A stretch of DNA of 64,000 bases from Pseudomonas guariconensis (GTDB taxonomy: Bacteria > Pseudomonadota > Gammaproteobacteria > Pseudomonadales > Pseudomonadaceae). Positions 1 through 64,000 of the stretch are shown here, in pieces. Every line of letters starts with the position of its first letter. Position 1 is the stretch's first letter. The notes below the pieces were generated by a model that did not search any database, was not told the origin of the DNA, and saw nothing but the letters and a program-made list of their open reading frames with translations. A program made the translations under genes and the position numbers. The DNA lies in NCBI RefSeq assembly GCF_900102675.1, contig NZ_FMYX01000003.1, positions 434,001 through 498,000 on the forward strand, read 5' to 3'.

Positions 1-1641
1 AAGGCGGTGCAGTGGGGCCAGGGCATCGTCGCTGCCGGTGTAGCGGGCGATCAGGTGCAGGTTGGCCACCGGTACGTAGAGCTTGGCGCCCTCTGCATAT
101 TCCAAGGTCAGGAACTCGGCGGCCTGGCCTTCGATTTCCAGGGTGGCCAGGCCCAGGTAACGTCCCACGCCGTGGTCGATATGCACCACGGGTGCACCTT
201 CGCGCAGTTCGGTGAGGTTCTTGATGACGGCATCGTTGGCCGCCTCACCACGTTTTTCGCGACGCCGGCGCTGCATCACGCGCTGGCCGAACAATGGGCT
301 CTCGGCGATCAGGGCCAGGCCTGGGTCATCCAGCAGCAGGCCGTCGTCGAGCGGGGCGATGGTGATGGCCAGGCGGTCCTTGCCGGTGACGAAGTCGGCC
401 CAGCCTTCGACGGTTTGAGGGCGCAGCTTCAAGCGCTCGAGCAGTTCCAGCAGCACTTCGCGGCGGCCGGCCGATTCGGCGGTGAACAGCACGCGTCCGG
501 GGAACTGCTCGAGGAAATTCGACAGCTCCGCCAGTGGCTGGTTGGCCTTGGCTTCGATCGCCAGATTCGGCAAGGCTCGCGCCGGGAACCGTAGGCGACC
601 CGCGCCGGTTTCGATCTCGTCGCTGCTGACCACGACCCGGGGCCACTGCTTGAGCTGGGCGAAGCAGTCCTCGACCGGCAGGAACAGCTCGGCCGGTGGC
701 AGCAGGGGGCGGGACAGGTCGCCGCGGCGCTCTTCGTAGCGTCCGCGCACATCGTTCCAGAAATGCTCGGCTGCCTGTTCGACACCCGGCAGGGAGAACA
801 CCTGGGTGTCGGTCGGCAAGTAGTCGAAGAGGGTCGAGGTTTCTTCGAAGAACAGCGGCAGGTAGTACTCGATACCGGCGGGAATGATGCCGCTGGTCAA
901 GTCCTGGAAAATCGCGCTGCGCCGGAAATCCACGTCGAAACGCTCACGAAAGCGCGCCTTGAAGCGGGTGACCTCGTCCTTCTGCATCGGGAACTCGCGG
1001 GCCGGCAGCAGGCGGACCGAGTCGACCTTGTCGATCGAGCGCTGGGTCTCGGGATCGAAGGTGCGCAGGGTCTCGATCTCATCGTCGAACAGGTCGATCC
1101 GGTAGGGCAGCTTGCTGCCCATGGGGAACAGGTCGATCAGGGCGCCGCGCACGGCGAACTCGCCATGCTCGTAGACCGTGTCGACGCAGCGGTAGCCGCT
1201 GGCTTCCAGGCGCGTGCGCATTTGTTCGACGTCGATCGTCTGGCCCACATCCAGCACCAGGCTGCTGCCCAGCAGGAAGCGGGTCGGGGCCAGGCGGTGC
1301 AGGGCGGTGGTGATCGGCACCACGAGGATGCCGTGATCGAGCTCAGGCAGCCGATAGAGACTGGCGATGCGCTGGGAAATGATGTCCTGGTGGGGCGAGA
1401 ACAGGTCGTAGGGCAGGGTTTCCCAATCGGGGAACGGCAGCACCGGCAGGTCGGGCGCGAAGAAGCGCAGCTCCTGTTCCAGGCGGTCGGCAGCCTGGCT
1501 GTCGGCGGTCAACAGCAGGGTGAAGCGACCGGCGCTGCTGGCGGCTTCGGCGATGGCCAGGCTCAGGGCGGCCCCGGGCAGGTTTCCCCAGGTTTGTTTG
1601 CCGGCCGTGGCCGATAATTGCGGTAGGCGCAGAACTGACAC
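1..1641 (-). CDS. mfd: Transcription-repair coupling factor Mfd, N-terminal 547 residues (cut by left edge)
   Basis: Mfd removes RNA polymerase stalled at DNA lesions and recruits UvrA for nucleotide excision repair. The visible 547 codons cover the UvrB-like N-terminal domains and run into the polymerase-interacting domain, where the motif HIDHGVGRYLGL is seen near residues 510-520. The protein starts at a GTG (VSVLRLPQLSA) and has the Pseudomonas-typical stretch DWETLPYDLFSPHQDIISQR. The family is about 1,150 residues long, so the translocase half lies left of the window. It is divergent from the GAPDH gene, as in other pseudomonads. The reading frame is open to base 1. Identification is firm; only the choice of GTG start is inferred. 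Confidence 0.96.
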   Translation of the reverse strand, partial: MSVLRLPQLSATAGKQTWGNLPGAALSLAIAEAASSAGRFTLLLTADSQAADRLEQELRFFAPDLPVLPFPDWETLPYDLFSPHQDIISQRIASLYRLPELDHGILVVPITTALHRLAPTRFLLGSSLVLDVGQTIDVEQMRTRLEASGYRCVDTVYEHGEFAVRGALIDLFPMGSKLPYRIDLFDDEIETLRTFDPETQRSIDKVDSVRLLPAREFPMQKDEVTRFKARFRERFDVDFRRSAIFQDLTSGIIPAGIEYYLPLFFEETSTLFDYLPTDTQVFSLPGVEQAAEHFWNDVRGRYEERRGDLSRPLLPPAELFLPVEDCFAQLKQWPRVVVSSDEIETGAGRLRFPARALPNLAIEAKANQPLAELSNFLEQFPGRVLFTAESAGRREVLLELLERLKLRPQTVEGWADFVTGKDRLAITIAPLDDGLLLDDPGLALIAESPLFGQRVMQRRRREKRGEAANDAVIKNLTELREGAPVVHIDHGVGRYLGLATLEIEGQAAEFLTLEYAEGAKLYVPVANLHLIARYTGSDDALAPLHRL

Positions 1642-1755
1642 GGGAGATTGGACTCCAAGCGTTGCGGCAAAGAGGACAATTGTACCGGTGCTGGTGCGCG
1701 CTGTCAGGCTCGGAAGGGCTTGGCGACGGGCACGAGCGGCGGCGACAGGCGCTCA

Positions 1756-1784
1756 TTGCCCGATACGTCGAGGGGCGTCATAAT
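1756..1784 (+). promoter_or_regulatory. Candidate sigma70 promoter for the GAPDH gene
   Basis: TTGCCC and CATAAT are separated by 17 bases, ending 25 bases before the proposed ATG. Spacing and position fit a sigma70 promoter, but the call rests on motif matching only. Confidence 0.4.
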
Positions 1785-1808
1785 GTAGCCCCTTTTTTCT
1801 CCCCCTAC

Positions 1809-3272
1809 ATGTGGAAGGTTCCCGTGACTCAGAAGCCCGACCAGTGTCTTGGTGAGTGGATCGATCGTGAAGCCCTGGCTGAAGCGATGATCCCGCTTAT
1901 CGGTCAGCTCTACCGCAACAATAACGTGGTGAGCTCGATCTATGGCCGCAGCCTGATCAATCGTTCGGTTATCTCGATCCTCAAAGCCCACCGCTTTGCC
2001 CGTCACCGTCAGACCGACGAAACCGAGCTGTCCGTCCACGAGACATTCCCCCTGCTCAAGGCCATGAGCGAGCTGAAACTGGGCGCCGCTTCGGTCGACC
2101 TGGGCAAGCTGGCAAACAAGTTCAAGCTCGAAGGCAACGGCCGCAGCGTCGAGCAGTTCGTGCGTGAAGAACTGGCCGATGTCGTCGGTCAGCAGAACCT
2201 GTCCGCCCGCAAGGGCACCGACGTCGTCCTGTACGGCTTCGGTCGCATCGGCCGCCTGCTGGCGCGTATCCTGATCGAGAAGACCGGTGGCGGCGACGGC
2301 CTGCGCCTGCGTGCAATCGTCGTGCGCAAGGGCGCCGAGAACGACCTGACCAAGCGTGCCAGCCTGCTGCGCCGCGACTCGGTACATGGTCCGTTCGACG
2401 GCACCATCGTCATCGACGAAGAGCACAACACCATCACCGCCAACGGCAACCTGATCCAGGTGATCTACTCCAACGATCCGGCCTCGATCGACTACACCCA
2501 ATACGGCATCGACAACGCCCTGCTGGTGGACAACACCGGTAAATGGCGTGACGCCGAAGGCCTGGGTCAGCATCTCAAGTGCCCTGGCATCAATCGCGTG
2601 ATCCTCACCGCTCCGGGCAAAGGCGCGCTGAAGAACATCGTTCACGGCATCAACCATGGCGATATCAGCGCCGATGACAAGATCATCTCCGCTGCGTCCT
2701 GCACCACCAACGCCATCGTGCCGGTGCTCAAGGCCGTCAATGACCAGTACGGCATCATCAACGGCCACGTCGAAACCGTTCACTCGTTCACCAACGACCA
2801 GAACCTGATCGACAACTTCCACAAGGGTAGCCGCCGCGGCCGCGCCGCACCGTTGAACATGGTCATCACCGAGACCGGCGCAGCCACCGCTGCAGCCAAG
2901 GCACTGCCTGTGCTCAAGGGCAAGCTGACCGGCAACGCCATTCGCGTGCCGACGCCGAACGTCTCGATGGCCATCCTCAATCTGAACCTGGAAAAGGCCA
3001 CCAACCGCGACGAGATCAACGAGTACCTGCGCCAGACCGCCATGCACTCGGAACTGCACAAGCAGATCGATTACGTCAGCTCCCAGGAAGTGGTCTCCAC
3101 CGACTTCGTGGGCTCGCGCCACGCCGGTGTGGTCGACGCCGAAGCGACCATCTGCAACGACAACCGCGTTGTCCTGTACGTCTGGTACGACAACGAGTTC
3201 GGTTATAGCTGCCAGGTGGTGCGTGTGATGGAAGAGATGGCTGGTGTGAACCCGCCAGCGTTTCCACGCTGA
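1809..3272 (+). CDS. gapB: Glyceraldehyde-3-phosphate dehydrogenase, long Pseudomonas type (487 aa)
   Basis: Interconverts glyceraldehyde 3-phosphate and 1,3-bisphosphoglycerate with NAD(P). The protein has the long (487-residue) architecture found next to mfd in Pseudomonas: an extra N-terminal region of about 135 residues, then the nucleotide-binding motif GFGRIGR at residues 143-149, and the catalytic cysteine in SAASCTTNA (Cys298). The frame stays open further upstream, but the ATG at 1809 (MWKVPVTQ) gives the family length; a GTG five codons later is an alternative. A strong terminator follows directly. The divergent mfd neighbour supports orthology with the genus-wide gapB; whether it acts in gluconeogenesis or glycolysis cannot be told from sequence. 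Confidence 0.93.
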   Translation: MWKVPVTQKPDQCLGEWIDREALAEAMIPLIGQLYRNNNVVSSIYGRSLINRSVISILKAHRFARHRQTDETELSVHETFPLLKAMSELKLGAASVDLGKLANKFKLEGNGRSVEQFVREELADVVGQQNLSARKGTDVVLYGFGRIGRLLARILIEKTGGGDGLRLRAIVVRKGAENDLTKRASLLRRDSVHGPFDGTIVIDEEHNTITANGNLIQVIYSNDPASIDYTQYGIDNALLVDNTGKWRDAEGLGQHLKCPGINRVILTAPGKGALKNIVHGINHGDISADDKIISAASCTTNAIVPVLKAVNDQYGIINGHVETVHSFTNDQNLIDNFHKGSRRGRAAPLNMVITETGAATAAAKALPVLKGKLTGNAIRVPTPNVSMAILNLNLEKATNRDEINEYLRQTAMHSELHKQIDYVSSQEVVSTDFVGSRHAGVVDAEATICNDNRVVLYVWYDNEFGYSCQVVRVMEEMAGVNPPAFPR

Positions 3273-3293
3273 TCCGCTTGTAATGCGTTGAAG

Positions 3294-3324
3294 AAACGGG
3301 AACCTTCGGGTTCCCGTTTTTTTT
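3294..3324 (+). terminator. Rho-independent terminator after gapB
   Basis: An 11-bp perfect stem (AAACGGGAACC with GGTTCCCGTTT) closes a TTCG tetraloop and runs into eight T residues. A textbook intrinsic terminator 22 bases after the gapB stop. Confidence 0.93.
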
Positions 3325-3386
3325 ATGCCGTGTGCGGGCATTCATGGGTAAGCCTGCGAAGAGGTCAGTACGGCCAGTCGAGAAAC

Positions 3387-4391
3387 TTGAAATTGCGTAA
3401 AGGTCTTCTGCTCACCCTGATGTTCCTGGTTGGCTGCGACCAGGCTCCGAGCCTGGAGCGCTTTGGCGGCCCGACCATGGGCAGCAGCTACAGCATCCAG
3501 TATGTCCGCGAGCCGGGTGGACCATCGCGCCTCGAGGTGCAGGAGGCAGTGGAAGCCATCCTGCGTGATGTCGACGAGCACTATTCAACCTACCGTGGCG
3601 ATTCTGCGGTCAGCCGCTTCAACCAGTTGCAGGCAGGCCAATGCCAAGCGCTGGGAAAGGACATGCTGGCGTTGGTCGGGTTTGGTCAGCAGTTGGCCGA
3701 ACAAAGCCAGGGCGCTTTCGACCTGACCGTCGAGCCATTGCTCGATCTCTGGGGCTTCGGCCCTCAGGCGCGCCAAGAGCAGGTGCCTGACCCGTTGCAG
3801 TTGGCCCAGGCCCGTCAGCGCGTCGGCTATCACCACTTGCGCATCGATGGCGACATCCTGTGCAAGGACGCTGCAGTGGAACTGGATTTCAACAGTATCG
3901 CCGCAGGCCACGCCGTGGACCTGATCGCCGAGCGCCTAGGGGCGATGGGCGTCGCAAGCTTTCTTGTCGAAGCCACGGGCGAACTCAAGGCTGTGGGTCG
4001 CAAGCCCGATGGCGGTCCGTGGCGGGTGGCTCTGGAACTGCCGCGCGAAGACCGTCAGGTCGCGCGCCAAGTCATCGCCGTGGATGGTCTGGCTGTATCG
4101 ACCTCGGGTGACTATCGGCACTATTTCAAGGACAATGGCCGGCGCTATTCGCACACCTTCGATGCCCGCTTGGGGCGTCCGGTCGAACATGACCTGGCTG
4201 CTGTCACCGTGCTCGATGCCTCGGCGCTCCAAGCCGATGGCTACTCGACCTTGTTGTTGATCCTGGGGCCGGAACAAGGCTGGGACTTCGCTGTCGCCCA
4301 TGGTATTGCCGCGGTGCTGGTGACCCGGGCCGAGGGTGGCTTCGTCTCTCGTGTTACGCCTGCGTTCGAGCGGGCACTGAAAGGCGAGTGA
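3387..4391 (+). CDS. apbE: FAD:protein FMN transferase ApbE, lipoprotein
   Basis: ApbE transfers FMN from FAD onto Thr/Ser of target proteins such as NqrB/NqrC and RnfG, in the periplasm. The N-terminus is a lipoprotein signal (LKLRKGLLLTLMFLVGC) with lipobox LVGC, followed by the ApbE signature region PTMGSSYSIQY and, further on, ELDFNSIAAGHAVDLIAE and VSTSGDYRHYF. I take the TTG at 3387 as the start because it places the signal peptide at the extreme N-terminus; no strong ribosome site is visible, and a second TTG two codons later is possible. In P. aeruginosa this gene ends the nqr cluster; here no nqr gene lies between gapB and apbE, so its target must be encoded elsewhere. Confidence 0.88.
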   Translation: MKLRKGLLLTLMFLVGCDQAPSLERFGGPTMGSSYSIQYVREPGGPSRLEVQEAVEAILRDVDEHYSTYRGDSAVSRFNQLQAGQCQALGKDMLALVGFGQQLAEQSQGAFDLTVEPLLDLWGFGPQARQEQVPDPLQLAQARQRVGYHHLRIDGDILCKDAAVELDFNSIAAGHAVDLIAERLGAMGVASFLVEATGELKAVGRKPDGGPWRVALELPREDRQVARQVIAVDGLAVSTSGDYRHYFKDNGRRYSHTFDARLGRPVEHDLAAVTVLDASALQADGYSTLLLILGPEQGWDFAVAHGIAAVLVTRAEGGFVSRVTPAFERALKGE

Positions 4392-4593
4392 AAGCGCAAA
4401 CACGGATGATCGTCGCCAGGGAATCGGTGAATGACATGTAGTGCAGGCAAAATTGGCCTACGACGCGACCAAGGGTTAATGTGCGCGGCGTTCACGCTTG
4501 ATTAGACTGCACCCGAATTTTCTCATGGCGCCCCGGCGACATGATCGTGCCCCGCGGCCATCCGGTCGGCGGGCCAGTTCTGAAGGAGTACGC

Positions 4594-5988
4594 ATGGCTG
4601 TCTATAACTACGACGTAGTGGTGCTGGGTTCCGGCCCGGCCGGAGAAGGTGCGGCAATGAATGCCGCCAAAGCAGGACGCAAGGTGGCCATGGTCGACAG
4701 CCGTCGCCAGGTCGGCGGCAACTGCACTCACTTGGGCACCATCCCGTCCAAGGCCCTGCGTCACTCGGTGCGCCAGATCATGCAGTTCAACACCAACCCG
4801 ATGTTCCGCGCCATCGGTGAGCCGCGCTGGTTCTCCTTCCCCGATGTGCTCAAGAGCGCCGAGAAGGTGATCTCCAAGCAAGTGGCCTCGCGCACCGGCT
4901 ACTACGCGCGCAACCGCGTCGACGTGTTCGTCGGCACCGGCAGCTTCGCCGATGAGCAGACCGTCGAAGTGGTGTGCTCCAACGGTGTGGTCGAGAAACT
5001 GGTCGCCAAGCACATCATCATCGCCACCGGCTCGCGTCCGTACCGTCCGGCCGATATCGACTTCCACCACCCGCGCGTCTACGACAGCGACACCATCCTC
5101 AGCCTGAGCCATACCCCGCGCAAGCTGATCGTCTATGGCGCTGGCGTGATCGGTTGTGAATACGCCTCCATTTTCAGTGGCCTGGGCGTGCTGGTCGAGC
5201 TGGTGGATAACCGCGGCCAACTGCTGAGCTTCCTGGATTCGGAAATCTCCCAGGCGCTGAGCTACCACTTCAGCAACAACAACATCACTGTACGCCACAA
5301 CGAGGAGTACGAGCGGGTCGAAGGCTTGGACAACGGTGTGATCCTGCACTTGAAGTCGGGCAAGAAGATCAAGGCCGATGCCTTGCTGTGGTGCAACGGC
5401 CGTACCGGCAACACTGACAAGCTGGGCCTGGAGAACATCGGAATCAAGGTCAACAGCCGCGGCCAGATCGAGGTCGACGAGGCCTACCGTACCAGCGTGC
5501 CGAACGTCTATGGCGCCGGTGACGTGATCGGCTGGCCGAGCCTGGCCAGCGCTGCCCACGACCAGGGGCGTTCCGCCGCTGGCAGCATCGTCGACAATGG
5601 CAGCTGGCGTTTCGTCGATGACGTGCCGACCGGCATCTACACCATTCCGGAGATCAGCTCGATCGGCAAGAACGAGCAGGAGCTGACGCAGGCCAAGGTG
5701 CCGTATGAAGTGGGTAAGGCCTTCTTCAAGAGCATGGCCCGTGCCCAGATCGCCGGTGAGCCTCAGGGCATGCTGAAGATCCTGTTCCACCGCGAGACCT
5801 TGGAAATCCTGGGTGTACACTGCTTCGGCTACCAGGCCTCGGAGATCGTCCACATCGGCCAGGCGATCATGAACCAGCCCGGTGAGCAGAACAATCTGAA
5901 GTACTTCGTCAACACCACCTTCAACTACCCGACCATGGCCGAAGCCTATCGGGTAGCGGCCTACGACGGCCTGAACCGGCTTTTTTGA
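4594..5988 (+). CDS. sthA: Soluble pyridine nucleotide transhydrogenase
   Basis: Flavoprotein that passes hydride between NADPH and NAD, balancing the cytoplasmic cofactor pools. The 464-residue protein starts [19 protein letters not shown] with an FAD-binding Rossmann motif, has a second dinucleotide motif [13 protein letters not shown], and ends with the pyridine nucleotide-disulfide oxidoreductase dimerisation domain. The position of the redox disulfide of related enzymes reads CTHLGT, with only one cysteine, which is the diagnostic mark of this transhydrogenase. The ATG at 4594 follows a strong GAAGGAGT ribosome site, so the open frame upstream is not used. About 200 bases without a gene precede it. 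Confidence 0.96.
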
Positions 5989-6030
5989 GCGGCTCCGGCC
6001 GGTGGCCTGAGCCGGTCGGGGAGTCCGGAT

Positions 6031-6753
6031 TCAGCCCTTCCCAAGGGTGGTCATGGCCAAACCGGGAAAGTCTGTAATCAGGCTGTCTACGCCAAAGTCG
6101 GCGAGCCGGCGCATCAGCGCCGGTTCGTTGACCGTCCACACCGATACGTGCAACCCCTGACGCTGTGCCTTGATCAGGCGCTCGGGCGTGCACAGTGTCC
6201 AGTTCAAGGCCAGCATCTGGCAGCCATAGTTCTGGGCCACCTTCAGCGGGTCGAGCCAGGCGTACTCGGCGACCAGTCCGCGAGACACATCCGGCACCAG
6301 TTCCAGCGCGGCGCCAAGCACCTCCCGGGAGCTCGAGGTAATGGTGATCTTGTCCAGCAGGCCGTACTGCTGCGCCAGCTCGCGAATCGCCAGCACGGTA
6401 CTGGCGGCGCGGGTACGCGAGGCGCTCTTGACCTCCAGTTGCCAATGCGCGAAAGCGCACTTCTCGAACAGCTCTGCCAGGCGTGGGATGGGGCAGGGCT
6501 GCACCCAGCCCGGGCCGCCCTTACGTGCATCGTAGGTGACCAGCTCGGCGGCGGTGTGCTCGACCACCTTGCCGCGCCGACCGGTGGTGCGCTTGAGCGT
6601 CGGGTCGTGGATCACCATCAGCTCGTTGTCGGCCGACAGGTGCAGGTCCAGTTCGCAGCGATCGACGCCATGTGACAAGCACTGGCGGAAGCTGTTCAGG
6701 GTATTCTCGGGCGCTTCGCCCTTGGCGCCGCGATGGCCATAGATCAGGGTCAC
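6031..6753 (-). CDS. glpQ: Glycerophosphodiester phosphodiesterase, cytoplasmic (240 aa)
   Basis: Hydrolyses glycerophosphodiesters to an alcohol and glycerol 3-phosphate. The protein opens with the GDPD signature YGHRGAKGEAPENT and the paired acidic/histidine motif ELDLHLSADNELMVIHDPTL, both metal and catalytic sites of the TIM-barrel family. Its length (240) and lack of a signal peptide match the cytoplasmic UgpQ-like branch rather than periplasmic GlpQ. It lies convergent to sthA and upstream of nothing obvious in its own direction; the PilZ gene upstream on the same strand is only 31 bases away, so the two may be co-transcribed. Symbol glpQ follows Pseudomonas usage; ugpQ would be equally fair. 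Confidence 0.9.
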   Translation of the reverse strand: MTLIYGHRGAKGEAPENTLNSFRQCLSHGVDRCELDLHLSADNELMVIHDPTLKRTTGRRGKVVEHTAAELVTYDARKGGPGWVQPCPIPRLAELFEKCAFAHWQLEVKSASRTRAASTVLAIRELAQQYGLLDKITITSSSREVLGAALELVPDVSRGLVAEYAWLDPLKVAQNYGCQMLALNWTLCTPERLIKAQRQGLHVSVWTVNEPALMRRLADFGVDSLITDFPGLAMTTLGKG

Positions 6754-6784
6754 GTTCGTTCCTTCAGGTCAAAATGGAAAAGGC

Positions 6785-7369
6785 TCAAGAGGCGGGGTCG
6801 TTCTGTTCCAGCGCCTGGCGTCGTTGTTGTTGCTGGCGCTGCAGGATGTACCGGGCCAGCAGTTGGCGCTGGGCGTCGGTCATGTCGATGAATTCGGTGC
6901 CGACCTCGTGATTGCCTTCCGGGCGTGGGTCGCAGTGGGTGACCCGCGCGCGCAGCAGTAGGCCGAGGGCACGGGGCATGAGGATCATCTTCACTGCCAG
7001 TCGCGTACCGGGGGCGATGGGCGTTGCATGGGCGAACTCGATGCCGCCTTCGGAGAGAATCACCCGCCGGGGCTTGCTGATTTCACCCAGCAGGGTCTGG
7101 GCGAGCACCGCGCTGAGCAGGTCGATGCGTTTGTTCTGTACCCGCAGGAAGGCCGCGAGGGTGCGGTCCTTCTCGCTCAACTGGCGCATCAGGTGCTGGG
7201 ACTCGAAGTCGGCCAGGTGCAGTTCGCTGAGCAGATTGAACAGCGGTGAAGCATCCTGCAACAGGTCTGTCTCCTGGCCTTGGGCCGTGTCCAAGGCGTT
7301 GATTTCAAGTGCGATACTGTCTTCGATGCGGTAGTATTCGCGGCGATCTTCTTCGTCTAGTGTCGTCAT
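6785..7369 (-). CDS. PilZ-domain protein (194 aa), probable c-di-GMP receptor
   Basis: PilZ domains bind cyclic di-GMP through an RxxxR motif and a D/NxSxxG motif. Here RREYYR lies near the N-terminus (residues 9-14) and ILSEGGIEF near residue 110; the two motifs are separated by about 95 residues of helical sequence, unlike the compact PilZ fold, so ligand binding is likely but not certain. The ATG at 7369 (MTTLDEEDRREYY) is the only good start after the divergent lolC promoter region. The tail is glutamine-rich (QRQQQQRRQ). Gene order with glpQ and lolC is the same as in other pseudomonads. The specific target is unknown. Confidence 0.85.
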   Translation of the reverse strand: MTTLDEEDRREYYRIEDSIALEINALDTAQGQETDLLQDASPLFNLLSELHLADFESQHLMRQLSEKDRTLAAFLRVQNKRIDLLSAVLAQTLLGEISKPRRVILSEGGIEFAHATPIAPGTRLAVKMILMPRALGLLLRARVTHCDPRPEGNHEVGTEFIDMTDAQRQLLARYILQRQQQQRRQALEQNDPAS

Positions 7370-7462
7370 GGCGAACCCATGGTTACGGCGGTGGTCCGAG
7401 TGTAAAGCCGCTGCAGGCGCCCTGCCACAAGGACGTTCCCTTTCATCCGAACAAGCCCCGAC

Positions 7463-8713
7463 ATGTTCAGACCTCTTTTCGTATTCATTGGCACCCGCTA
7501 CACCCGTGCCAAGCGTCGCAACCACTTCGTCTCGTTCATTTCGCTGACTTCGATGATCGGCCTCGCCCTTGGCGTGGTGGTGATGATCGTGGTGCTGTCG
7601 GTCATGAACGGCTTCGACCACGAGATGCGTACCCGCGTGCTGGGCATGATCCCCCATGCCACGCTCGAAACCGGCCAACCGCTGAACAACTGGTCGGGTC
7701 TTGCCCAACAAGTAAAGCAGAATCCACAGGTGCTGGCGGTCGCGCCCTTCACCCAGATGCAGGGGTTGCTGACTCATGACGGCAAGGTGCAGAAGGTGCT
7801 GCTCAACGGCATCGACCCTGCGCTGGAGCGGCAGGTATCCATCATCGAGAATTTCGTCCTGGAGGGCAGCCTCGACAAGCTGGCGCCGGGCGAATGGGGC
7901 ATCATGATCGGTGACAAAGCCGCGGCCAAGCTGGGCGTGGGTATCGGCGACAAGCTGACCTTCGTCGCCCCGGAGGTCAGCGTGACCCCGGCGGGCATGT
8001 TCCCGCGCATGAAGCGCTTCACCGTGGTCGGCACCTTCCACGTTGGCGCCGGCGAAATCGACGGTTACCTGGGCCTGACCAACATCAGCGACCTCTCCCG
8101 CCTGCACCGCTGGAAGGCCGACCAGGTCCAGGGCCTGCGCCTGAAGTTCGACGACCTGTTCCAGGCCCCGCGTGTGGCCTGGGATATCGCCCAACGCCTG
8201 GGCGAGCAGGAGTTCTACACCCGCGACTGGACTCGCAGCCACGGCAACCTGTACCAGGCCATCCGTATGGAGAAGGCCATGATCGGCCTGTTGCTGCTGC
8301 TGATCGTGGCGGTGGCGGCATTCAACATCATTTCCACACTGGTGATGGTGGTCAACGACAAGCGTGGCGACATCGCCATCCTGCGTACCCTCGGCGCCAC
8401 GCCGGGGCAGATCATGGCCATCTTCATGGTCCAGGGGACGGTGATCGGCGTGGTCGGCACGTTGATCGGTGCCGTCGTCGGCATCGTCGCCGCACTCAAT
8501 GTCAGTGCGGTGATCGCCGGCATCGAGAAGCTGATCGGGCACAAATTCCTGAACGCGGATGTGTACTTCATCGATTACCTGCCGTCGCAGATCATGGCCG
8601 AGGACGTCTGGATGGTCTGCGGTGCGGCGTTGGTCCTGAGTTTCTTTGCCACCCTGTATCCGGCCTGGCGTGCGGCCCGCACCCAGCCAGCAGAGGCGCT
8701 ACGTTATGAGTGA
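7463..8713 (+). CDS. lolC: Lipoprotein-releasing ABC transporter permease LolC
   Basis: Inner-membrane permease of the LolCDE complex, which extracts outer-membrane lipoproteins and hands them to LolA. The 416-residue protein begins [20 protein letters not shown], has one membrane helix near residues 25-50, a large periplasmic domain, and three C-terminal helices in the FtsX/MacB-like permease region. The start is the ATG at 7463. The stop overlaps the lolD start by 8 bases, indicating translational coupling. It is paralogous to the downstream lolE; both open with nearly the same 20 residues. Which of the two is called C or E follows gene order. Confidence 0.93.
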
Positions 8714-9401
8714 GTCGCGCATGAATAAAGCCGTACTGAGCTGCCGCAACCTGGGCAAGTCCTACGAGGAAGGGCCGGAGTCGGTGAAGGTGCTGTCCGG
8801 GTTGAACCTGGAGCTGCATGCAGGTGAGCGGGTGGCCATCGTCGGCAGCTCCGGCTCCGGCAAGAGTACCTTGCTGAACCTGCTTGGCGGCCTCGACACT
8901 CCCACCCAGGGCAGTGTCTGGCTCGCGGGCGAGGAGCTGTCTGCCCTTGGCGAGCGCGCCCGTGGCCTGCTACGCAACCGTGCGCTGGGCTTCGTCTACC
9001 AGTTCCACCATCTGCTGCCGGAGTTCACCGCCCTGGAGAACGCCTGCATGCCGCTGCTGATCGGCCGCACGCCGATCCCCGAAGCGCGTGAGCGCGCCGA
9101 GGCCCTGCTCAAGCGGGTGGGCCTGGGTCATCGTCTGAACCACAAGCCGGCCGAACTTTCCGGTGGCGAGCGCCAGCGCGTGGCAATCGCCCGTGCCCTG
9201 GTCAACCGCCCGGGCCTGGTGATGCTCGACGAGCCCACCGGCAACCTCGATCACCACACCGCCCTTGGTATCCAGGAATTGATGCAGGAGCTGTCCAGCG
9301 CTTCGCAGACGGCGTTCCTGGTGGTCACCCACGACTTGAACCTGGCGCGTCAGATGGACCGCGTGCTGCACCTGGAAGACGGCCGTCTGGTGCCGATCTG
9401 A
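8706..9401 (+). CDS. lolD: Lipoprotein-releasing ABC transporter ATPase LolD
   Basis: ATPase that powers LolCDE. All ABC motifs are present: Walker [10 protein letters not shown], the Q-loop region [11 protein letters not shown], signature [10 protein letters not shown], Walker [13 protein letters not shown] and the H-loop VVTHD. Length 231 residues from the ATG at 8706 ([10 protein letters not shown]), which overlaps the lolC stop; an internal ATG at 8721 (MNKAVLSC) would give 226 residues and is also plausible, since the family is about 227. Lies in the middle of the lolC-lolD-lolE operon with 61 bases to lolE. Confidence 0.95.
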
Positions 9402-9462
9402 GTCGATTGCACGGCGCGGCACGGGCTGCGCCGTAACCTTTTTTCATTGGGTGTTCTCGTAC

Positions 9463-10707
9463 ATGTTCAGACCCTTGCCCTTGTTCATCGGTGCTCGCTA
9501 CACCCGTGCCAAGCGCCGCAACCAATTCATCTCGTTCATCTCCATGACCTCGATGATCGGCCTGTCCTTGGGCGTGCTGGCGATGATCGTGGTGCTGTCG
9601 GTGATGAACGGTTTCCAGCGTGAGATGAGCTCGCGTATCCTGGGGCTGGTGCCACACGCCAGCATCCTGGGGGTGCAGCCGCTGAATGACTGGCGCAAGG
9701 TGGCCGATGCGGCGCTGAAGAATCCTGCCGTGGTCGCAGCTGCGCCCATCACGGAAATGGAAGGCATGTTGTCCTATAAGGGGGCGATGCAGCCGATCCA
9801 GGTCAGTGGCATCGACCCGGCCGAGGAGGGCAAGGTCTCCATCGTCGGTCAGCATATCGTTCAGGGGCGCCTGCAGGACCTGGTCCCCGGCGAGTATGGC
9901 GTGGTCATCGGTGAGCTCACCGCGCGGCGTTTTCGTCTCAATACCGGCGACAAGCTGACGCTTATCGTCCCTGAAATCAGCAAGGCCCCTGGCGGTATCA
10001 CGCCGCGCATGCAGCGCCTGACCGTGGTCGGCATCTTCAAGGTGGGCGCCGAGCTCGACGGTTCCCAGGCTTACATCCATGTTGCCGATGCCGGCGACAT
10101 GCAGCGCTGGGCGTCGGGTAGCGTGCAAGGGGTGCGCCTGAAACTGCAGGACCTGTACGCCGCACCCCAGGTATCCAAGGCAATTGCCGCAGGCCTGGGC
10201 GATGCCTATCGCGCCGATGACTGGTCCCACACACAAGGCAGCCTGTTCAGTGCCATGAAGATGGAAAAGACCATGATCGGCCTGTTGCTGATGATGATCA
10301 TCGCGGTGGCCGCATTCAACATCATCGCCACCTTGGTGATGGTGGTGAACGACAAGGGTTCGGACATTGCCATCCTGCGCACCATCGGTGCGACGCCTGC
10401 GCAAATCATGGGGACCTTCATGGTCCAAGGCTCGCTGATCGGTATCGTCGGTACCTTGGTCGGTGGTGTGCTAGGCGTGATCGCGGCCCTCAATGTCAGC
10501 CAGATCGTGGGCTGGCTGGAGCGGATCAGCGGGCAGCACATCTTCACGTCCGACGTGTACTTCATCAGCAGCCTGCCCTCTGACCTGCAATGGGGAGATG
10601 TGGCGATCATCTGCACCGCGGGGCTGGTCATGAGCTTCCTGGCCACCCTTTATCCCGCGTATCGGGCTTCCCAGGTGGAGCCGGCGATGGCGCTGCGTTA
10701 CGAGTGA
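9463..10707 (+). CDS. lolE: Lipoprotein-releasing ABC transporter permease LolE
   Basis: Second permease subunit of LolCDE. The 414-residue protein starts [20 protein letters not shown] and shows the same fold as LolC: one N-terminal helix, a periplasmic domain and three C-terminal helices ([20 protein letters not shown] and following). A GTG twelve bases upstream would extend it by four residues. Sequence identity to LolC across the N-terminal segment and the [22 protein letters not shown] region is obvious by eye, showing a tandem duplication. A G/C-rich 9-bp hairpin follows the stop and may end the operon. Confidence 0.93.
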   Translation: MFRPLPLFIGARYTRAKRRNQFISFISMTSMIGLSLGVLAMIVVLSVMNGFQREMSSRILGLVPHASILGVQPLNDWRKVADAALKNPAVVAAAPITEMEGMLSYKGAMQPIQVSGIDPAEEGKVSIVGQHIVQGRLQDLVPGEYGVVIGELTARRFRLNTGDKLTLIVPEISKAPGGITPRMQRLTVVGIFKVGAELDGSQAYIHVADAGDMQRWASGSVQGVRLKLQDLYAAPQVSKAIAAGLGDAYRADDWSHTQGSLFSAMKMEKTMIGLLLMMIIAVAAFNIIATLVMVVNDKGSDIAILRTIGATPAQIMGTFMVQGSLIGIVGTLVGGVLGVIAALNVSQIVGWLERISGQHIFTSDVYFISSLPSDLQWGDVAIICTAGLVMSFLATLYPAYRASQVEPAMALRYE

Positions 10708-10710
10708 TCT

Positions 10711-10733
10711 GAAGGGGCCATGGCGGCCCCTTC
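10711..10733. terminator. Hairpin between convergent lolE and copS
   Basis: GAAGGGGCC and GGCCCCTTC form a 9-bp perfect stem with a 5-base loop between two converging genes. There is no T-tract on either side, so a transcription-stopping role is likely only by position. Confidence 0.45.
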
Positions 10734-12081
10734 ACAACGTTTCGGGCAGCTCGATCACGAACCGCGTCCAACCCTGCGCGCACTCGGCGCGGATGCTTCC
10801 GCCATGGGCCTGGATGATCGAACGGGTAATCGCCAGACCCAATCCCGCATGTTCGCTGCTGCCTTCCCGTCGGGCGGGGTCTGCCCGATAGAAACGGTCG
10901 AAAAGCCTGGGTAGAACAGCCGGTTCAATTGCAGGACCGGTGTTGGCGACGACGATGTGAGCCCCGGGCTGCAGCGACACGCGGATCTCCCCACCTTGCG
11001 ACGTGAAACGCAGGGCATTGTCCAGCAGATTGGACAATGCCCTGCGTAGCATATGTCGGTCGCCCTCCAGCCGCGCCTCGCCTTCGCGCACCAGGCGCAC
11101 CTCGGCGTCCTCGGCCAGCGGCGCGTAGTATTCCAGCAAGGCATCCAGCTCCACCGCCAGGTCCAACGCCTCGCGGTTGGGCATCAGCAGGCCGTGATCG
11201 GCCTTGGCCAGGTAGAGCATGTCATTGACCAGCTGGGCCATCCATTGCAGTTCCTCCAAATTGCCGTGCAACGCCTCGCGATACTCGTCGAGGCTGCGTG
11301 GACGGGTAAGGGTGACCTGGGTGTGGGTCAGCAGGTTGGACAGCGGTGTGCGCAGCTCATGGGCGATGTCGGCGGAAAACGCCGACAGGCGCTGAAAGGC
11401 ATCATCCAGGCGTTGCAACATGGCATTGACGGTGGTGGCCAGCTCGGCCAGCTCCTCCGGCATTTGGGCCACGGGCAATCGGGTGGTCAGGGAACGGGCA
11501 TTGACCCTGGCAGCCACTTCGCCCATTTGGCGCAAGGGCCGCAGCCCGCGCCGAGCAGCCCAGGCGCCGAGCAGGGCCGTGGCCAAAGCCGAGAGGCCGA
11601 CGGTCAGCCAGATCAGACGCTGCATGCCTTGCAGGAAGTGTTGGTGGTGGGTGATGTCCAGCAAGAGGGTCAATTGGGCCGAGTCTGGGCTGCCTTCGTC
11701 CAGTTGGACGCACAGGCTGCGGTAGTCAACGCCATCGGCATGCAGGGTGGTAAGCCCGGTGTGGCTGGGGGTATCTGGCAAGTCGTTGCGGCTGTCGAAC
11801 CACAGCGCACCATCCGCACCGCGGATGCGCAAGGCCAGATCGGCCTGGTGGCTCAGTTCGTTGCGAAGGGCGGGCAAGCGCGACGCCAGGTCGGCAGGGC
11901 GGGTGACGCCTTCGAGCAAGGTGCGCATCAAGGACAGCCGGCCATTGAGCAGTTGCTGGTCCAGTTCGATGAAGTGCCGTTCGCTGGCGCGGCTGAACAG
12001 CAGGCCGGCGGTCAGCGAGACGGCCGCCGTGCAGACGGCGAACAGCAGGGCCAGACGCCCGCCTAGGGACACGCGCGGCAT
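10732..12081 (-). CDS. copS: Heavy-metal sensor histidine kinase, CopS/CusS type (449 aa)
   Basis: Membrane sensor that phosphorylates its partner regulator, probably in response to periplasmic copper or silver. Seen in order: helix 1 (about residues 10-30), a periplasmic domain of roughly 125 residues, helix 2 near 160-185, HAMP linker, the phospho-acceptor H-box FSADIAHELRTPLSNLL, N-box RRALSNLLDNALRF, and the G-box GLGLAITRSIIQAHGG. The start codon overlaps the copR stop (TGATG), so the pair is co-translated. The divergent cupredoxin gene with a CopR-type box makes copper the likely signal. The metal-binding residues of the sensor domain cannot be assigned by eye, so silver or another metal is not excluded. 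Confidence 0.88.
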   Translation of the reverse strand: MPRVSLGGRLALLFAVCTAAVSLTAGLLFSRASERHFIELDQQLLNGRLSLMRTLLEGVTRPADLASRLPALRNELSHQADLALRIRGADGALWFDSRNDLPDTPSHTGLTTLHADGVDYRSLCVQLDEGSPDSAQLTLLLDITHHQHFLQGMQRLIWLTVGLSALATALLGAWAARRGLRPLRQMGEVAARVNARSLTTRLPVAQMPEELAELATTVNAMLQRLDDAFQRLSAFSADIAHELRTPLSNLLTHTQVTLTRPRSLDEYREALHGNLEELQWMAQLVNDMLYLAKADHGLLMPNREALDLAVELDALLEYYAPLAEDAEVRLVREGEARLEGDRHMLRRALSNLLDNALRFTSQGGEIRVSLQPGAHIVVANTGPAIEPAVLPRLFDRFYRADPARREGSSEHAGLGLAITRSIIQAHGGSIRAECAQGWTRFVIELPETL

Positions 12082-12761
12082 CAGTCGTGGCGCTCCTCGA
12101 GTACGTAGCCCATGCCGCGCACGGTATGGATCAGCTTGTTGTCATGGTGATCGTCGATCTTCAGGCGCAGGCGGCGGATCGCCACCTCGATGACATTGGT
12201 GTCGCTGTCGAAATTCATGTCCCAGACTTGCGAGGCGATCAGCGATTTGGGCAGTACCTCGCCCTGGCGGCGCAACAGCAGTTCGAGCAGGGCGAACTCC
12301 TTGGCGGTCAGGTCGATACGTTGGCCGGCGCGTTCGGCGCGGCGGCGGATCAGGTCCAGGCGCAGGTCGGCCAGACCCAGTTGCGTATCCTGGCTGGAAT
12401 TGGCGCCCCGGCGAAGCAGCGTGCGCACCCTGGCCAGCAGCTCGGAGAAGGCGAAGGGTTTGACCAGATAGTCGTCCGCGCCCAGCTCCAGACCATGGAC
12501 CCGGTCTTCCACGGCATCGCGGGCGGTGAGGAACAGTACTGGAGTTTCCAGGCCAGCCTGGCGTACTGCCTGGAGGATCTGCCAGCCGTTGCGCCCCGGG
12601 AGCATGACATCGAGAATCAGCAGGTCATGATCGCCAGTCAAGGCCAGGTGCTGGCCGGTGTCGCCATCACAGGCGAGTTCGGTGGCAAAGCCGGCTTCGC
12701 TGAGCCCTTGGCGCAGGTATTGGCCGGTCTTGACCTGGTCTTCGACGATCAGCAGTTTCAT
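12081..12761 (-). CDS. copR: Heavy-metal response regulator, CopR type (226 aa)
   Basis: OmpR/PhoB-class transcription factor. The receiver domain holds acidic residues E7-D8, phospho-acceptor Asp51 in [14 protein letters not shown], Thr in FLTARD and Lys in DYLVKPF; the C-terminal winged helix ends [14 protein letters not shown]. The start MKLLIVEDQ at 12761 gives the family length of 226; the frame is open further upstream but that part overlaps the promoter region. It forms an operon with copS. Known Pseudomonas CopR proteins recognise a CTGACA-n5-GTAAT box; a perfect match lies in the divergent promoter region. Confidence 0.9.
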
Positions 12762-12871
12762 GTCCTGTCCATAATTCGAAAAGTACGCACCTGCCTCGGT
12801 GCGGCGGGGAAGCCCGCGTTCGCAGGAGGTGACGGCTGAAATGATACGTGACTCCGGCAAGCGGCAACCAA

Positions 12872-12901
12872 GCTGACAAAGTTGTAATCCGACTGTCAGC
12901 T
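12872..12901. promoter_or_regulatory. CopR box between copR and the cupredoxin gene
   Basis: CTGACA (12873-12878), five bases, GTAAT (12884-12888) matches the CTGACA-n5-GTAAT consensus I recall for Pseudomonas CopR. An additional outer inverted repeat, GCTGACA and TGTCAGC (12872-12878 and 12894-12900), frames it. The site is 71 bases before the cupredoxin ATG, a suitable place for an activator. Confidence 0.7.
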
Positions 12902-12961
12902 AAGCGCCAGCGGAGCCTTTATAGAGTGAGTCTCATCCTGCTGCATCTGTTTGGAGACTTC

Positions 12962-13447
12962 ATGAAGCACCTGTTCATCGCCGCCGCCCTGGCCCTGGTC
13001 AGCCTGCCCATATTGGCAAGCGAAGCAAAAACCTTCGCGTTCGGCGAACCAGCCCCGGCATCCAAGGCCACTCGCACCGTGGAAGTCATACTCAAGGACA
13101 TCGCCTTCGAGCCGGCAGGCCTGGAGGTCAAGGCAGGCGAAACTGTGCGCTTCATCCTGACCAACCAGGGCAAACTGCCCCACGAGTTCAACCTGGGCGA
13201 CGCGGCCATGCATGCCGCGCATCAGCAACAGATGCTGGCCATGGCCGGCATGAGCATGAACCATGAAGGCATGGACCACGGCGCGATGGGCGGGCATGGT
13301 CATGATGGCGGCAACACAGTGTTGGTGCAGCCTGGCCAGCGTGCCGAACTGACCTGGACCTTCCGCAAGTCTGCGCCTATCGAGTTCGCCTGCAACGTGC
13401 CGGGCCATTACCAGGCCGGCATGGTCGGGAAACTGACCATCGAGTGA
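12962..13447 (+). CDS. Periplasmic copper-binding cupredoxin (161 aa)
   Basis: A secreted type I copper protein, probably part of copper tolerance. The N-terminal signal peptide [20 protein letters not shown] is cleaved before EAKTF. The plastocyanin-like fold is shown by LPHEFNLG and by [11 protein letters not shown], which supply the expected His, Cys, His and Met copper ligands. Between them lies an insertion rich in Met and His ([27 protein letters not shown] split by other residues), typical of copper-resistance proteins such as CopA/CopI. Divergent from copRS, with a CopR box between. I know the family as CopI-like or plastocyanin-domain copper-resistance protein, but leave the symbol empty since naming varies. 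Confidence 0.85.
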
Positions 13448-13514
13448 CTTCGACCCCAAGGCGGGATGCAAAACCGGTAGAATGAGGGCCATCACGAGTC
13501 TTCAGGTCAGGTCC

Positions 13515-14345
13515 ATGCATCCCGCCGCCGAACATTCCCCGCTGGGCAAGTCCAGCGAGTACATCGCCACCTACACCCCTTCGTTGCTGTTCCCCATTCC
13601 GCGCGCGGCCAAATGGGCCGAGTTGGGCGTGACCGCCCAAACCCTGCCGTGGCAGGGCGTGGACTACTGGAACTGTTTCGAGCTGTCCTGGTTGCTGCCT
13701 TCGGGCAAGCCGGTGGTGGCCATCGGTGAGTTCGCCATTCCGGCCGATTCGCCCAACATCATCGAATCCAAGTCGTTCAAGCTTTACCTCAACTCCTTGA
13801 ACCAGACTGTCTTCGCCTCCACCCGCGAACTGCAGGCTTGCCTGGAGAAAGACCTGTCCGCCGCCGCGGGCAAGTCTGTCACTGTTCGGGTTCGTACTTT
13901 GGCGGATGTCGAGGCCCAGGGCGTGGTAGCGCTGCCAGGCCATTGCATCGATGATCTGGATGTAAGCATCAGCAACTACGAGCAGCCCCGACCTGAACTG
14001 CTGCAATGCGACCCGCAGCGCGTGGTCGAGGAGGCAGTGCATAGCCATTTGCTCAAGTCCAACTGCCCGGTCACCGGGCAACCGGACTGGGGAAGTGTCG
14101 TGGTGGCGTACAAAGGCCTGGCGCTGGATCATGCGAGTCTGTTGAGCTACCTGGTGAGCTTCCGCCAGCATTCGGACTTCCATGAGCAGTGCGTCGAACG
14201 CATTTATCTGGATCTCTTGCGCCTGCTCAAACCGGAGCACCTGACCGTGTATGCGCGCTATGTGCGTCGTGGTGGCCTGGACATCAACCCTTACCGCAGC
14301 ACCGGGGCGATCAGCCCAGACAATCAGCGGCTCGTTCGTCAGTAA
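13515..14345 (+). CDS. queF: NADPH-dependent 7-cyano-7-deazaguanine reductase QueF (276 aa)
   Basis: Reduces preQ0 to preQ1 in queuosine biosynthesis, using two NADPH. The long (YqfM-type) form has two tandem T-fold halves. Visible marks are [15 protein letters not shown] in the first half, the catalytic cysteine in [13 protein letters not shown], and [14 protein letters not shown]. The ATG at 13515 gives the 276 residues typical of pseudomonads; the frame is open 11 codons further upstream without a better start. It stands alone on its strand. A perfect 20-bp inverted repeat follows the stop. Confidence 0.95.
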
Positions 14346-14376
14346 ATTTGGCGTCGTCCGCGGCGGGCTCTGTTCG

Positions 14377-14428
14377 CGACACAAGGCCGCTCCTACAGCA
14401 CGATGTCCGTAGGAGCGGCCTTGTGTCG
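14377..14428. repeat. REP-type inverted repeat after queF
   Basis: Two perfect 20-bp arms (CGACACAAGGCCGCTCCTAC and its complement) flank a 12-base spacer. The GGCCGCTCCTAC core is common in repetitive extragenic palindromes of the P. putida group. It lies between convergent genes and may act as a terminator or mRNA stabiliser. Confidence 0.75.
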
Positions 14429-14463
14429 TGAGAGGGCTGCGCAGCAGCCCCGGATGAGCAGGG

Positions 14464-14727
14464 TCAGATACCCATGCTGTGGAGATAGTTGGCAATATTG
14501 CGCAGTGTGGCGGTCAGGTCGGGGTGGTCGACCTCGAAGCGTTCAATGGCGAGGTTCACACCGTCAACCAGGTTGTTGTCGGGGGTGGCTTCCTCAAGCT
14601 TGAGTTGCGCCTCTATCTGCCTCGCTTCCTCGTGCAGACTGGCCAGTTCTTCGTCCGACAGCGGTACATTCCGATCCAGTTGCTCGCGCAGGCTATTGAG
14701 TCGCTCTTGCAGTTCGCGGGCGGGCAT
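14464..14727 (-). CDS. Small DUF4404-family protein (87 aa)
   Basis: A short, highly charged, helical cytoplasmic protein beginning MPARELQERLNSLREQLDRN and ending ATLRNIANYLHSMGI. The pattern, two coiled-coil-prone helices and a conserved NYLHSMGI-like tail, matches the DUF4404 family widespread in Pseudomonas. I choose the ATG at 14727 rather than further upstream because it gives the family length. No function is known to me. It is followed on the same strand by nothing before the REP element. Confidence 0.7.
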   Translation of the reverse strand: MPARELQERLNSLREQLDRNVPLSDEELASLHEEARQIEAQLKLEEATPDNNLVDGVNLAIERFEVDHPDLTATLRNIANYLHSMGI

Positions 14728-14850
14728 TGGGTGTTCTCCCTCTATGGCTTGGCAAGGCATGGACCTTCGCGGTGGTGCAAAGGTTCTGGCCTGTTTCCAA
14801 GCGTAATCCACCTGCAGGCGCTTTGCATGATCGGTGTCAACGACCCTGTA

Positions 14851-15414
14851 TCAGGGCTTTTCGCCCTTGCGCCGGCGCAGGGCGATGTCCGCCAGGCATG
14901 TATCCAGTGCTTCCAGATGGTCGATCACCGAGTGTACGCCGAGTCCGAACAGCTCCAGGGTGGCCTTGCCGCGGGCCAGTTCGCGCGCCTGCTCGGTCAT
15001 GGCTTGCCACTGGCTGGAGCCGACCTCGCATGATGGGCTGCTGTTGGCCAGGCCTACCGTCCATAGCCCCGCGTTGAGGGCCGATTGCAGCAGGCGCGGC
15101 TCCCCGCTGACCAGCACACAGCCGTCCAGGCGGGTGCTGCGCAGGGTCATCAACGCCTGCCAACAGGCGTTCGGCGCGGGCCAGGGGCAATCATTGAGCG
15201 CTTGCCCGGGCAGCCAGTCCGGCAACACGTTGGCCAAGCGTTTGCCCTGGCTGGCGCCCAGTTCATCGAGCCACATGCACGGTACCTGGCGTTCACGCAG
15301 GACCGACAGGATGTCCAAGGCCCCAGGGGCGGGGTGGGGAGTGCCGTTGACCGCCTGGACCAGGCAGCCACGCAGTCCGAAGAGTACGGCGGTGAAGGCA
15401 GATGCAGCTTCCAT
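14851..15414 (-). CDS. HAD-superfamily-like protein with degenerate catalytic motif (187 aa)
   Basis: The overall layout resembles phosphonatase-type HAD hydrolases: an N-terminal strand, a cap-like helical region, then CVLVSGEPRLLQSALNAGLWTVGL, which corresponds to the motif where HAD enzymes carry the acidic motif before the substrate helix. However motif I, normally DxDGT, reads FGLRGC, so both catalytic aspartates are absent. That implies no phosphatase activity by the usual mechanism. The start ATG at 15414 follows GAGGGAC. Homologues in the genus sit next to mlaA (from memory). Function unknown; a binding or regulatory role is one possibility. Confidence 0.6.
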   Translation of the reverse strand: MEAASAFTAVLFGLRGCLVQAVNGTPHPAPGALDILSVLRERQVPCMWLDELGASQGKRLANVLPDWLPGQALNDCPWPAPNACWQALMTLRSTRLDGCVLVSGEPRLLQSALNAGLWTVGLANSSPSCEVGSSQWQAMTEQARELARGKATLELFGLGVHSVIDHLEALDTCLADIALRRRKGEKP

Positions 15415-15606
15415 GGCAGCGTCCCTCAAATACTCCGCAGGCTAGCGGGCGCTTGTTACCGGTGGATGACATCGCAACGGTTGTTCACATAATCTTGATT
15501 AAAAATGTGTAAAGCTGCTTATCAGCCGATGAGCCTTTATACTGGCGTCTTAATTTCGCAGCGCACTCATGTGCCTGCTGCCGTCAAATCCGATGGAGAA
15601 ACATCT

Positions 15607-16314
15607 ATGCGTAGGATCGGTGCCGGAGTGATCGAGCGATTCACCCAGGCCTGTGTCTGCGCCAGCCTGCTGCTGGCGCCCGTGGCAGCCACCCAGGCGG
15701 CCACCGAGGAAGATCCCTGGGAATCGGTCAACCGACCGATCTTCAAGTTCAACGATACCCTCGACACCTATGCCCTCAAGCCATTGGCCAAGGGTTATCA
15801 GGCCGTCACCCCGCAGTTCCTCGAAGATGGTATCCACAATATCTTCCGCAATCTGGGCGATGTCACCAACCTGGTCAATGATGTGCTGCAGCTCAAGCCC
15901 CATGCCGCCGGCGTCGACACAGCGCGCCTGATCGTCAACACCACGTTCGGCCTGGGCGGCTTCTTCGACGTCGGTACCAAGATGGGGCTGCAGCGCAACG
16001 ACGAAGACTTCGGCCAGACCCTTGGCTATTGGGGCTTGGGCAGCGGTCCTTATGTGGTCATTCCATTCCTCGGTCCAAGCACCGTGCGCGATGGCTTGGC
16101 CAAATACCCGGACACCTACACCGAACCCTACCGCTATATCGACCACGTGCCGACCCGCAACTCGATCTTCGCCCTGGACGTGATCGACACCCGGGCCAAC
16201 CTGTTGTCGGCAGAAAAACTGATCACTGGCGACAAGTACGTGTTCATCCGCAACGCTTACCTGCAGAACCGTGAGTTCAAGGTCAAGGATGGGGAAGTCG
16301 AAGACGACTTCTGA
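15607..16314 (+). CDS. mlaA: Outer-membrane lipid asymmetry protein MlaA (VacJ), 235 aa
   Basis: MlaA sits in the outer membrane with porins and removes misplaced phospholipids, passing them to MlaC. The sequence has a signal peptide (residues 1-33, VCASLLLAPVAATQA) and the family hallmarks EDPWESVNRPIFKFND, the FGLGGFFDVGTKMGL stretch and PYVVIPFLGPSTVRD. The start at 15607 follows GGAGAAA. The lipobox cysteine seen in the E. coli protein is not at the predicted cleavage point, so this version may be a plain secreted protein. Monocistronic, with its own terminator; the remaining mla genes are elsewhere. Confidence 0.92.
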   Translation: MRRIGAGVIERFTQACVCASLLLAPVAATQAATEEDPWESVNRPIFKFNDTLDTYALKPLAKGYQAVTPQFLEDGIHNIFRNLGDVTNLVNDVLQLKPHAAGVDTARLIVNTTFGLGGFFDVGTKMGLQRNDEDFGQTLGYWGLGSGPYVVIPFLGPSTVRDGLAKYPDTYTEPYRYIDHVPTRNSIFALDVIDTRANLLSAEKLITGDKYVFIRNAYLQNREFKVKDGEVEDDF

Positions 16315-16330
16315 TTCGTGCGGGTATGTC

Positions 16331-16358
16331 AAAAGGCGACTTTCGGGTCGCCTTTTTT
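16331..16358 (+). terminator. Rho-independent terminator after mlaA
   Basis: A 10-bp perfect stem (AAAAGGCGAC with GTCGCCTTTT), 6-base loop, then six T residues. Its A-rich left arm could also help stop the converging PilZ gene. Confidence 0.92.
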
Positions 16359-16368
16359 CGTCTTTGCT

Positions 16369-16668
16369 TCAATGCAGGGCCAGGATGCGCAAACCGAACT
16401 TCTGCTCGCCGCCGGGTTGATCGGCGATCCACACTACCTCGGTGCTGGCTTCCAGGCCCTTGAGGGCAGGGTGGTCGGATTCGATCCGTGCCTGCACTTT
16501 GTCACCGACCTCGAAATGTTGCTCGGCCTGTACCTGCATGCCGCCACTGGAGAGGTCGAGGCAGACGGCCGAGATCACCTGGCCCGCATGCAGGAGGGTG
16601 ACGCCGGCATCGATACGCATGCGAATGAAGTCGCGTTTCTCGCTGTGGTTGGTGGGGGTCTGAGGCAT
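16369..16668 (-). CDS. Single-domain PilZ protein (99 aa)
   Basis: A compact cyclic di-GMP receptor: RDFIR (the RxxxR motif) near residue 12 and DLSSGG (the D/NxSxxG motif) about 25 residues later, the standard PilZ spacing. Start MPQTPTNHSEKRDFIR at 16668. Unlike the other PilZ protein in this window, motif spacing here is classical, so ligand binding is likely. It is divergent from rssB. The effector output is unknown; single PilZ proteins usually act by contacting a partner. Confidence 0.88.
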   Translation of the reverse strand: MPQTPTNHSEKRDFIRMRIDAGVTLLHAGQVISAVCLDLSSGGMQVQAEQHFEVGDKVQARIESDHPALKGLEASTEVVWIADQPGGEQKFGLRILALH

Positions 16669-16937
16669 GCTGCATCCTTCCCATTGGGTTGCACGGATCG
16701 GCTTTCTTATAACTCTCGGTGATTTGCCCTGTAAAGTGCGGGGAACTCGACCGTCGCATGGCTTGAAACGCTTGGCGGATGGGAGTACCGTCTGCGCCTT
16801 ACAAGGCACCTCTGCCAGTTGCCGGGCCAGTTTTCTTGTCCTACAACTCAAGTAGAGAGTCACCACAGAGTATCCCTGTAGCCGCCGTCTGCCTTGCTGA
16901 CGTCGCTACGCCAACCAATCCGGCGCCGTTCGCCCAC

Positions 16938-18122
16938 ATGCAGAAAACCAGTGCAACGCTGCTGATCATCGATGACGACGACGTGGTCCGTGCCAGCCTC
17001 GCCGCCTATCTGGAAGACAGTGGCTTCAGCGTCCTCCAGGCCGGCAATGGCCAGCAGGGGCTCCAGGTCTTCGAAGAACACCAGCCCGACCTCGTGATCT
17101 GCGATCTGCGCATGCCGCAGATGGGTGGCCTCGAACTGATCCGTCGGATCAGCGAGCGGGCGCCGCAGTTGCCGGTGATCGTGGTCTCCGGAGCCGGTGT
17201 CATGAACGATGCGGTCGAGGCCTTGCGCCTGGGAGCCGCCGACTACCTGATAAAGCCTCTGGAAGACCTGGCCGTGCTCGAACACTCGGTTCGCCGCGCA
17301 CTTGACCGTTCGCGCCTGGTGCTGGAAAACCAGCGCTACCGCGACAAGCTCGAGGCCGCCAACCGTGAGCTGGAAGCCAGCCTGCACCTGCTCCAGGAGG
17401 ACCAGAACGCCGGTCGCCAGGTGCAGATGAACATGCTGCCGGAAAGCCCGTGGACAGCGGGCGATTTGTCGTTCGAGCACCAGATCATTCCGTCGCTGTA
17501 CCTGTCGGGTGATTTTGCCGATTACTTCCGGGTCGATGAGCGACGTATCGCCTTCTACCTGGCCGATGTCTCCGGTCACGGCGCGTCCTCGGCGTTCGTC
17601 ACCGTGCTGCTGAAGTTCATGACCACACGCTTGCTGTTCGAATTCAAGCGCAGCGGCAAGATGCGCGAATTCAAGCCTTCCGAGGTGCTCAGCCACATCA
17701 ACCGTGGGCTGATCAACTGCCAGCTGGGCAAGCACGTGACCATGGTGGGTGGGGTGATCGACGAGGAAACCGGGTTGATGACCTACAGTGTTGGCGGCCA
17801 TCTGCCGCTGCCGGTGCTTTACACCCCGGGACAGGCTCGTTACCTGGAAGGCCGTGGCCTGCCGGTGGGGTTGTTCGAAGAGGCCAGTTACCAGGACCAG
17901 GTGCTGGAGCTGCCGTCGCGCTTCAGTCTGACCCTGATGTCCGATGGCATTCTGGACCTTTTGCCAGGGGATACACTCAAAGATAAGGAAGCGACCTTGC
18001 CGGAAATCGTCAAGGACGCGGGGGGCAGCCTGGACGGGCTGCGCCAACGATTTGGATTGGCTACGCTTGGGGAGATGCCGGATGATATCGCCCTATTGGT
18101 GTTGAGCAGGAACCTTGAATGA
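16938..18122 (+). CDS. rssB: RssB: response regulator fused to PP2C-type phosphatase (394 aa)
   Basis: The N-terminal receiver (residues 1-125) has the acidic pocket D12-D15, phospho-acceptor Asp56 in VICDLRMPQMGG and Lys in YLIKPLED; a coiled-coil linker follows (about 140-175), then a SpoIIE/PP2C phosphatase domain with GDFADYF, LADVSGHGASSAF and DGILDLLPGD. In Pseudomonas this RssB dephosphorylates the anti-sigma antagonist RssC and affects RpoS; it is not the simple ClpXP adaptor seen in enteric bacteria. The start ATG at 16938 begins MQKTSATLLIID. The stop overlaps rssC by 4 bases (ATGA), so the pair is co-translated. Confidence 0.87.
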   Translation: MQKTSATLLIIDDDDVVRASLAAYLEDSGFSVLQAGNGQQGLQVFEEHQPDLVICDLRMPQMGGLELIRRISERAPQLPVIVVSGAGVMNDAVEALRLGAADYLIKPLEDLAVLEHSVRRALDRSRLVLENQRYRDKLEAANRELEASLHLLQEDQNAGRQVQMNMLPESPWTAGDLSFEHQIIPSLYLSGDFADYFRVDERRIAFYLADVSGHGASSAFVTVLLKFMTTRLLFEFKRSGKMREFKPSEVLSHINRGLINCQLGKHVTMVGGVIDEETGLMTYSVGGHLPLPVLYTPGQARYLEGRGLPVGLFEEASYQDQVLELPSRFSLTLMSDGILDLLPGDTLKDKEATLPEIVKDAGGSLDGLRQRFGLATLGEMPDDIALLVLSRNLE

Positions 18123-18601
18123 GTACCGGTAGAATCCAGTTCGCCGAGCAGAGCGGGACCTTTGTTCTGAAGTTCGTCGGTGAAGTGCGCCTGACCCTGT
18201 GTTCGGCGCTGGATGCAACGATCGAAAAGATCTTCACCGCGCTGAACTTCTCGGCCATCGTCATCGATCTGACCGAGACCGAGAGCATCGACAGCACCAC
18301 GCTTGGCCTGCTGGCCAAACTGTCGATCCTGTCCCGGCAGAAGGTCGGCCTGTTGCCGACCGTGGTCACCACCAACCCGGACATCTCTCGGTTGCTGCAG
18401 TCCATGGGCTTCGATCAGGTGTTCAACATCGTCGATCGTCCGGTGCCGTGCCCGGAGTGCCTGACCGACCTGCCATCCCAGGACCAGAACGAAGATGTCG
18501 TGCGTTCCAAGGTGCTGGAGGCGCACAAGATCCTCATGGGGCTGAACGATTCCAACCGTGAGGCCTTCCACGATCTGGTCAGCGCTTTGGAGCGCACCTG
18601 A
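18119..18601 (+). CDS. rssC: RssC: STAS-domain anti-sigma factor antagonist (160 aa)
   Basis: A SpoIIAA-like STAS domain occupies residues 1-105, with the conserved switch loop TESIDSTTLGLL; Ser59/Thr60 is the expected phosphorylation site. The C-terminal 55 residues (from PCPECLTDLP) are an extension with a CPEC pair and a helical end. Partner of RssB, which should dephosphorylate it. Coupled by a 4-base overlap. Family role: partner switching between a kinase/anti-sigma factor and the phosphatase; the kinase partner is not in this window. Confidence 0.87.
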   Translation: MSTGRIQFAEQSGTFVLKFVGEVRLTLCSALDATIEKIFTALNFSAIVIDLTETESIDSTTLGLLAKLSILSRQKVGLLPTVVTTNPDISRLLQSMGFDQVFNIVDRPVPCPECLTDLPSQDQNEDVVRSKVLEAHKILMGLNDSNREAFHDLVSALERT

Positions 18602-18623
18602 TTCTTATCCTGTGTCGATCCCT

Positions 18624-18705
18624 TGGCGGGTGAACCCGTTCCCCTATCCTTCACAAGCTTTGCGGCTCGCGGTATTCCAGTGGGAGCGGGTTTACCCGTG
18701 AAGCG
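18624..18705. repeat. Pair of inverted REP elements between rssC and phoD-like gene
   Basis: GGCGGGTGAACCCGTTCCC at the left and GGGAGCGGGTTTACCCGTGAA at the right are imperfect inverted copies of the classic P. putida REP, each with its own internal GCGGGT..ACCCG hairpin. They sit between converging genes. Confidence 0.75.
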
Positions 18706-18725
18706 CCCAGCGCAGGCCGCCGCTG

Positions 18726-20612
18726 TCATTTGCGCTGCGTAAATTCCGTAGCTTCGTTCCCCGCGGCGCTCAGCTGGAACACCCGCGTCGGTCGCCCCTG
18801 CTCATCGAACCACACCTGCCCCAACCCTGCGCCATTCCACAGTCGCTCACCCGCCTGGCTGCGGCTGGGCGTGCGCGGCACCACTTCCATCTGTCGGCGC
18901 TTGGTGAACCAGTTGAGTGGCGAACGCGGGGCATAGAGCCAGCGGTTAAGGCGGTCCAATACGTCCAGTAGGCGCTTGGGAAACTGGTTCTTGATGCCGC
19001 TGCTGGTGATCTGCCACAAGTGCGGGCTGCGCTGACGGTGGCGGATCAACACCTCATAGACGAACGAATAGTGCACGTCGCCCGACAGGACTACATAGTG
19101 CCCTGGGGTACGCGAATGGCTGAAGATGTTGAGAATCACCTGTGCCGCGCCCCGATGGGCCATCCAGTTTTCCGCATCCACCAACAACGGGTAGCCCAGC
19201 CAGCTGAACACGCGCTGGACCGTTTCGATCAGCTTGACCCCGAAGATCGGTGCCGGCGACACGATGATCGCCGAAGGATGATCCAGCAGTGCCTGCTGCA
19301 GTTCGCACAAGGCTTCCCAGTCGAGCAGGCCTGAAGGCTTTTTCAGGCTGCTCTCGCTGCGCCAGCGACGGGTGCGGGTGTCCAGCACCAGCAGTGGTGG
19401 CTCGGTGGCCAGGCTGAATTGCCAGCCCTGAAAGCTTAGCAACTGGTCGATCAGCGTGTCCTGGGCCTGGGCGTCCAGGCATTGTTGCAGGCTGCGTTCG
19501 CCCAGGGCCTTGCACGGCTCGATCAGCTCCCGGCAGCTGTCCGGATCGTTGCCCCAGCCCTGGCAGAGCAGGTAACCGAGCAGCGCATTGCCGATGATCC
19601 GACGCGAGAAGGGATGCCCATAGGCGGTCTCTTCCCATTGCGCCGACAGGTTCCAGTCGTCGGTGATGTCGTGGTCATCGAAGATCATCAGGCAGGGCAG
19701 GTGTGCCATCACCCGTGCGACCCGATCGAGGTGGGCGGCGAACGCTTCGATCTGTGGCAATTCCTGCCGGTAGCGCGCCTGGCGCTTGTCGGTCAGGCCC
19801 TCGGGCATGTCCAGGCGTACCAGCGCCCAGGGCACGGGGGACCAAACCAGCAGGTACATGGCCATGACTTCGGCGAAGGTCACCAGATGATTGTCGGCGT
19901 TGCTGCTGGAGAAGATCGGTTTGCGCTTGCCGCCGAAGAAGCGCTCGCGCAGGGTTTCGTTGCCCTGCTGGGCGGGTAGCAGGTCCGCGCGGTGGTAATA
20001 GCTGGCAGGGTGACGATACAGCGCAGCGCTGTCGGCGACCAAAGCACCTTCCAGGGTCTCGCCGAACAGGCCCAGGCGTTCGATCAGCGTGTGGATGGCG
20101 CGCAGCATGGGCCCGGCGACATCATCGGCATAGACCTGGTCACCGCTCATCAGCAGCAGCGCCGGGCGTTCCTCGGGTAGCGGGCACTGCTGCAGGAGCC
20201 GGTCCGCGCACAGCAAGCCGTCCGCAGCCGGGTAGTGAGGCTTGCGGCAGGAACCATGGAGCAACTGCTCGAGGCGCTCGCGCAGCACGAAGCTTGGGCG
20301 TTGGCTGCCGGGGTAGAGCAGGTGAGGAGCCCAGTCGGCGATCCCCTGGCCATCCTCGAGCAACAGGTCATAGGGGATGGCGGCGTTGCGCGGCAGCGGC
20401 TGGTCGAAGTGGATATCCAGCAGGTGAACGAAGGCCTGCGTGCCGATGGGGATCACCTCGCAGGTTAGGTTTGCCGTGAGAGATGGCGCATCGAGAACGA
20501 ACGTGGGGCGAAGCGGCTGCGTTGCGACCAGCCAGATTGCCAGGCGTTGAGGCTCCAGCCGGCGCAGGACGGGGCCTGCAAGGACAAGGGGAAGTGCGGT
20601 GTTAGGTGGCAT
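18726..20612 (-). CDS. PhoD-like metallophosphatase (628 aa)
   Basis: A large phosphatase of the PhoD superfamily. Metal-binding motifs are clear: LMSGDQVYADD (about residue 160), IFDDHDITDDWN (about 330) and VLSGDVHYSFVY (about 545). The N-terminal 110 residues look like a beta-rich accessory domain. No signal peptide or Tat motif is visible, so unlike secreted PhoD it is probably cytoplasmic. I take the ATG at 20612 (MPPNTALPLVLAG); an upstream in-frame ATG is also possible. The substrate is unknown; phosphodiesters are likely from the family. Converges on rssC across a REP pair. Confidence 0.8.
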   Translation of the reverse strand: MPPNTALPLVLAGPVLRRLEPQRLAIWLVATQPLRPTFVLDAPSLTANLTCEVIPIGTQAFVHLLDIHFDQPLPRNAAIPYDLLLEDGQGIADWAPHLLYPGSQRPSFVLRERLEQLLHGSCRKPHYPAADGLLCADRLLQQCPLPEERPALLLMSGDQVYADDVAGPMLRAIHTLIERLGLFGETLEGALVADSAALYRHPASYYHRADLLPAQQGNETLRERFFGGKRKPIFSSSNADNHLVTFAEVMAMYLLVWSPVPWALVRLDMPEGLTDKRQARYRQELPQIEAFAAHLDRVARVMAHLPCLMIFDDHDITDDWNLSAQWEETAYGHPFSRRIIGNALLGYLLCQGWGNDPDSCRELIEPCKALGERSLQQCLDAQAQDTLIDQLLSFQGWQFSLATEPPLLVLDTRTRRWRSESSLKKPSGLLDWEALCELQQALLDHPSAIIVSPAPIFGVKLIETVQRVFSWLGYPLLVDAENWMAHRGAAQVILNIFSHSRTPGHYVVLSGDVHYSFVYEVLIRHRQRSPHLWQITSSGIKNQFPKRLLDVLDRLNRWLYAPRSPLNWFTKRRQMEVVPRTPSRSQAGERLWNGAGLGQVWFDEQGRPTRVFQLSAAGNEATEFTQRK

Positions 20613-20678
20613 CGATTGGTTTTCAGTCGTGTGTGCCCAGGCGCTTGCGGGCAAGGCAGTTTGAAGGTGCCGCAAATG

Positions 20679-20714
20679 AAAACGGGCGGAAAATGCTCGG
20701 CATCTCCCGCCCGT
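20679..20714 (-). terminator. Terminator after tal (minus strand)
   Basis: ACGGGCGG and CCGCCCGT form an 8-bp stem around a 17-base loop, followed on the minus strand by TTTTC. It lies 20 bases past the tal stop. Confidence 0.7.
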
Positions 20715-20733
20715 AGGGCAACCAAAATGTGTA

Positions 20734-21660
20734 TCAGGCTTTTTCAGCCATCAACGCTTCCAGCTTCTCCTGATCACGGGCGAACTGTCGGATGCCTTCG
20801 GCCAGTTTCTCGGTGCCCATGGCGTCTTCGTTCATCGCCCAGCGGAACTGGCTTTCGCTCAGATGCTGTTTGGCCTCGCCGGCGTTGCCTGGCTTGAGGA
20901 TTCGCGGTAGTTGGCCTTGGTCATCGCTCAGTTGCTGCAGCAATTCGGGGCTGATGGTCAGGCGGTCGCAGCCGGCCAGTTGCTCGATCTGGCCGATGTT
21001 GCGGAAGCTTGCGCCCATCACCACCGTGTCGTAGCCGTTGGCCTTGTAGTAGTTGTAGATCCGCGTCACCGACTGCACGCCTGGGTCTTCGGCGCCGACA
21101 TACTCCTTGCCGGTGCTTTTCTTGTACCAGTCGTAGATGCGGCCCACGAACGGCGAAATCAGGAACACCCCGGCATCGGCGCAGGCCTGGGCCTGGGCGA
21201 AGGAGAACAACAGGGTCAGGTTGGTCTGGATGCCTTCTTTTTCCAGCTTCTCGGCGGCGCGGATACCCTCCCAGGTGGAGGCCAGCTTGATCAGCACGCG
21301 ATCACGCGGCACGCCAGCCTGCTCGTACAGGCCGATCAGTTGGCGGGCCTTGGCCAGCAGCGCGGGTTCGTCGAACGACAGGCGGGCGTCGACCTCGGTG
21401 GAGATACGCCCGGGAATGGCCTTGAGGATGCCCGCGCCCACGGCCACGGCAAACTTGTCGCAGGCCAGGTCCACATTGCCCTTGGCATCGCTCTTGACCT
21501 GCTTGAGCAGGTCCGCGTAACCCGGGATCGCCGCGGCCTTGAGCAGCAGCGATGGGTTGGTGGTGGCGTCGACCGGCTTGAGGCGGGTGATGGCGTCCAG
21601 GTCCCCGGTGTCGGCGACCACGGTGGTGAACTGCTTGAGTTGTTCCAGCTTGGAGGTCAT
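20734..21660 (-). CDS. tal: Transaldolase (308 aa)
   Basis: Moves a dihydroxyacetone unit from sedoheptulose 7-phosphate to glyceraldehyde 3-phosphate in the pentose phosphate pathway. The TalB-type sequence has [16 protein letters not shown] near residues 33-48, the Schiff-base lysine in [15 protein letters not shown] (about 130) and LISPFVGRI. Start ATG at 21660 gives the 308 residues usual in Pseudomonas. It precedes its terminator and follows dusA on the same strand with a 122-base gap, so it may share transcription with dusA. Confidence 0.96.
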
Positions 21661-21782
21661 GGGCGTGCTCTGTCCTGTGCAATGACTCGACATTACCCGA
21701 GCCCCGACGGCCACTCAAGGGCCGGCGGGGCAGGTCGGGCGAGGGAATGAAGGTTCGAGTCGAAAGCGTGCCGGGGGTTCCC

Positions 21783-22760
21783 TCAGCGGCCTTGCAGCAG
21801 CTCGGCGGCCTGGTCGAAGATCGCCAGGGGCTCCGGGGCTTTGTGGATGTCCGCCGACAGCAGTTGGCGGAAGCGTCGGGCGCCAGGGAAACCCTGGCCC
21901 AGGCCGAGGATATGGCGGGTGATGTGATGCATGGCGCCGCCGCTTTGCAGATGCGCGACGATGTACGGGCGCAGCTTCTCCAGCGCCTCGCTGCGGCTGA
22001 CCACCGGGGCGGTGCTGCCGAACAGCTGCTGGTCCACTTCGGCCAGTAGGTAGGGGTTGTGGTAGGCCTCGCGGCCCAGCATCACGCCGTCGAAGGTCTG
22101 CAGGTGCGCATGGCATTCTTCCAACGTCTTGATACCGCCATTGAGCACCAGCTCCAGATCCGGAAAATCGGCCTTCAGTCGCGCAGCCACGTCATAGCGC
22201 AGCGGCGGAATTTCGCGGTTCTCCTTGGGCGACAGGCCTTCGAGGATGGCGATACGCGCATGCACGGTGAAGCTGCGGCAACCCGCGTCACGCACCTGAC
22301 CCACGAAATCGCACAGTTCGGCGTAGCTGTCACGGCCATTGATGCCGATGCGGTGCTTGACCGTGACCGGAATAGCCACCGCATCGCGCATGGCCTTGAC
22401 GCAATCGGCCACCAGCGCCGGATGCCCCATCAGGCAGGCACCGATCATGTTGTTCTGCACCCGGTCGCTCGGGCAGCCGACGTTGAGGTTCACCTCATCG
22501 TAGCCGGCATCCTCGGCCAGCCGCGCGCACGCCGCCAGCTCCGCCGGCACACTGCCGCCCAGCTGCAAGGCCAGCGGATGCTCTGTGTCGTCATGGCGCA
22601 GGAAGCGATGGGCATCGTTGTGCAGCAGCGCACCGGTGGTAACCATTTCGGTGTAGAGCAGGGCGTGCTTGGAGAGCAGGCGCAGGAAGAACCGGCAATG
22701 GCGATCGGTCCAGTCCATCATCGGTGCAACGCTGAAGCGGCGGGAGGGCTCAGGGCGCAT
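21783..22760 (-). CDS. dusA: tRNA-dihydrouridine(20/20a) synthase DusA; prophage inserted at its 5' end
   Basis: Flavoenzyme that reduces U20/U20a of tRNA. The TIM-barrel sequence starts MRPEPSRRFSVAPMMDWTDR, with the FMN-binding MMDWTD, NVGCPSDRVQ (catalytic Cys), VTVKHRIGI and NGGIKTL. I choose the ATG at 22760, which gives 325 residues; ATGs at 22793 and 22838 would lengthen it with sequence that is not conserved as far as I can recall and lies in the attachment zone. The phage integrase begins 135 bases upstream in the opposite direction, so the gene's native promoter has probably been replaced. The coding body appears intact, so the enzyme is probably still made. Confidence 0.93.
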   Translation of the reverse strand: MRPEPSRRFSVAPMMDWTDRHCRFFLRLLSKHALLYTEMVTTGALLHNDAHRFLRHDDTEHPLALQLGGSVPAELAACARLAEDAGYDEVNLNVGCPSDRVQNNMIGACLMGHPALVADCVKAMRDAVAIPVTVKHRIGINGRDSYAELCDFVGQVRDAGCRSFTVHARIAILEGLSPKENREIPPLRYDVAARLKADFPDLELVLNGGIKTLEECHAHLQTFDGVMLGREAYHNPYLLAEVDQQLFGSTAPVVSRSEALEKLRPYIVAHLQSGGAMHHITRHILGLGQGFPGARRFRQLLSADIHKAPEPLAIFDQAAELLQGR

Positions 22761-22793
22761 GGTTTCTGGCTTAGAGCCTGTTTTTACAGTCAT

Positions 22794-22894
22794 TTCGTTC
22801 AACGTGTTTTGTACCGATTTTCGGGGGTTTCGGGGCATTTTTACCAAGCGCTTGGTACAATGTACCAATCGAATCAGGACGTGTACCAACTCTC
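22794..22894. other. Candidate attachment region / integrase arm sites
   Basis: Between dusA and the integrase are a perfect 16-bp palindrome TACCAAGCGCTTGGTA (22842-22857), an overlapping inverted repeat TTGGTACA-A-TGTACCAA (22852-22868) and a further TGTACCAA at 22882-22889. These repeated TGTACCAA units suggest sites for the integrase or a directionality factor; the exact crossover core cannot be fixed without the right end. Confidence 0.5.
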
Positions 22895-24016
22895 ATGGCA
22901 ACCATCAGACCCCGCAAGAAGGCCGACGGCACCACCAGCTACACAGCTCAGATCCGCATCAACCGCGATAAGGTGACAGTTTACCAAGAGAGCCAGACGT
23001 TCGCCCGCAAACAGGCAGCGGTGGCCTGGGCGAAGCGACGGGAAACCGAGTTGGCAGAGCCTGGTGCAATCGAGCGAGCGAGTCGGTTAGGGCACACGAT
23101 CAAGCAGATGATCGACCGCTACCTGGTCGAGGCCGAGAAAGCCCGGCCGCTGGGCGAGACGAAGCGGCGCACGTTGAATGCCATCAAGAACAGCTACCTG
23201 GGTGAGAAGCTGGATTCTGATATCAGCCAACAGCTGCTGGTGGACTATGCCCTTTGGCGGATGAGTCCCGAAGGGGGAGGGATCAAGCCCCAGACGGCGG
23301 GCAATGACCTAGCGCACCTAGGCTCTGTATTGTCATTGGCCAGAGCAGCATGGGGGTATGAGATCAATCCGCAGGCAATGCCTGATGCACGGCTTGTGCT
23401 GAAGAAGTTCGGCTACAACATGCGGAGTCGGGAGCGAGACCGGCGGCCAGCATTGGAAGAATTAGATAAGGTGATGAAGCATTTCTTCGACATGCTGCAG
23501 CGGCGCCCCAGCGTAATTCACATGCCCAAGGTGGTTGCGTTTGCGATTTATTCCACGCGGCGGATGGACGAGATAACACGCATCCGTTGGGAGGATCTGG
23601 ACGAGCATCAGCAGGCCATAAAAGTCCGGGATATGAAAAACCCTGGTCAGAAGCTCGGGAACGATGTGTGGTGTTACTTGCCCGATGAGGCCTGGATTAT
23701 TGTGCAGAGTATGCCTCGGGACTGTGCCGAGATCTTCCCTTACAATACGGACTCAATCGGGACGGCTTGGTCCAAGGCGTGCAAGTTGACCGGCATCGAG
23801 GATCTGCACTTTCATGACTTGCGCCACGAAGGGGTGAGCCGGTTGTTTGAAATGGACTGGGATATACCGAGGGTGTCGAGCGTATCCGGACATCGCGATT
23901 GGAACTCGCTTCGCCGTTATACCCATTTGCGTGGGCGAGGGGATCGATACAAGGGGTGGGCGTGGCTAGATAAGATCATCCAAGCGCCGGTTAAACTCGG
24001 CGCCCGGGCTGAGTAG
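22895..24016 (+). CDS. int: Tyrosine recombinase (dusA-associated integrase), 373 aa
   Basis: Catalyses site-specific integration and excision. The catalytic set is visible: Arg222/Arg223 in STRRMDEITRIRW, His307-x-x-Arg310 in HDLRHEG, His333 in SGHRDW and the nucleophile Tyr342 in RRYTHL. The N-terminus (MATIRPRKKADGTTSYTAQI) is the Arm-DNA-binding type. The gene is immediately adjacent to dusA and reads away from it, the arrangement known for integrases that use the 5' end of dusA. ATG at 22895. Confidence 0.94.
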   Translation: MATIRPRKKADGTTSYTAQIRINRDKVTVYQESQTFARKQAAVAWAKRRETELAEPGAIERASRLGHTIKQMIDRYLVEAEKARPLGETKRRTLNAIKNSYLGEKLDSDISQQLLVDYALWRMSPEGGGIKPQTAGNDLAHLGSVLSLARAAWGYEINPQAMPDARLVLKKFGYNMRSRERDRRPALEELDKVMKHFFDMLQRRPSVIHMPKVVAFAIYSTRRMDEITRIRWEDLDEHQQAIKVRDMKNPGQKLGNDVWCYLPDEAWIIVQSMPRDCAEIFPYNTDSIGTAWSKACKLTGIEDLHFHDLRHEGVSRLFEMDWDIPRVSSVSGHRDWNSLRRYTHLRGRGDRYKGWAWLDKIIQAPVKLGARAE

Positions 24017-24154
24017 TCGGCTGGGTAATGTACAAAATTGGTTGCCACTTTGTATTCGCCTTGACCAGTCGTAAGCTCTCCAGCATTCGGCTTGATTGCC
24101 CCCGGCAGACGTAAAGCTAACTGCGATAATTAGGCACCTGTCTGGAGTTTTTCT

Positions 24155-24850
24155 GTGAGTTCTGATTTCGATGAAGGCTCTTTCCCAAAAGCACGCGGGT
24201 GGCTGCTTGCATTCTCGTCCCTGCTCATTGCTCTATGGTTTTTTGGGGCGGACCTGAAAGCCGTTTCTGTGTTAGGCACCCAAATTGAGTTCAGAAGGAA
24301 TACCGAGCACATCTGGATCATCGCCTTTGCAATTAACGCCTATTTATTGTTGAGGTTTTATCAGCAACAGCCGGATGTATCATATTCCGGCTTGAAAGAA
24401 TACAAGAGCTATTATGCCGGTTATATGCGAAACACCATGCTTTGGCTTAATAGGCACTCAATTGAAAAAGAGGTGCTTGAGCGTGGCAAGGGAACTATCC
24501 ATTCTGTTTTAAAGAATGGAGTGAGCAAGTGCGTAATTGAAACCTCAGAGTACAAGCGCTTCACTGATCCATCCGAGAAGCGCAGGTACATCAGAGGTAT
24601 GAAAGATGTCCTGGTTACTCATGCTTATTGTGTAGTAACAGATGGGGAGGACGGTGGAGTCGCAACCACTGCAACTTACCAGGTTGACCGCGACTGTCCG
24701 TACTGGCTGATTTGTCTGTGTGTATGGCTCTCTATTATTAAGCTCTGGATCAAAACTTCGTATGCTACTGAGCACCTGTTGCCATATCTCTGGAGTGGAT
24801 TTGCAGCAGTGGTCTGCTTGCGTTGTTGGTTTGCTGTTTTGATCTCATAG
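24155..24850 (+). CDS. Membrane protein of unknown function, integrase-proximal (231 aa)
   Basis: I do not recognise the family. The protein has about four membrane helices: residues 14-32 (GWLLAFSSLLIALWFFG), 50-66, and two near the C-terminus (PYWLICLCVWLSIIKLW and LLPYLWSGFAAVVCLRCW). Between them lies a soluble loop of about 110 residues that is Lys/Tyr-rich. It starts at a GTG (VSSDFDEGSF). The DNA is markedly more AT-rich than the core genome. It is followed after 41 bases by a second membrane-anchored protein on the same strand, so the two may form an operon. The position next to the integrase is a common cargo site in temperate phages. Confidence 0.6.
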   Translation: MSSDFDEGSFPKARGWLLAFSSLLIALWFFGADLKAVSVLGTQIEFRRNTEHIWIIAFAINAYLLLRFYQQQPDVSYSGLKEYKSYYAGYMRNTMLWLNRHSIEKEVLERGKGTIHSVLKNGVSKCVIETSEYKRFTDPSEKRRYIRGMKDVLVTHAYCVVTDGEDGGVATTATYQVDRDCPYWLICLCVWLSIIKLWIKTSYATEHLLPYLWSGFAAVVCLRCWFAVLIS

Positions 24851-24891
24851 TATTTGGGCCGGAAATAGTTGGCCCGTTATTGGAAGGTATA

Positions 24892-25608
24892 ATGTCCATA
24901 AATAAATTTGCGCGATTTCGTAGGTCTCTGGAAAAAAATAAGATTTTTTTTGAGATCACTGCATCCTTGTTGATCGGAAGTGCTTCGCTTGCCGTGTCGT
25001 ACTCAGCCTTGAACCTTAATGACAAGATCTTAGCGGCTACGGAAGTTTCTGCGCTCCCGCACCTTTCAATTGGCTCGCGTGCTCGTATGGATAACGAAAC
25101 ACATAAATATTCTGAAGAGGAGCTGTTTTTATCAAACAATGGCGCGCCACTTACCAATCTTGACTGGCAGACCAAGACATTCGTTGTGATTGAAGGCTCT
25201 AACCTGCAACGTCCGTTCGTTTTATTGCCGGTCAATGGGTACTATTTTGTTCAGTTCACTACAAACAATGTTGTTGGAGAGCTTTCCTCTAAGGTTGGGC
25301 ATAAAAATTTGCAAAAATTTTCCAGTTTGTACCAAGAGGTTGTTGATCATAATAACTCGCAGTCAAATACTCTAGATTATTACTTTGCTAAAATTATCAC
25401 TGTGAGCAGGGTGGAGTATGAAGATCGGCTTGGTCGCCGCGACGTTGTCTATTTCCGTGATAACAAAAGAATCTCAGAGGAGTCTGCCAGAAGTATTTGG
25501 GATTACAATATTTCCGGGCGGATGCAAGATATTGACAATGTTCGACTTAAAGATTTGAAGGATGCTGCTGCAGCTCCCGGCGCGCTCGTGTTAGATGATT
25601 TGCCTTAG
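24892..25608 (+). CDS. Membrane-anchored protein of unknown function (238 aa)
   Basis: Not recognised. The protein begins MSINKFARFRRSLEKNKIFFE and has one hydrophobic stretch at about residues 20-40 (ITASLLIGSASLAVSYSAL), so it is probably anchored in the inner membrane with a large soluble C-terminal domain of about 195 residues. The ATG at 24892 follows GGAAGG, and lies 41 bases after the previous gene. The coding DNA is AT-rich, unlike the flanking integrase and core genes. With its neighbour it forms a compact two-gene cassette. Superinfection exclusion or defence is a guess from position and topology only. Confidence 0.6.
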   Translation: MSINKFARFRRSLEKNKIFFEITASLLIGSASLAVSYSALNLNDKILAATEVSALPHLSIGSRARMDNETHKYSEEELFLSNNGAPLTNLDWQTKTFVVIEGSNLQRPFVLLPVNGYYFVQFTTNNVVGELSSKVGHKNLQKFSSLYQEVVDHNNSQSNTLDYYFAKIITVSRVEYEDRLGRRDVVYFRDNKRISEESARSIWDYNISGRMQDIDNVRLKDLKDAAAAPGALVLDDLP

Positions 25609-25835
25609 CTTGATTTGAAGTTTATTGGGTTTCAGTATAAAAGTGGTTATTCGCGACTAACAGCCCGGGCTGGATTGGTCGACTTGTTGTAAGTCGCTCT
25701 CCCTGAACCGCTGCTATGTGGAGATAGCCGCTCTTTGTAGGCGGCCATCGTTACCATTGCAGCTGGCGGTGTCGAATGTATACCGACGATCAGTGCGTGC
25801 GAGAGAAACTGACCTGGCGAGGTGTGTTCTTGCAC

Positions 25836-26111
25836 TTAGGCGCCCCGAAGCGACTTGTTCAACTGCGCACACTCTTTTCGCGCAGCATCCCGCTGCTGAT
25901 CCAAATAGAGAGCCAGGTCAGCAATATGAATGCCTCGGGCGCTCTTCTGGCTTGGCTCAAGTCGGGTGATAGGCAGCTTGATCTGGCCGGCTAGCACTTT
26001 GCGTTGAAACATGTCAGGGGTAAGGTGGGTGAAATAGTCATTACATACCTCCTCTAGCGGGATGATTGCTCTCGCGTTGTACTGTGCCATTAGCATGAAA
26101 GCTGTATTCAT
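25836..26111 (-). CDS. PrtN-family transcriptional activator, copy A (91 aa)
   Basis: Resembles the pyocin activator PrtN: MNTAFMLMAQYNARAIIPLEEV, then VLAGQIKLPITRLEPSQKSARGIHIADLA (split across the winged-helix), in the order usual for the family. The start ATG at 26111 overlaps the end of the preceding small zinc-finger frame (ATGA). It is the last gene of the leftward operon that starts at 28834. In pyocin clusters PrtN switches on the lytic genes; here its role is inferred. A paralogue lies about 1.8 kb upstream in the same operon. About 225 bases without a clear gene separate it from the end of the membrane cassette. Confidence 0.75.
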   Translation of the reverse strand: MNTAFMLMAQYNARAIIPLEEVCNDYFTHLTPDMFQRKVLAGQIKLPITRLEPSQKSARGIHIADLALYLDQQRDAARKECAQLNKSLRGA

Positions 26112-26301
26112 GCGCGCTTCCCCATTGCTCGTTTCGCGGTCACATTGGCCATGTACGCTGCCCATTTGCCATTCTCGCGCTGCTGCCGAATCTGGCTGCA
26201 TTTCGCGTGTCGTCGGGTCGATCTGCCTTTACCGCAGATATCGCATATGGCGGGCAGGTCGAGGCTTTGAGAGGCCAGGGGGGGCGGATGCGCTCAGTCA
26301 T
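26108..26301 (-). pseudogene. Small zinc-finger protein gene with an apparent frameshift in a run of seven C
   Basis: From ATG 26301 (MTERIRP) the frame is open but does not encode the zinc finger. After the C run at 26278-26284 a different frame reads LDLPAICDICGKGRSTRRHAKCS and ends KRAMGKRA at 26108, overlapping the next start (ATGA). One extra C in the run would join them into about 64 residues with a CxxC-x10-HxxC finger, which looks like the true product. Explanations: a real frameshift mutation, programmed slippage on the homopolymer, or a sequencing error. A non-ATG start within the second frame cannot be excluded. Located between two small phage genes in the leftward operon. Confidence 0.55.
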
Positions 26302-26611
26302 GAGGCGCACCTCGCGATCTGCTCTGGTGGCACTCCGATATCTGCAGGAGGACGGCGCTGCGGGCGGACTGGAATAATTGGTCCATGCATATAGGCTGCA
26401 GGCACTGCTCACCATTCTGCGCGCCTTCAAGCCGGGTGCGGTACAGCCCGGCCTGGCCGAGCCAAGCGACGGCGCTGTGTTCTGCGTCAGATACTGGGCA
26501 GTCATTGGCTTCGGGGCGATCGCCTTGAGCCCATCGGTCGCACTTCTGGCAGTAGTGCAAGCCACCATCGTATGGATCGGCGGTGCGCCAGCGATGTTTG
26601 TGCGTGCTCAC
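26294..26611 (-). CDS. Small phage protein with cysteine motif (105 aa)
   Basis: Begins at a GTG (VSTHKHRWRTADPYDGG) overlapping the upstream stop (GTGA), so it is translated with its neighbour. An HYCQKCDRW stretch with a later cysteine (NDCPVS) suggests a small zinc site. The second half is less characteristic and the last few residues overlap the start of the zinc-finger frame by 8 bases. I do not recognise the family; similar short proteins are common in the early-left regions of Pseudomonas phages. Confidence 0.5.
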   Translation of the reverse strand: MSTHKHRWRTADPYDGGLHYCQKCDRWAQGDRPEANDCPVSDAEHSAVAWLGQAGLYRTRLEGAQNGEQCLQPICMDQLFQSARSAVLLQISECHQSRSRGAPHD

Positions 26612-27528
26612 GCCGCCACCTCCGTGCGTGCGGTAGTGGTTGCGGTGCTGCGTAGTTGGGCGTGGACGCGCTTGGCGATCGCCTGGACGCCAGCGGCTTG
26701 CTCGGCAGCCTGGTTTGCCACCTGAGACTTCAGCGCTTTCATGGTCTGCTCGGCCACCCTCAGCGTTCTGGAGGTTTCCATCAGGAGGGCATAGTCAGAC
26801 TTGGTCACCGCCAGGCCGGTGTAGGACATGATCCGCTCCTCGAGCTCGGTGATGGTGCGCTTGAGGTTGGCGACGGTGTGGTGGTGTTTGCGCTGTTCTG
26901 CCTCGCGGTCGACCAGCGATTCGTCCAGGCGGGCGCGGACGACCTGCCAGGAGTCGTCGGTTGGGCTCAGGAACCCGGCTTGCTGTAGGGCGGCTTCAAT
27001 CGCCTGTGCCATCTGTTCCGAGGTGGCGTAGGTCCCGGCCTGATCTGTCAGTGTCGCGTCCATCGCGGCGACGATGCAGCTGACGGCGGAAGGGTGCGTA
27101 TACCCCTCGGCAGGCTGCGCGTGCGGGCGATTTTTAGCGATTAGCGTTGCATCAACGGGCGCTGCCTCGCGCAGCTTGTCGTGGGGTATCAGCGCCTCGG
27201 CGGGGCTGCTGAGGGGATGAATAATGCCTGCTGCTTCGCAGCAGAGACTCTTTGTTTTCTGCGCGTCGATGCTGGAAACCTCGCGGAGCGAAGCGGGAAT
27301 GGCATCGCGGATCGCCTGCGTCATATCGTGCCCGCTTCCCTCCGATGCAGAGATCTGCAGCGATACCGAAGTGGGGCGGCTATGTCCTGCGCGCGGCGGG
27401 GAATCGAAAAGCAAGCCGGTTGGGTGGTTGGCACGACCTGCTTTTTTGCCCAGGAAATAGGCGTAGGCAAACAGCCCGATGATGAACAGGCAGATGACGA
27501 AGAGGGCGACGACCTGTTGAGTTGTCAT
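26608..27528 (-). CDS. Phage protein with N-terminal membrane anchor and coiled coil (306 aa)
   Basis: No family recognised. The N-terminus MTTQQVVALFVICLFIIGLF is one membrane helix (about residues 5-27), followed by GKKAGRA. The middle is low in structure. Residues about 195-300 are strongly helical with heptad-like sequence (REAEQRKHHHTVANLKRTIT, ELEERIMSY), then an Ala/Gln-rich end. The ATG at 27528 follows a GGAG site. Part of the leftward early operon, followed by a gene overlapping its stop. A membrane-tethered coiled-coil role is all that can be said. Confidence 0.6.
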   Translation of the reverse strand: MTTQQVVALFVICLFIIGLFAYAYFLGKKAGRANHPTGLLFDSPPRAGHSRPTSVSLQISASEGSGHDMTQAIRDAIPASLREVSSIDAQKTKSLCCEAAGIIHPLSSPAEALIPHDKLREAAPVDATLIAKNRPHAQPAEGYTHPSAVSCIVAAMDATLTDQAGTYATSEQMAQAIEAALQQAGFLSPTDDSWQVVRARLDESLVDREAEQRKHHHTVANLKRTITELEERIMSYTGLAVTKSDYALLMETSRTLRVAEQTMKALKSQVANQAAEQAAGVQAIAKRVHAQLRSTATTTARTEVAA

Positions 27529-27585
27529 GGTTCTTACTCCTTGTGGTGTGCGGGCCGGTGGTGGCGGCTCTTGCTGGTGGTGGTG

Positions 27586-27900
27586 CTACTTGTCTTGCTC
27601 GGTTGGGCGGGACTGCTTCTCGTCCGCCAGGTAGGCCCTGCTGTCGATCAGGGCGGCAACATGGCGGATATGGGCGAACTTCAAGGCCTTCTGGCTGTTG
27701 TCCAGCGTGGTGACTGGCAAGCAGATCCGGCCGACCTTCAATTGCTCGGCAAATGTGTCTTCGTTGAGGTTGCGGAAGTACTGCACGCGCACCTTTTCGA
27801 GTGGGATGAGCACATCGCCAAAGGTGCGGTACAGCAGCTCCACGGTGGTTGCATCAGGTGCGTGCGGAAGGCGCAGCGCGAGTTGGTCGGTAGTGCTCAT
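27586..27900 (-). CDS. PrtN-family transcriptional activator, copy B (104 aa)
   Basis: Second PrtN-like protein: after a short N-terminal segment (MSTTDQLALRLPHAPDATT) come TFGDVLIPLEKVRVQYFRNL and LKVGRICLPVTTLDNSQKAL followed by HIRHVAALID. Side by side with copy A the shared pattern is IPLE-V-YF-L-F-G-I-LP-T-L-SQK-HI, so they are paralogues that have diverged strongly. The start at 27900 overlaps the end of the preceding gene by 46 bases. Both are in the operon controlled by the repressor operator at 28871-28891. What each activates is unknown; no tandem P-box was found before the late genes. Confidence 0.7.
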   Translation of the reverse strand: MSTTDQLALRLPHAPDATTVELLYRTFGDVLIPLEKVRVQYFRNLNEDTFAEQLKVGRICLPVTTLDNSQKALKFAHIRHVAALIDSRAYLADEKQSRPTEQDK

Positions 27901-28069
27901 CAGGCTTCGGGCTCTCCCTGAGCTTGTGGCGTGACGGATGGTTCCAGGTAATTTCGCAGTGTTTGCGTACCAGGTCGCGCCATTCTTCTGGGACCTGCAG
28001 GAGCGCTTCGTTGCGCTCCGCACGGGTCTTGAGCTGGAGGATCTGGGCCGCGTACTGCCTAGGCCGCAT
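27854..28069 (-). CDS. Small phage protein (71 aa)
   Basis: MRPRQYAAQILQLKTRAERN is followed by EALLQVPEEWRDLVRKHCE, a short two-helix protein of a type often seen in early-left operons of Pseudomonas temperate phages. Its start overlaps the end of the previous gene by 11 bases and its end overlaps the next gene by 47. The last 25 residues are low-complexity and come from the overlap zone. Function unknown. Confidence 0.6.
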   Translation of the reverse strand: MRPRQYAAQILQLKTRAERNEALLQVPEEWRDLVRKHCEITWNHPSRHKLRESPKPDEHYRPTRAAPSART

Positions 28070-28343
28070 AACGCTTGTCTTCCGGTGGTGTCGGAAGCTG
28101 CAGCGCGAGGCGTTCGGCCAGCCAAGGAACCCCGGCCTGCTTCACGCGGGTCGACTGGCTGTACTGCATGCCGGCTGTGGGGTGGTACCAGCTACCCTCT
28201 TTGGTCCGCAGGTACTCGCGGTCACGGGTGGGGTAGCGGGGCAGGTTCCCCTCGGTGAGTAGGTCGTGCTCGCGCATCCGGCTGATCAGTTCGGTGCGGC
28301 TGATGCCGAAATACTTCGCGGTCTGTGCAAGGGTGCGTTCCAT
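28059..28343 (-). CDS. Small phage DNA-binding protein, KilAC-like antirepressor domain (94 aa)
   Basis: MERTLAQTAKYFGISRTELISRMREHDLL reads as a helix-turn-helix, and KEGSWYHPTAGMQYSQSTRV resembles the C-terminal domain of KilA-C type antirepressors. Homologous short forms occur in Pseudomonas phages. An antirepressor that relieves CI control would fit its place in an early operon under the CI-like operator, but this is inference. ATG at 28343; 11-base overlap with the next gene. Confidence 0.65.
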   Translation of the reverse strand: MERTLAQTAKYFGISRTELISRMREHDLLTEGNLPRYPTRDREYLRTKEGSWYHPTAGMQYSQSTRVKQAGVPWLAERLALQLPTPPEDKRYAA

Positions 28344-28352
28344 GACTACTTC

Positions 28353-28664
28353 CTACGCTACGTTGGCGAGCACGGGCTCGGCCGGTGGCATGTCAGCGGT
28401 ATCCAGCTTGCCGTTGGCGATGGCCTCGAGGTGTGCCGCGATCTTTCTTGCGCTGCCGAGGTTGTTCGCGGGCACGGTCAGGCTGTTAACCGTGGAGCCC
28501 ATGCGGATCGTCACGGTGAGCTGGTCGAGATAGACCTCGGTCTGCAGGGTGGCCTTGGCACAGGTACCGTTCGCCTCGTCGCGGAGGATGTGGGTGAACT
28601 GCCCGGACATATTGGTCTGCGCCTTGAGGCAGGCAAAGGAGTTTTGGCTGAGTGCATAGCTCAT
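28353..28664 (-). CDS. Early phage protein of unknown function (103 aa)
   Basis: Begins MSYALSQNSFACLKAQTNMS at 28664, where its ATG overlaps the stop of the preceding gene (ATGA), which settles the start although the frame is open further upstream. The middle is beta-rich (EVYLDQLTVTIRMGSTVNSL), the end helical. No motif known to me. Second gene of the leftward early operon. Confidence 0.6.
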   Translation of the reverse strand: MSYALSQNSFACLKAQTNMSGQFTHILRDEANGTCAKATLQTEVYLDQLTVTIRMGSTVNSLTVPANNLGSARKIAAHLEAIANGKLDTADMPPAEPVLANVA

Positions 28665-28834
28665 GCTGCGTGCCCTCCGGTGCTCGGAGAGACTTGGCGG
28701 AATGCAGAAACAGATGGTGCTCGTTTGGTGGTGACAAACGCGCAGCCATGTTTTAGAGCTAAACGGCGGATCTCGAAGATGAGATCGGCGGTAGCTGCGG
28801 CCGGATGGACGTGCAGTGATGCTGTGGTGTGCAT
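28661..28834 (-). CDS. Small first gene of the leftward early operon (57 aa)
   Basis: MHTTASLHVHPAAATADLIF continues EIRRLALKHGCAFVTTKRAP and ends in HAA; the stop overlaps the next ATG. A short helical protein of a kind commonly found at this place in Pseudomonas prophages. It is directly downstream of the operator-promoter at 28870-28898, with GAGTGAGG before the start. Function unknown. Confidence 0.6.
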   Translation of the reverse strand: MHTTASLHVHPAAATADLIFEIRRLALKHGCAFVTTKRAPSVSAFRQVSPSTGGHAA

Positions 28835-28869
28835 GGTGTTGCCTCACTCTGTGGTGGAAGAGTGAGATA

Positions 28870-28898
28870 AATATCAACTGACGGTTGATATTAGTCAA
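28870..28898 (-). promoter_or_regulatory. Leftward early promoter with repressor operator
   Basis: On the minus strand TTGACT, 17 bases and GATATT form a sigma70 promoter. It is covered by the palindrome ATATCAAC-TGACG-GTTGATAT (28871-28891). The central 17 bases ATCAACTGACGGTTGAT recur exactly at 30943-30959 beside the repressor gene, so this is very likely the left operator. Confidence 0.8.
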
Positions 28899-28976
28899 GC
28901 CGTTGATGGGGCGTGGCGTCATGGCTGGCATTTTGGCATCATTTGTGGCCCCTGCGCCTCAAACCAAGGAGCCCTG

Positions 28977-30185
28977 ATGAAGGCCTACAGAACCGAGTAC
29001 CTCGCCATCATTGAGACCAAAGAGGATTTCTGTAGCACTGTTGAAGCCTTCAACTCCCTTCTTCAGGCTTATGGCAGCATTCAAACACTGCCAGATAAAG
29101 TCAAATATCTGGACTCAACTTTTGACTATTCCGTTCAAAAAGGAGGGGTGTCAGATAGTGGCCAGGTGTATTTTCATGTGAAATTTACTAGTAAAAAAGA
29201 AAATCTATCTGACTATAAGAAGTTTCTCCGTCTTGTGCGCACGATTTTGCAAAAGGTTAGTGTAAAAAACCCTGAAGTTATTTGGGATGATATAAGTAGC
29301 GAGCTCTGCGCAAAGGCTTACCCAGTTATTCATGAGCTTGAAAATTTAATGCGTAAACTTATTACTAAGTTTATGATTATTAGTATTGGTGCTTCATGGG
29401 TTAGCAGTGCAGTGCCTAAAGAAGTTTCCGATTCTGTGAAAGTGAAGAAAAGTCAGCAGACTATAATTTACGATGCCGACTTTATCCAGCTTGCTAATTT
29501 CTTGTTCAAGAAATACTCTACAGCGAACTCAGATAAGCTCTTAGCAAAGCTTTCAAAAGCTAATAGCATCAATGATGTTGACTTCAGTGAGCTGAAGGAG
29601 ATGATCCCCCAATCAAATTGGGAGCGATACTTTGTCCCGCTCGTTAATTGTAATAGCGATTACTTGGATGCCCGGTGGCGCAAGCTATACGACTTACGTT
29701 GTATTGTCGCGCACAATAATTTCCTGAGCCAAGATGAGTTCGACGAAATAATTAAAGTATCGGCTGAGGTTAAGGAAAAGCTTGATGAGGCTATCGCTGG
29801 TATCGATCAGCTGCATGTCTCTGACGTACAGAAAGAAGAAGTAGCAGAGAGTGTCGTAGGGACGGTTAGTCAACAGAATGCCGACTTTCTTGCGCTGTGG
29901 AACTCGGTTCTTGAGTTGATAGTTGATATTTTCAAACTATCTAAGATCGGTTTTGCGATCGATGGGAAAAATGTGGTGCCGGATCCTAAAATATGTATGC
30001 GTATGCTCAAAGATAGTGACGTCATTGAACAAGAAGTTTTTGACTGGTTCCATGATGTGAATATTTTTAGGAACGCATTAGTGCATGGTGCAGTTTTTAA
30101 CCCTCAAGAATACATTGAGACTTACATTAATGCTGCTCAAAATCTGCGGGAAGTCTTAATGAGTAAGTATATTGATTTATTATAA
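28977..30185 (+). CDS. AT-rich cargo gene with two HEPN-type RxxxxH motifs (402 aa)
   Basis: I do not recognise the exact family. Two segments carry the R-x4-H signature of HEPN ribonucleases in suitable helical surroundings: LRCIVAHNN (Arg241/His246) and FRNALVHGA (Arg365/His370). A third helical region near residues 105-130 resembles the first helix of a HEPN bundle (VIHELENLMRKLI). HEPN proteins are the toxic part of many toxin-antitoxin and abortive-infection systems. ATG at 28977 follows AAGGAG. The DNA is far more AT-rich than its neighbours, and the gene lies between the leftward operon and the repressor, transcribed towards the latter; a classic cargo position. No separate antitoxin gene is next to it. 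Confidence 0.6.
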   Translation: MKAYRTEYLAIIETKEDFCSTVEAFNSLLQAYGSIQTLPDKVKYLDSTFDYSVQKGGVSDSGQVYFHVKFTSKKENLSDYKKFLRLVRTILQKVSVKNPEVIWDDISSELCAKAYPVIHELENLMRKLITKFMIISIGASWVSSAVPKEVSDSVKVKKSQQTIIYDADFIQLANFLFKKYSTANSDKLLAKLSKANSINDVDFSELKEMIPQSNWERYFVPLVNCNSDYLDARWRKLYDLRCIVAHNNFLSQDEFDEIIKVSAEVKEKLDEAIAGIDQLHVSDVQKEEVAESVVGTVSQQNADFLALWNSVLELIVDIFKLSKIGFAIDGKNVVPDPKICMRMLKDSDVIEQEVFDWFHDVNIFRNALVHGAVFNPQEYIETYINAAQNLREVLMSKYIDLL

Positions 30186-30186
30186 T

Positions 30187-30894
30187 TTATTCAGGAATAA
30201 AAGCGCCCACAACGGTTCCGCAAATATGAGTTTCTTCAGTGATTTCTATAATCGGGTATTGCGGATTGATGGGGCGAAGAAATTTACGTCCGGCATCGGC
30301 TACAAGAACTTTGAATGTGGCTTCGTTTGTGCTTGTTAATCGAGCGATAACACGATCACCTGTTTTTGCTTCAATTTCAGGGTCTACAAAGATTATACAG
30401 CCTGCAGGGTAGCTACGACCTGGACCTGGGTTGGTCATGGAATCTCCATGCACCTTTAATGCATACCCGCTTCGACTAATAGGAACCGGACACGATAGCC
30501 ATGTATCCGCATGGTGAGGTTCAAAATTATTGATCACCTCGCACCAGGCGCCAGCCTTGACCCACGAAATTAAAGGAACCTTATGGTAGCGGTGCTGGAC
30601 ATCTGAAATATTGTTCAGTACTGAACTGGAGTTTATGCTTTTAGGCTGCACTCCATATTCAAGCCATTCACGTCTGACACCCAGCCAACTTGAAAGTGCG
30701 TCCAAGCTAATAGCTTCGGGTATCGCTTCAGCGTTCAGCCATTTGCTGACCGCTTGAGGTGTCTTCGCGACTCCCATCCTTTTCAACCGCGCAGCGACAT
30801 CCACACCTCTGCCCCGAATCCGGACATTCGCGTCGTTCAGAGCCTCATGTAAGCGAGCGGTGAACGCTCTACGTAGATCATTTTTGTCAACCAT
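30187..30894 (-). CDS. CI-like prophage repressor, self-cleaving S24 family (235 aa)
   Basis: Keeps the prophage dormant. The N-terminal helix-turn-helix is at about residues 30-60 (VAARLKRMGVAKTPQAVSKW). The C-terminal S24 peptidase has the cleavage dipeptide Ala114-Gly115 (VKAGAW), nucleophile Ser152 (HGDSMTNPG) and Lys195 (ATFKVLV), so RecA-stimulated autocleavage after DNA damage is expected. I take the ATG at 30894 (MVDKNDLRRAFTARLHEA); the frame is open upstream but that part overlaps the operators. Divergent from the Cro-like gene. It should bind ATCAACTGACGGTTGAT at both early promoters. Confidence 0.9.
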   Translation of the reverse strand: MVDKNDLRRAFTARLHEALNDANVRIRGRGVDVAARLKRMGVAKTPQAVSKWLNAEAIPEAISLDALSSWLGVRREWLEYGVQPKSINSSSVLNNISDVQHRYHKVPLISWVKAGAWCEVINNFEPHHADTWLSCPVPISRSGYALKVHGDSMTNPGPGRSYPAGCIIFVDPEIEAKTGDRVIARLTSTNEATFKVLVADAGRKFLRPINPQYPIIEITEETHICGTVVGAFIPE

Positions 30895-30926
30895 AGGTTG
30901 AGCTTCACACAAGGCTTGCGCAATAG

Positions 30927-30959
30927 TCAGTTGATTAGTAACATCAACTGACGGTTGAT
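30927..30959. promoter_or_regulatory. Right operator between repressor and Cro-like gene
   Basis: ATCAACTGACGGTTGAT at 30943-30959 is identical to the left operator. A further inverted repeat TCAGTTGAT-n7-ATCAACTGA (30927-30951) shares one arm with it, giving three half-sites. A rightward promoter TTGATT (30931-30936) with TTGATA (30955-30960), 18 bases apart, would be covered. Confidence 0.78.
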
Positions 30960-30972
30960 AATGGAGCGAAAA

Positions 30973-31236
30973 ATGGTGCTTAGGCCTGATCACTTCTCAA
31001 ATGCAATCGCCTACGCATTTGAGGCGGCAGGTGGCATCGGGGTTGCTGCAAAAGTTTGTGGCCGAAGTACTCAAGCGCTAAACAAATGGCGCTTGCTTGG
31101 AGCGCTACCTCGTACGGAATACACAGGTGAAACACGTTACGCGCGAAGTCTCGCAGAAGCTGCAAGAAAACTGGGAAACCACTTTGAGGAAGACTGGCTT
31201 CTAGAGGCTGGCTCTCGCAAAAGCCATGTGACTTGA
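30973..31236 (+). CDS. Cro-like regulator (87 aa)
   Basis: Small helix-turn-helix protein, MVLRPDHFSNAIAYAFEAAG with GGIGVAAKVCGRSTQALNKW as the DNA-binding helices, of the type found opposite CI-like repressors (YdaS/Cro-like). It should shut off the repressor after induction. GGAG lies 6 bases before the ATG at 30973; an ATG at 30961 is in frame but without a ribosome site and overlaps the promoter. First gene of the rightward early region. Confidence 0.8.
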   Translation: MVLRPDHFSNAIAYAFEAAGGIGVAAKVCGRSTQALNKWRLLGALPRTEYTGETRYARSLAEAARKLGNHFEEDWLLEAGSRKSHVT

Positions 31237-31555
31237 GAAGATACAGGCGGTCTTCGACCGCCCATCTCTCCCCCCATAGCATCACCACAATGCTGCAGGG
31301 CCGTACCAACGAGAAGCGAGCACACCACATGCAATCGCTTCCTTTCGGTGCGGACACCAGGCAGGAAGCCTGGAGGCCGCCATCTCCACCACAGATCAGG
31401 CGGCAGTTTTGCCAGGGGTAGTCGACGGATCGACACCCCGGCTTGGTGCCGGTATCCCTTTGGAGGTTTAACCGGCGTATGGCCTACTCATGCCACGCGG
31501 CAAATGTATCACCACGACACGCCGCTGGCACTGGCAACCTAAAAGGATTAATGCC
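31237..31555. other. Gap between Cro-like and CII-like genes
   Basis: A GGCGGTC-TTC-GACCGCC hairpin (31246-31262) lies just after the Cro-like stop without a T-tract; it could be a weak attenuator like tR1. A CCGGCTTGGTGCCGG hairpin occurs near 31438. Short open frames here lack convincing starts or content, so I see no gene. Confidence 0.4.
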
Positions 31556-32074
31556 ATGAGCCGAACTGCAATGAGCTGCCTCGAGCGCGCGAAGCGCGAA
31601 GTGCTGCCGCTCGAACTCGCGCTTTACCACGCTGTACGTGACTATCCGGGTGGTGCTGCCGCCATCGCTGCCACCACCGGCCGCAACGCCACTACCCTCC
31701 AGCACAAGCTGTCTCCCACCCATCCGACCCACATCGTCAACGTCCAAGAGTTCGGCGAGATCCTCGAGCTGACCAAGGATCCGCGGATCCTCGACTCGGT
31801 GCATGCCTTGGTCGGCGACACCATCTGGCAAGAGCTCTCGGGCGCCTACAGCCAAGACGTGCCCGAAACATTGACCATGGGCCTCGCGGAGTTCTTCCGC
31901 CAGGTCGCCAACCTGTCTGAAACCTGGGCGCGCAGCATCGGCGACGGCAAGGTCGACGATCAGGAGCTCGCGGAGATTCAGCAGCAGGTGTTTCGCGGTA
32001 TACAGGGCTTGCTCGGCATGTATCGCCGCGCCGAATACGTCAACCAGACCACTCGGGGGGCGCGTCGTGGCTGA
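31556..32074 (+). CDS. CII-like phage regulatory protein, CP76 family (172 aa)
   Basis: Matches the phage CII/CP76 regulator family: LERAKREVLPLELALYHAVRDYPGG, AAIAATTGRNATTLQHKLSP (helix-turn-helix) and IVNVQEFGEILELTKDPRIL, followed by a helical C-terminus. The ATG at 31556 after AAAAGGATTA sets the start; the frame is open upstream. By analogy it would favour lysogeny by activating repressor or integrase promoters. The stop overlaps the following GTG-started gene by 8 bases. Confidence 0.8.
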   Translation: MSRTAMSCLERAKREVLPLELALYHAVRDYPGGAAAIAATTGRNATTLQHKLSPTHPTHIVNVQEFGEILELTKDPRILDSVHALVGDTIWQELSGAYSQDVPETLTMGLAEFFRQVANLSETWARSIGDGKVDDQELAEIQQQVFRGIQGLLGMYRRAEYVNQTTRGARRG

Positions 32075-32285
32075 TATCGCAGATATGGCGAATGACGTTG
32101 TTCAGCAGCGCCTGGAGGAGGCGCTTGCCGCTCGAGTGGCAGCGCCCGTGCGCGAATCCCGCATGGACTGCATCGATTGTGACGACCCAATCCCGGAGTC
32201 GCGCCGGGTAGCGGCCCGTGGCTGTGTGCGGTGTGGGGCCTGCCAGACCCTCCATGAGGATCGGAGGGCGCAGTATGCTCGATAA
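32067..32285 (+). CDS. TraR/DksA-like zinc-finger protein (72 aa)
   Basis: A short DksA/TraR-type protein with the four-cysteine zinc finger DCIDCDDPIPESRRVAARGC followed by VRCGAC. TraR-type proteins bind the secondary channel of RNA polymerase and change promoter choice without ppGpp. GTG start (VADIADMANDVVQQRLEEA) overlapping the previous gene; its own end overlaps the next by 11 bases. A DksA-like gene at the equivalent place is also known in R-pyocin clusters. Confidence 0.8.
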   Translation: MADIADMANDVVQQRLEEALAARVAAPVRESRMDCIDCDDPIPESRRVAARGCVRCGACQTLHEDRRAQYAR

Positions 32286-34491
32286 GGTACTCGACCAGCT
32301 GCACGACTACGGTCTGCAGCCCGATCAGCCCCTGATCTTCGGCAAACTGACCCGCTGCCGCACCCAGGATGACAAGGGTAAGGAAAAGAACGGCTGGTAT
32401 GTCCTGCATGAGCATATGACCGAGAAGGGGCAAACCCTGATCTTCGGCAGCTTCGGTGACTGGCGTCTCGGCGAAACGCAGAAGGTCAAGACCGACGGTC
32501 GCGGGCTGACCCCGGACGAGCGTGAAGTGATGCGCGCCCGGCAGGCCGACGCCAAGCGGCGGGCAGCGGAGATCGCTGCCAATGCGGCCCGTCGTGCGGC
32601 CTCACGTGCGGAAGCGTTGTTCAAGCGCATGCCTGAGAAGGGCCGGAGCGCCTACCTCGACCGCAAGCAAGTGGTCGGCTTCGGCGTTCGCTATGCACCG
32701 AAGACGGGCGCGGTTCTCGTCCCGATGCAGAATGCACAGAACGTCATCGTCGGCCTGCAGGTGATCTACCCGGAGGCCCAGGCGGACACCGGGCGCGACA
32801 AGTCCTACTGGCCGCATGGCATGGCGAAGGAGGGCGCGTTCCACATGATCGGTGGCCACCCTGAGCCTGGCGAGCCGGTGCTGGTGTGTGAGGGCTACGC
32901 CACCGGCGCTAGCCTGCACATGGCGACTTCCCAGGCGGTGGCCATCGCCTTCGACGCGGGCAACCTGATGGCGGTCGCCAAGCACATGCGCGAGCGCTTC
33001 CCGGGTCGGTCCATCATCATCTGCCGCGATGACGACTGGAAGACCAAGCGGCCCACGGGCGAGCCCTGGAATCCCGGCGAGGAAAAGGCCAACAATGCGG
33101 CGGTGGTGGTCGGCGGCCAAGTTGTCGGTCCGATCTTCTCCGGCGACCGCGAGGACAAGTGGACCGACTTCAACGACCTGCACTGCGCCGAAGGCCTCGA
33201 GGCGGTGCGTCGGCAGGTCACGGCGGTGATCAAGCCCCCGGCCACGGGGGGCTGGAAAGACATGCTGGCCAGGACCGAAAACGGCGCCCTCATCGCGCAC
33301 ATGCAGAACGTCGAGCTGATCCTGGCCAACGATGAGCGGTGGAGTGGGGTGATCGGCTACAACGCCTTCAGCTCGAAGATCATGCGCCTCCGTGCGGCGC
33401 CCTATGGAGGCGTGCCGGGAGAGTGGAGCGACATCGACGACATGCGTGTGATGAAGTGGCTGGCCCAGCAGGGTCTGCGCGTGAAAGCCTCCCACGTCGT
33501 CGAAGCGGTCAGCGTCGTTGCGCATGACAACGCCTTCCATCCGGTCTGCACCTACCTGGCCAAGCTCGAGTGGGATCGTGTGCCGCGCCTGGAGCGCTGG
33601 CTGCATGAGATATTCGGCGTCCCTCGGAACGAATACAGCGCCAAGGTTGGCAAGCGCTGGATGATCTCGGCGGTGGCCCGTGTGATGAAGCCCGGCTGCA
33701 AGGCGGATGCGGTGATGATTCTTGAGGGCGCGCAGGGCGCAGGTAAGTCGACAGCCCTGGGCATCCTCGGCGGCGAATGGTTCATGGACACGCCGTTCAC
33801 CTTGGGCGACAAGGACGCGTTCCAGGCGATCCGAGGCAAGTGGATCGTCGAGCTCGGCGAACTGGACAGTTTCAACAAGGCTGAGAGCACCAAGGCCAAG
33901 CAGTTCTTCTCGGCTTCAATCGACACCTACCGCGAAAGCTATGGGCGAAGAACGAGCGACGTGCCACGCCAGTGTGTTTTCGCGGGCACCACCAACCAAG
34001 ACGAATACCTAAAAGACGCCACCGGTAACCGGCGTTATTGGCCGGTCGCCTGCGTCAAGGTCGATCTGGAGGCGTTGCGCCGAGTCCGTGACCAGCTGTG
34101 GGCCGAGGCTATGTTCTGCTATCAGGCCGGTGACATTTGGTGGGTCACCCGTGAGGAAGAGGAACTGTTCACCAAGGAGCAGGAGGAGCGCTTCGTGGTG
34201 GATGAATGGGAAGGGCCGATCCTTGACTGGCTGGAGAAATCGCAGGTCGGTGAGACGGTTACCGGCAGTGAGGTGCTGGGTCAGGCGCTCAACCTAGATC
34301 CTGGCCACTGGGGCAAGCCCGAGCAGATGCGTGTGGGGTCGATCATGCACCGCCTGGGTTGGCGGCGTCGGCGGCTCGCCGCGCTGCCGAAGAGCGGCAA
34401 GCGCCCCTGGGCATACCAGAAGCCCGAGGGCTGGGGGCGCACCAGCGCCCTGGAGCAGCAGCCGCCAGTGCCGAAGGAGGACTGCTTTTGA
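32275..34491 (+). CDS. Phage primase/helicase: Toprim domain plus VapE-type ATPase (738 aa)
   Basis: The replication protein. The N-terminal half contains a Toprim primase-like domain with VLVCEGYATGASL and the acidic IICRDDDW; the second half is a virulence-associated E (VapE) superfamily 3-like ATPase with the P-loop ILEGAQGAGKSTAL, the acidic WIVELGELDSF and VFAGTTNQDEYLKDATGNRR. Start ATG 32275 follows GGAGGG. It is the only recognisable replication gene in this prophage, so origin melting and priming would depend on it together with host polymerase. The stop overlaps the TTG of the Q-like gene. Confidence 0.85.
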   Translation: MLDKVLDQLHDYGLQPDQPLIFGKLTRCRTQDDKGKEKNGWYVLHEHMTEKGQTLIFGSFGDWRLGETQKVKTDGRGLTPDEREVMRARQADAKRRAAEIAANAARRAASRAEALFKRMPEKGRSAYLDRKQVVGFGVRYAPKTGAVLVPMQNAQNVIVGLQVIYPEAQADTGRDKSYWPHGMAKEGAFHMIGGHPEPGEPVLVCEGYATGASLHMATSQAVAIAFDAGNLMAVAKHMRERFPGRSIIICRDDDWKTKRPTGEPWNPGEEKANNAAVVVGGQVVGPIFSGDREDKWTDFNDLHCAEGLEAVRRQVTAVIKPPATGGWKDMLARTENGALIAHMQNVELILANDERWSGVIGYNAFSSKIMRLRAAPYGGVPGEWSDIDDMRVMKWLAQQGLRVKASHVVEAVSVVAHDNAFHPVCTYLAKLEWDRVPRLERWLHEIFGVPRNEYSAKVGKRWMISAVARVMKPGCKADAVMILEGAQGAGKSTALGILGGEWFMDTPFTLGDKDAFQAIRGKWIVELGELDSFNKAESTKAKQFFSASIDTYRESYGRRTSDVPRQCVFAGTTNQDEYLKDATGNRRYWPVACVKVDLEALRRVRDQLWAEAMFCYQAGDIWWVTREEEELFTKEQEERFVVDEWEGPILDWLEKSQVGETVTGSEVLGQALNLDPGHWGKPEQMRVGSIMHRLGWRRRRLAALPKSGKRPWAYQKPEGWGRTSALEQQPPVPKEDCF

Positions 34492-34853
34492 TCAAGCATA
34501 TCGATGAGATGCTGAAGCTGTGGGCGCAAGAGCTCCACACGTCATGCGAGCGTTTCGGCGGTTCGGGTGGTGGTAGCATGCTCGGCCTCCTCATGGACTG
34601 TCAGGGCGACCTGATCCGAGGCACTAGAGGAAGTCGGGTGCTGCTCGATGAGTCTGCCGATATTGAGATCATCGTGAACAAGCACCTGGAGCCCCAGTTG
34701 TACGTCATTGTCCATGAACACTACTGCAACCATGACAGCCTGCTCGAGCAGAAAATGGCTTATTGCAGGTGCAGCAGAAAGACGTACTATGAGCGCCTGC
34801 ATCAGGCCCATGTGGCTATTCAGGGGGTGTTGAGAGGGAAGAAGGCTGCATGA
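34488..34853 (+). CDS. Antiterminator Q-like protein (121 aa)
   Basis: Starts at TTG (or ATG at 34509). The C-terminal half CRCSRKTYYERLHQAHVAIQG resembles the phage antitermination Q family, whose signature is a Cys/Ser-x-x-TYY-RL-AH helix. Length and position (last gene before the late region) also fit. It should load on RNA polymerase and carry it through the terminator at 35321 and hairpins in the late operon. The assignment is by resemblance only; a different late activator is possible. Confidence 0.6.
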   Translation: MIKHIDEMLKLWAQELHTSCERFGGSGGGSMLGLLMDCQGDLIRGTRGSRVLLDESADIEIIVNKHLEPQLYVIVHEHYCNHDSLLEQKMAYCRCSRKTYYERLHQAHVAIQGVLRGKKAA

Positions 34854-35364
34854 TCCGCCACCTTTGGTCCTACCGTCCCGCTGTGGTCCTGCCGCATTTT
34901 TTGCAGGTCAGCCCAGCTCCAGCTCGCGCAGCTCGCGGGCTGTCCCACCGTCCCACCGCTCACACGAAAGCGCGCACGTAGGCGCATGCAGCGCGTTACG
35001 CGCGCATTGCGCGCAGCGTGGTTTTAATCTCTCTCTTTACACGGGAAAGGGTTAAAAATAGTTAGACAGTGGGACAGCCCTTGATTTTCAAGGGCTCCAT
35101 AAGTCCCACCGTCACCACCCCCTTTGAGACCTATGGGGCAGCGCCAAAGTGAAGCTAAGCCGGGGTGGTGTATTCCCCCGACATTTGCCAGACATTCCCC
35201 AGGCGTTTACCCCTTATTGCCGGGTGGCATTAAAACTCGCTTGCTGCCAGGAAACTGGACCTGTAAAAAGTACCCATCTTCGAGACGTGCGGGCGCACAA
35301 AGCAGCCCGCCAAACACTGAAAACCCCGGCCCTGGCGCCGGGGTTTTTGCATTTGGGGGATTCG
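34854..35364. other. Repeat-rich gap before the holin
   Basis: No convincing gene. It holds GTCCCACCGTC-type repeats, a perfect 12-bp inverted repeat GGGCTGTCCCAC (34937-34948) and GTGGGACAGCCC (35069-35080), a hairpin GCCCTTGA-TTT-TCAAGGGC (35077-35095) and the terminator at 35321. Likely a control region: late promoter and Q site, or replication origin. Confidence 0.55.
35321..35348 (+). terminator. Terminator upstream of the holin
   Basis: AAACCCCGGC and GCCGGGGTTT form a 10-bp stem around a 6-base loop followed by T residues. It sits directly before the first late gene, where an antitermination-controlled terminator is expected. Confidence 0.85.
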
Positions 35365-35712
35365 ATGAACAGCGAACAACAAGCGTTGGCCGAGGCACCG
35401 ATCTGGATGGTGATCGTACTGTCCCTGGTCGGCGGGGTGTCCGGCGAGATGTGGCGTGCCGACAAGGCTGGTGTGCGGGGCTGGCCTTTGCTCCGCCGAA
35501 TTGCCCTGCGGTCGGGGGCCTGCGTGGTGTGTGGCTTGTCCACAATCATGTTGTTCTACTCGGCAGGCATGTCGATCTGGACGGCAGGCGGGATCGGTTG
35601 CTTGACCGCGATGGCCGGTGCCGATGTCGCCATCGGCTTGTACGAACGCTGGGCCGCCAAGCGCCTGGGCGTCTGCGAGATGCCGCCGCGCAGTGGCGAG
35701 CCGGGTCAGTGA
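35365..35712 (+). CDS. Phage holin (115 aa)
   Basis: Small inner-membrane protein with three hydrophobic segments: APIWMVIVLSLVGGVSGE, RSGACVVCGLSTIMLFYSAG and IGCLTAMAGADVAIGLYERW, a layout of class I-like holins (LydA-type family). The start MNSEQQALAEAPIW at 35365 follows GGGGGA; the open frame further upstream belongs to the control region. It makes the lesions that let the endolysin out. It lies about 23 kb from the endolysin and spanins. Confidence 0.8.
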   Translation: MNSEQQALAEAPIWMVIVLSLVGGVSGEMWRADKAGVRGWPLLRRIALRSGACVVCGLSTIMLFYSAGMSIWTAGGIGCLTAMAGADVAIGLYERWAAKRLGVCEMPPRSGEPGQ

Positions 35713-35875
35713 CCGGCAGGGGGTGGGGGGCAGTGCTGCGGATTTTATGGGTCCTCCCCCTGGCCCGCCCCCTACACGGGTGCTGGAACTCTCAAACTGG
35801 CTCCATCTGAGATTGATCGCACCATGTCTGTCCTATTAAATTTCAGACTTCAGACCAACGAAGTCAGTGAACAAT

Positions 35876-36907
35876 ATGACCAAAGGCTCGATAGGCACAC
35901 TGAACGACATTCCATTCCTCAACCTGTCCCAAGCAGGTGGGAAATTTTGCAGTTCGCTAAATTTCTTTAAAGAAGGCGAGTGGAGGATTTGGCTTTCCTT
36001 GGGTGACGGGCGCTTTGTCGAAACCTATGGCTGGCCAGCAGAGGGGTGTTATTTTGGTGACGCCGCCCAGCAAGAAACTGATGTGTATTTGCATTTTATG
36101 GATTTTATAGCTCAGAAAGCGAGTTATGAAGAAGTCAGTAAGCCATTTCTCGGCTTGCATGATGATTTATGTAATCTATCAGCGAGTTTGGCTAAGATTT
36201 CCCATATTCATAAAACTAAGGATGTACTTGGTGTCGGCGATTCGCGAATGGTGGTAACGGAGGTCGAGTATTTTTTCTCCGTCTGTCGGAGCATGATTGA
36301 TCTATTTCAAGAGATAGCTTGCAAGCTGTGGAACAAATTGACTATTTATGTTGATTACCTTCCAGAGAAAAAAAACCTTCGTAACTCATTTCGCGAAATG
36401 GTTTGGTACAAGGATCGTTTGACCACGAAAGAGGAGTTGCAGTCTCGGTTTGGTTTGCCAGAGCCTTGGGCTGACTTCTATCTCAGGCATGCCGATTTTT
36501 TTCTTCAGATCAGAAAGTTTAGAGATAACATTGTTCATAATGGCTCTCAGGTTCAAACTATTTTCTCTGGTGAGAGTGGTTATCTTGTGAATCTGAACTT
36601 TAAGCCATTCGGTGATGTGAAAGTTTGGCGCGAGTCAGATAAGGTGAAAAACGATTTAGTACCTTTGATGCCGGCGCTTGGAATGATTGCTTTCATGACC
36701 CTACTCGTCTGTGAGGATTTTTCAGAGATGATGCAGCGTACGTTCGAATTTCCTGAGCCCATTGTTCCCGGTATGAGGTTGTTTACTCGTGGTTTCTTTG
36801 ATGAGCATTTTGTAGCGGTTCTTGGAGATGCCCGAGATCGATACGTTGAGTTTTACCAAGGCGGGGTCGAAAGTGAAGGTATTAAAGCGGCCCCGTCGCT
36901 TCAATAG
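35876..36907 (+). CDS. Second AT-rich cargo gene with a HEPN-type motif (343 aa)
   Basis: Not recognised as a named family. One R-x4-H motif of the HEPN type is present, FRDNIVHNGS (Arg216/His221), inside a helical region (LRHADFFLQIRKFRDN), and an earlier helix around residues 130-150 (VCRSMIDLFQEIACKLW) resembles the first half of the bundle. The start is uncertain: GTG at 35867 or ATG at 35876, neither with a clear ribosome site. The DNA is AT-rich, in contrast with the holin and terminase genes on either side. It is unlike the first HEPN-motif gene in sequence. A cargo gene for defence is likely from position and motif. Confidence 0.55.
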   Translation: MTKGSIGTLNDIPFLNLSQAGGKFCSSLNFFKEGEWRIWLSLGDGRFVETYGWPAEGCYFGDAAQQETDVYLHFMDFIAQKASYEEVSKPFLGLHDDLCNLSASLAKISHIHKTKDVLGVGDSRMVVTEVEYFFSVCRSMIDLFQEIACKLWNKLTIYVDYLPEKKNLRNSFREMVWYKDRLTTKEELQSRFGLPEPWADFYLRHADFFLQIRKFRDNIVHNGSQVQTIFSGESGYLVNLNFKPFGDVKVWRESDKVKNDLVPLMPALGMIAFMTLLVCEDFSEMMQRTFEFPEPIVPGMRLFTRGFFDEHFVAVLGDARDRYVEFYQGGVESEGIKAAPSLQ

Positions 36908-36982
36908 CTTTGGCGGGGGCAGGGGACCCTGGGTATTCTCGCGAAACACGGGGCGGGAAACCCGCGGTTCTTTGTTAGCGGA

Positions 36983-37046
36983 CAGTTCACCAGCTTAGTG
37001 AACTGAGGTGAACTGGTTAACCCCCTGGATTCATTGGGTGAACTGG
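36983..37046. repeat. GTGAACTG repeats upstream of terminase
   Basis: GTGAACTG occurs at 36998, 37008 and 37038, so the spacings are 10 and 30 bases, plus an inverted copy CAGTTCAC at 36983. All lie within 70 bases of the terminase small subunit gene, a likely packaging (cos or pac) recognition site. A GCGGG-AAA-CCCGC hairpin (36953-36965) is next to them. Confidence 0.65.
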
Positions 37047-37050
37047 CAAG

Positions 37051-37644
37051 ATGAACATGCATTTTCTGACCAAAACTGAATTCGCAGCCCGACGCGGCTG
37101 GTCGAAATCCTACGTCACGAAGCTAGATCAACAGGGGAGGCTGGTCCTGACGGATGACGGGAAAATCGACGTGGTCGCAACTGAAGCACTGTTGGATGAG
37201 TCTGCCGATCCAAGTAAGGCTCCCATCGCGGCACGGCACGAGGCAAAGCGTACTGAGCGTGAGCGAGACCCCTCTACAGGCCCTGAAATCACCGACAAAA
37301 CACCTTCGGTAGCGCAGTCGCTCTTGCTCTCGGGTGCTGAGAGAAGCTTCCAGAAATCCAAAGCGCACCGCGAGTACTTTCTGGCCCAGCAGGAAGAGGC
37401 GAACTTCTACAAGCTTCAAGGCAGCCTGGTTGATCGGAAGGCTGTTGAAGAAGCTGCGTTCGTTGCTGGGCGGACGCTTCGAGACCAGGTGTTCGGACTC
37501 GCCCCCCAACTAGCTGCCGAATTGGCAGGCATGACCGACCCCTGGGATATCGAAAAACACCTTACCGACACCTTCCGGCGCGTCTTCATGGACGCCGCGA
37601 AGATGAACGACGCTGACCTCGAAAGAGCCATGAAACCGAGCTGA
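37051..37644 (+). CDS. Terminase small subunit (197 aa)
   Basis: Nu1-like: an N-terminal winged helix-turn-helix (MHFLTKTEFAARRGWSKSYV) that should bind the packaging site, a linker of charged residues, and a C-terminal helical part (ALVDRK-type, QVFGLAPQLAAELAGM). It selects phage DNA and recruits the large subunit. The GTGAACTG repeats just upstream are the likely binding sites. Four bases separate it from the large subunit gene. Confidence 0.85.
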   Translation: MNMHFLTKTEFAARRGWSKSYVTKLDQQGRLVLTDDGKIDVVATEALLDESADPSKAPIAARHEAKRTERERDPSTGPEITDKTPSVAQSLLLSGAERSFQKSKAHREYFLAQQEEANFYKLQGSLVDRKAVEEAAFVAGRTLRDQVFGLAPQLAAELAGMTDPWDIEKHLTDTFRRVFMDAAKMNDADLERAMKPS

Positions 37645-37648
37645 ACCT

Positions 37649-39694
37649 ATGCCTACCGGATACGCAGACGGTGCTAAGGCGTACCGTGAAGCGTATTGCA
37701 GAGGGCTGATGCCCGACCCGGAGCTCTGGGTCGATGAGTGGGCGGATGAGTACATGCGGATCCCGCGTGACACTGGCGCCGCCGAGCCCGGCAAGTACCG
37801 CACCGACCGTACGCCGTATGCCCGTGAACCCATGCGCTGCCTGTCACCAGCGCACCCCTGCAAGCGCGTCATCACCATGGTCGCCTCGCAGCTCATGAAA
37901 ACTCAGATTGCCCTGAATTGGATTGGGGCTCTGATCCATATGTCTCCCTCCAATATCCTGACCTTGCTGCCGAGCTTGGCCTTGGCCAAGCGGGTGTCTG
38001 CGAGGATCGGTAAAACCATCAACGTCACTCCTGAGCTGAAGTCCCGCGTGGCGGCCGCCCGGTCACGGAGTGCCCAAAACACCATCGATACCAAAGAGTT
38101 CGAGGGCGGCACGCTATATGCGACCACGGCCGGTTCGGCCTCCAACCTGGCAGAGCTGGCTGCGCGATTCATTTACGGTGATGAGGTCGACCGGTGGGAC
38201 GTAGACGTCGATGAAGAGGGCGACCCCATCGATCTGGCAGAGACGCGGGGCAGTACCTTTGGGCGCAACGCGAAGTTTTACTTCTCCAGCTCGCCCACCA
38301 TCAAGGGGGCCTCTCGGATCGCTGATCTGTTCGAGACAAGCGACCAGCGACACTACTACGTGCCCTGTCCAGCCTGCGGTCATATGCAGGTGCTGGAGTG
38401 GGAGCGTCTGCTGTACTCCGAGGACTTCCAGACCGTCCACTACAAGTGTTCGTCCCCTGATTGCGATGTGCTGATCGAGGAGCATAACAAGGGCGAAATG
38501 CTCGCCAAGGGTGAATGGCGCTCGCACGCGAAGGGCGACGGTGAAACAGTTGGTTTCCACCTCAATGCTCTATACGCCCCGCTCGGCTGGACCTCATGGG
38601 CTGATCTGGCCAAGCAATTCGAGAAGGCCAAGCGCGCCCAGGATCGAGGCGACCTTGAGCCCATGCAGGTGTTTTACAACACCCGCTTGGCGAAGGTGTG
38701 GGACAGCGCGGTCGAGCAGACCAAGGCCGAGGTGCTGCAGGCGCGAGCGCTGCAGGAGGATTATGTCCTCGGTACCGTGCCTGTCGGTGTGCTGGTGATC
38801 ACCGGCGCGGTCGACGTTCAGGCCAATCGCCTGGAGTTGATGACCCTGGGTTACGGTGCTGGCATGGAGCGGTGGGTCATCGATCACCAGGTGATCCCAG
38901 GTGACCCGGCTGATCAGCGCACGTGGGATCTGCTGGACGAGCGATTGAAGGTTCGGTACCGCCATCCCTGCGGCGTGAACTTGGGCATTCTGGCTGTCGG
39001 TATCGACTCCGGTGGTCACCATACCCATGAGGTCTACCAGTTCACCCGTGTCCGCCGTTGGCGCAACATCTTTGCGCTGAAGGGGGCGAGCAAGCCGGGC
39101 AAACCGGTCATAGCCCAGCGGCCCTCCCTGGTGGATGTCACCTGGAAAGGCCAGACCGAACGCAACGGCGCCGAGCTGTGGATGGTGGGTACCGATACCG
39201 CCAAGGATTGGATCTACAACCGTTATAGCTTCGAATCCGGGCCGGGTGCGCTGCACTTCCCGAAGGATCTGCCGGACGAGTTCTTTCAGCAGTGCGTGGC
39301 CGAACGCAAGATCGCCCGCTATGTGAAAGGGTACAAGCGGATCGAGTGGGTCAAGGGTAAGGCCGACCGTAACGAGGCGCTCGACCTCATGGTGTACAAC
39401 CTGGCCATGGCCAACTACCTCGGCCTGCATCGCTACGGCGAACAGGACTGGGACAAGCTGCGCCAGGCGCTGGCCCAGGCGAGTCTGTTTGATGAGCCCC
39501 CGCCCACGAAGCCACCGGTCATCGAGCACGAAGATGATGACGATGACGCCGACGACGAACCCGTGTCAGCGGCACCGCCCCCGGCTCGACCCGCTCCACC
39601 GGCCCCTCCGTCGTCGCCTCGCCTGGCACCTCGCCCGGCACCTCAACCAATGCAACGCCGCAGCTCCAGCAGCGGCTATCTGAAGAGACGCTGA
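37649..39694 (+). CDS. Terminase large subunit, lambda gpA family (681 aa)
   Basis: Packaging motor and nuclease. The ATPase region has a P-loop-like VASQLMKTQIALN (residues 78-90), in which the usual glycine before Lys is Met, and Walker B-like RFIYGDEVDRWD. A zinc-type segment CPACGHMQVLEW...YKCSSPDC follows, then the nuclease region with GAVDVQANRLEL and a metal-binding His-rich IDSGGHHTHEV. The C-terminus ends in Asp/Glu and Pro-rich tails (DDDDDADDEP, PPPARPAPPAPP). Start ATG at 37649. Confidence 0.92.
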   Translation: MPTGYADGAKAYREAYCRGLMPDPELWVDEWADEYMRIPRDTGAAEPGKYRTDRTPYAREPMRCLSPAHPCKRVITMVASQLMKTQIALNWIGALIHMSPSNILTLLPSLALAKRVSARIGKTINVTPELKSRVAAARSRSAQNTIDTKEFEGGTLYATTAGSASNLAELAARFIYGDEVDRWDVDVDEEGDPIDLAETRGSTFGRNAKFYFSSSPTIKGASRIADLFETSDQRHYYVPCPACGHMQVLEWERLLYSEDFQTVHYKCSSPDCDVLIEEHNKGEMLAKGEWRSHAKGDGETVGFHLNALYAPLGWTSWADLAKQFEKAKRAQDRGDLEPMQVFYNTRLAKVWDSAVEQTKAEVLQARALQEDYVLGTVPVGVLVITGAVDVQANRLELMTLGYGAGMERWVIDHQVIPGDPADQRTWDLLDERLKVRYRHPCGVNLGILAVGIDSGGHHTHEVYQFTRVRRWRNIFALKGASKPGKPVIAQRPSLVDVTWKGQTERNGAELWMVGTDTAKDWIYNRYSFESGPGALHFPKDLPDEFFQQCVAERKIARYVKGYKRIEWVKGKADRNEALDLMVYNLAMANYLGLHRYGEQDWDKLRQALAQASLFDEPPPTKPPVIEHEDDDDDADDEPVSAAPPPARPAPPAPPSSPRLAPRPAPQPMQRRSSSSGYLKRR

Positions 39695-39695
39695 C

Positions 39696-39902
39696 ATGGC
39701 ATACACCCCGGCACAACTCGCTGCTGTCGAGCGTGCGATTGCGCGTGGCGAACGAATCGTTCGCTACAGCGACCGCACCGTCGAATATCGCTCAGTGGAC
39801 GAGCTCATGAAGGTCCGCGATCAGATCCGCACCGAGCTGGCCCAGGCGGCTGGCCCGCGCTCCCGTGTGGTCCGGCTCCACCATGGAGGTAAGGGGCTGT
39901 GA
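39696..39902 (+). CDS. Head-tail joining protein gpW (68 aa)
   Basis: MAYTPAQLAAVERAIARGER is the typical gpW start; the protein then reads VRYSDRTVEYRSVDELMKVR. It completes the head at the portal before tail joining. It directly follows the terminase and its stop overlaps the portal GTG by 4 bases. Confidence 0.9.
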   Translation: MAYTPAQLAAVERAIARGERIVRYSDRTVEYRSVDELMKVRDQIRTELAQAAGPRSRVVRLHHGGKGL

Positions 39903-41392
39903 GCGGCCGCTATATCTCCACGCGTTCGGGGCTTCTGGTGCCCGAGCGGATCAAGGCCAGCTATGAGGGCGCCGCCGAAGGGCGGCGCTCCTCGGGTTGG
40001 GATGCGCCAGACACTGGGCCGAATAGCCTGATCATGCCGGCTTTGCGCAATCTGCGCTCGCGGTCGCGGGCAGCGGTACGCAATGACCCGTATGCGGCCA
40101 ACATCATCGACAAGCGGGTCAGCAATCTAATCGGTACTGGCATCACGCCGCAGCCACGGTTGCTGGACAAGGACCTGCGCAAAGCCATGCAGGAGCTGTG
40201 GGAGGACTGGGTGGACGAGTCGGACGCCGACGAGCGTACCGACTTCTACGGTCAGCAGGCTCTGGTGGCACGCACGGTTGAGCAGTCCGGTGAATGTTTC
40301 GTGCGCTTGCGGCCACGCCGGCTGGAGGACGGCCTTGCGGTTCCACTGCAACTGCAGTGTCTGGCGCCTGAATTCGTGCCACACGACAAGTTCGAGGTGA
40401 CGCGCTCCGGCAACACGATCCGGGCCGGTATCGAGTTCAACAGCATCGGGCGCCGGGTGGCTTACTGGTGCTACCGCAACCATCCCAGCGACAGGGCTTC
40501 GCTCAACGCAGGGTATAACCCGCTTGTGCGGGTTCCGGCTGAGCAGATGCTGCACATCTTCGAGCCGCTGGAGCCCGGCCAGTTGCGCGGGGTGCCCCGG
40601 TTGGCGCCGATCCTCAAGCGCCTGCGCAGCCTGGACAACTATGACGACGCGGTGCTGTTCCGACAGGAGGTGGCCAACCTGTTCGCCGGCTTCGTTCGTA
40701 AGCCTGCGCCGGAAGCGGGAGGTGGTCCGCCCCTGGACATGATCACAGGCGGAGCCATCGTGCATGACCGCGATGCCTTCACCCCCATGGTGGCTCTCGA
40801 GCCCGGCACGATGCAGGAGCTGGGGCCGGGCGAGCAGGTGGAGTTCTCCGACCCGCCTGACGGCGGCAACAACTACCCCGACTTCATGCGGCAGCAGCTA
40901 ATGGCTGCCGCCGCTGGTGCGGGTCTGCCTTACGAGCTGATGACCGGCGACATGCGCGGGGTGAATGACCGTGTTATCCGGGTGGTGCTGAACGAGTTCC
41001 GGCGCCGCCTGGAGCAGCTGCAGTTCTCTGTCTATGTCCATCAATTGTGTCGCCCGGTGCGGGCGGCCTGGATGGACATGGCATTCCTGGCCGGGGCGCT
41101 GGACATAGTCGACTACACCCTAAACCGCCGCCAGTACCTGCGGACGCGGTGGGTGCCGCAGGGCTGGGCCTACATCCAGCCGGTGCAGGACGTGCAGGCG
41201 CGCATGCTCGAAGTCGCAGCGGGGTTCACCTCCCGCAGCGAGATGTGCCTGCGCTCGGGTACCGACGCGGAGATCGTCGACGAAGAGAACGCCGCCGACA
41301 TCGCTCGGGCGCATGCCTTGGGCCTCCAATACAGCGGCTTGTCAGCGATTGATGACGAGCCTGATGACTCCGAACAGAAGGGGAAAACATGA
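39899..41392 (+). CDS. Portal protein, lambda gpB family (497 aa)
   Basis: Forms the dodecameric DNA gateway at one head vertex. Recognised from RAAVRNDPYAANIIDKRVSN, the PYELMTGDMRGVND stretch and the aromatic-rich C-terminal half (RRQYLRTRWVPQGWAYIQPVQD), all typical of lambda-type portals. GTG start at 39899 (VSGRYISTRSGLLVPER). The stop overlaps the protease start by 4 bases, so head genes are translated as a coupled chain. Confidence 0.93.
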   Translation: MSGRYISTRSGLLVPERIKASYEGAAEGRRSSGWDAPDTGPNSLIMPALRNLRSRSRAAVRNDPYAANIIDKRVSNLIGTGITPQPRLLDKDLRKAMQELWEDWVDESDADERTDFYGQQALVARTVEQSGECFVRLRPRRLEDGLAVPLQLQCLAPEFVPHDKFEVTRSGNTIRAGIEFNSIGRRVAYWCYRNHPSDRASLNAGYNPLVRVPAEQMLHIFEPLEPGQLRGVPRLAPILKRLRSLDNYDDAVLFRQEVANLFAGFVRKPAPEAGGGPPLDMITGGAIVHDRDAFTPMVALEPGTMQELGPGEQVEFSDPPDGGNNYPDFMRQQLMAAAAGAGLPYELMTGDMRGVNDRVIRVVLNEFRRRLEQLQFSVYVHQLCRPVRAAWMDMAFLAGALDIVDYTLNRRQYLRTRWVPQGWAYIQPVQDVQARMLEVAAGFTSRSEMCLRSGTDAEIVDEENAADIARAHALGLQYSGLSAIDDEPDDSEQKGKT

Positions 41393-42555
41393 AACCGTTG
41401 ATGCCGTTCCGCATCTTCAACAAGGCCAAGGCCCTCCTGCCAGTCGAGGATGGGCATTGGTATTCGATCACCGCTGCGGCGCAGGAAGGGGATGCCGACT
41501 CGAAGGTCATCGAGGTCTATGTCTACGGCGAGATTGGAGCCTGGGGCATCACGGCCAATCAGTTCCTCCAGGATCTCAAGGCAGTGGACGATGGAGTGTC
41601 GCCGGTCGTGGTGGCCTTCAACACCAACGGCGGCGACCTGTTCGAGGGCCTTGCCATCCACAACGCGCTGAGGCGCTTGGGCGAGCGTTGCACCGGTCGT
41701 GTCGATGGCCTGGCCGCCAGTGCGGGCAGCGTGGCGGTCTGCGGCGCCCACCGTGTGATCATGGCCTCGAGCGCCTTTCTTATGATCCACAACCCGTACA
41801 CCTGGGTGGGCGGTGATGCCGAGGATCTGCGTCGGGTGGCGGATGTTCTCGATAAGGCCTTCGAGGCCATGGTCGCGGCCTACAAGGCCAAGGCGCCGAA
41901 CATCGATGACGCGGAGTTGCGCCGCCTGGTCAACGATGAAAGCTGGCTCACGGCCTCGGAGGCCTTGGCGTTGGGGTTGGCCGATGAGGTCAGCACTGAC
42001 GTGAAGGTCCAGGCCTGCCTGGGGCAAGGCTCTACCATGGCGCGCTATCGGAATACCCCGCAGGCGCTGCTGGATCAGCTAAAGGCCAGCAGGGAGGAAC
42101 CGGACGCGCCCGTTGTCCCTGAGCCTGAGGTCAAGCCTGCCGCCCCGACGCCGACCGCAAGTGACTCTGCGGCCTTGGCCTTGATGATCACTTCGGCCTG
42201 CGCCCAGGCCGGCATCAGCAACCTGGTCGAGCCGCTGATCGCCTCGACCAAGCTGGCGGACGAAGCCACCGTGCAGGAAGCGCTGACCCGCGCCAAGGCG
42301 GTGCGGGATCTTTGTGTCGCTGCCCGCTTGCCCGAGATGACCGCCGATTACGTCCGGGCCGGCCTGGACGCAACCGCAGTACGGGCGCGTCTGTTCGACA
42401 AGCTGGTCGGCGGTGGCAAGGGCTTCGAGATCGACAATAGCCTGCCTCCGGCCGATGACGCACCGGAGAAGGTCCAGGCGAAAGCGCCCAATCCCAGTAG
42501 CATCTGGTCTGCCCGTCGGCAGGTCATCCAACCCCGTCCCGGCCAAGGAGCCTGA
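41389..42555 (+). CDS. ClpP/S14-type head maturation protease with C-terminal extension (388 aa)
   Basis: The N-terminal 200 residues are ClpP-like: nucleophile Ser111 in GLAASAGSVAV and His134 in MIHNPYTW, with FNTNGGDLFEGLAIHNAL before them. It should trim head proteins during assembly. Residues about 230-388 form a further Ala-rich helical domain that may act as the scaffold, as in lambda C/Nu3 where the scaffold is the protease C-terminus made from an internal start. ATG at 41389. Internal start candidates cannot be confirmed from sequence alone. Confidence 0.9.
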   Translation: MKPLMPFRIFNKAKALLPVEDGHWYSITAAAQEGDADSKVIEVYVYGEIGAWGITANQFLQDLKAVDDGVSPVVVAFNTNGGDLFEGLAIHNALRRLGERCTGRVDGLAASAGSVAVCGAHRVIMASSAFLMIHNPYTWVGGDAEDLRRVADVLDKAFEAMVAAYKAKAPNIDDAELRRLVNDESWLTASEALALGLADEVSTDVKVQACLGQGSTMARYRNTPQALLDQLKASREEPDAPVVPEPEVKPAAPTPTASDSAALALMITSACAQAGISNLVEPLIASTKLADEATVQEALTRAKAVRDLCVAARLPEMTADYVRAGLDATAVRARLFDKLVGGGKGFEIDNSLPPADDAPEKVQAKAPNPSSIWSARRQVIQPRPGQGA

Positions 42556-42557
42556 AC

Positions 42558-42905
42558 ATGAGCAATACCTACGTCGAACCGGTGCATGCCGGTGAATTCC
42601 TGTTGTCCGAGGGCGCGGGCAAGATCTCCCGCGAAGCCATCAACCTGGCCCCTGGTGCTGCCCTGGTGGCGGGGCAGGTGCTCGGCCAGCTCACGGCCAC
42701 CGGCCAGTTTGCGCCCTACAACCCGGAGGCCGAGGACGGTAGCGAGACAGCCAAGTGCATCCTGTTCGCTTCGGTCGGTGCTTCCGAGGAGATGCGCCGA
42801 GGGCGCGCCGTGGTGCGTTTGGCTGAAGTCAGCGAGGCCTTGCTGACCGGCCTGGACCTCGATGCTGAAAAATCCCTGGCGGCGCAGTTCATCATCGTTC
42901 GCTGA
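42558..42905 (+). CDS. Head decoration protein gpD (115 aa)
   Basis: Lambda D-like capsid stabiliser: HAGEFLLSEGAGKISREAIN and GAALVAGQVLGQLTATGQF, ending SLAAQFIIVR. Binds the outside of the expanded shell at three-fold sites. Start ATG 42558, two bases past the protease stop. It precedes a hairpin and the major capsid gene. Confidence 0.92.
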   Translation: MSNTYVEPVHAGEFLLSEGAGKISREAINLAPGAALVAGQVLGQLTATGQFAPYNPEAEDGSETAKCILFASVGASEEMRRGRAVVRLAEVSEALLTGLDLDAEKSLAAQFIIVR

Positions 42906-42926
42906 CGTCGTCCCTTTCTTTTATCC

Positions 42927-42961
42927 AGCCCCGCCTTGTGCGGGGCTTTGTATTTCTGGAG
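42927..42961 (+). promoter_or_regulatory. Hairpin plus ribosome-site cassette before the capsid gene
   Basis: AGCCCCGC-CTTGT-GCGGGGCT (42927-42947) followed by TTTCTGGAG (42953-42961), 8 bases before the ATG. The same layout precedes the sheath gene and gene D, see findings. It could attenuate transcription or protect the messenger. Confidence 0.65.
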
Positions 42962-42968
42962 TGCCTTC

Positions 42969-43964
42969 ATGGCTGAAATCAGTATTTTCGAAGACAACGC
43001 GTTTACCGTCCCGGCGCTTACGGCGGCAATCAACGAACAGCCGTTCGTGCCAGGACGGCTGGCGGAGCTTGGGCTGTTTGAAGAGGAGGGCGTTAACTCG
43101 GTGGTCGTCCAGATCGAAAAGGACGGCGATACCCTGGCGTTGGTGCCTGCAGGCGAGCGCGGCACGTCTGGGCTGGTAGTCGGTGGCAGCAAGCGGATCC
43201 TGCTGCCCTTCAACACTGTCCACCTGCCGCAACGTTTCTCTATCCATGCGGATGAAATCCAGGGCATCCGTGCGTTTGGTGAGCAAACCGAACTGCAGGC
43301 AGTGCAGGACGTCGTTAACAAACGGCTGGCAAAGGCGCGCCGCCAGCTGGACGCTACCCACGAATTCCACCGTATGGGTGCTTTGAGTGGCTATGTACTG
43401 GATGCGGATGGCAGCACGGTGCTGCTCGATGTGTATGCCCGCTTTGGCCTGCAGGCCATCGTCATCCCGATGGAGCTGTCCAACCCGGACACCAAAGTGC
43501 GGGTGAAGTGTGTAGACGCCTTGGACGCGCAAGAGGAAGCGCTGGGTGCGACTACCACCTCGGGGGCGCGAGCCTTCTGCGGCAAGAACTTCTGGCGCGA
43601 TCTGATCGAGCACAGAAGCGTCGTGAAAACCTACGAAGGTACCCAGTATGCCTCGGCGCTCCGCGCCGACGGCCGCGAGTCCTTCGAGTTCGGCGGCATC
43701 ACCTGGGAGCGCTATCGCGGCAAAGTGGGCAGCGTTTCGTTTGTGCACGACGACGAAGCGCGCCTGGTACCGGAAGGGGTGCCGGGCCTGTGCATCACCC
43801 GCTTTGCCCCGGCCGACTACATGGACACGGTCAACACCGAGGGGCTGCCGTACTACAGTCAGCTGGAAATGATGCCTTTCAAGAAGGGCGTAGCCGGTGA
43901 GGCGCAGTCGAACCCGCTGCACCTGGTGACCCGTCCCCGCGCAATTATCCGTCTGACGCGCTGA
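42969..43964 (+). CDS. Major capsid protein, lambda gpE family (331 aa)
   Basis: Builds the icosahedral shell. The sequence has the gpE-type opening MAEISIFEDNAFTVPALTAA, a long helix QAVQDVVNKRLAKARRQLDA and the C-terminal ADYMDTVNTEGLPYYSQLEM that is strongly conserved in the family. The ATG at 42969 follows a strong TGGAG site and the hairpin cassette, as expected for the most abundant late protein. The frame is open 33 bases upstream, but through the hairpin. Confidence 0.94.
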   Translation: MAEISIFEDNAFTVPALTAAINEQPFVPGRLAELGLFEEEGVNSVVVQIEKDGDTLALVPAGERGTSGLVVGGSKRILLPFNTVHLPQRFSIHADEIQGIRAFGEQTELQAVQDVVNKRLAKARRQLDATHEFHRMGALSGYVLDADGSTVLLDVYARFGLQAIVIPMELSNPDTKVRVKCVDALDAQEEALGATTTSGARAFCGKNFWRDLIEHRSVVKTYEGTQYASALRADGRESFEFGGITWERYRGKVGSVSFVHDDEARLVPEGVPGLCITRFAPADYMDTVNTEGLPYYSQLEMMPFKKGVAGEAQSNPLHLVTRPRAIIRLTR

Positions 43965-43966
43965 CC

Positions 43967-44323
43967 ATGGCCTTCCGGGATCTGATCGACGACGTCGACG
44001 ACACGGTGTTTGAAGTCCTGGGCGATCTTGCGCTGATCGAGGGCCGTGAGGTGTCGGGCATGTTCTCGGCGCTCTGGCTCCAGCCCAAGCTCGGCCAGAC
44101 CCGGACGGCTTTGCGTGAGCCGCACCTGGTCATCCGTGTCGTTGATAACGTCGGCATTGAAACCAAGCAGGAGGTCGTCATCGATCTACCGGCAGAAGAC
44201 GGTGGAGGTGCCTACCTGATCACCGGCATCGAGCCAGGCGGAGACGGTCTTGTAACGCTGGTGCTGAGGAAAAAAGCATGTCTGTCGGGAGCTATCACAA
44301 GCAATCGGCAAACGGTCGGTTGA
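43967..44323 (+). CDS. Head-tail joining protein gpFII-like (118 aa)
   Basis: Begins MAFRDLIDDVDDTVFEVLGD, then beta-rich AYLITGIEPGGDGLVTLVLR, matching the lambda-type FII head-tail joining family by length, order and fold pattern. It should complete the head-neck for tail attachment. Its end overlaps the gpZ-like gene by 46 bases. Identification is by resemblance. Confidence 0.75.
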   Translation: MAFRDLIDDVDDTVFEVLGDLALIEGREVSGMFSALWLQPKLGQTRTALREPHLVIRVVDNVGIETKQEVVIDLPAEDGGGAYLITGIEPGGDGLVTLVLRKKACLSGAITSNRQTVG

Positions 44324-44940
44324 TCTCACTGCGAGCCGATCCGCAGGACGTTGAAGGGTTCCAGTCGTTCGTCCAGCTGGTACCCAAGGCGGTCGCAAAT
44401 GCCCAGCGAAGGGCCATCAACAAAACGCTGCGTTGGCTGCGCACCCATATTGCCCGCGATGTAGGCCGGCAGGAGCGTATCGCCATCGCAGCGGTGCGGG
44501 ATCGCCTGAAAGCCTACCCCGTGTCCAGCAATGGGCAGGGGCGGCTCTGGTTCGGTATCAACCCCATCGAGGCCAGCCGGGCCGGCCGGCCTCGCCAATC
44601 CCGCTCCGGTGTCTCCGTGGCTGGCCGGCGTTACCAGGGCGCTTTCTACAAGCGCGTTTATGGCGGTAAGCCCGATATCTGGATTCGCACGGCCAGCAAG
44701 CACTTTGATGCTGACGACTATCCCGACAGTGATGTCTCGGGTGGCGGTGGTGCCAGCTCTGGTTGGATCTCAGAGAACGACAGTCGCTTCCCGCTGGCCA
44801 AGGCGAAGATCTCCCTGGATGACGTTCGGCCGCACTTTGAGGCCTGGGTCGAGCGTGCCCATGCCCGGTTGCTGGAGATCGTGGAGCAAGAGTTGAACTT
44901 TGAGCTGCAGAAGTTCTTACGGAGAACAGGCAATGGATGA
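44278..44940 (+). CDS. Minor tail protein Z-like (220 aa)
   Basis: Begins MSVGSYHKQSANGRLISLRA at an ATG inside the previous gene. Helical segment KAVANAQRRAINKTLRWLRT and GRRYQGAFYKRVYGGKPDIW are typical of gpZ-type tail terminator/neck proteins. The ending HARLLEIVEQELNFELQKFL is helical. In lambda gpZ acts in tail completion. Stop overlaps the next start. Confidence 0.8.
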   Translation: MSVGSYHKQSANGRLISLRADPQDVEGFQSFVQLVPKAVANAQRRAINKTLRWLRTHIARDVGRQERIAIAAVRDRLKAYPVSSNGQGRLWFGINPIEASRAGRPRQSRSGVSVAGRRYQGAFYKRVYGGKPDIWIRTASKHFDADDYPDSDVSGGGGASSGWISENDSRFPLAKAKISLDDVRPHFEAWVERAHARLLEIVEQELNFELQKFLRRTGNG

Positions 44941-45433
44941 TGATCCGATTCCTCTCGGTCAGGTGTACGCCGCCATTGAGGGGCATATAAAGGAAGCGAT
45001 ACCCGGCCTGGTCTATGTTGGCACCATGCCAGAAGGTCGGGTGTGTATCGATCCACCCGCTGTGGTGCTCGAGCTGGTGGGCTTCGAGGATGCGGACAAG
45101 GACCCCGGAACGGGCGAGGTTGCAGTGGATGCGCGGTTCGAGGCCCGCGTCATCGTTGGTCAAGAAGAGGAAAACTGCACGCACGTCGCGGCCTTCGTTG
45201 CGGCTCAGATCGCGGTTCTCCTGCGTATGCAGTCTTGGGGCCTGCCAGTTGAGTTCGCTCAATTCGTGCGGGCCGAGCGCGATTGGACCCGCCCCGACCT
45301 GGACAACTTCGTGGTCTGGGTCGTCGAGTGGACCCAGATCCTCTACCTCGGCCAGGAAGAATGGCCGTGGCCCGGCATGCTGCCCGCTGACCTGGAGCTG
45401 CCCGCTGACATGGAAGTCGAGGTGCTGCCATGA
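44933..45433 (+). CDS. Probable tail-completion or neck protein (166 aa)
   Basis: Begins MDDDPIPLGQVYAAIEGHIK; the core (ARVIVGQEEENCTHVAAFVAAQ) is alternating beta and helical, similar in size and place to tail terminator proteins between Z and V in mosaic phages. The family is not certain; gpR/gpU-like or Mu gp37-like tail completion is possible. Overlaps gpZ by 8 bases and gpV by 4. It lies exactly at the join between the lambda-like and P2-like modules. Confidence 0.6.
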   Translation: MDDDPIPLGQVYAAIEGHIKEAIPGLVYVGTMPEGRVCIDPPAVVLELVGFEDADKDPGTGEVAVDARFEARVIVGQEEENCTHVAAFVAAQIAVLLRMQSWGLPVEFAQFVRAERDWTRPDLDNFVVWVVEWTQILYLGQEEWPWPGMLPADLELPADMEVEVLP

Positions 45434-46011
45434 GCTACGCCTCTGCTGAGCATGACCGCATGATCGCCGGCTTGATTATCCCGTGTCGCGTTGTGGCGGT
45501 GGATCTCGCCGCCGCGATGGTGCGGGTGTCGGACGGTGGCGACTGGACCAGTGCCTGGGTCCGCTGGCACAGCCAGGGAGCTGGCAAGGCCCGCCACTGG
45601 CGAGCGCCGAGCCTGGGCGAGCAGGGCGTGTTGTTCAGTCCCAGCGGCAACCCCGCGCAGGGCACCTTCGTGCCGGGACTGTATGGCAATGCCGGCAGCC
45701 AGCCTGACAACCGTGACCACGTCGAGGTCTGGCGTTTCGACGACGGCGGGTCGCTGCTGTACGACTGGGAGGCCAAGCGCTATCAGATCACGCTGCCCAG
45801 CGGCACGGTGGAGATCACGGTGGGCGGCACGGTGGCCACGCTCACTGACGACGCGATCACTGCCGTGACCACGTCCGCAATCATCCAGGCGGCCACCATC
45901 ACACTGGAGGGTCAGGTACAGATCAACGGCCCGCTGACGGTGACCGGCGACATCAATGGCGGAGGCCGAATCATCGACACGTCCGGAAACACGGCCAACC
46001 ACAAACACTGA
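45430..46011 (+). CDS. Baseplate spike protein gpV (193 aa)
   Basis: P2 V-like: an N-terminal OB-fold part (RVVAVDLAAAMVRVSDGGDW), the segment ARHWRAPSLGEQGVLFSPSG and a C-terminal beta-helix with threonine-rich repeats (TVEITVGGTVATLTDDAITA) ending in HKH, which binds iron at the tip. The trimer pierces the outer membrane. ATG overlaps the previous stop by 4 bases. First gene of the contractile-tail module. Confidence 0.92.
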   Translation: MSYASAEHDRMIAGLIIPCRVVAVDLAAAMVRVSDGGDWTSAWVRWHSQGAGKARHWRAPSLGEQGVLFSPSGNPAQGTFVPGLYGNAGSQPDNRDHVEVWRFDDGGSLLYDWEAKRYQITLPSGTVEITVGGTVATLTDDAITAVTTSAIIQAATITLEGQVQINGPLTVTGDINGGGRIIDTSGNTANHKH

Positions 46012-46014
46012 ACC

Positions 46015-46038
46015 AAGCCCGCAATCGCGGGCTTTTTT
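46015..46038 (+). terminator. Intrinsic terminator-like hairpin after gpV
   Basis: AAGCCCGC-AATC-GCGGGCTT followed by a T-tract, inside the late operon 4 bases after the gpV stop. It must be read through (for example by Q-modified polymerase) for the rest of the tail genes to be made. Confidence 0.8.
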
Positions 46039-46056
46039 ATGCCTGGAGCACACAGC

Positions 46057-46281
46057 ATGGCCAAGCCAGAACAAGACGCCCCCGAGGCGGGGCAGGCGGT
46101 CGAGTCGGTACCGGTAAAACCGATCACGTTCTATGACAAGCAGTACGCCTCGCGCACGTTGATCCTGCCGGATCGCCGGCAAGTGAGCGTGGAGCGTCGG
46201 CGGGTGACGGTCGAGGCTGACGATACGGTCGCCGTTGCATTCTTCCGTAAGCGCAACGACTTCGAGCATCTGCAGGAGTAA
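46057..46281 (+). CDS. Small phage protein between gpV and gpW baseplate genes (74 aa)
   Basis: MAKPEQDAPEAGQAVESVPV then ITFYDKQYASRTLILPDRRQ. A conserved short gene at this place is usual in Pseudomonas P2-like phages and R-pyocin relatives. ATG 46057 follows CCTGGAG. No function known to me. Confidence 0.6.
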   Translation: MAKPEQDAPEAGQAVESVPVKPITFYDKQYASRTLILPDRRQVSVERRRVTVEADDTVAVAFFRKRNDFEHLQE

Positions 46282-46287
46282 CTCCCC

Positions 46288-46614
46288 ATGATCGGAATGG
46301 ATCGCCGCACGGGGCAGCCGCTGGCCGGCCAGGAACATCTGCGGCAGTCCATCGAGGACATCCTGACCACGCCCTTGGGCAGTCGCCGCATGCGGCCGGA
46401 GTACGGCAGCAACCTGCGCCGCTACGTCGACCTTCCCGTCAACGAGGGGTGGAAAAGTGCAGTGCAGGCCGAGGTGGCCCGTGCCCTAGGGCGCTGGGAG
46501 CCGCGCTTGAAACTGGAGCGCGTCCTGGTGGTGGCGGTGATCGATGGGCAAATCAGCCTGAAGGTCACCGGTCATTACCTCGGTGACAGCGCGGTGCTGG
46601 AGGTGAGCGCGTGA
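46288..46614 (+). CDS. Baseplate wedge protein gpW, gp25 family (108 aa)
   Basis: IGMDRRTGQPLAGQEHLRQS then ILTTPLGSRRMRPEYGSNLR is the gp25-like lysozyme-fold signature (with PxGxR and YGS). The product is part of the contractile-tail baseplate. GTG of gpJ overlaps its stop by 4 bases. Confidence 0.92.
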   Translation: MIGMDRRTGQPLAGQEHLRQSIEDILTTPLGSRRMRPEYGSNLRRYVDLPVNEGWKSAVQAEVARALGRWEPRLKLERVLVVAVIDGQISLKVTGHYLGDSAVLEVSA

Positions 46615-47489
46615 CAATGGATCTTTCCCAACTGCCAGCGCCGCAGGTGCTGGAGGACTTGGACTACGAGTCGGTGTACCAGGCCGATCTCGAGACGTTC
46701 CGCGACTTCATGGGTGACAACTGGGATGCGGTGCTGGAGAGCGATCCGGTGACCAAGCTGCTAGAGGTCGGCGCGTACCGCAAGGTGCTGAACCGCGCAC
46801 GGATCAACGACGCGGCCAAAGCCTTGTTGCTGGCCTACGCCTCGGGCAGCGACCTCGATCAGTTGGCCGCCAACGTGTCGCTGCAGCGCCTGGTCATCCA
46901 GGCCGAAGATCTGCAGGCGGTTCCGCCAGTGCCGGCTGTGCTGGAAGCTGACGACGCCCTGCGCGAGCGGGTGCAGTTGGTCTACGAGGGGCTTACCACG
47001 GCAGGTCCCCGTAACAGCTACATCTTGCACGCACGCAACGCCTCGGGCCTGGTTGCTGACGCCACGGCGGAAAGCCCGGCCCCGGCCGAGGTGGTGGTGA
47101 CGGTGCTTGGTCTGGACGGTGACGGCGCGGCGCCGCCCGAGCTGCTGGAGACGGTGCGGCAGTACCTCAATGATGACGACGTTCGCCCGGTGGCGGATCG
47201 CGTCACGGTTCAGTCGGCGGAGATCCTGCCGTACCGCATCGACGCGGCGGTGTACATGGCTGGCACCGGCCCGGAGAACGAGGCGTTACTGGCCGAGTGT
47301 GAGCGCCGCTTGACGGCCTGGATCAATCCGCGTCGTCGTCTCGGATTGGAGGTGTCCCGCTCGGGCGTCGACGCTCAGTTGCACATCAGTGGTGTCAGCC
47401 GGGTGGAGCTGGCCGATTGGTCCGACATTCGCCCTACCAAGGCCCAGGCGGCCTGGTGCGAGGGCTTTACTGTGACGCGGGGTGGCTGA
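46611..47489 (+). CDS. Baseplate wedge protein gpJ (292 aa)
   Basis: P2 J-family: LEVGAYRKVLNRARINDAAK and LLAYASGSDLDQLAANVSLQ are the family marks, then RERVQLVYEGLTTAGPRNSY. It forms the baseplate arms. The GTG at 46611 lies 7 bases after GGAGG, better than the ATG at 46617. Confidence 0.93.
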   Translation: MTMDLSQLPAPQVLEDLDYESVYQADLETFRDFMGDNWDAVLESDPVTKLLEVGAYRKVLNRARINDAAKALLLAYASGSDLDQLAANVSLQRLVIQAEDLQAVPPVPAVLEADDALRERVQLVYEGLTTAGPRNSYILHARNASGLVADATAESPAPAEVVVTVLGLDGDGAAPPELLETVRQYLNDDDVRPVADRVTVQSAEILPYRIDAAVYMAGTGPENEALLAECERRLTAWINPRRRLGLEVSRSGVDAQLHISGVSRVELADWSDIRPTKAQAAWCEGFTVTRGG

Positions 47490-47490
47490 C

Positions 47491-48102
47491 ATGACAGGTC
47501 TGCTGCCGCTCAACAGTACGCCCCTGGAGCGCGCCCTGGACGCTGCCGCCGCCGAGGATCTGCGGTCGGCCCTGCGCACGCTCTACAACCCGGACACCTG
47601 CCCGCCGCACCTGCTGTACCAGCTCGCTTGGGCCTGGTCGGTCGACCGCTGGGATGACACGTGGTCAGAGGCCACCAAGCGCTCGGTGATCCGCTCGGCG
47701 TTCTTTGTGCACAAGTACAAGGGCACCGTCGGCGCCTTGCGCCGCGTGGTCGAGCCGTTCGGCTACCTCATCGAGATTATCGAATGGTTCGAGCTGACGC
47801 CGCCCGGCGTGCCGGGCACCTTCGCGCTCAAGGTCGGCGTCGCTGACGAAGGGATCAGCGAGGAAACCTACCTAGAACTGACGCGGCTGATCGATGACGC
47901 CAAGCCCGTCAGCCGGCATCTGATCGGCCTGGACATCAGCCTGGAAACCCGCGTGCCGGCCTATCAGGCCGTGCCTGTGTTCGAGGGCGAGCTGCTGGAG
48001 GTCTTCCCGTGGGAGTCCGCCGACATCGATGTCAGCGTGGGCGCTCATAACCGCCTGACTGATCACACACTAGAAACCCTGGACGTATACCTAAATGGCT
48101 AA
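47491..48102 (+). CDS. Tail protein gpI (203 aa)
   Basis: P2 I-family: RTLYNPDTCPPHLLYQLAWA, WSVDRWDDTWSEATKRSVIR, and FVHKYKGTVGALRRVVEPFG. It joins the baseplate to the tail fibre. ATG at 47491 directly after the gpJ stop; the stop overlaps the fibre gene by 8 bases. Confidence 0.92.
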   Translation: MTGLLPLNSTPLERALDAAAAEDLRSALRTLYNPDTCPPHLLYQLAWAWSVDRWDDTWSEATKRSVIRSAFFVHKYKGTVGALRRVVEPFGYLIEIIEWFELTPPGVPGTFALKVGVADEGISEETYLELTRLIDDAKPVSRHLIGLDISLETRVPAYQAVPVFEGELLEVFPWESADIDVSVGAHNRLTDHTLETLDVYLNG

Positions 48103-50167
48103 CTCAACCACGCAATTTGGCGGGTTCCTGACCAATGTCGGGATCGCCCAGCAGGCGAACAGCGCTGCCCTGGGTGTGCCCTGGAGCATCACCCACATGT
48201 TGATTGGGGACGGCGGCGGCGACCCGGCGCAGTTCCCTGACCCGGTGCCTAAGCCGACCCAAACCGCCCTGGTGCACCAGGTGCTGCGCGCCCAGCTCAA
48301 CGCGCTGTATCCGTCGCCGGCCGACCCTGCGGTGCTGGTGGCCGAGCTGGTCCTGCCCCCGGAGACGGGCGGCTGGTGGATTCGCGAGCTGGCCCTGGAG
48401 GATGCAAACGGCAATTTCGTTGCCGTGGCCAGCCCTGCGCCCAGCTACAAGCCGCTGCTGGTCCAGGGCTCGGGCCGCACGCAAACCATCCGCATGCACG
48501 TCGTGTTCGGCAACGTGGCGAACATCACGTTGAAGATCGATCCGAGCATTGTCCTGGCGACTCGCGAGTACGTGGACAAGGCGCGGGAAGCGGCCGAGCT
48601 GTACGCCCGCAACCAGCTCAAGGCCCACACTGACGCGGCGAACCCGCACCCGCAATACCTGTTGCGCTCGGCAGTGGCCAAGGACTCGGGGCCGCTGGCC
48701 TGGTTGGGCGATGCGGTCGGTACGGCCAACGCCCTGACCCTGACCCTCAAGCATGCCGAGGCCACGCTGATGGCCTACGCGGCGGGGCAGCGTTTCCAGT
48801 TCAAGGCGACGGCCAGTAACACCGGCCCGGTGACGGCCAAGATCGGTGCTCTGGCGGCGGTGGCGGTGAAGAAGTCCGAGGGCGGCGGCCTGGTGGATCT
48901 GGTCGGCGGTGACATCCGTGCCGGCGCGCTGTACGACCTGAACTACGACGGGACCTATTTCCAGCTGGGTGGCGGTGTCGGCGCCGGCAAGGCGTTCGAG
49001 CGGTTCTCGTTCGAGGCCTCGGTGGGGCAGGCGGTGTTCCCCGTGCCGCATACCGTGGGCAACGTCATCGTTATGCGTAACGGCCGCGAGGTCAGCGAGT
49101 TTCTGTCGGACGGCCAGGCCGTGACCCTGCAGCAGCCGTGTGACTTTGGCGAGTCGGTGCAGATCCTGGCGTTTAGCTCATTCCAGTCGGCGAACACCTA
49201 TACCAAGGCCGAAGTCGACGCGCTGCTGACCGCCTCGGCAGGACTGCCGGTGGGCACCATGCTGCCGTTTCCCAAGGGCACCGTGCCGCCTGGCTTCCTT
49301 GAGGTCGACGGTAGCCTGCAGAGCGCTGCGGCGTACCCTGACCTGGCGGCGTACCTGGGCACGACGTTCAACACAGGCGGCGAGCCTGCAGGTTACTTCC
49401 GCCTGCCCGAGTCACGTGGCGAGTTCCTGCGTGGCTGGGACCATGGGCGCGGTGTCGATGCCGGCCGGTCCATCGGTTCGATCCAGGGCGATGCAATACG
49501 CAACTTGTCCGGCACCCTGGGCAAGGTCTACCGCCGTGCAGATTCAGGCGAAGCCACTGGCGTTTATGCCAACAGCCTAAAGAGCCCTGGCCAGATCGTC
49601 TCCGGTTCGAACATTGCCGATCAGACGGTCGAGATCAAGTTTGACGCTTCGCTTCAAGTCCCGACAGCGGCAGAGAATCGCCCGCGCAACCTTGCGGTTA
49701 TGTGGTGCGTCAAGGCCTGGAACGCGCCCGTGAATCAGGGGCAGATCGATGTTGCCGCGCTCGCGCCGCTGGCGGCTCAGGCCACTGAAATCAAGCTGGG
49801 TACGGCCAAGGTGGCAACCCAGGACCAGCTGAAGGCCGGAGCGGCTGACGACGTGATCGTTACCCCCAAGAAATTGCGCTGGGGGTTCGCGTGGAGCTTC
49901 ACTCCGAACGGCTACATCATTTTCCCCGACTGGCTGATGGGCTTTGTGCTGGTGTGGGGATTCATTGCCGGTGCTGCCGGTGCTCGAAACATCTCATTCC
50001 CTACGGCGTTTCCTACGGAGTGCCTGGGACTGATGTTGACCGGGCAGGCCAACCAAACGGTGGCGGCTGAATACAACGACCAGTGGATCAACTCGTACAC
50101 CAAGGACGGGGCGGTGATCTATGCCGAGTCGACACAAACCGTTCGCTACTTTGGCTTTGGAAACTGA
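48095..50167 (+). CDS. Tail fibre gpH with collar domain (690 aa)
   Basis: Long receptor-binding fibre. The N-terminal 150 residues (IGDGGGDPAQFPDP and LPPETGGWWIRELALEDANG) attach to the baseplate. A tail-collar domain is clear at about 385-450 (LPFPKGTVPPGFLEVDGSLQ). The C-terminal 90 residues, from WGFIAGAAGARNISFP, are similar to the receptor-binding ends of other pseudomonad fibres. Residues 150-385 form the shaft. Followed by its assembly chaperone. Confidence 0.92.
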   Translation: MANSTTQFGGFLTNVGIAQQANSAALGVPWSITHMLIGDGGGDPAQFPDPVPKPTQTALVHQVLRAQLNALYPSPADPAVLVAELVLPPETGGWWIRELALEDANGNFVAVASPAPSYKPLLVQGSGRTQTIRMHVVFGNVANITLKIDPSIVLATREYVDKAREAAELYARNQLKAHTDAANPHPQYLLRSAVAKDSGPLAWLGDAVGTANALTLTLKHAEATLMAYAAGQRFQFKATASNTGPVTAKIGALAAVAVKKSEGGGLVDLVGGDIRAGALYDLNYDGTYFQLGGGVGAGKAFERFSFEASVGQAVFPVPHTVGNVIVMRNGREVSEFLSDGQAVTLQQPCDFGESVQILAFSSFQSANTYTKAEVDALLTASAGLPVGTMLPFPKGTVPPGFLEVDGSLQSAAAYPDLAAYLGTTFNTGGEPAGYFRLPESRGEFLRGWDHGRGVDAGRSIGSIQGDAIRNLSGTLGKVYRRADSGEATGVYANSLKSPGQIVSGSNIADQTVEIKFDASLQVPTAAENRPRNLAVMWCVKAWNAPVNQGQIDVAALAPLAAQATEIKLGTAKVATQDQLKAGAADDVIVTPKKLRWGFAWSFTPNGYIIFPDWLMGFVLVWGFIAGAAGARNISFPTAFPTECLGLMLTGQANQTVAAEYNDQWINSYTKDGAVIYAESTQTVRYFGFGN

Positions 50168-50175
50168 GGGACTTT

Positions 50176-50607
50176 ATGCGCTTCTACAGTCGTTCTACAG
50201 GCAGTACTTATCTGGCGGGAGTGCATCAGGGTATGCCTGATGATGTAGTGCCCATCAGCGAGGAGCGTTTCCTGGCAGTCATTGCGCGCCCCACGCCTGG
50301 CAAGGTCCGAGGTCATGATGACGACGGGTTGCCGGTGTTGCTCGATCCGTCGTTCAGTGCGGATGAATTGGCCGCCGCCGAGCGTACCTGGCGTGACGAA
50401 GCTGTGGCATCAACTGAGTGGCTGGTGAATCGTCACCGCGACGAGCAGGACATGCAGTTGGCCACCACGCTGACCGCCGAGCAGTTCGCGGAACTGCTGG
50501 TGTATCGCCAGGCCCTGCGCGACTGGCCCCAGTCCCAGGCCTTCCCGGACGCCGAGCAGCGCCCCGTGGCGCCGGCCTTCCTGTCCGCCCTGGAGGGCAT
50601 GCAATGA
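50176..50607 (+). CDS. Tail fibre assembly chaperone, copy 1 (143 aa)
   Basis: Begins MRFYSRSTGSTYLAGVHQGM and ends with TLTAEQFAELLVYRQALRDW and the Pro/Val-rich end PVAPAFLSALEGMQ. The C-terminal half is shared with the second chaperone gene. Such proteins fold or attach the fibre encoded just upstream. ATG at 50176. Confidence 0.85.
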   Translation: MRFYSRSTGSTYLAGVHQGMPDDVVPISEERFLAVIARPTPGKVRGHDDDGLPVLLDPSFSADELAAAERTWRDEAVASTEWLVNRHRDEQDMQLATTLTAEQFAELLVYRQALRDWPQSQAFPDAEQRPVAPAFLSALEGMQ

Positions 50608-51578
50608 ATCGAGCAAGCATCATGGCGCTGCTGGACACCGTCCTGTTGCGCTCCTGGCGCATCGGCGTCGATCCGATTGTGGCGTCCACGACGCTGACCG
50701 CCGAACAGCTCGGGCATGTGGTGGTCGACGCCGCGGCAGGCGCTGTTGCAGTCACCCTGCCGAGTGCCAGCGCTGCACTGGGCGGGGTCGAGGTCACGTT
50801 ACGCCGTAAAGACGTCACGGCCAACGTCCTGAGCATCGTGACGGCAGGCGCTGACAAGATCGTCCTGCCCGGCACAGCTGATGGCATTGCCGCCACTGAG
50901 CTGCTTTTCCCAGGCGACTACCTGACCCTGCGCAGCGATGGCGCCGGCAAGTGGTGGTGCGTCGCTCAGGCCCAATTGCCGGCAAGCGTAACGTCCGTCG
51001 TAACCAAGTACGCCGTGGCTGGCGTATACACCTACACCGTTCCGCCCGTCTTTCGATCTGGTCGCCGCCGGGCACGCGTGACGGTTACGGGCGGCGGTGG
51101 TGGTGGTGGGCATAACGAAGGGGCGCTCAATACCACTCGCGCTGAAGGCGGCGGTGGGGGCGGTGGAAGGGGAACTTCCATCCTCGATCTATACGGGGTC
51201 TCCACGGTAACGGTAACCGTAGGTGCCGGTGGCGCGGGCGGAGCCGCTGGAGCGGTAAACGTCGGAGTTTCGGGCGGGGCGTCGTCCTTTGGCATCTACA
51301 TCAGCTCGACGGGCGGTGTGGGTGGCACGCAGCCAAGCGGCGGCATGTCTGGAACCACAACCGGGGATATCGTCCATCTGGTTGCTGCTGCCGGAGCCGG
51401 TACAGATGGAAGCTTGGGCCATGGTGGTGGCTACGGGGCTCCCAGCTATGCAGCCTCGTTCCTGGCTGGGCTGCCAGGCGTAGGCCCTGGGGGTGGTGGT
51501 GCCGGCGGAATTGGCACCAGCGGTACGCGAGGTGGCGGTGCTGGCAAGCCGGGCGAAGTCATTGTGGAGGTGGCGTGA
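50604..51578 (+). CDS. Glycine-rich tail fibre or adhesin tip (324 aa)
   Basis: The N-terminal third (residues about 25-135) has the beta-rich ASTTLTAEQLGHVVVDAAAG and ADKIVLPGTADGIAATELLF. From about residue 145 on, many glycine stretches (TGGGGGGGHNEG, EGGGGGGGRGTS, GAGGAGGAAGA, GPGGGGAGGIGTS) are separated by short variable loops. This poly-glycine layout recalls receptor-binding adhesins with glycine-helix sandwiches, such as gp38 of T-even phages. It could be a second receptor-binding tip. Overlaps the first chaperone by 4 bases, and its own stop overlaps the second chaperone start. Confidence 0.75.
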   Translation: MNRASIMALLDTVLLRSWRIGVDPIVASTTLTAEQLGHVVVDAAAGAVAVTLPSASAALGGVEVTLRRKDVTANVLSIVTAGADKIVLPGTADGIAATELLFPGDYLTLRSDGAGKWWCVAQAQLPASVTSVVTKYAVAGVYTYTVPPVFRSGRRRARVTVTGGGGGGGHNEGALNTTRAEGGGGGGGRGTSILDLYGVSTVTVTVGAGGAGGAAGAVNVGVSGGASSFGIYISSTGGVGGTQPSGGMSGTTTGDIVHLVAAAGAGTDGSLGHGGGYGAPSYAASFLAGLPGVGPGGGGAGGIGTSGTRGGGAGKPGEVIVEVA

Positions 51579-51970
51579 TGTGGGCATTGATCGTTGATGG
51601 CGCCGTGCGCGAAGTGACCGAGATTGACCCGGCTGGGCGCTTCCATCCAACACTGACCTGGGTAGGGTGTGGTGCCGAAGTGGCGCCAGGGGATCGTTAC
51701 GACGACGGCGCTTTCTGGCCGCCGCTGGCAGCCGACCCGGCCGAGGCCGAGCGTTCCTGGCGTGATGGTGAAATCGCCGCCCATGAGTGGCTGGTGTCGC
51801 GGCACCGCGCCGAGGTCGAGCTGCAGCGCGACACCACGCTGACCGCCGAGCAGTACGCCGAGTTGCTGCAGTACCTGCAGGCGCTGCGCGATTGGCCAGC
51901 GGCCGAGGCCTTCCCCGACAGCGCCCAGCGACCCGTGGCGCCGCTCTGGATCGCCGAACAAACCCAATGA
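51578..51970 (+). CDS. Tail fibre assembly chaperone, copy 2 (130 aa)
   Basis: MWALIVDGAVREVTEIDPAG then a C-terminal half (TLTAEQYAELLQYLQALRDW and FPDSAQRPVAPLW) that copies the first chaperone almost word for word, while the N-terminal halves differ. Starts at ATG 51578, overlapping the glycine-rich gene stop (TGATG). Probably serves the glycine-rich protein. Confidence 0.82.
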   Translation: MWALIVDGAVREVTEIDPAGRFHPTLTWVGCGAEVAPGDRYDDGAFWPPLAADPAEAERSWRDGEIAAHEWLVSRHRAEVELQRDTTLTAEQYAELLQYLQALRDWPAAEAFPDSAQRPVAPLWIAEQTQ

Positions 51971-51999
51971 CGCCCCGCACCGACGGGGCGTTTTCTTTT
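51970..51999 (+). terminator. Terminator after the fibre genes
   Basis: ACGCCCCG-CACCGA-CGGGGCGT followed by TTTCTTTTC. Directly past the second chaperone. Separates the fibre block from the sheath gene, with a second hairpin 25 bases on. Confidence 0.78.
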
Positions 52000-52015
52000 C
52001 TGCTGTACCCATCCT

Positions 52016-52049
52016 GGCCTCGCCTTGCGGGGCCTTCTCGTTTCTGGAG
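52016..52049 (+). promoter_or_regulatory. Hairpin plus ribosome-site cassette before the sheath gene
   Basis: GGCCTCGC-CTT-GCGGGGCC (52016-52034, one G-T pair) followed by TTTCTGGAG (52041-52049), 6 bases before the ATG. Same layout as before the capsid gene and gene D. Confidence 0.65.
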
Positions 52050-52054
52050 TCTCT

Positions 52055-53221
52055 ATGAGCGGATTTTTCCACGGCGTTACCGTAACGAACGTCGATGTCG
52101 GCGCCCGCGTGATCGCACTGCCGTCGTCCTCGATCATTGGCCTGGTCGATACCTTCACCCCCGGCCCTGACACCACGGCCAAGGCCAACGATCTGGTCGT
52201 GATCACCAACGAACGCGAGGCGGTTGCAGCGTTCGGGCCGAACTCGGCGATCACCAAGGCCTGCCGGGCCATCTATACCCGCGCCAAGGCCGTCATCGTG
52301 GCGTGCGGCGTGGCCCAGGTCGCGGATGCGGCCGAGCTGACTTCGGCCATCATCGGTGGGGTGCTGGCCGACGGTAAGCGCACCGGCCTGCAGGCGCTGC
52401 TCGACGGCAAGAGTCGTTTCAACGCGCAGCCCCGCCTGCTGGTGGCGCCCAAGCACAGCGCGACGCAGGCCGTCGGTACCGCGCTCGTCGCCCTGGCCGA
52501 CAAGCTGCGCGGCATCGCCATCATCGATGGGCCGAACACCACTGACGAAGCGGCCATTGCTTACGCGGGTGAGTTCGGCGCCAAGCGTGCTTTCCTGGTC
52601 GACCCTGGTGTGCAGTTCTGGGATACCGACGCCGATGCAACGGTCGACGCGCCCAGCTCGGCCTGGGTGGCCGGCCTGTTCGCCTGGACTGACAGCGAGT
52701 ACGGCTTCTGGGCCTCGCCGTCGAACAAGGAGTTCGTCGGCATTACCGGCACCACGCGCTCTGTGGAGTTCCTCGACGGCGATGACACCTGCCGGGCCAA
52801 CCTGCTGAACAACGCCAATGTCGCCACCATCATCCGCGACGACGGCTACCGCTTGTGGGGCAACCGCACCCTGTCGAGCGATCCCAAGTGGGCCTTCGTC
52901 ACCCGTGTACGGACCATGGACATCGTCATGGACGCCATCCTCTACGGGCACAAGTGGGCCGTTGACCGCTCTATCACCGCGACCTATGTCGCTGATGTGA
53001 CCGAGGGCCTGCAGGCCTTCATGCGCGACCTGAAGAACCAGGGCGCGATCATCAACTTCGAGGTCTATGCAGACCCGGTGTTGAACACCGCCAGCCAGCT
53101 CGAGCAGGGCAAGGTGTATTGGAACATCCGCTTCACCGACGTTCCGCCTGCCGAAAACCCCAACTTCCGCGTCGAGATCACCAACCAGTGGCTGACCGAA
53201 GTCCTCTCGTCCGCCGCTTAA
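52055..53221 (+). CDS. Tail sheath protein FI (388 aa)
   Basis: The contractile outer tube. The family signature is complete: FHGVTVTNVDVGARVIALPS at the start, IGLVDTF, then YADPVLNTASQLEQGKVYWN and the ending FRVEITNQWLTEVL, all P2 FI-like. ATG 52055 follows the hairpin cassette and TGGAG. Confidence 0.95.
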   Translation: MSGFFHGVTVTNVDVGARVIALPSSSIIGLVDTFTPGPDTTAKANDLVVITNEREAVAAFGPNSAITKACRAIYTRAKAVIVACGVAQVADAAELTSAIIGGVLADGKRTGLQALLDGKSRFNAQPRLLVAPKHSATQAVGTALVALADKLRGIAIIDGPNTTDEAAIAYAGEFGAKRAFLVDPGVQFWDTDADATVDAPSSAWVAGLFAWTDSEYGFWASPSNKEFVGITGTTRSVEFLDGDDTCRANLLNNANVATIIRDDGYRLWGNRTLSSDPKWAFVTRVRTMDIVMDAILYGHKWAVDRSITATYVADVTEGLQAFMRDLKNQGAIINFEVYADPVLNTASQLEQGKVYWNIRFTDVPPAENPNFRVEITNQWLTEVLSSAA

Positions 53222-53233
53222 GGAGCGCAACCG

Positions 53234-53743
53234 ATGGCAATGATTCCTCAATCCCTATCCAACCTGAACCTGTTCGTCGATGGCATCAGCTTCCAGGGCG
53301 AATGCACCAGTCTGACCCTGCCCAAGCTCACCCTGAAGATGGAGGAGCATCGGGCCGGTGGCATGGACATCCCGGTCGAAATGGACCAGGGCATGGAAAA
53401 GCAGGAGGCGGCGTTCACCACCACGGGCGTGCGTCGTGAGTCGCTCAAGTTCTTCGGCCTCGCCGATGGGACAGCCTTCAACGGTACTTTCCGGGGTGCC
53501 TTCAAGGGCCTCAAGGGCAAGATCACTCCGGTGGTCGTCACCTTGCGCGGCTCGCTCAAGGAAGTCGACATGGGCGACTGGAAGTCGGGCGACAAGGCCG
53601 AGTTCAAACACAGCGTTGCTGTGACCTATTACAAGCTCGAGGTCGAAGGGCGCGTGATCTATGAGATTGACCCGCTCGGCATGAAGCGCGTGATCGACGG
53701 CGTCGACCAGCTCGCCGCGCAACGCCAGGCCCTCGGCCTGTAA
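53234..53743 (+). CDS. Tail tube protein FII (169 aa)
   Basis: Inner tube of the contractile tail: MAMIPQSLSNLNLFVDGISF, CTSLTLPKLTLKMEEHRAGG, and LGMKRVIDGVDQLAAQRQAL at the end, matching P2 FII. It follows the sheath with 12 bases between. ATG 53234 after AAGGAG. Confidence 0.95.
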   Translation: MAMIPQSLSNLNLFVDGISFQGECTSLTLPKLTLKMEEHRAGGMDIPVEMDQGMEKQEAAFTTTGVRRESLKFFGLADGTAFNGTFRGAFKGLKGKITPVVVTLRGSLKEVDMGDWKSGDKAEFKHSVAVTYYKLEVEGRVIYEIDPLGMKRVIDGVDQLAAQRQALGL

Positions 53744-53770
53744 TCCCCTTCCAAACAAAGGTATTTACAT

Positions 53771-54067
53771 ATGAGCAAGAAAATCCCCGCCTGGATGTCG
53801 CTGCAGACTGATCGCGTTACCGTCAGACTCTCCACTCCCAGCGAGGCCAATGGCGTACAGGTCGACGCCTTGACCATGCGGGCGCCGACCGTGCGCGATG
53901 TTCGTGCCGCCCAGTCCACGGACAATGGCGACGAAAACCAGCGCGAGCTGAACCTGTTTGCCAGCCTGTGCGAGGTCGGCATCAAGGATCTCGAAGGGCT
54001 GGCCCTCAAGGACTACAACCGCCTCTCGGCCGGCTATTTTCGCCTGGTGCAGGACGACGAGTTTTGA
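53771..54067 (+). CDS. Tail assembly chaperone E (98 aa)
   Basis: First part of the tail assembly chaperone pair. MSKKIPAWMSLQTDRVTVRL, the middle with NLFASLCEVGIKDLEGLALK, and the end VQDDEF. The stop codon TGA comes after TTT; a second frame (E') begins at the same spot and would be reached by ribosomal frameshifting, as in other long-tailed phages. ATG 53771. Confidence 0.85.
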   Translation: MSKKIPAWMSLQTDRVTVRLSTPSEANGVQVDALTMRAPTVRDVRAAQSTDNGDENQRELNLFASLCEVGIKDLEGLALKDYNRLSAGYFRLVQDDEF

Positions 54068-54179
54068 TCCCCAGTTGCAGAAGCACATGGCCAAGCGGTT
54101 AGTGCGGGATCTCGGCTTTTCGGCTGCAGAAATCATGACCATGCCCTGGGAGGACATGGTCTGGTGGCTCACGGATTGA
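54063..54179 (+). CDS. Tail assembly chaperone extension E' (GpE-like, frameshift-made)
   Basis: The second frame reads FDPQLQKHMAKRLVRDLGFS and ends EDMVWWLTD, similar to the P2 GpE' family ending (a short helical segment with WW or similar aromatic pair). It is +1 (or -2) relative to E. The shift site is GAG-TTT-TGA at 54059-54067, where tRNA-Phe could slip one base forward at the stop codon. An independent ATG at 54088 (MAKRLVRD) lacks a ribosome site. The frameshift fusion is inference from the layout. Confidence 0.65.
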   Translation, partial: FDPQLQKHMAKRLVRDLGFSAAEIMTMPWEDMVWWLTD

Positions 54180-54198
54180 GCCTACTGAGGGTTAGCGC

Positions 54199-56970
54199 AT
54201 GGCAAAGAACAAGCTCTCGATAGCGCTGGAGCTCGGTGGCGTCGTTTCCTCTTCGTTGGGATCGGCGTTCAAAACCGTCGATGGCCACATCTCCAAGCTC
54301 GAGGCAAAAGGCAACAAGGCCAAAGTGCTCAAGGGCATGATTGGCGACACGCAGCGCCTGCAGGCCGAGTGGAAGAAGGCGCACGATACCGGTGCTGCCG
54401 GTGCCGACAAGCTGCTGCGTAAGCTCGACAGCAATCTCGATTCCTTGCGCAAGCAGGGGGTTGAGGTCGGGCGTCTCTCGCGGGAATACCAGCGGTTAGG
54501 GCGCGAGGCGAAAGCTGCAGATCTGCAGCTGAAAGGTCACCAGCAGATCCAGCAGGGCAAGGACGGGCTTAAGTCGAACCTCGGTCGGGCGGCAATCGGT
54601 GTCGGCCTGGCAGCGGTACCGACCACTATCAGCGCGGGCTACCAAGCGATCATCCGTGATATCGCGATCAAGTCGGATATCGTCAACAAGCCGCAGGAGG
54701 CGCAGTTGAGCCGGGCGGTGATCGACACCGCACGGGATACCGGTATGTCGCGCAATGACGTGGCAGACCTGATCAACCAGTTGGTCGGCGCCGGTATGGA
54801 CGTCGAAAAGGCCATGGCCTACGCGCCAACGGCGGCCAAGTTCGCCATCGGCCAAGGGTCGTCGGGCGTCGATACGGCGGCAATGATCCAGGCGCTGCAG
54901 CAAAACGCCAAGATCACCGACCCCAAGGTGATGCAGCAGGCCCTGGAGGCCATCGCCTATCAGGGGCAGGCGGGCTCGTTCGAGGCCGCCGACATGGCCA
55001 AGTGGTTCCCTCAGCTGCTGGCCGGTATGGAGAAGAACGGCGTCACCGGGCTGGATGCGGTCACGTCACTGGGTGCCATGCTGCAGGTGCAGATGAAGAC
55101 GGCCGGTAGCTCCGACGAAGCAGCCAACAACTTCAAGAACTGGATGGAGAAGATCGGCGCGGGCGACATCCAGAGGAACTATGAAAAGGCCGGTATCGAC
55201 TACCAAAAGTCCCTGAACACCGGACTGCAGAAAGGGATGAACGTCTTCGAGGCGTCCATGGGTCTGGCGATGCAGTACATCGAGAAGACCGACCCGAAGA
55301 AGGCCTTGGAGTTGAAGGAGGCCCAAGCCAAGATCGACAAGGAAGTCGACCCGGAGAAGGCCACCAAGGCTCTCCAGGCCCTGGAGAAATCCCTGCGTAC
55401 CGGGGACGTGTTTGCCGACCAGCAGGTCAAGGCGGCGCTGACCGCTTATGCGCAAAACCGGGGCCTGTACAACACGCTGAAAGCCGACTCGGCCGATGCG
55501 AAGAAGGTCGCCGGGATCCTCGACAAGAACCTGGCCGAGCGCCGTGAAACCTCTGCGCAGCGTTGGTCGGAGCTTGGCCAGGCGATGGACGACTCCATGC
55601 GCAGCATTGGCGACGCCATTCGTCCGGCGACCGACATGCTCGCTGTCGGCTTGACCAAGACGGCCCACGTCGTCACCGACCTGTCCGACAGGTTGCCGGG
55701 CCTGGCTCTGGGTGTCTCGGGAGTCGCTGCTGCGGTCATGACCTTCCTCACGGCGCGTAGCGCAGTCCGTATCGGGCGTGGCGTGTTCAATCTTGCGCGT
55801 GGCCGGGGCATGGAGCGGGGCCTGGGCGGTGGCGGTGCCGGCGAATTGCCCGCCACCGGTAACAAGGTGGTGGACGCAGGCCTTGGTGTGCTCGGCAAGG
55901 TGTTGGGCGGTCCGGCCAGTAATGACCCTGGCCGTAGCGACGATCCGCAACGAGTCTTCGTCGTCAATGCCAGTGCTATCGGAGGCCTTGGGTCGCCGGC
56001 CGGTGCCGACGCCGGAGCATCGGGCAAGCGTCGTCGTGGACGTCGGGCGCGTCGGCAAACCGGTGGAGCGTTTGGCAACACTCGGGTGCCAGCGCCTCGA
56101 GTCGCGACACCGGGTATGGCAACGATTGCCAGCGAGGCAGCGGGGGCGCTGGATGGGAAGGCCATCGGTCGAACAGTGCGCAGCCTGCGCGGTATTACCA
56201 GAGGCTTGTCGAAGATCCCAGGTGGCAAGCTGGTCGATGCCATCCCCGGTGTCATCGATACCGCGCTCAATGCCGAAACGCGGGATGAGAAGGCAGAGGG
56301 CTATGGCAGCGTCGCGGGTGGCCTGGCAGGCGCCTGGGCGGGCGGGTCTGCGGGAGCGGCGACCGGGGCCTTGATCGGTTCCATCGTGCCCGGCATCGGT
56401 ACCGCCATCGGCGGGGTGGTCGGTGGCGCCATTGGCGCGGTGCTGGGTGGTATCGGCGGTGAGTCTGTCGGTGGGTATCTGGGCAAGAAGGTGTTCGGCG
56501 GCGATGAGGCCAAGCCGGAGGCGCCGACCATGGTGGCCAAGAAGGCCGACCCGCCGTCGACACCAGCTGCACCGGCCGTGTCCTACGACCCGCTTGATCC
56601 CAACTCCAAGGATCCCTTCCTGTTGCCAGCGTTGACTGCCAACCGTGTGCGGTTCCCTGGAGCGGGGTTGGTGCCGCCGCAGGGTCCGGCGACGGGCGAT
56701 GTGGTCCGCGAGTTGGCCAAGGCTTCGCCGCCGGCACCCAGTGTCCCAGAGATTGCCAAGGCGGCAGCGCCCAAGGTGGAGCCGCCGAAGGTAGATCAGT
56801 CGTTCGCGTTCTCGCCGAACATGGCCATCAACGTGCAAGGGGATGTGAAGGATCCGGCACAGCTGGTCCGTGAGATGGAGGGGCCGCTGCGGGCGATGTT
56901 CGACACCTTCAGTCGGGAGCAGGCGGCTCGTCAGTCTTCTACCCAGCTGTTCGATCCTGCTCACGTTTAA
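54199..56970 (+). CDS. Tape measure protein T (923 aa)
   Basis: Sets tail length and is ejected with the DNA. N-terminal half is helical, with coiled-coil parts (AEWKKAHDTGAAGADKLLRK) and a TP901-like domain around 130-300 (AIKSDIVNKPQEAQLSRAVI, AMAYAPTAAKFAIGQGSSGV). A glycine-rich hydrophobic stretch (about 710-760, AGAWAGGSAGAATGALIGSI) could insert in the membrane. The C-terminal third is Pro/Ala-rich. Long for the P2 type (P2 T is about 815). ATG 54199. Confidence 0.93.
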   Translation: MAKNKLSIALELGGVVSSSLGSAFKTVDGHISKLEAKGNKAKVLKGMIGDTQRLQAEWKKAHDTGAAGADKLLRKLDSNLDSLRKQGVEVGRLSREYQRLGREAKAADLQLKGHQQIQQGKDGLKSNLGRAAIGVGLAAVPTTISAGYQAIIRDIAIKSDIVNKPQEAQLSRAVIDTARDTGMSRNDVADLINQLVGAGMDVEKAMAYAPTAAKFAIGQGSSGVDTAAMIQALQQNAKITDPKVMQQALEAIAYQGQAGSFEAADMAKWFPQLLAGMEKNGVTGLDAVTSLGAMLQVQMKTAGSSDEAANNFKNWMEKIGAGDIQRNYEKAGIDYQKSLNTGLQKGMNVFEASMGLAMQYIEKTDPKKALELKEAQAKIDKEVDPEKATKALQALEKSLRTGDVFADQQVKAALTAYAQNRGLYNTLKADSADAKKVAGILDKNLAERRETSAQRWSELGQAMDDSMRSIGDAIRPATDMLAVGLTKTAHVVTDLSDRLPGLALGVSGVAAAVMTFLTARSAVRIGRGVFNLARGRGMERGLGGGGAGELPATGNKVVDAGLGVLGKVLGGPASNDPGRSDDPQRVFVVNASAIGGLGSPAGADAGASGKRRRGRRARRQTGGAFGNTRVPAPRVATPGMATIASEAAGALDGKAIGRTVRSLRGITRGLSKIPGGKLVDAIPGVIDTALNAETRDEKAEGYGSVAGGLAGAWAGGSAGAATGALIGSIVPGIGTAIGGVVGGAIGAVLGGIGGESVGGYLGKKVFGGDEAKPEAPTMVAKKADPPSTPAAPAVSYDPLDPNSKDPFLLPALTANRVRFPGAGLVPPQGPATGDVVRELAKASPPAPSVPEIAKAAAPKVEPPKVDQSFAFSPNMAINVQGDVKDPAQLVREMEGPLRAMFDTFSREQAARQSSTQLFDPAHV

Positions 56971-56979
56971 GGAGGTGGT

Positions 56980-57825
56980 ATGGGCTACATGGAATCAATG
57001 GGGTCGGCGCTCAAGTCGGTTGTTGCAGCCGGCGAGGCGGGCCGGACGAGCCTCGACGGCATGCTTGGCCCCCTCAACGGTGCGGTTAGCGACATGACCG
57101 GTGCGGCCTCAGAGCTGGAAGACCTGCCGATCATTGGCCCGGCCGTGGGTGCCAAGCTGCAGCGGACCATGCGGGCGATCAACGCCGCGCAGGCCAGAGT
57201 GGGGCAGGTGGCCTCGATGTACAGTCGGGCCGTCTCGGCGGCCAGTCAGGTGCAGGAGCGCATCGGTGCGCTCAAGGAGCAGGCTGCCAGGGCTGGAGCC
57301 GCCATCAACCGGATCGCGGGCAAGGTCAGCCCGTCGCTGGCCAACATCCTCCCCACCGGGGCATTGGGCGGCGAGCTGACTCCCGCGGCTGAGGCGGTGA
57401 AGCCATTCCCGCACCTGCTGATCCTGCAGCCGCTGGACCCGAAGGCGAAGCCGTATTACTTCAACCTTGATACGGCTGCGTTTGATGAACTGCGCCGGCA
57501 AACCAGCTTCCGCTGGGCCTCGCAGGAACGCCTGACGCGAAGCCCGGCGCAGCAGGCAACAGGGCAGGGCGACGACAAGATCTCGCTCAAGGGGGCGATT
57601 TACCCCCTCTTCAAGGGCGGCCTGGGTCAGCTGCAGACGCTGCGCAGTATCGGTCGGCAGCTTCAGCCGTTGAGCCTGATCACCGGCTACGGCGAAGTGC
57701 TCGGCACCTGGTGCCTGACCAGCATCGATGAGGAGCAAGCCAGCTTGCTGGCCGGTGGGATTCCTCGGAAACAAGGCTTCAGTCTGGAGTTTGTGAGCTA
57801 TGGCGACGACCTGCAGAGCGTCTGA
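56980..57825 (+). CDS. Tail protein gpU (281 aa)
   Basis: P2 U-like tail assembly protein with a helical N-terminal extension of about 130 residues (ARVGQVASMYSRAVSAASQV), before the U domain which has FPHLLILQPLDPKAKPYYFN and RWASQERLTRSPAQQ and ends FSLEFVSYGDDLQSV. Overlaps gpX by 26 bases. ATG 56980 after GGAGGTGGT. Confidence 0.88.
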   Translation: MGYMESMGSALKSVVAAGEAGRTSLDGMLGPLNGAVSDMTGAASELEDLPIIGPAVGAKLQRTMRAINAAQARVGQVASMYSRAVSAASQVQERIGALKEQAARAGAAINRIAGKVSPSLANILPTGALGGELTPAAEAVKPFPHLLILQPLDPKAKPYYFNLDTAAFDELRRQTSFRWASQERLTRSPAQQATGQGDDKISLKGAIYPLFKGGLGQLQTLRSIGRQLQPLSLITGYGEVLGTWCLTSIDEEQASLLAGGIPRKQGFSLEFVSYGDDLQSV

Positions 57826-58006
57826 TGGAGATCTGCTCGACACTCTCTGTCAGCGCTATTACGGCCATTTGAGCGGCACCGTGGAGTTGGTGCTGCAGGC
57901 CAATCCAGGGTTGGCGGATGAGCCGCAGCCCTACCGTGCGGGGCTGCTGATCCACTTCCCGGATCTGCCGCCCACGACAGTCGAGACGATCATGCTGTGG
58001 GATTGA
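57800..58006 (+). CDS. Tail protein gpX, LysM type (68 aa)
   Basis: DGDLLDTLCQRYYGHLSGTV and LIHFPDLPPTTVETIMLWD: the short LysM-like P2 X. It lies at the baseplate hub. Starts inside gpU (ATG 57800). Confidence 0.92.
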   Translation: MATTCRASDGDLLDTLCQRYYGHLSGTVELVLQANPGLADEPQPYRAGLLIHFPDLPPTTVETIMLWD

Positions 58007-58022
58007 TCCCACGTTGTACCCC

Positions 58023-58058
58023 GAGCCCCGCCGCGTGCGGGGCTCATCATTTCTGGAG
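58023..58058 (+). promoter_or_regulatory. Hairpin plus ribosome-site cassette before gene D
   Basis: GAGCCCCGC-CGCGT-GCGGGGCTC (58023-58045) followed by TTTCTGGAG (58050-58058), 6 bases before the ATG. Third copy of the layout seen before the capsid and sheath genes. Confidence 0.65.
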
Positions 58059-58063
58059 GATGC

Positions 58064-59113
58064 ATGAAACCCAGCTTTCGTATCGTGGCTGATAGCCGGG
58101 ACATCACGGCGCTGATCAATGACCGCCTGCTGTTGCTGCGCACTTCCGACAAACCCGGCATGGAGTCGGACGAGTTCGAGCTGCGTATCGATGATCGCGA
58201 TCAGGCGGTGTCGTTGCCGGTGCGCGGTGCCAAGATCGAGGTGTATCTGGGCTATGACCAGAACCTGGCACGCCTGGGTAGCTACACCGTCGATGAGGTC
58301 GAAGTGACCGGCCCGCCCGACACCATCACCATTCGCGGTAAGGCCAGCGACATGCGCGGCAGCGGCAAGACCACGCGCAGCGGTAGTTGGGAAGGCGTGC
58401 CACTGGCGCAGATCGTGCGCGACGTGGCCGCCCGCAACGGCTGGACGCCGGTCTGTTCGGTGCAGACCAAGGTCGCCCGCATCGATCAGAACAACGAATC
58501 CGACTTCAACTTCATTACGCGCCTGGCTCGGCAGTACGACTGCACGGCGAAGGTGGCCGACGGCAAGTTGCTGGTCATGCCGCGTCAGGCTAGCCAGAGC
58601 GCGAGCGGCAAAGCCCTGGCCATGATCACGATCACCCGGGCGGATGTCAGCCGGTACTCGTTCAAGTTCGGTGATCGCAGCTCGCAGAAGGCGGTCAAGA
58701 CCAAGCATCAGGACAAGAAGTCGGGTGCGCTGACTGTGATCGAGCTGAGCAACGATGAAGCGCCTGCAGGCTTGCCGGCTGTCCACACCGACCGCCACAT
58801 CTACCCCGACAAGGGCGCCGCCGAACAGGCCGCCAAGGCGCGTCTGGCGGCGTTCAACCGCAGCACTGCAGGGGTGCGCCTGGAGATGGTGGGGCGTACC
58901 GACCTGTTCGCCGAGCGCCGCATCAACGCCCAGGGGTTCAAAGCTGGCCTGGACGGTGAGTACCTGGTCGACAGCGTGGAGCAGGTGTTCACGCAGGCCG
59001 GGTGGACCACCACGGTCGAGTGCAATGCCGGCAAACAGGGCAAGGCCAAGGCCGCTGGCAAGAAGAAAAAGGAGAAGAAGCCACTCAAGGTGGTGGAAGT
59101 CCAACCTCGATAA
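58064..59113 (+). CDS. Baseplate hub protein, late control gene D family (349 aa)
   Basis: P2 D-like hub, gp27 fold. The sequence has SFRIVADSRDITALINDRLL at the start, SDEFELRIDDRD, SGSWEGVPLAQIVRDVAARN and GLDGEYLVDSVEQVFTQAGW near the end, with a lysine-rich tail (KKKKEKKP). The family name is late control D, but the product forms the tail hub that carries the spike. ATG 58064. Confidence 0.93.
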   Translation: MKPSFRIVADSRDITALINDRLLLLRTSDKPGMESDEFELRIDDRDQAVSLPVRGAKIEVYLGYDQNLARLGSYTVDEVEVTGPPDTITIRGKASDMRGSGKTTRSGSWEGVPLAQIVRDVAARNGWTPVCSVQTKVARIDQNNESDFNFITRLARQYDCTAKVADGKLLVMPRQASQSASGKALAMITITRADVSRYSFKFGDRSSQKAVKTKHQDKKSGALTVIELSNDEAPAGLPAVHTDRHIYPDKGAAEQAAKARLAAFNRSTAGVRLEMVGRTDLFAERRINAQGFKAGLDGEYLVDSVEQVFTQAGWTTTVECNAGKQGKAKAAGKKKKEKKPLKVVEVQPR

Positions 59114-59114
59114 C

Positions 59115-59136
59115 GCCGGCAGTCGCCGGCTTTTTT
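59115..59136 (+). terminator. Terminator after gene D
   Basis: GCCGGC-AGTC-GCCGGC followed by six T residues. Lies between the tail module and the lysis genes, so read-through is needed for lysis unless a separate promoter exists. Confidence 0.82.
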
Positions 59137-59161
59137 ATGTCCACACGAAGGATTACACGCA

Positions 59162-59713
59162 ATGCCTATCACTGAAAAACAGCTCCTGCAGATCCTCCCC
59201 AACGCCGGCCGCCAAGCCGGCGTTTTTGTTCCTGGCCTCAACGCCACCATGGGCAAGTTCGCCATCATCACCCGGCTGCGCATGGCGGCGTTCATCGCCC
59301 AGATCGGACACGAGTCGGGGCAGCTGCGTTACGTGCGCGAGCTGGGCAATGACAAGTACCTGGCCAAGTACGACACCGGGCGTCTGGCCCGGCGCCTGGG
59401 CAACACGCCCGAAGCTGATGGCGACGGGCAGAAGTACCGTGGCCGTGGACTGATCCAAGTCACCGGCCACCACAACTACGAAGCCTGCAGCGAGGCCTTG
59501 TTCGGCGACAGCCGCTTGCTCAATGCCCCGGAGCTGCTCGAGCAGCCGGTATACGCCGCGTTGTCGGCGGGCTGGTTCTGGCAGAAGGAGGGGTTGAACA
59601 CCCTGGCCGACAAGGGTGATTTCGTGGCCATCACCAAGCGCATCAACGGCGGCACCAATGGCCTCGAGGATCGCGAGGCGCTCTACAAGCGAGCGCTTGA
59701 GGTGCTGCAGTGA
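59162..59713 (+). CDS. Endolysin, glycoside hydrolase family 19 (183 aa)
   Basis: Cuts peptidoglycan. The chitinase-like catalytic domain has the acid Glu51 in QIGHESGQLRYVRE and the second acid Glu60, then GQKYRGRGLIQVTGHHNY, typical of GH19 endolysins of Pseudomonas phages and R-pyocins. No signal peptide, so it needs the holin, whose gene is about 23 kb upstream. ATG 59162; the stop overlaps the Rz gene by 4 bases. Confidence 0.93.
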   Translation: MPITEKQLLQILPNAGRQAGVFVPGLNATMGKFAIITRLRMAAFIAQIGHESGQLRYVRELGNDKYLAKYDTGRLARRLGNTPEADGDGQKYRGRGLIQVTGHHNYEACSEALFGDSRLLNAPELLEQPVYAALSAGWFWQKEGLNTLADKGDFVAITKRINGGTNGLEDREALYKRALEVLQ

Positions 59714-60261
59714 GCAAGGTCACGCTGGCGGCGTTGATGCTCGGTGCCGTCATCGCCGGCAGTGCCGCCTGGGTTTGGCAGGACAACGCCTATCGCACAC
59801 AGCTCGCCGAGCAGGCTGCGGACTATGGCAAGCAACTGGCGGAGAAGGACCGCGTCCATACCCGCGAACGTGAGGAAGCCGCATCAGCGGCCCTCGATCA
59901 GATGGCGGTGCAGCAGGCTGCTCGCCGTGAACTGGAGGCGCGTCTGCAGGCGCAGGACCAGGCACATTGGAAGGAGATGAACGATGCACAACAAGCTCAG
60001 GCTCGCCTGCGCGACCGCCTTGCTACTGCTGACCTGCGGCTGTCAGTCCTTGTCAATGCCGGATCCGTTGCCGCCCAGGGTTGTGACGGTGGGCTGCGAC
60101 AAGCCCCCGGCGCCGGAGGCGTGGTTCATGGAACCGTACGCGCCGAACTTGACCGAGCGCATGCTCAACGAATTGTCGCCGTCACCGATGAAGGCGACCG
60201 AGGACTGATTGCCCTGCGGGCGTGTCAGGCCTATGTTAAAACTTTAAGTAATTATCAGTGA
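59710..60261 (+). CDS. Spanin inner-membrane subunit Rz (183 aa)
   Basis: An N-terminal membrane anchor (ALMLGAVIAGSAAWVW), a long charged coiled coil (YGKQLAEKDRVHTREREEAA onwards) and a cysteine-containing end. It is the i-spanin that, with Rz1, fuses the membranes at lysis. GTG start 59710 (VSKVTLAALM). Rz1 is embedded in another frame. Confidence 0.88.
   Translation: MSKVTLAALMLGAVIAGSAAWVWQDNAYRTQLAEQAADYGKQLAEKDRVHTREREEAASAALDQMAVQQAARRELEARLQAQDQAHWKEMNDAQQAQARLRDRLATADLRLSVLVNAGSVAAQGCDGGLRQAPGAGGVVHGTVRAELDRAHAQRIVAVTDEGDRGLIALRACQAYVKTLSNYQ
59984..60208 (+). CDS. Spanin outer-membrane lipoprotein Rz1 (74 aa)
   Basis: Embedded wholly within Rz in another frame. Signal MHNKLRLACATALLLLTCGC with lipobox cysteine probably Cys20, then a proline-rich segment (MPDPLPPRVVTV, KPPAPEAWF). 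The o-spanin partner of Rz. ATG 59984 after AAGGAGATGA. Confidence 0.85.
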   Translation: MHNKLRLACATALLLLTCGCQSLSMPDPLPPRVVTVGCDKPPAPEAWFMEPYAPNLTERMLNELSPSPMKATED

Positions 60262-60297
60262 CTTTGGGCGGAGTTCTTCCGCCTTCCTTTGCGAATG

Positions 60298-61650
60298 TTA
60301 AGGCCTTATAATGTCCTGTATGAAATCATTTTCTTGTTTCCATTTTGCTCTCACTGCAGAAGAGTGAGCCTTGCGTAGGTCGCAGGGTTGATCCTCAGGG
60401 AAAATAAAACCGCCTACTCGCTTATCGGTAGGGCCGTTATAAGTCATTAAGAAGCTGCAATACTCCTCAAAAATATCATCTGCGTTCATTAGCCAGCAGC
60501 CTAATGTTTCTGAGCTGCGCTTGCTAATTTCAAGCGTCCTGCTTTCTTCTTCAGTTAGATTGCCTTTGGAAAAATAAGTTCTATAGGTCTGTTCGGCTAT
60601 TGAAAAGGCGTATCGAATAGCTTCTTTCCATTCGGCTAAACTTTGAATGTGGCCCTTTCTTTGATAGGAGTTAGAGGTGTTGATGTAGCCTTCGTAATAC
60701 GGCCTGCCCATTATGTCTGATATGTCAATCGACCACGGGCAACGTTGGCCGAGGCTATTGCTAAATTTTGGATTTGGTTTATTAGGTTCTTTAGATGAGT
60801 TTTGTGCGGATAGCTTTCCGTTTGTATAGTGGACTTTTTTTGTTTCTCCGTCGGGTGTGCGAAGTATTCCGTTTCCATGGGGTTCGTCGTTTTTAAAATT
60901 GCCTGTGTATGACGATCCGTCTTTCCACGTTAATTCTCCAGGGCCGGCGAATGAATCGTTTTTCAGATTGCCTACATAAATTCTGCCATCTGCGAATTTA
61001 TAGGTGCCCTTTCCATTCATTTTATCGTTTTTCCATTCTCCTTGGTACGACTCTTTACCCCCCGGCCAACGCATAATTCCCTGTCCGTTGAGCTTTCCGT
61101 TGACCATATAGCCTTCGTAAACTCGCCCATCTGGAAAACGATAGACGCCTTTCCCATTGATTAAACCGTTTTTCCATTCCCCCTCGTATGACTGATCCGG
61201 CCATGTCATTTTTCCATGGCCCTCGGGCTCTCCCTTTTGCAGGTCGCCCTCATAGATTCCCCCGTCGTCATATCTATATACTCCTCTGCCGTTTATTCCT
61301 CCTGAGGCAAATTCGCCCGTGTAGGAGGTATTAAGGGCTGGCCATTGAATTGACCCGCGGCCGCTTAGCTCTCCAGCAAGCACGTAACCTTCGTATGTGA
61401 AAATTACATGATTGCCTTTTTTTGCTGTTAGTAAACCTTTTCCATCGATGAAATTATTAAGGCATGCCCCGGTCCAGGTTAGTATTAGGCCAGCAGGGGG
61501 AGAGTTCTCAAGGTTCACAGCTTTTGATACGAGGCATCGGTTAGATGTATAAAGATCTTTAGCGTAAGATTGTTGATGAACTAGATTGGAGATGGCGAGA
61601 GTAAATGCGATGGTTATAATTTTATGGTTTTTAATTTCAGTGTGTTTCAT
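60298..61650 (-). CDS. Secreted MORN-repeat protein, AT-rich cargo gene (450 aa)
   Basis: The N-terminus has a signal peptide (about residues 1-31, IITIAFTLAISNLVHQQSYA), so the protein is exported. Residues about 85-275 are eight tandem MORN repeats, each with Y-x-G at one end and G-x-G about ten residues on, for example YEGEWKNGLINGKGVYRF and YEGYMVNGKLNGQGIMRW. The C-terminal 150 residues (from QRCPWSIDISDIMGRPYYEG) form a separate domain with four cysteines. No enzyme motif is visible. MORN repeats usually bind lipids or proteins. It is on the strand opposite the lysis genes and AT-rich, a typical lysogenic-conversion cargo place after the lysis cassette. Confidence 0.78.
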   Translation of the reverse strand: MKHTEIKNHKIITIAFTLAISNLVHQQSYAKDLYTSNRCLVSKAVNLENSPPAGLILTWTGACLNNFIDGKGLLTAKKGNHVIFTYEGYVLAGELSGRGSIQWPALNTSYTGEFASGGINGRGVYRYDDGGIYEGDLQKGEPEGHGKMTWPDQSYEGEWKNGLINGKGVYRFPDGRVYEGYMVNGKLNGQGIMRWPGGKESYQGEWKNDKMNGKGTYKFADGRIYVGNLKNDSFAGPGELTWKDGSSYTGNFKNDEPHGNGILRTPDGETKKVHYTNGKLSAQNSSKEPNKPNPKFSNSLGQRCPWSIDISDIMGRPYYEGYINTSNSYQRKGHIQSLAEWKEAIRYAFSIAEQTYRTYFSKGNLTEEESRTLEISKRSSETLGCWLMNADDIFEEYCSFLMTYNGPTDKRVGGFIFPEDQPCDLRKAHSSAVRAKWKQENDFIQDIIRP

Positions 61651-61781
61651 GTGGGCATTTTCCGTTATTGTAAGTGGTCGATTATTCGCTTCGACCTAGA
61701 CGCGACAGCTCCATAAAAAAGACCTTGATTTCGTGTCAAAGCTGGTCTGAATCAATACGACAAGGCTTTCATTTTATTGAT

Positions 61782-62501
61782 TCAAGCATGGTCCTGACAT
61801 TTTGCCGGGGGCCAGGGAATCGGGCCGATCAGCTCCGGTCCTTGGTTTCGCACGTTCCCCACCAGTTTTCTGACAGGGTGCCATTTGAAGTCAGCGGCAG
61901 GGCGACAGCCGTTCCGTGCGATTTCTTCGGCGCGTTCGGCCGTTGTGGTGGGGGCCATCCACTCCCTGGCCAGGTCGGGAGTGAGGACCAGTGGTTTGCG
62001 GTCGTGAATGTCCACCATGCCCTCGTCCGCTGCAGCGGTAATGATCACAAAGCCGTCGCGGTCGTCAGGCTCGAGTCCGCCATGGACTTCTGCCAGGGCT
62101 GCGAAGAACAGCGGCTCGTTGTTGGCGGCTGTGATGTAGTAGGGCTGCTTGCGCTTCGGATCAGCTGGATCGGGTATCCACTCGAACCAGCCGTTCGCCG
62201 GGGCCAGGGCGCGCCCTACTGGCCATAACGCCTTGAAGAATTTTCCCGTCATCACCGTTTCGGCCCGCGCATTGATCGGGTCGGGACGCTTCCCTTTCGC
62301 CCAAAAGGGCGCCCATCCCCACTTCACGCGATCTACCCGCAGGCCGTCGGCGGTCTGCCGGATCAGCTCAACTCGGGTAGAGGGTGCGACGTTGTAGCGA
62401 TTAATCCGCTCATGGTCGTAACCGTTGATAACCGTCCGATCCGCAGCCAGATGGCGCAGGTAGTCGTCCATTGCATCGTAGATCGAGTACCGCCCACACA
62501 T
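61782..62501 (-). CDS. yedK: SRAP-domain protein, YedK/HMCES family (239 aa)
   Basis: Forms a stable crosslink with abasic sites in single-stranded DNA, shielding them. The start MCGRYS places the catalytic Cys2; the conserved Asn and Glu are in NARAET, and the His in DIHDRKPLVL. I choose the ATG at 62501 because the enzyme requires Cys at position 2. It is divergent from umuD, with the LexA box between, so it may be part of the same damage response. Common in pseudomonad phages. Confidence 0.9.
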   Translation of the reverse strand: MCGRYSIYDAMDDYLRHLAADRTVINGYDHERINRYNVAPSTRVELIRQTADGLRVDRVKWGWAPFWAKGKRPDPINARAETVMTGKFFKALWPVGRALAPANGWFEWIPDPADPKRKQPYYITAANNEPLFFAALAEVHGGLEPDDRDGFVIITAAADEGMVDIHDRKPLVLTPDLAREWMAPTTTAERAEEIARNGCRPAADFKWHPVRKLVGNVRNQGPELIGPIPWPPAKCQDHA

Positions 62502-62567
62502 AGTCCACCTCAAGCGTTTATCGGGATCTGCAAGCTCGGGCATTGACCGGAGCCCGATCTACCAGTT

Positions 62568-62587
62568 AACTGTATGTTTATACAGTT
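62568..62587. promoter_or_regulatory. LexA (SOS) box between yedK and umuD
   Basis: AACTGTATGTTTATACAGTT contains CTGT-n8-ACAG and is a perfect palindrome except the central four bases. It lies 18 bases before the umuD ATG and 66 before the yedK ATG, so it can control both. Confidence 0.92.
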
Positions 62588-62605
62588 TTGCTGGGTCAGT
62601 CCATC

Positions 62606-63034
62606 ATGTCCATCACAATCCTGGGAATGCCAACCGGTGGCCCCACCAAGTTGCCCGTCTACTCGTTCCGCGTGCCCGCCGGTTTTCCTTCGCCTGCTGC
62701 GGATCATATGGAGCGGCAGATCTCCCTGGATGAGTTGTTCGACTTGCGTGCGCCGCATGTGTACCTGGTCCAGGTCGAGGGCGACAGCATGCAGGGAGCC
62801 GGCATTTTTTCCGGTGACCTTCTGATCGTAGACCGTAGCAGCGATGCCGAGCACGGCGACATCGTGATCGCCGCGATCAATACCGAGCCCGTATGCAAGC
62901 GGTTGTACCGACGCAATGGCGTAGTGATCCTGCAGTCGGAGAATCCTGCCTACCCGCCCAGGCACGTGATGGAGGGTGATGACCTGGTGATCTGGGGCGT
63001 GGTTCGCTACAGCGTGCGCAATCATGCCCAGTGA
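62606..63034 (+). CDS. umuD: UmuD, mutagenesis subunit of polymerase V (142 aa)
   Basis: Self-cleaving S24 protein. Cleavage site Ala25-Gly26 (VPAGFPSP), nucleophile Ser61 (VEGDSMQGAG), Lys98 (VCKRLYRR). After cleavage it joins UmuC as polymerase V. An SOS box lies upstream. ATG 62606 (MSITILGMPTGG). The stop overlaps umuC by 11 bases. Confidence 0.93.
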   Translation: MSITILGMPTGGPTKLPVYSFRVPAGFPSPAADHMERQISLDELFDLRAPHVYLVQVEGDSMQGAGIFSGDLLIVDRSSDAEHGDIVIAAINTEPVCKRLYRRNGVVILQSENPAYPPRHVMEGDDLVIWGVVRYSVRNHAQ

Positions 63035-64000
63035 ACCGGTGTTCGCCCTGATCGATTGCAACTCGTTCTATGCGAGCTGTGAGCGCGTGTTCCGGCCGGA
63101 TCTGGCCAAAACCCCTATCGTAGTGCTGAGCAATAACGACGGCTGCGTGATCGCCAGGTCCTATGATGCGAAGCCGTTCGTCAAAATGGGCGAACCCTTC
63201 TTCCAGATCAAGGACAAGCTGCGTCGGCATGGGATCGTGGCGTTCTCCTCGAATTACGCACTCTACGGTGACATGAGTGAGCGGGTCATGTCCCTGATCG
63301 AATCGATGGTGCCGGCTGCAGAGGTGTATTCGATCGATGAGTGCTTCGCGGACCTGTCAGGTATCCAGGGTGATTTGACTCAGCTCGGTCGGCAGATCCG
63401 CGCCAAGGTGCTCAAGTGCACCGGCATCCCGGTAGGTGTGGGCATTGCTCGCACCAAGACCCTGGCGAAGCTGGCCAACCACACGGCGAAGCGCCTGCAG
63501 CAGCAGACCGGGGGTGTGGTCGATATCTGCGACCCGTTCAAGCGTGACTGGGTCCTTCGCAATACAGAAGTCAGCGAGGTCTGGGGCATCGGTCGGCGAA
63601 TGACTGCCCACCTCGAGGCGATGGGGATCCGCACGGCGATGGATCTGGCCAAGGCGGACCCGTGGACGTTGCGCCAGAAGTTCAGTGTTGTGGTGGAGAA
63701 GACGGCCAGGGAGCTTGCGGGAACGCCTTGTCTCGAGCTCGAGGAGGCGGCTCCACCCAAACAGGAGATCTGCTGCAGTCGGATGTTCGGCAAGCGGCTG
63801 ACCGAGTTGCCGCCGATCAAACAGGCGGTGGCCACCTACACCGGGCGAGCGGCGGAGAAGCTCCGGGCGCAGGGCTCGGTGTGCAAGCGCATGCGGGTGA
63901 GCATCCGTACTGGCATGTTCAACCCGGACGAAGCCAAGTACGCCAAGGGCGCCCTGGTGGAGTTACCTTACCCCACCAACGATACGCTGCTGCTCACCAG
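63024..64000 (+). CDS. umuC: UmuC, catalytic subunit of polymerase V (cut by right edge)
   Basis: Y-family translesion polymerase. Visible: ALIDCNSFYASCERVFRPDL with the first catalytic Asp, VYSIDECFADLSG with the second catalytic acid pair, IPVGVGIARTKTLAKLANHT and a helix-hairpin-helix region. 325 codons are present; the family is about 420, so the C-terminal end lies beyond the window. ATG 63024 overlaps umuD, so the two are co-translated. Confidence 0.94.
   Translation, partial: MPSEPVFALIDCNSFYASCERVFRPDLAKTPIVVLSNNDGCVIARSYDAKPFVKMGEPFFQIKDKLRRHGIVAFSSNYALYGDMSERVMSLIESMVPAAEVYSIDECFADLSGIQGDLTQLGRQIRAKVLKCTGIPVGVGIARTKTLAKLANHTAKRLQQQTGGVVDICDPFKRDWVLRNTEVSEVWGIGRRMTAHLEAMGIRTAMDLAKADPWTLRQKFSVVVEKTARELAGTPCLELEEAAPPKQEICCSRMFGKRLTELPPIKQAVATYTGRAAEKLRAQGSVCKRMRVSIRTGMFNPDEAKYAKGALVELPYPTNDTLLLT

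Follow-up and report, generated by a model that had tools for sequence, protein, structure and literature searches.

The systems that most resemble the locus analysed here come from prophages, abortive infection and toxin modules. Tha, a HEPN RNase encoded by an S. aureus prophage, is described in the available text as a tail-activated anti-phage protein with an RNSIMH motif, whose H270A mutant lost protection (PMC11087260). In lambdoid phages, lambda rexAB and bstA follow cI in cI's own direction, and the available descriptions treat this cI-adjoining interval as one in which defence genes are swapped (PMC8585504, PMC12894663). Stand-alone HEPN genes inside BREX loci are reported as backup effectors in a 2026 survey (PMC12839542), and DefensePredictor is reported to have yielded 31 validated systems, four of them HEPN (PMC13092281).

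The gene considered here belongs to a prophage in a 64,000-nucleotide stretch of the Pseudomonas guariconensis genome (the window). Compared by description rather than by sequence, it shares with Tha the single prophage gene, the cI region and the HEPN RxxxxH motif. As far as the available text on Tha goes, that protein has one C-terminal HEPN domain and its gene is part of the cI operon together with ith, an antisense inhibitor gene, whereas the window protein has two HEPN domains and is itself encoded antisense to cI. The profiles of the PADLOC candidate PDC-M34B match all 31 family members scanned, the window protein included (E 3e-12); the two models that match the latter are 192 and 147 positions long, and the stretches that score best fall within the first HEPN domain (HEPN1) only. 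The ‘M’ of PDC-M34B presumably marks a multi-gene candidate, whereas no partner was seen around the HEPN gene. HEPN1 aligns best with PbAbiF (8vz6_A, Z 7.9 over 142 residues) and matches Pfam HEPN_Swt1, which places it near the AbiF or Abi2-Swt1 class. AbiF is said, in the title of structure 8vz6, to work with a non-coding RNA, whereas no RNA family was found by Rfam at the HEPN locus (28300-31300). The second domain (HEPN2) shares its fold and RNxxxH motif with HepT of HepT-MntA; in contrast to that system, no MntA-like neighbour was seen, and HEPN2 is fused behind another HEPN domain.

The double-HEPN prophage gene is a real defence candidate. We consider it likely that it encodes a single-gene anti-phage effector of the HEPN RNase superfamily, a putative RNase functionally like Tha; its probable role is to defend the host cell against other viruses.

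The double-HEPN gene and its predicted protein

A preliminary description, made from the DNA alone, had proposed a 402-residue, AT-rich cargo protein with two HEPN-type motifs, encoded beside the prophage repressor. The reading frame, which starts with ATG and is open throughout, was recovered at the same coordinates and length, and both motifs (RCIVAH and RNALVH) lie at the residues it had given (Table 1). The gene is indeed AT-rich, with a GC content of 0.40 (0.42 at third positions) against 0.608 for the window and against a third-position GC of 0.82 in the primase-like gene of the same region, and its neighbour is a Peptidase_S24 protein. It is present as a single copy in the source genome. 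The prophage that holds it starts beside a dusA-like ORF, and its terminase-portal genes are similar to those in 17 phage records, of which 14 are Pseudomonas phages, the matches listed having approximately 71% DNA identity.

Table 1. Coordinates of the double-HEPN gene, its domains and the features around it, in window positions unless a locus is named.
Feature	Position	Strand	Basis or remark
dusA-like ORF	21783..22889	-	named by eye
Prophage integrase gene	22895..24016	+	
ORF with start MHTTASLHVHP	28661..28834	-	conserved in related loci, by eye
Leftward-operon promoter-like site TTGACT-17-GATATT	28870..28898	-	9/12 matches; palindrome between hexamers
Operator-like palindrome ATCAACTGACGGTTGAT, putative O_L, left edge of cargo slot	28873..28889	.	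exact 17-bp palindrome
Exchangeable cassette	28908..30186	.	related-phage homology stops at about 28907 and resumes at cI stop
AAGGAG, likely ribosome-binding site	28966..28971	+	by eye; 5 bases upstream of ATG
Double-HEPN protein gene (PDC-M34B family)	28977..30185	+	ORF, 402 aa
N-terminal alpha/beta domain, residues 1-104, ferredoxin-like	28977..29288	+	AF2 model, structure comparison
HEPN1, residues 105-292, Swt1/AbiF-like	29289..29852	+	Pfam, AF2 model, structure comparison
Motif 1, R241-CIVA-H246	29697..29714	+	R and H in 36/36 aligned members
HEPN2, residues 299-401, HepT-like	29871..30179	+	Pfam, AF2 model, structure comparison
Motif 2, R365-NALV-H370	30069..30086	+	aligned R....H in 23/36 members
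Prophage repressor ORF (S24 peptidase type, cI)	30187..30993	-	convergent with HEPN gene
Second exact copy of 17-bp palindrome, putative O_R	30943..30959	.	49 bp before likely cI start
Primase-like gene	32218..34491		named by eye
DzbB-like slot cargo of L073	L073:5752..7041		HEPN-like RCKIVH; weak PADLOC DzbB match, 3e-8
E. coli H15 homologue, WP_063109269.1	L084:8676..10001		prophage member

AlphaFold2 (AF2) models were obtained with a pLDDT of 83 for the full length and 81 for HEPN1 alone. They agree with the helical setting that had been proposed for both motifs: helix 227-245 holds R241 close to its end and is directly followed by H246, and R365 and H370 lie at the end of helix 352-370. 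Structure comparison of HEPN2 gave HepT chains in four of the first five rows, with Z between 9.0 and 8.7, the best being 6m6w_B (Z 9.0, rmsd 2.8, 97 residues). For HEPN1, PbAbiF was followed by the HEPN protein 2hsb (Z 7.8), HI0074 (1jog, 7.0), which we take to have the HEPN fold, and a HEPN toxin (8xdj, 6.7); all rows stayed below a Z of 8, and for helical bundles values under about 13 are not decisive. Residues 1-104 came out as ferredoxin-like alongside many unrelated rows. Foldseek found no match at E ≤ 0.001 for the models, those of HEPN1 and HEPN2 included. In sequence searches for solved relatives, the HEPN1 profile matched only GCN4 fusion chains (from E 0.033) and the whole protein only a beta-glucosidase (E 0.49).

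At E up to 0.1, Pfam HEPN_Swt1 (PF18731) matched 27 of 31 members (best E 1.6e-7) and HepT-like 11 of 31. The window protein itself scored 20.6 bits against HEPN_Swt1 (E 5.5e-4), below the curated cut-off of 27.5 that one homologue, L007, passes with 28.2, and only 14.2 bits (E 0.16) when the whole genome was searched; it is also under the Pfam HepT-like cut-off. An NCBIfam scan of the Nostoc homologue gave 12.8 bits for the HepT equivalog NF047751, against a cut-off of 60, and returned no HEPN family. The residue after the catalytic Arg of HEPN domains is usually polar, and HEPN1 here has Cys at this place. The HEPN assignment is therefore drawn from motif conservation, family profiles and structure alignments taken together, and on these the second motif falls in a HEPN-like domain and the first probably does so too, HEPN proteins heading both structure lists and the HEPN_Swt1 matches in 27 of 31 members supporting the first. 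Of the two families named for comparison in the preliminary description, HEPN1 is nearest the Swt1 (Swt1/AbiF) type and not ApeA.

Homologues and their genomic contexts

A search with the window protein alone returned its own record among viral contigs and two plasmid homologues, and no close relative in genome contigs, phages or 397 other genomes sampled across the phylum. As the single-sequence search had fallen short, the wider family was collected with a three-row profile, which gave 26 loci in genome contigs, 6 further viral contigs and 2 more genomes of the same genus. Family members thus occur in 3 of 298 same-genus genomes, the source genome counted, and the E. coli form in 5 of 5426 genomes, with near-identical copies counted as one. 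They are spread over no fewer than seven bacterial phyla, or eight if Atribacterota is added on the strength of the frameshifted locus L023, and sit in chromosomes, plasmids, prophages and BREX loci. The alignment comprised 36 proteins, the window's included, and two frameshifted loci were excluded from it; a weak Carnobacterium plasmid match (25% identity over half the query) was excluded from the family.

Conservation of the motif residues among homologues had been set as a test of the HEPN reading. R241 and H246, the putative catalytic pair of HEPN1, are invariant in all 31 rows at 22-46% identity to the window protein and remain so when five more are added, and every aligned member likewise has E122, N123 and R126, which lie in the first helix of HEPN1. 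Judged by this conservation, the motif is more than a chance occurrence. The second pair aligns in 23 of the 36. The other 13 end early, have a degenerate motif (L011), are truncated where the contig stops (L016) or have a different C-terminus, so a double site is not essential across the family. Two HEPN domains in one protein, as originally proposed, are supported for the window protein, and the second domain is not universal among its relatives. The residue after R241 also varies: RC is found in 23 of 23 rows with HEPN2 and RN in 7 of 12 without it (Fisher p 1e-4, L016 excluded). Cys242 was nevertheless dropped as a mark of HEPN2, since the tree gives just 1-3 independent pairs.

The member in the E. 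coli prophage retains the N-terminal domain and HEPN1 (RNKVAH), and has a different C-terminus in place of HEPN2. This prophage is P2-type, as classed from annotation, and the gene lies between the tail-fibre-assembly and tail-sheath genes, which we take to be the site of the P2 fun/Z moron. The constant core of N-terminal domain and HEPN1 with a changing C-terminus, as read from these sequences, is new here; the family was not found under the names searched in the literature, the term PDC-M34 included, a comparison outside which DefensePredictor's four HEPN systems lie. Such a pattern could also arise if HEPN1 were a non-nuclease core that senses RNA or nucleotides and the C-terminal domain an exchangeable effector. 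The variable C-terminus would fit this, with the HEPN2 motif in 23 of 36 members and the E. coli member weakly matching an AHJR-like REase (E 0.0057, under the cut-off), as would the history of HEPN2, whose presence requires at least six changes on the tree, three of them forced by well-supported branches. However, the retention of R241 and H246 in every member is what would be expected of a catalyst, and several members have no recognisable second nuclease; we regard this alternative as unlikely.

Several homologues lie in defence or repressor contexts. On the Nostoc plasmid pNsp_c the gene is inside a BREX operon, between brxC and pglX, and in a Clostridia locus (L029) matches to PglZ, PglX and BrxL lie upstream, the only other BREX match among the loci then compared. 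In L037 the homologue is directly behind a repressor gene (Phage_CI_repr), which touches it, and in L022 it is directly behind a related repressor gene.

Neighbours were clustered from ORFs of at least 90 aa within 7 kb of the gene in the 36 homologous loci. Among the 40 largest clusters listed, none of non-phage neighbours reached more than 2 of the 36 loci. Apart from the family itself, the largest was that of a primase-like phage gene (5 loci), those with three loci all came from the close phages L032-L034, and those with two include, by eye, a Dam-like methylase (L004, L019) and a large helicase-like protein (L023, L029). Within this scope the absence of an obvious antitoxin holds beyond the window, and the lack of a recurring partner fits the self-contained effector that had been suggested. 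In two Bacillota loci a small related protein directly follows the homologue (95 aa, L018:11229-11516; 109 aa, L020:11139-11468), with cysteine pairs that by eye are arranged as in zinc ribbons.

These neighbourhoods bear on whether the protein could instead be the toxin of a TA module that maintains the prophage in the population, its antitoxin being unrecognised. HEPN toxins are described as common TA effectors (PMC3710099), HEPN2 resembles HepT, a toxin neutralised by MntA, an antitoxin shorter than 90 aa would escape the clustering, and L018 and L020 have the small protein directly behind the gene. Against this, the clusters listed hold no non-phage neighbour shared by more than two loci, the phage genes that flank the HEPN gene also occur in relatives that have no HEPN gene, and the Rfam scan of 28300-31300 gave no family at gathering level (best E 4.9). 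We consider a TA toxin very unlikely, and a self-contained effector remains our preferred reading.

The interval between the putative O_L and cI

The HEPN gene fills the interval between a putative O_L and cI, the position of lambda rexAB, and is convergent with cI, with 1 bp between the two stop codons. cI probably starts at the ATG at 30894, as in the ORFs of L032-L034, and a looser copy of the palindrome (30886-30902) overlaps this likely start codon. With at most one mismatch, the palindrome is present both at the left edge of the slot and around the cI start in all 21 loci that have both flanks, which do not count as independent because these phages are related. The two exact copies are read as putative operators, O_L and O_R, that the repressor would bind. 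Promoter-like sites number 6 in the region against 4.5 in shuffled sequence, so that the site between 28870 and 28898 is weak alone. The leftward operon probably begins at the ORF starting MHTTASLHVHP, and not at 28931, since related loci share that start. In the window, neither a terminator between the HEPN gene and cI nor a rightward consensus promoter just upstream of the HEPN gene was found; as the gene is also antisense to cI, its expression in the lysogen is only putative.

Related loci were taken from 24 genomes with a repressor match, less the source genome and five short matches below 50 bits, leaving 18 in the same genus. The interval is empty in two of these (L069, L072) and holds other cargo in 16: PD-T4-10_B-like with DUF4917 (L066), Lamassu (L067), a HIT protein with a second, hydrophobic-looking protein (L068, L079), DUF2971 (L070), a DzbB-like protein (L073), KAP/PDC-S20 (L074), NACHT (L075, L082 and, by 74% identity to L082, L080), Septu (L076), SIR2 (L081), DUF2806 (L078, L083) and proteins of no family (L071, L077). 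L080 has no left flank, lying beside a dusA-like ORF by eye, and was counted for cargo and excluded for operators. The cargo of L079 is 66% identical to that of L068, and the cargo of L083 37% to that of L078. A HEPN gene occupies the same place in three viral contigs (L032-L034). The HIT-plus-hydrophobic, DUF2806 and family-less proteins share the slot with known defence systems.

PADLOC matched the cargo of 8 of 13 scanned loci (L079, L083 and L080 were left out, L080 from the Pfam scan as well, and for L067 and L068 the second protein was covered by Pfam alone) and no model in the other five. Of 10 further prophage proteins from the window, a hand-picked and non-random set, the same scan matched none, and it matched none of 4 other AT-rich window proteins. 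Over the 20 cargo loci (the window, L032-L034 and the 16 others), the interval has a GC content of 0.38-0.44 in 19; in the exception, L080, the stretch includes other DNA. The cargo beside cI reads toward cI in 19 of the 20 loci, L076 being reversed, and these 19 end between 14 bp inside and 66 bp short of the cI stop.

Because the lambdoid cI-n interval is already described, in the available text, as a mosaic hotspot (PMC8585504), the O_L-cI slot is a known kind of place. The arrangement differs from that of rexAB and bstA in that its cargo, the HEPN gene included, faces cI in nearly all loci; a cargo slot convergent with cI is new here, and a description of the slot for the present phage group was not found in the literature searched. 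The 16 other cargo loci make the slot of these phages a ready place to look for defence candidates. The proposal that the HEPN gene is late-acquired cargo is strongly supported by the way in which related phages exchange the O_L-cI interval as a cassette. Between the window and L032-L034, identity is 45-47% for the HEPN protein, about 70% for cI and 37-39% for a flank gene; faster divergence of the HEPN cargo is not claimed, the flank gene being lower still.

The same neighbourhood could be taken to mean that the protein is an RNase of phage development, either adjusting the choice between lysis and lysogeny by way of its convergent overlap with cI or serving host takeover in the lytic cycle, and the adjoining operator-like palindrome and the 1 bp that separates the gene from cI would suit such a role. 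However, since the slot is empty in two relatives and filled with unrelated cargo in 16 more, the gene is dispensable for these phages, and homologues exist outside phages, for example in a BREX operon. We consider a role in phage development highly unlikely.

Possible mode of action and other AT-rich genes

Under the preferred reading, that of a single-gene anti-phage effector, the N-terminal alpha/beta domain and the Swt1/AbiF-type HEPN1 would form the conserved core, and the HepT-type HEPN2 fused behind it would give each chain two RxxxxH half-sites. These half-sites could form a complete HEPN active cleft, either inside a single chain or across two of them. The protein would be kept quiet in the lysogen until a product or effect of an infecting phage switched it on, whereupon it would cut RNA and stop phage production, probably at the cell's cost. 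What the sequences document directly is the architecture, the conservation of the putative catalytic residues, the exchange of cargo in the slot and the company of defence genes; that the protein is an RNase, its trigger, its composite site and abortive infection are inferred from HEPN relatives such as Tha.

A more elaborate reading makes the protein a modular platform, in which the N-terminal domain and HEPN1 would sense a phage signal and drive an exchangeable C-terminal effector, which may be another HEPN, a restriction-like nuclease or something else. The unlike HEPN domains of the HEPN2 form would make up one asymmetric, single-chain RNase site, Cas13-like with no guide RNA. Head-on transcription against cI would set the dose, and the level of defence would therefore be tied to the lysogenic state. 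Taken jointly, these proposals appear rather doubtful. The dual-HEPN chain offers a simple test of whether unlike HEPN domains form one active site outside CRISPR.

The same prophage has a second AT-rich gene with a HEPN-type RxxxxH motif, RDNIVH (35867-36907, +; GC 0.44, 346 aa), for which Pfam and PADLOC scans gave no match. It has no counterpart in L032 and L034, since less than 200 bp lie there between the matches to its neighbours. Between the integrase gene and the leftward operon are two AT-rich ORFs with hydrophobic stretches (24155-25608, +) and no family match; this region is possibly another cargo site. Further along the window, a 450-aa AT-rich protein (60298-61650, -) contains six MORN repeats.
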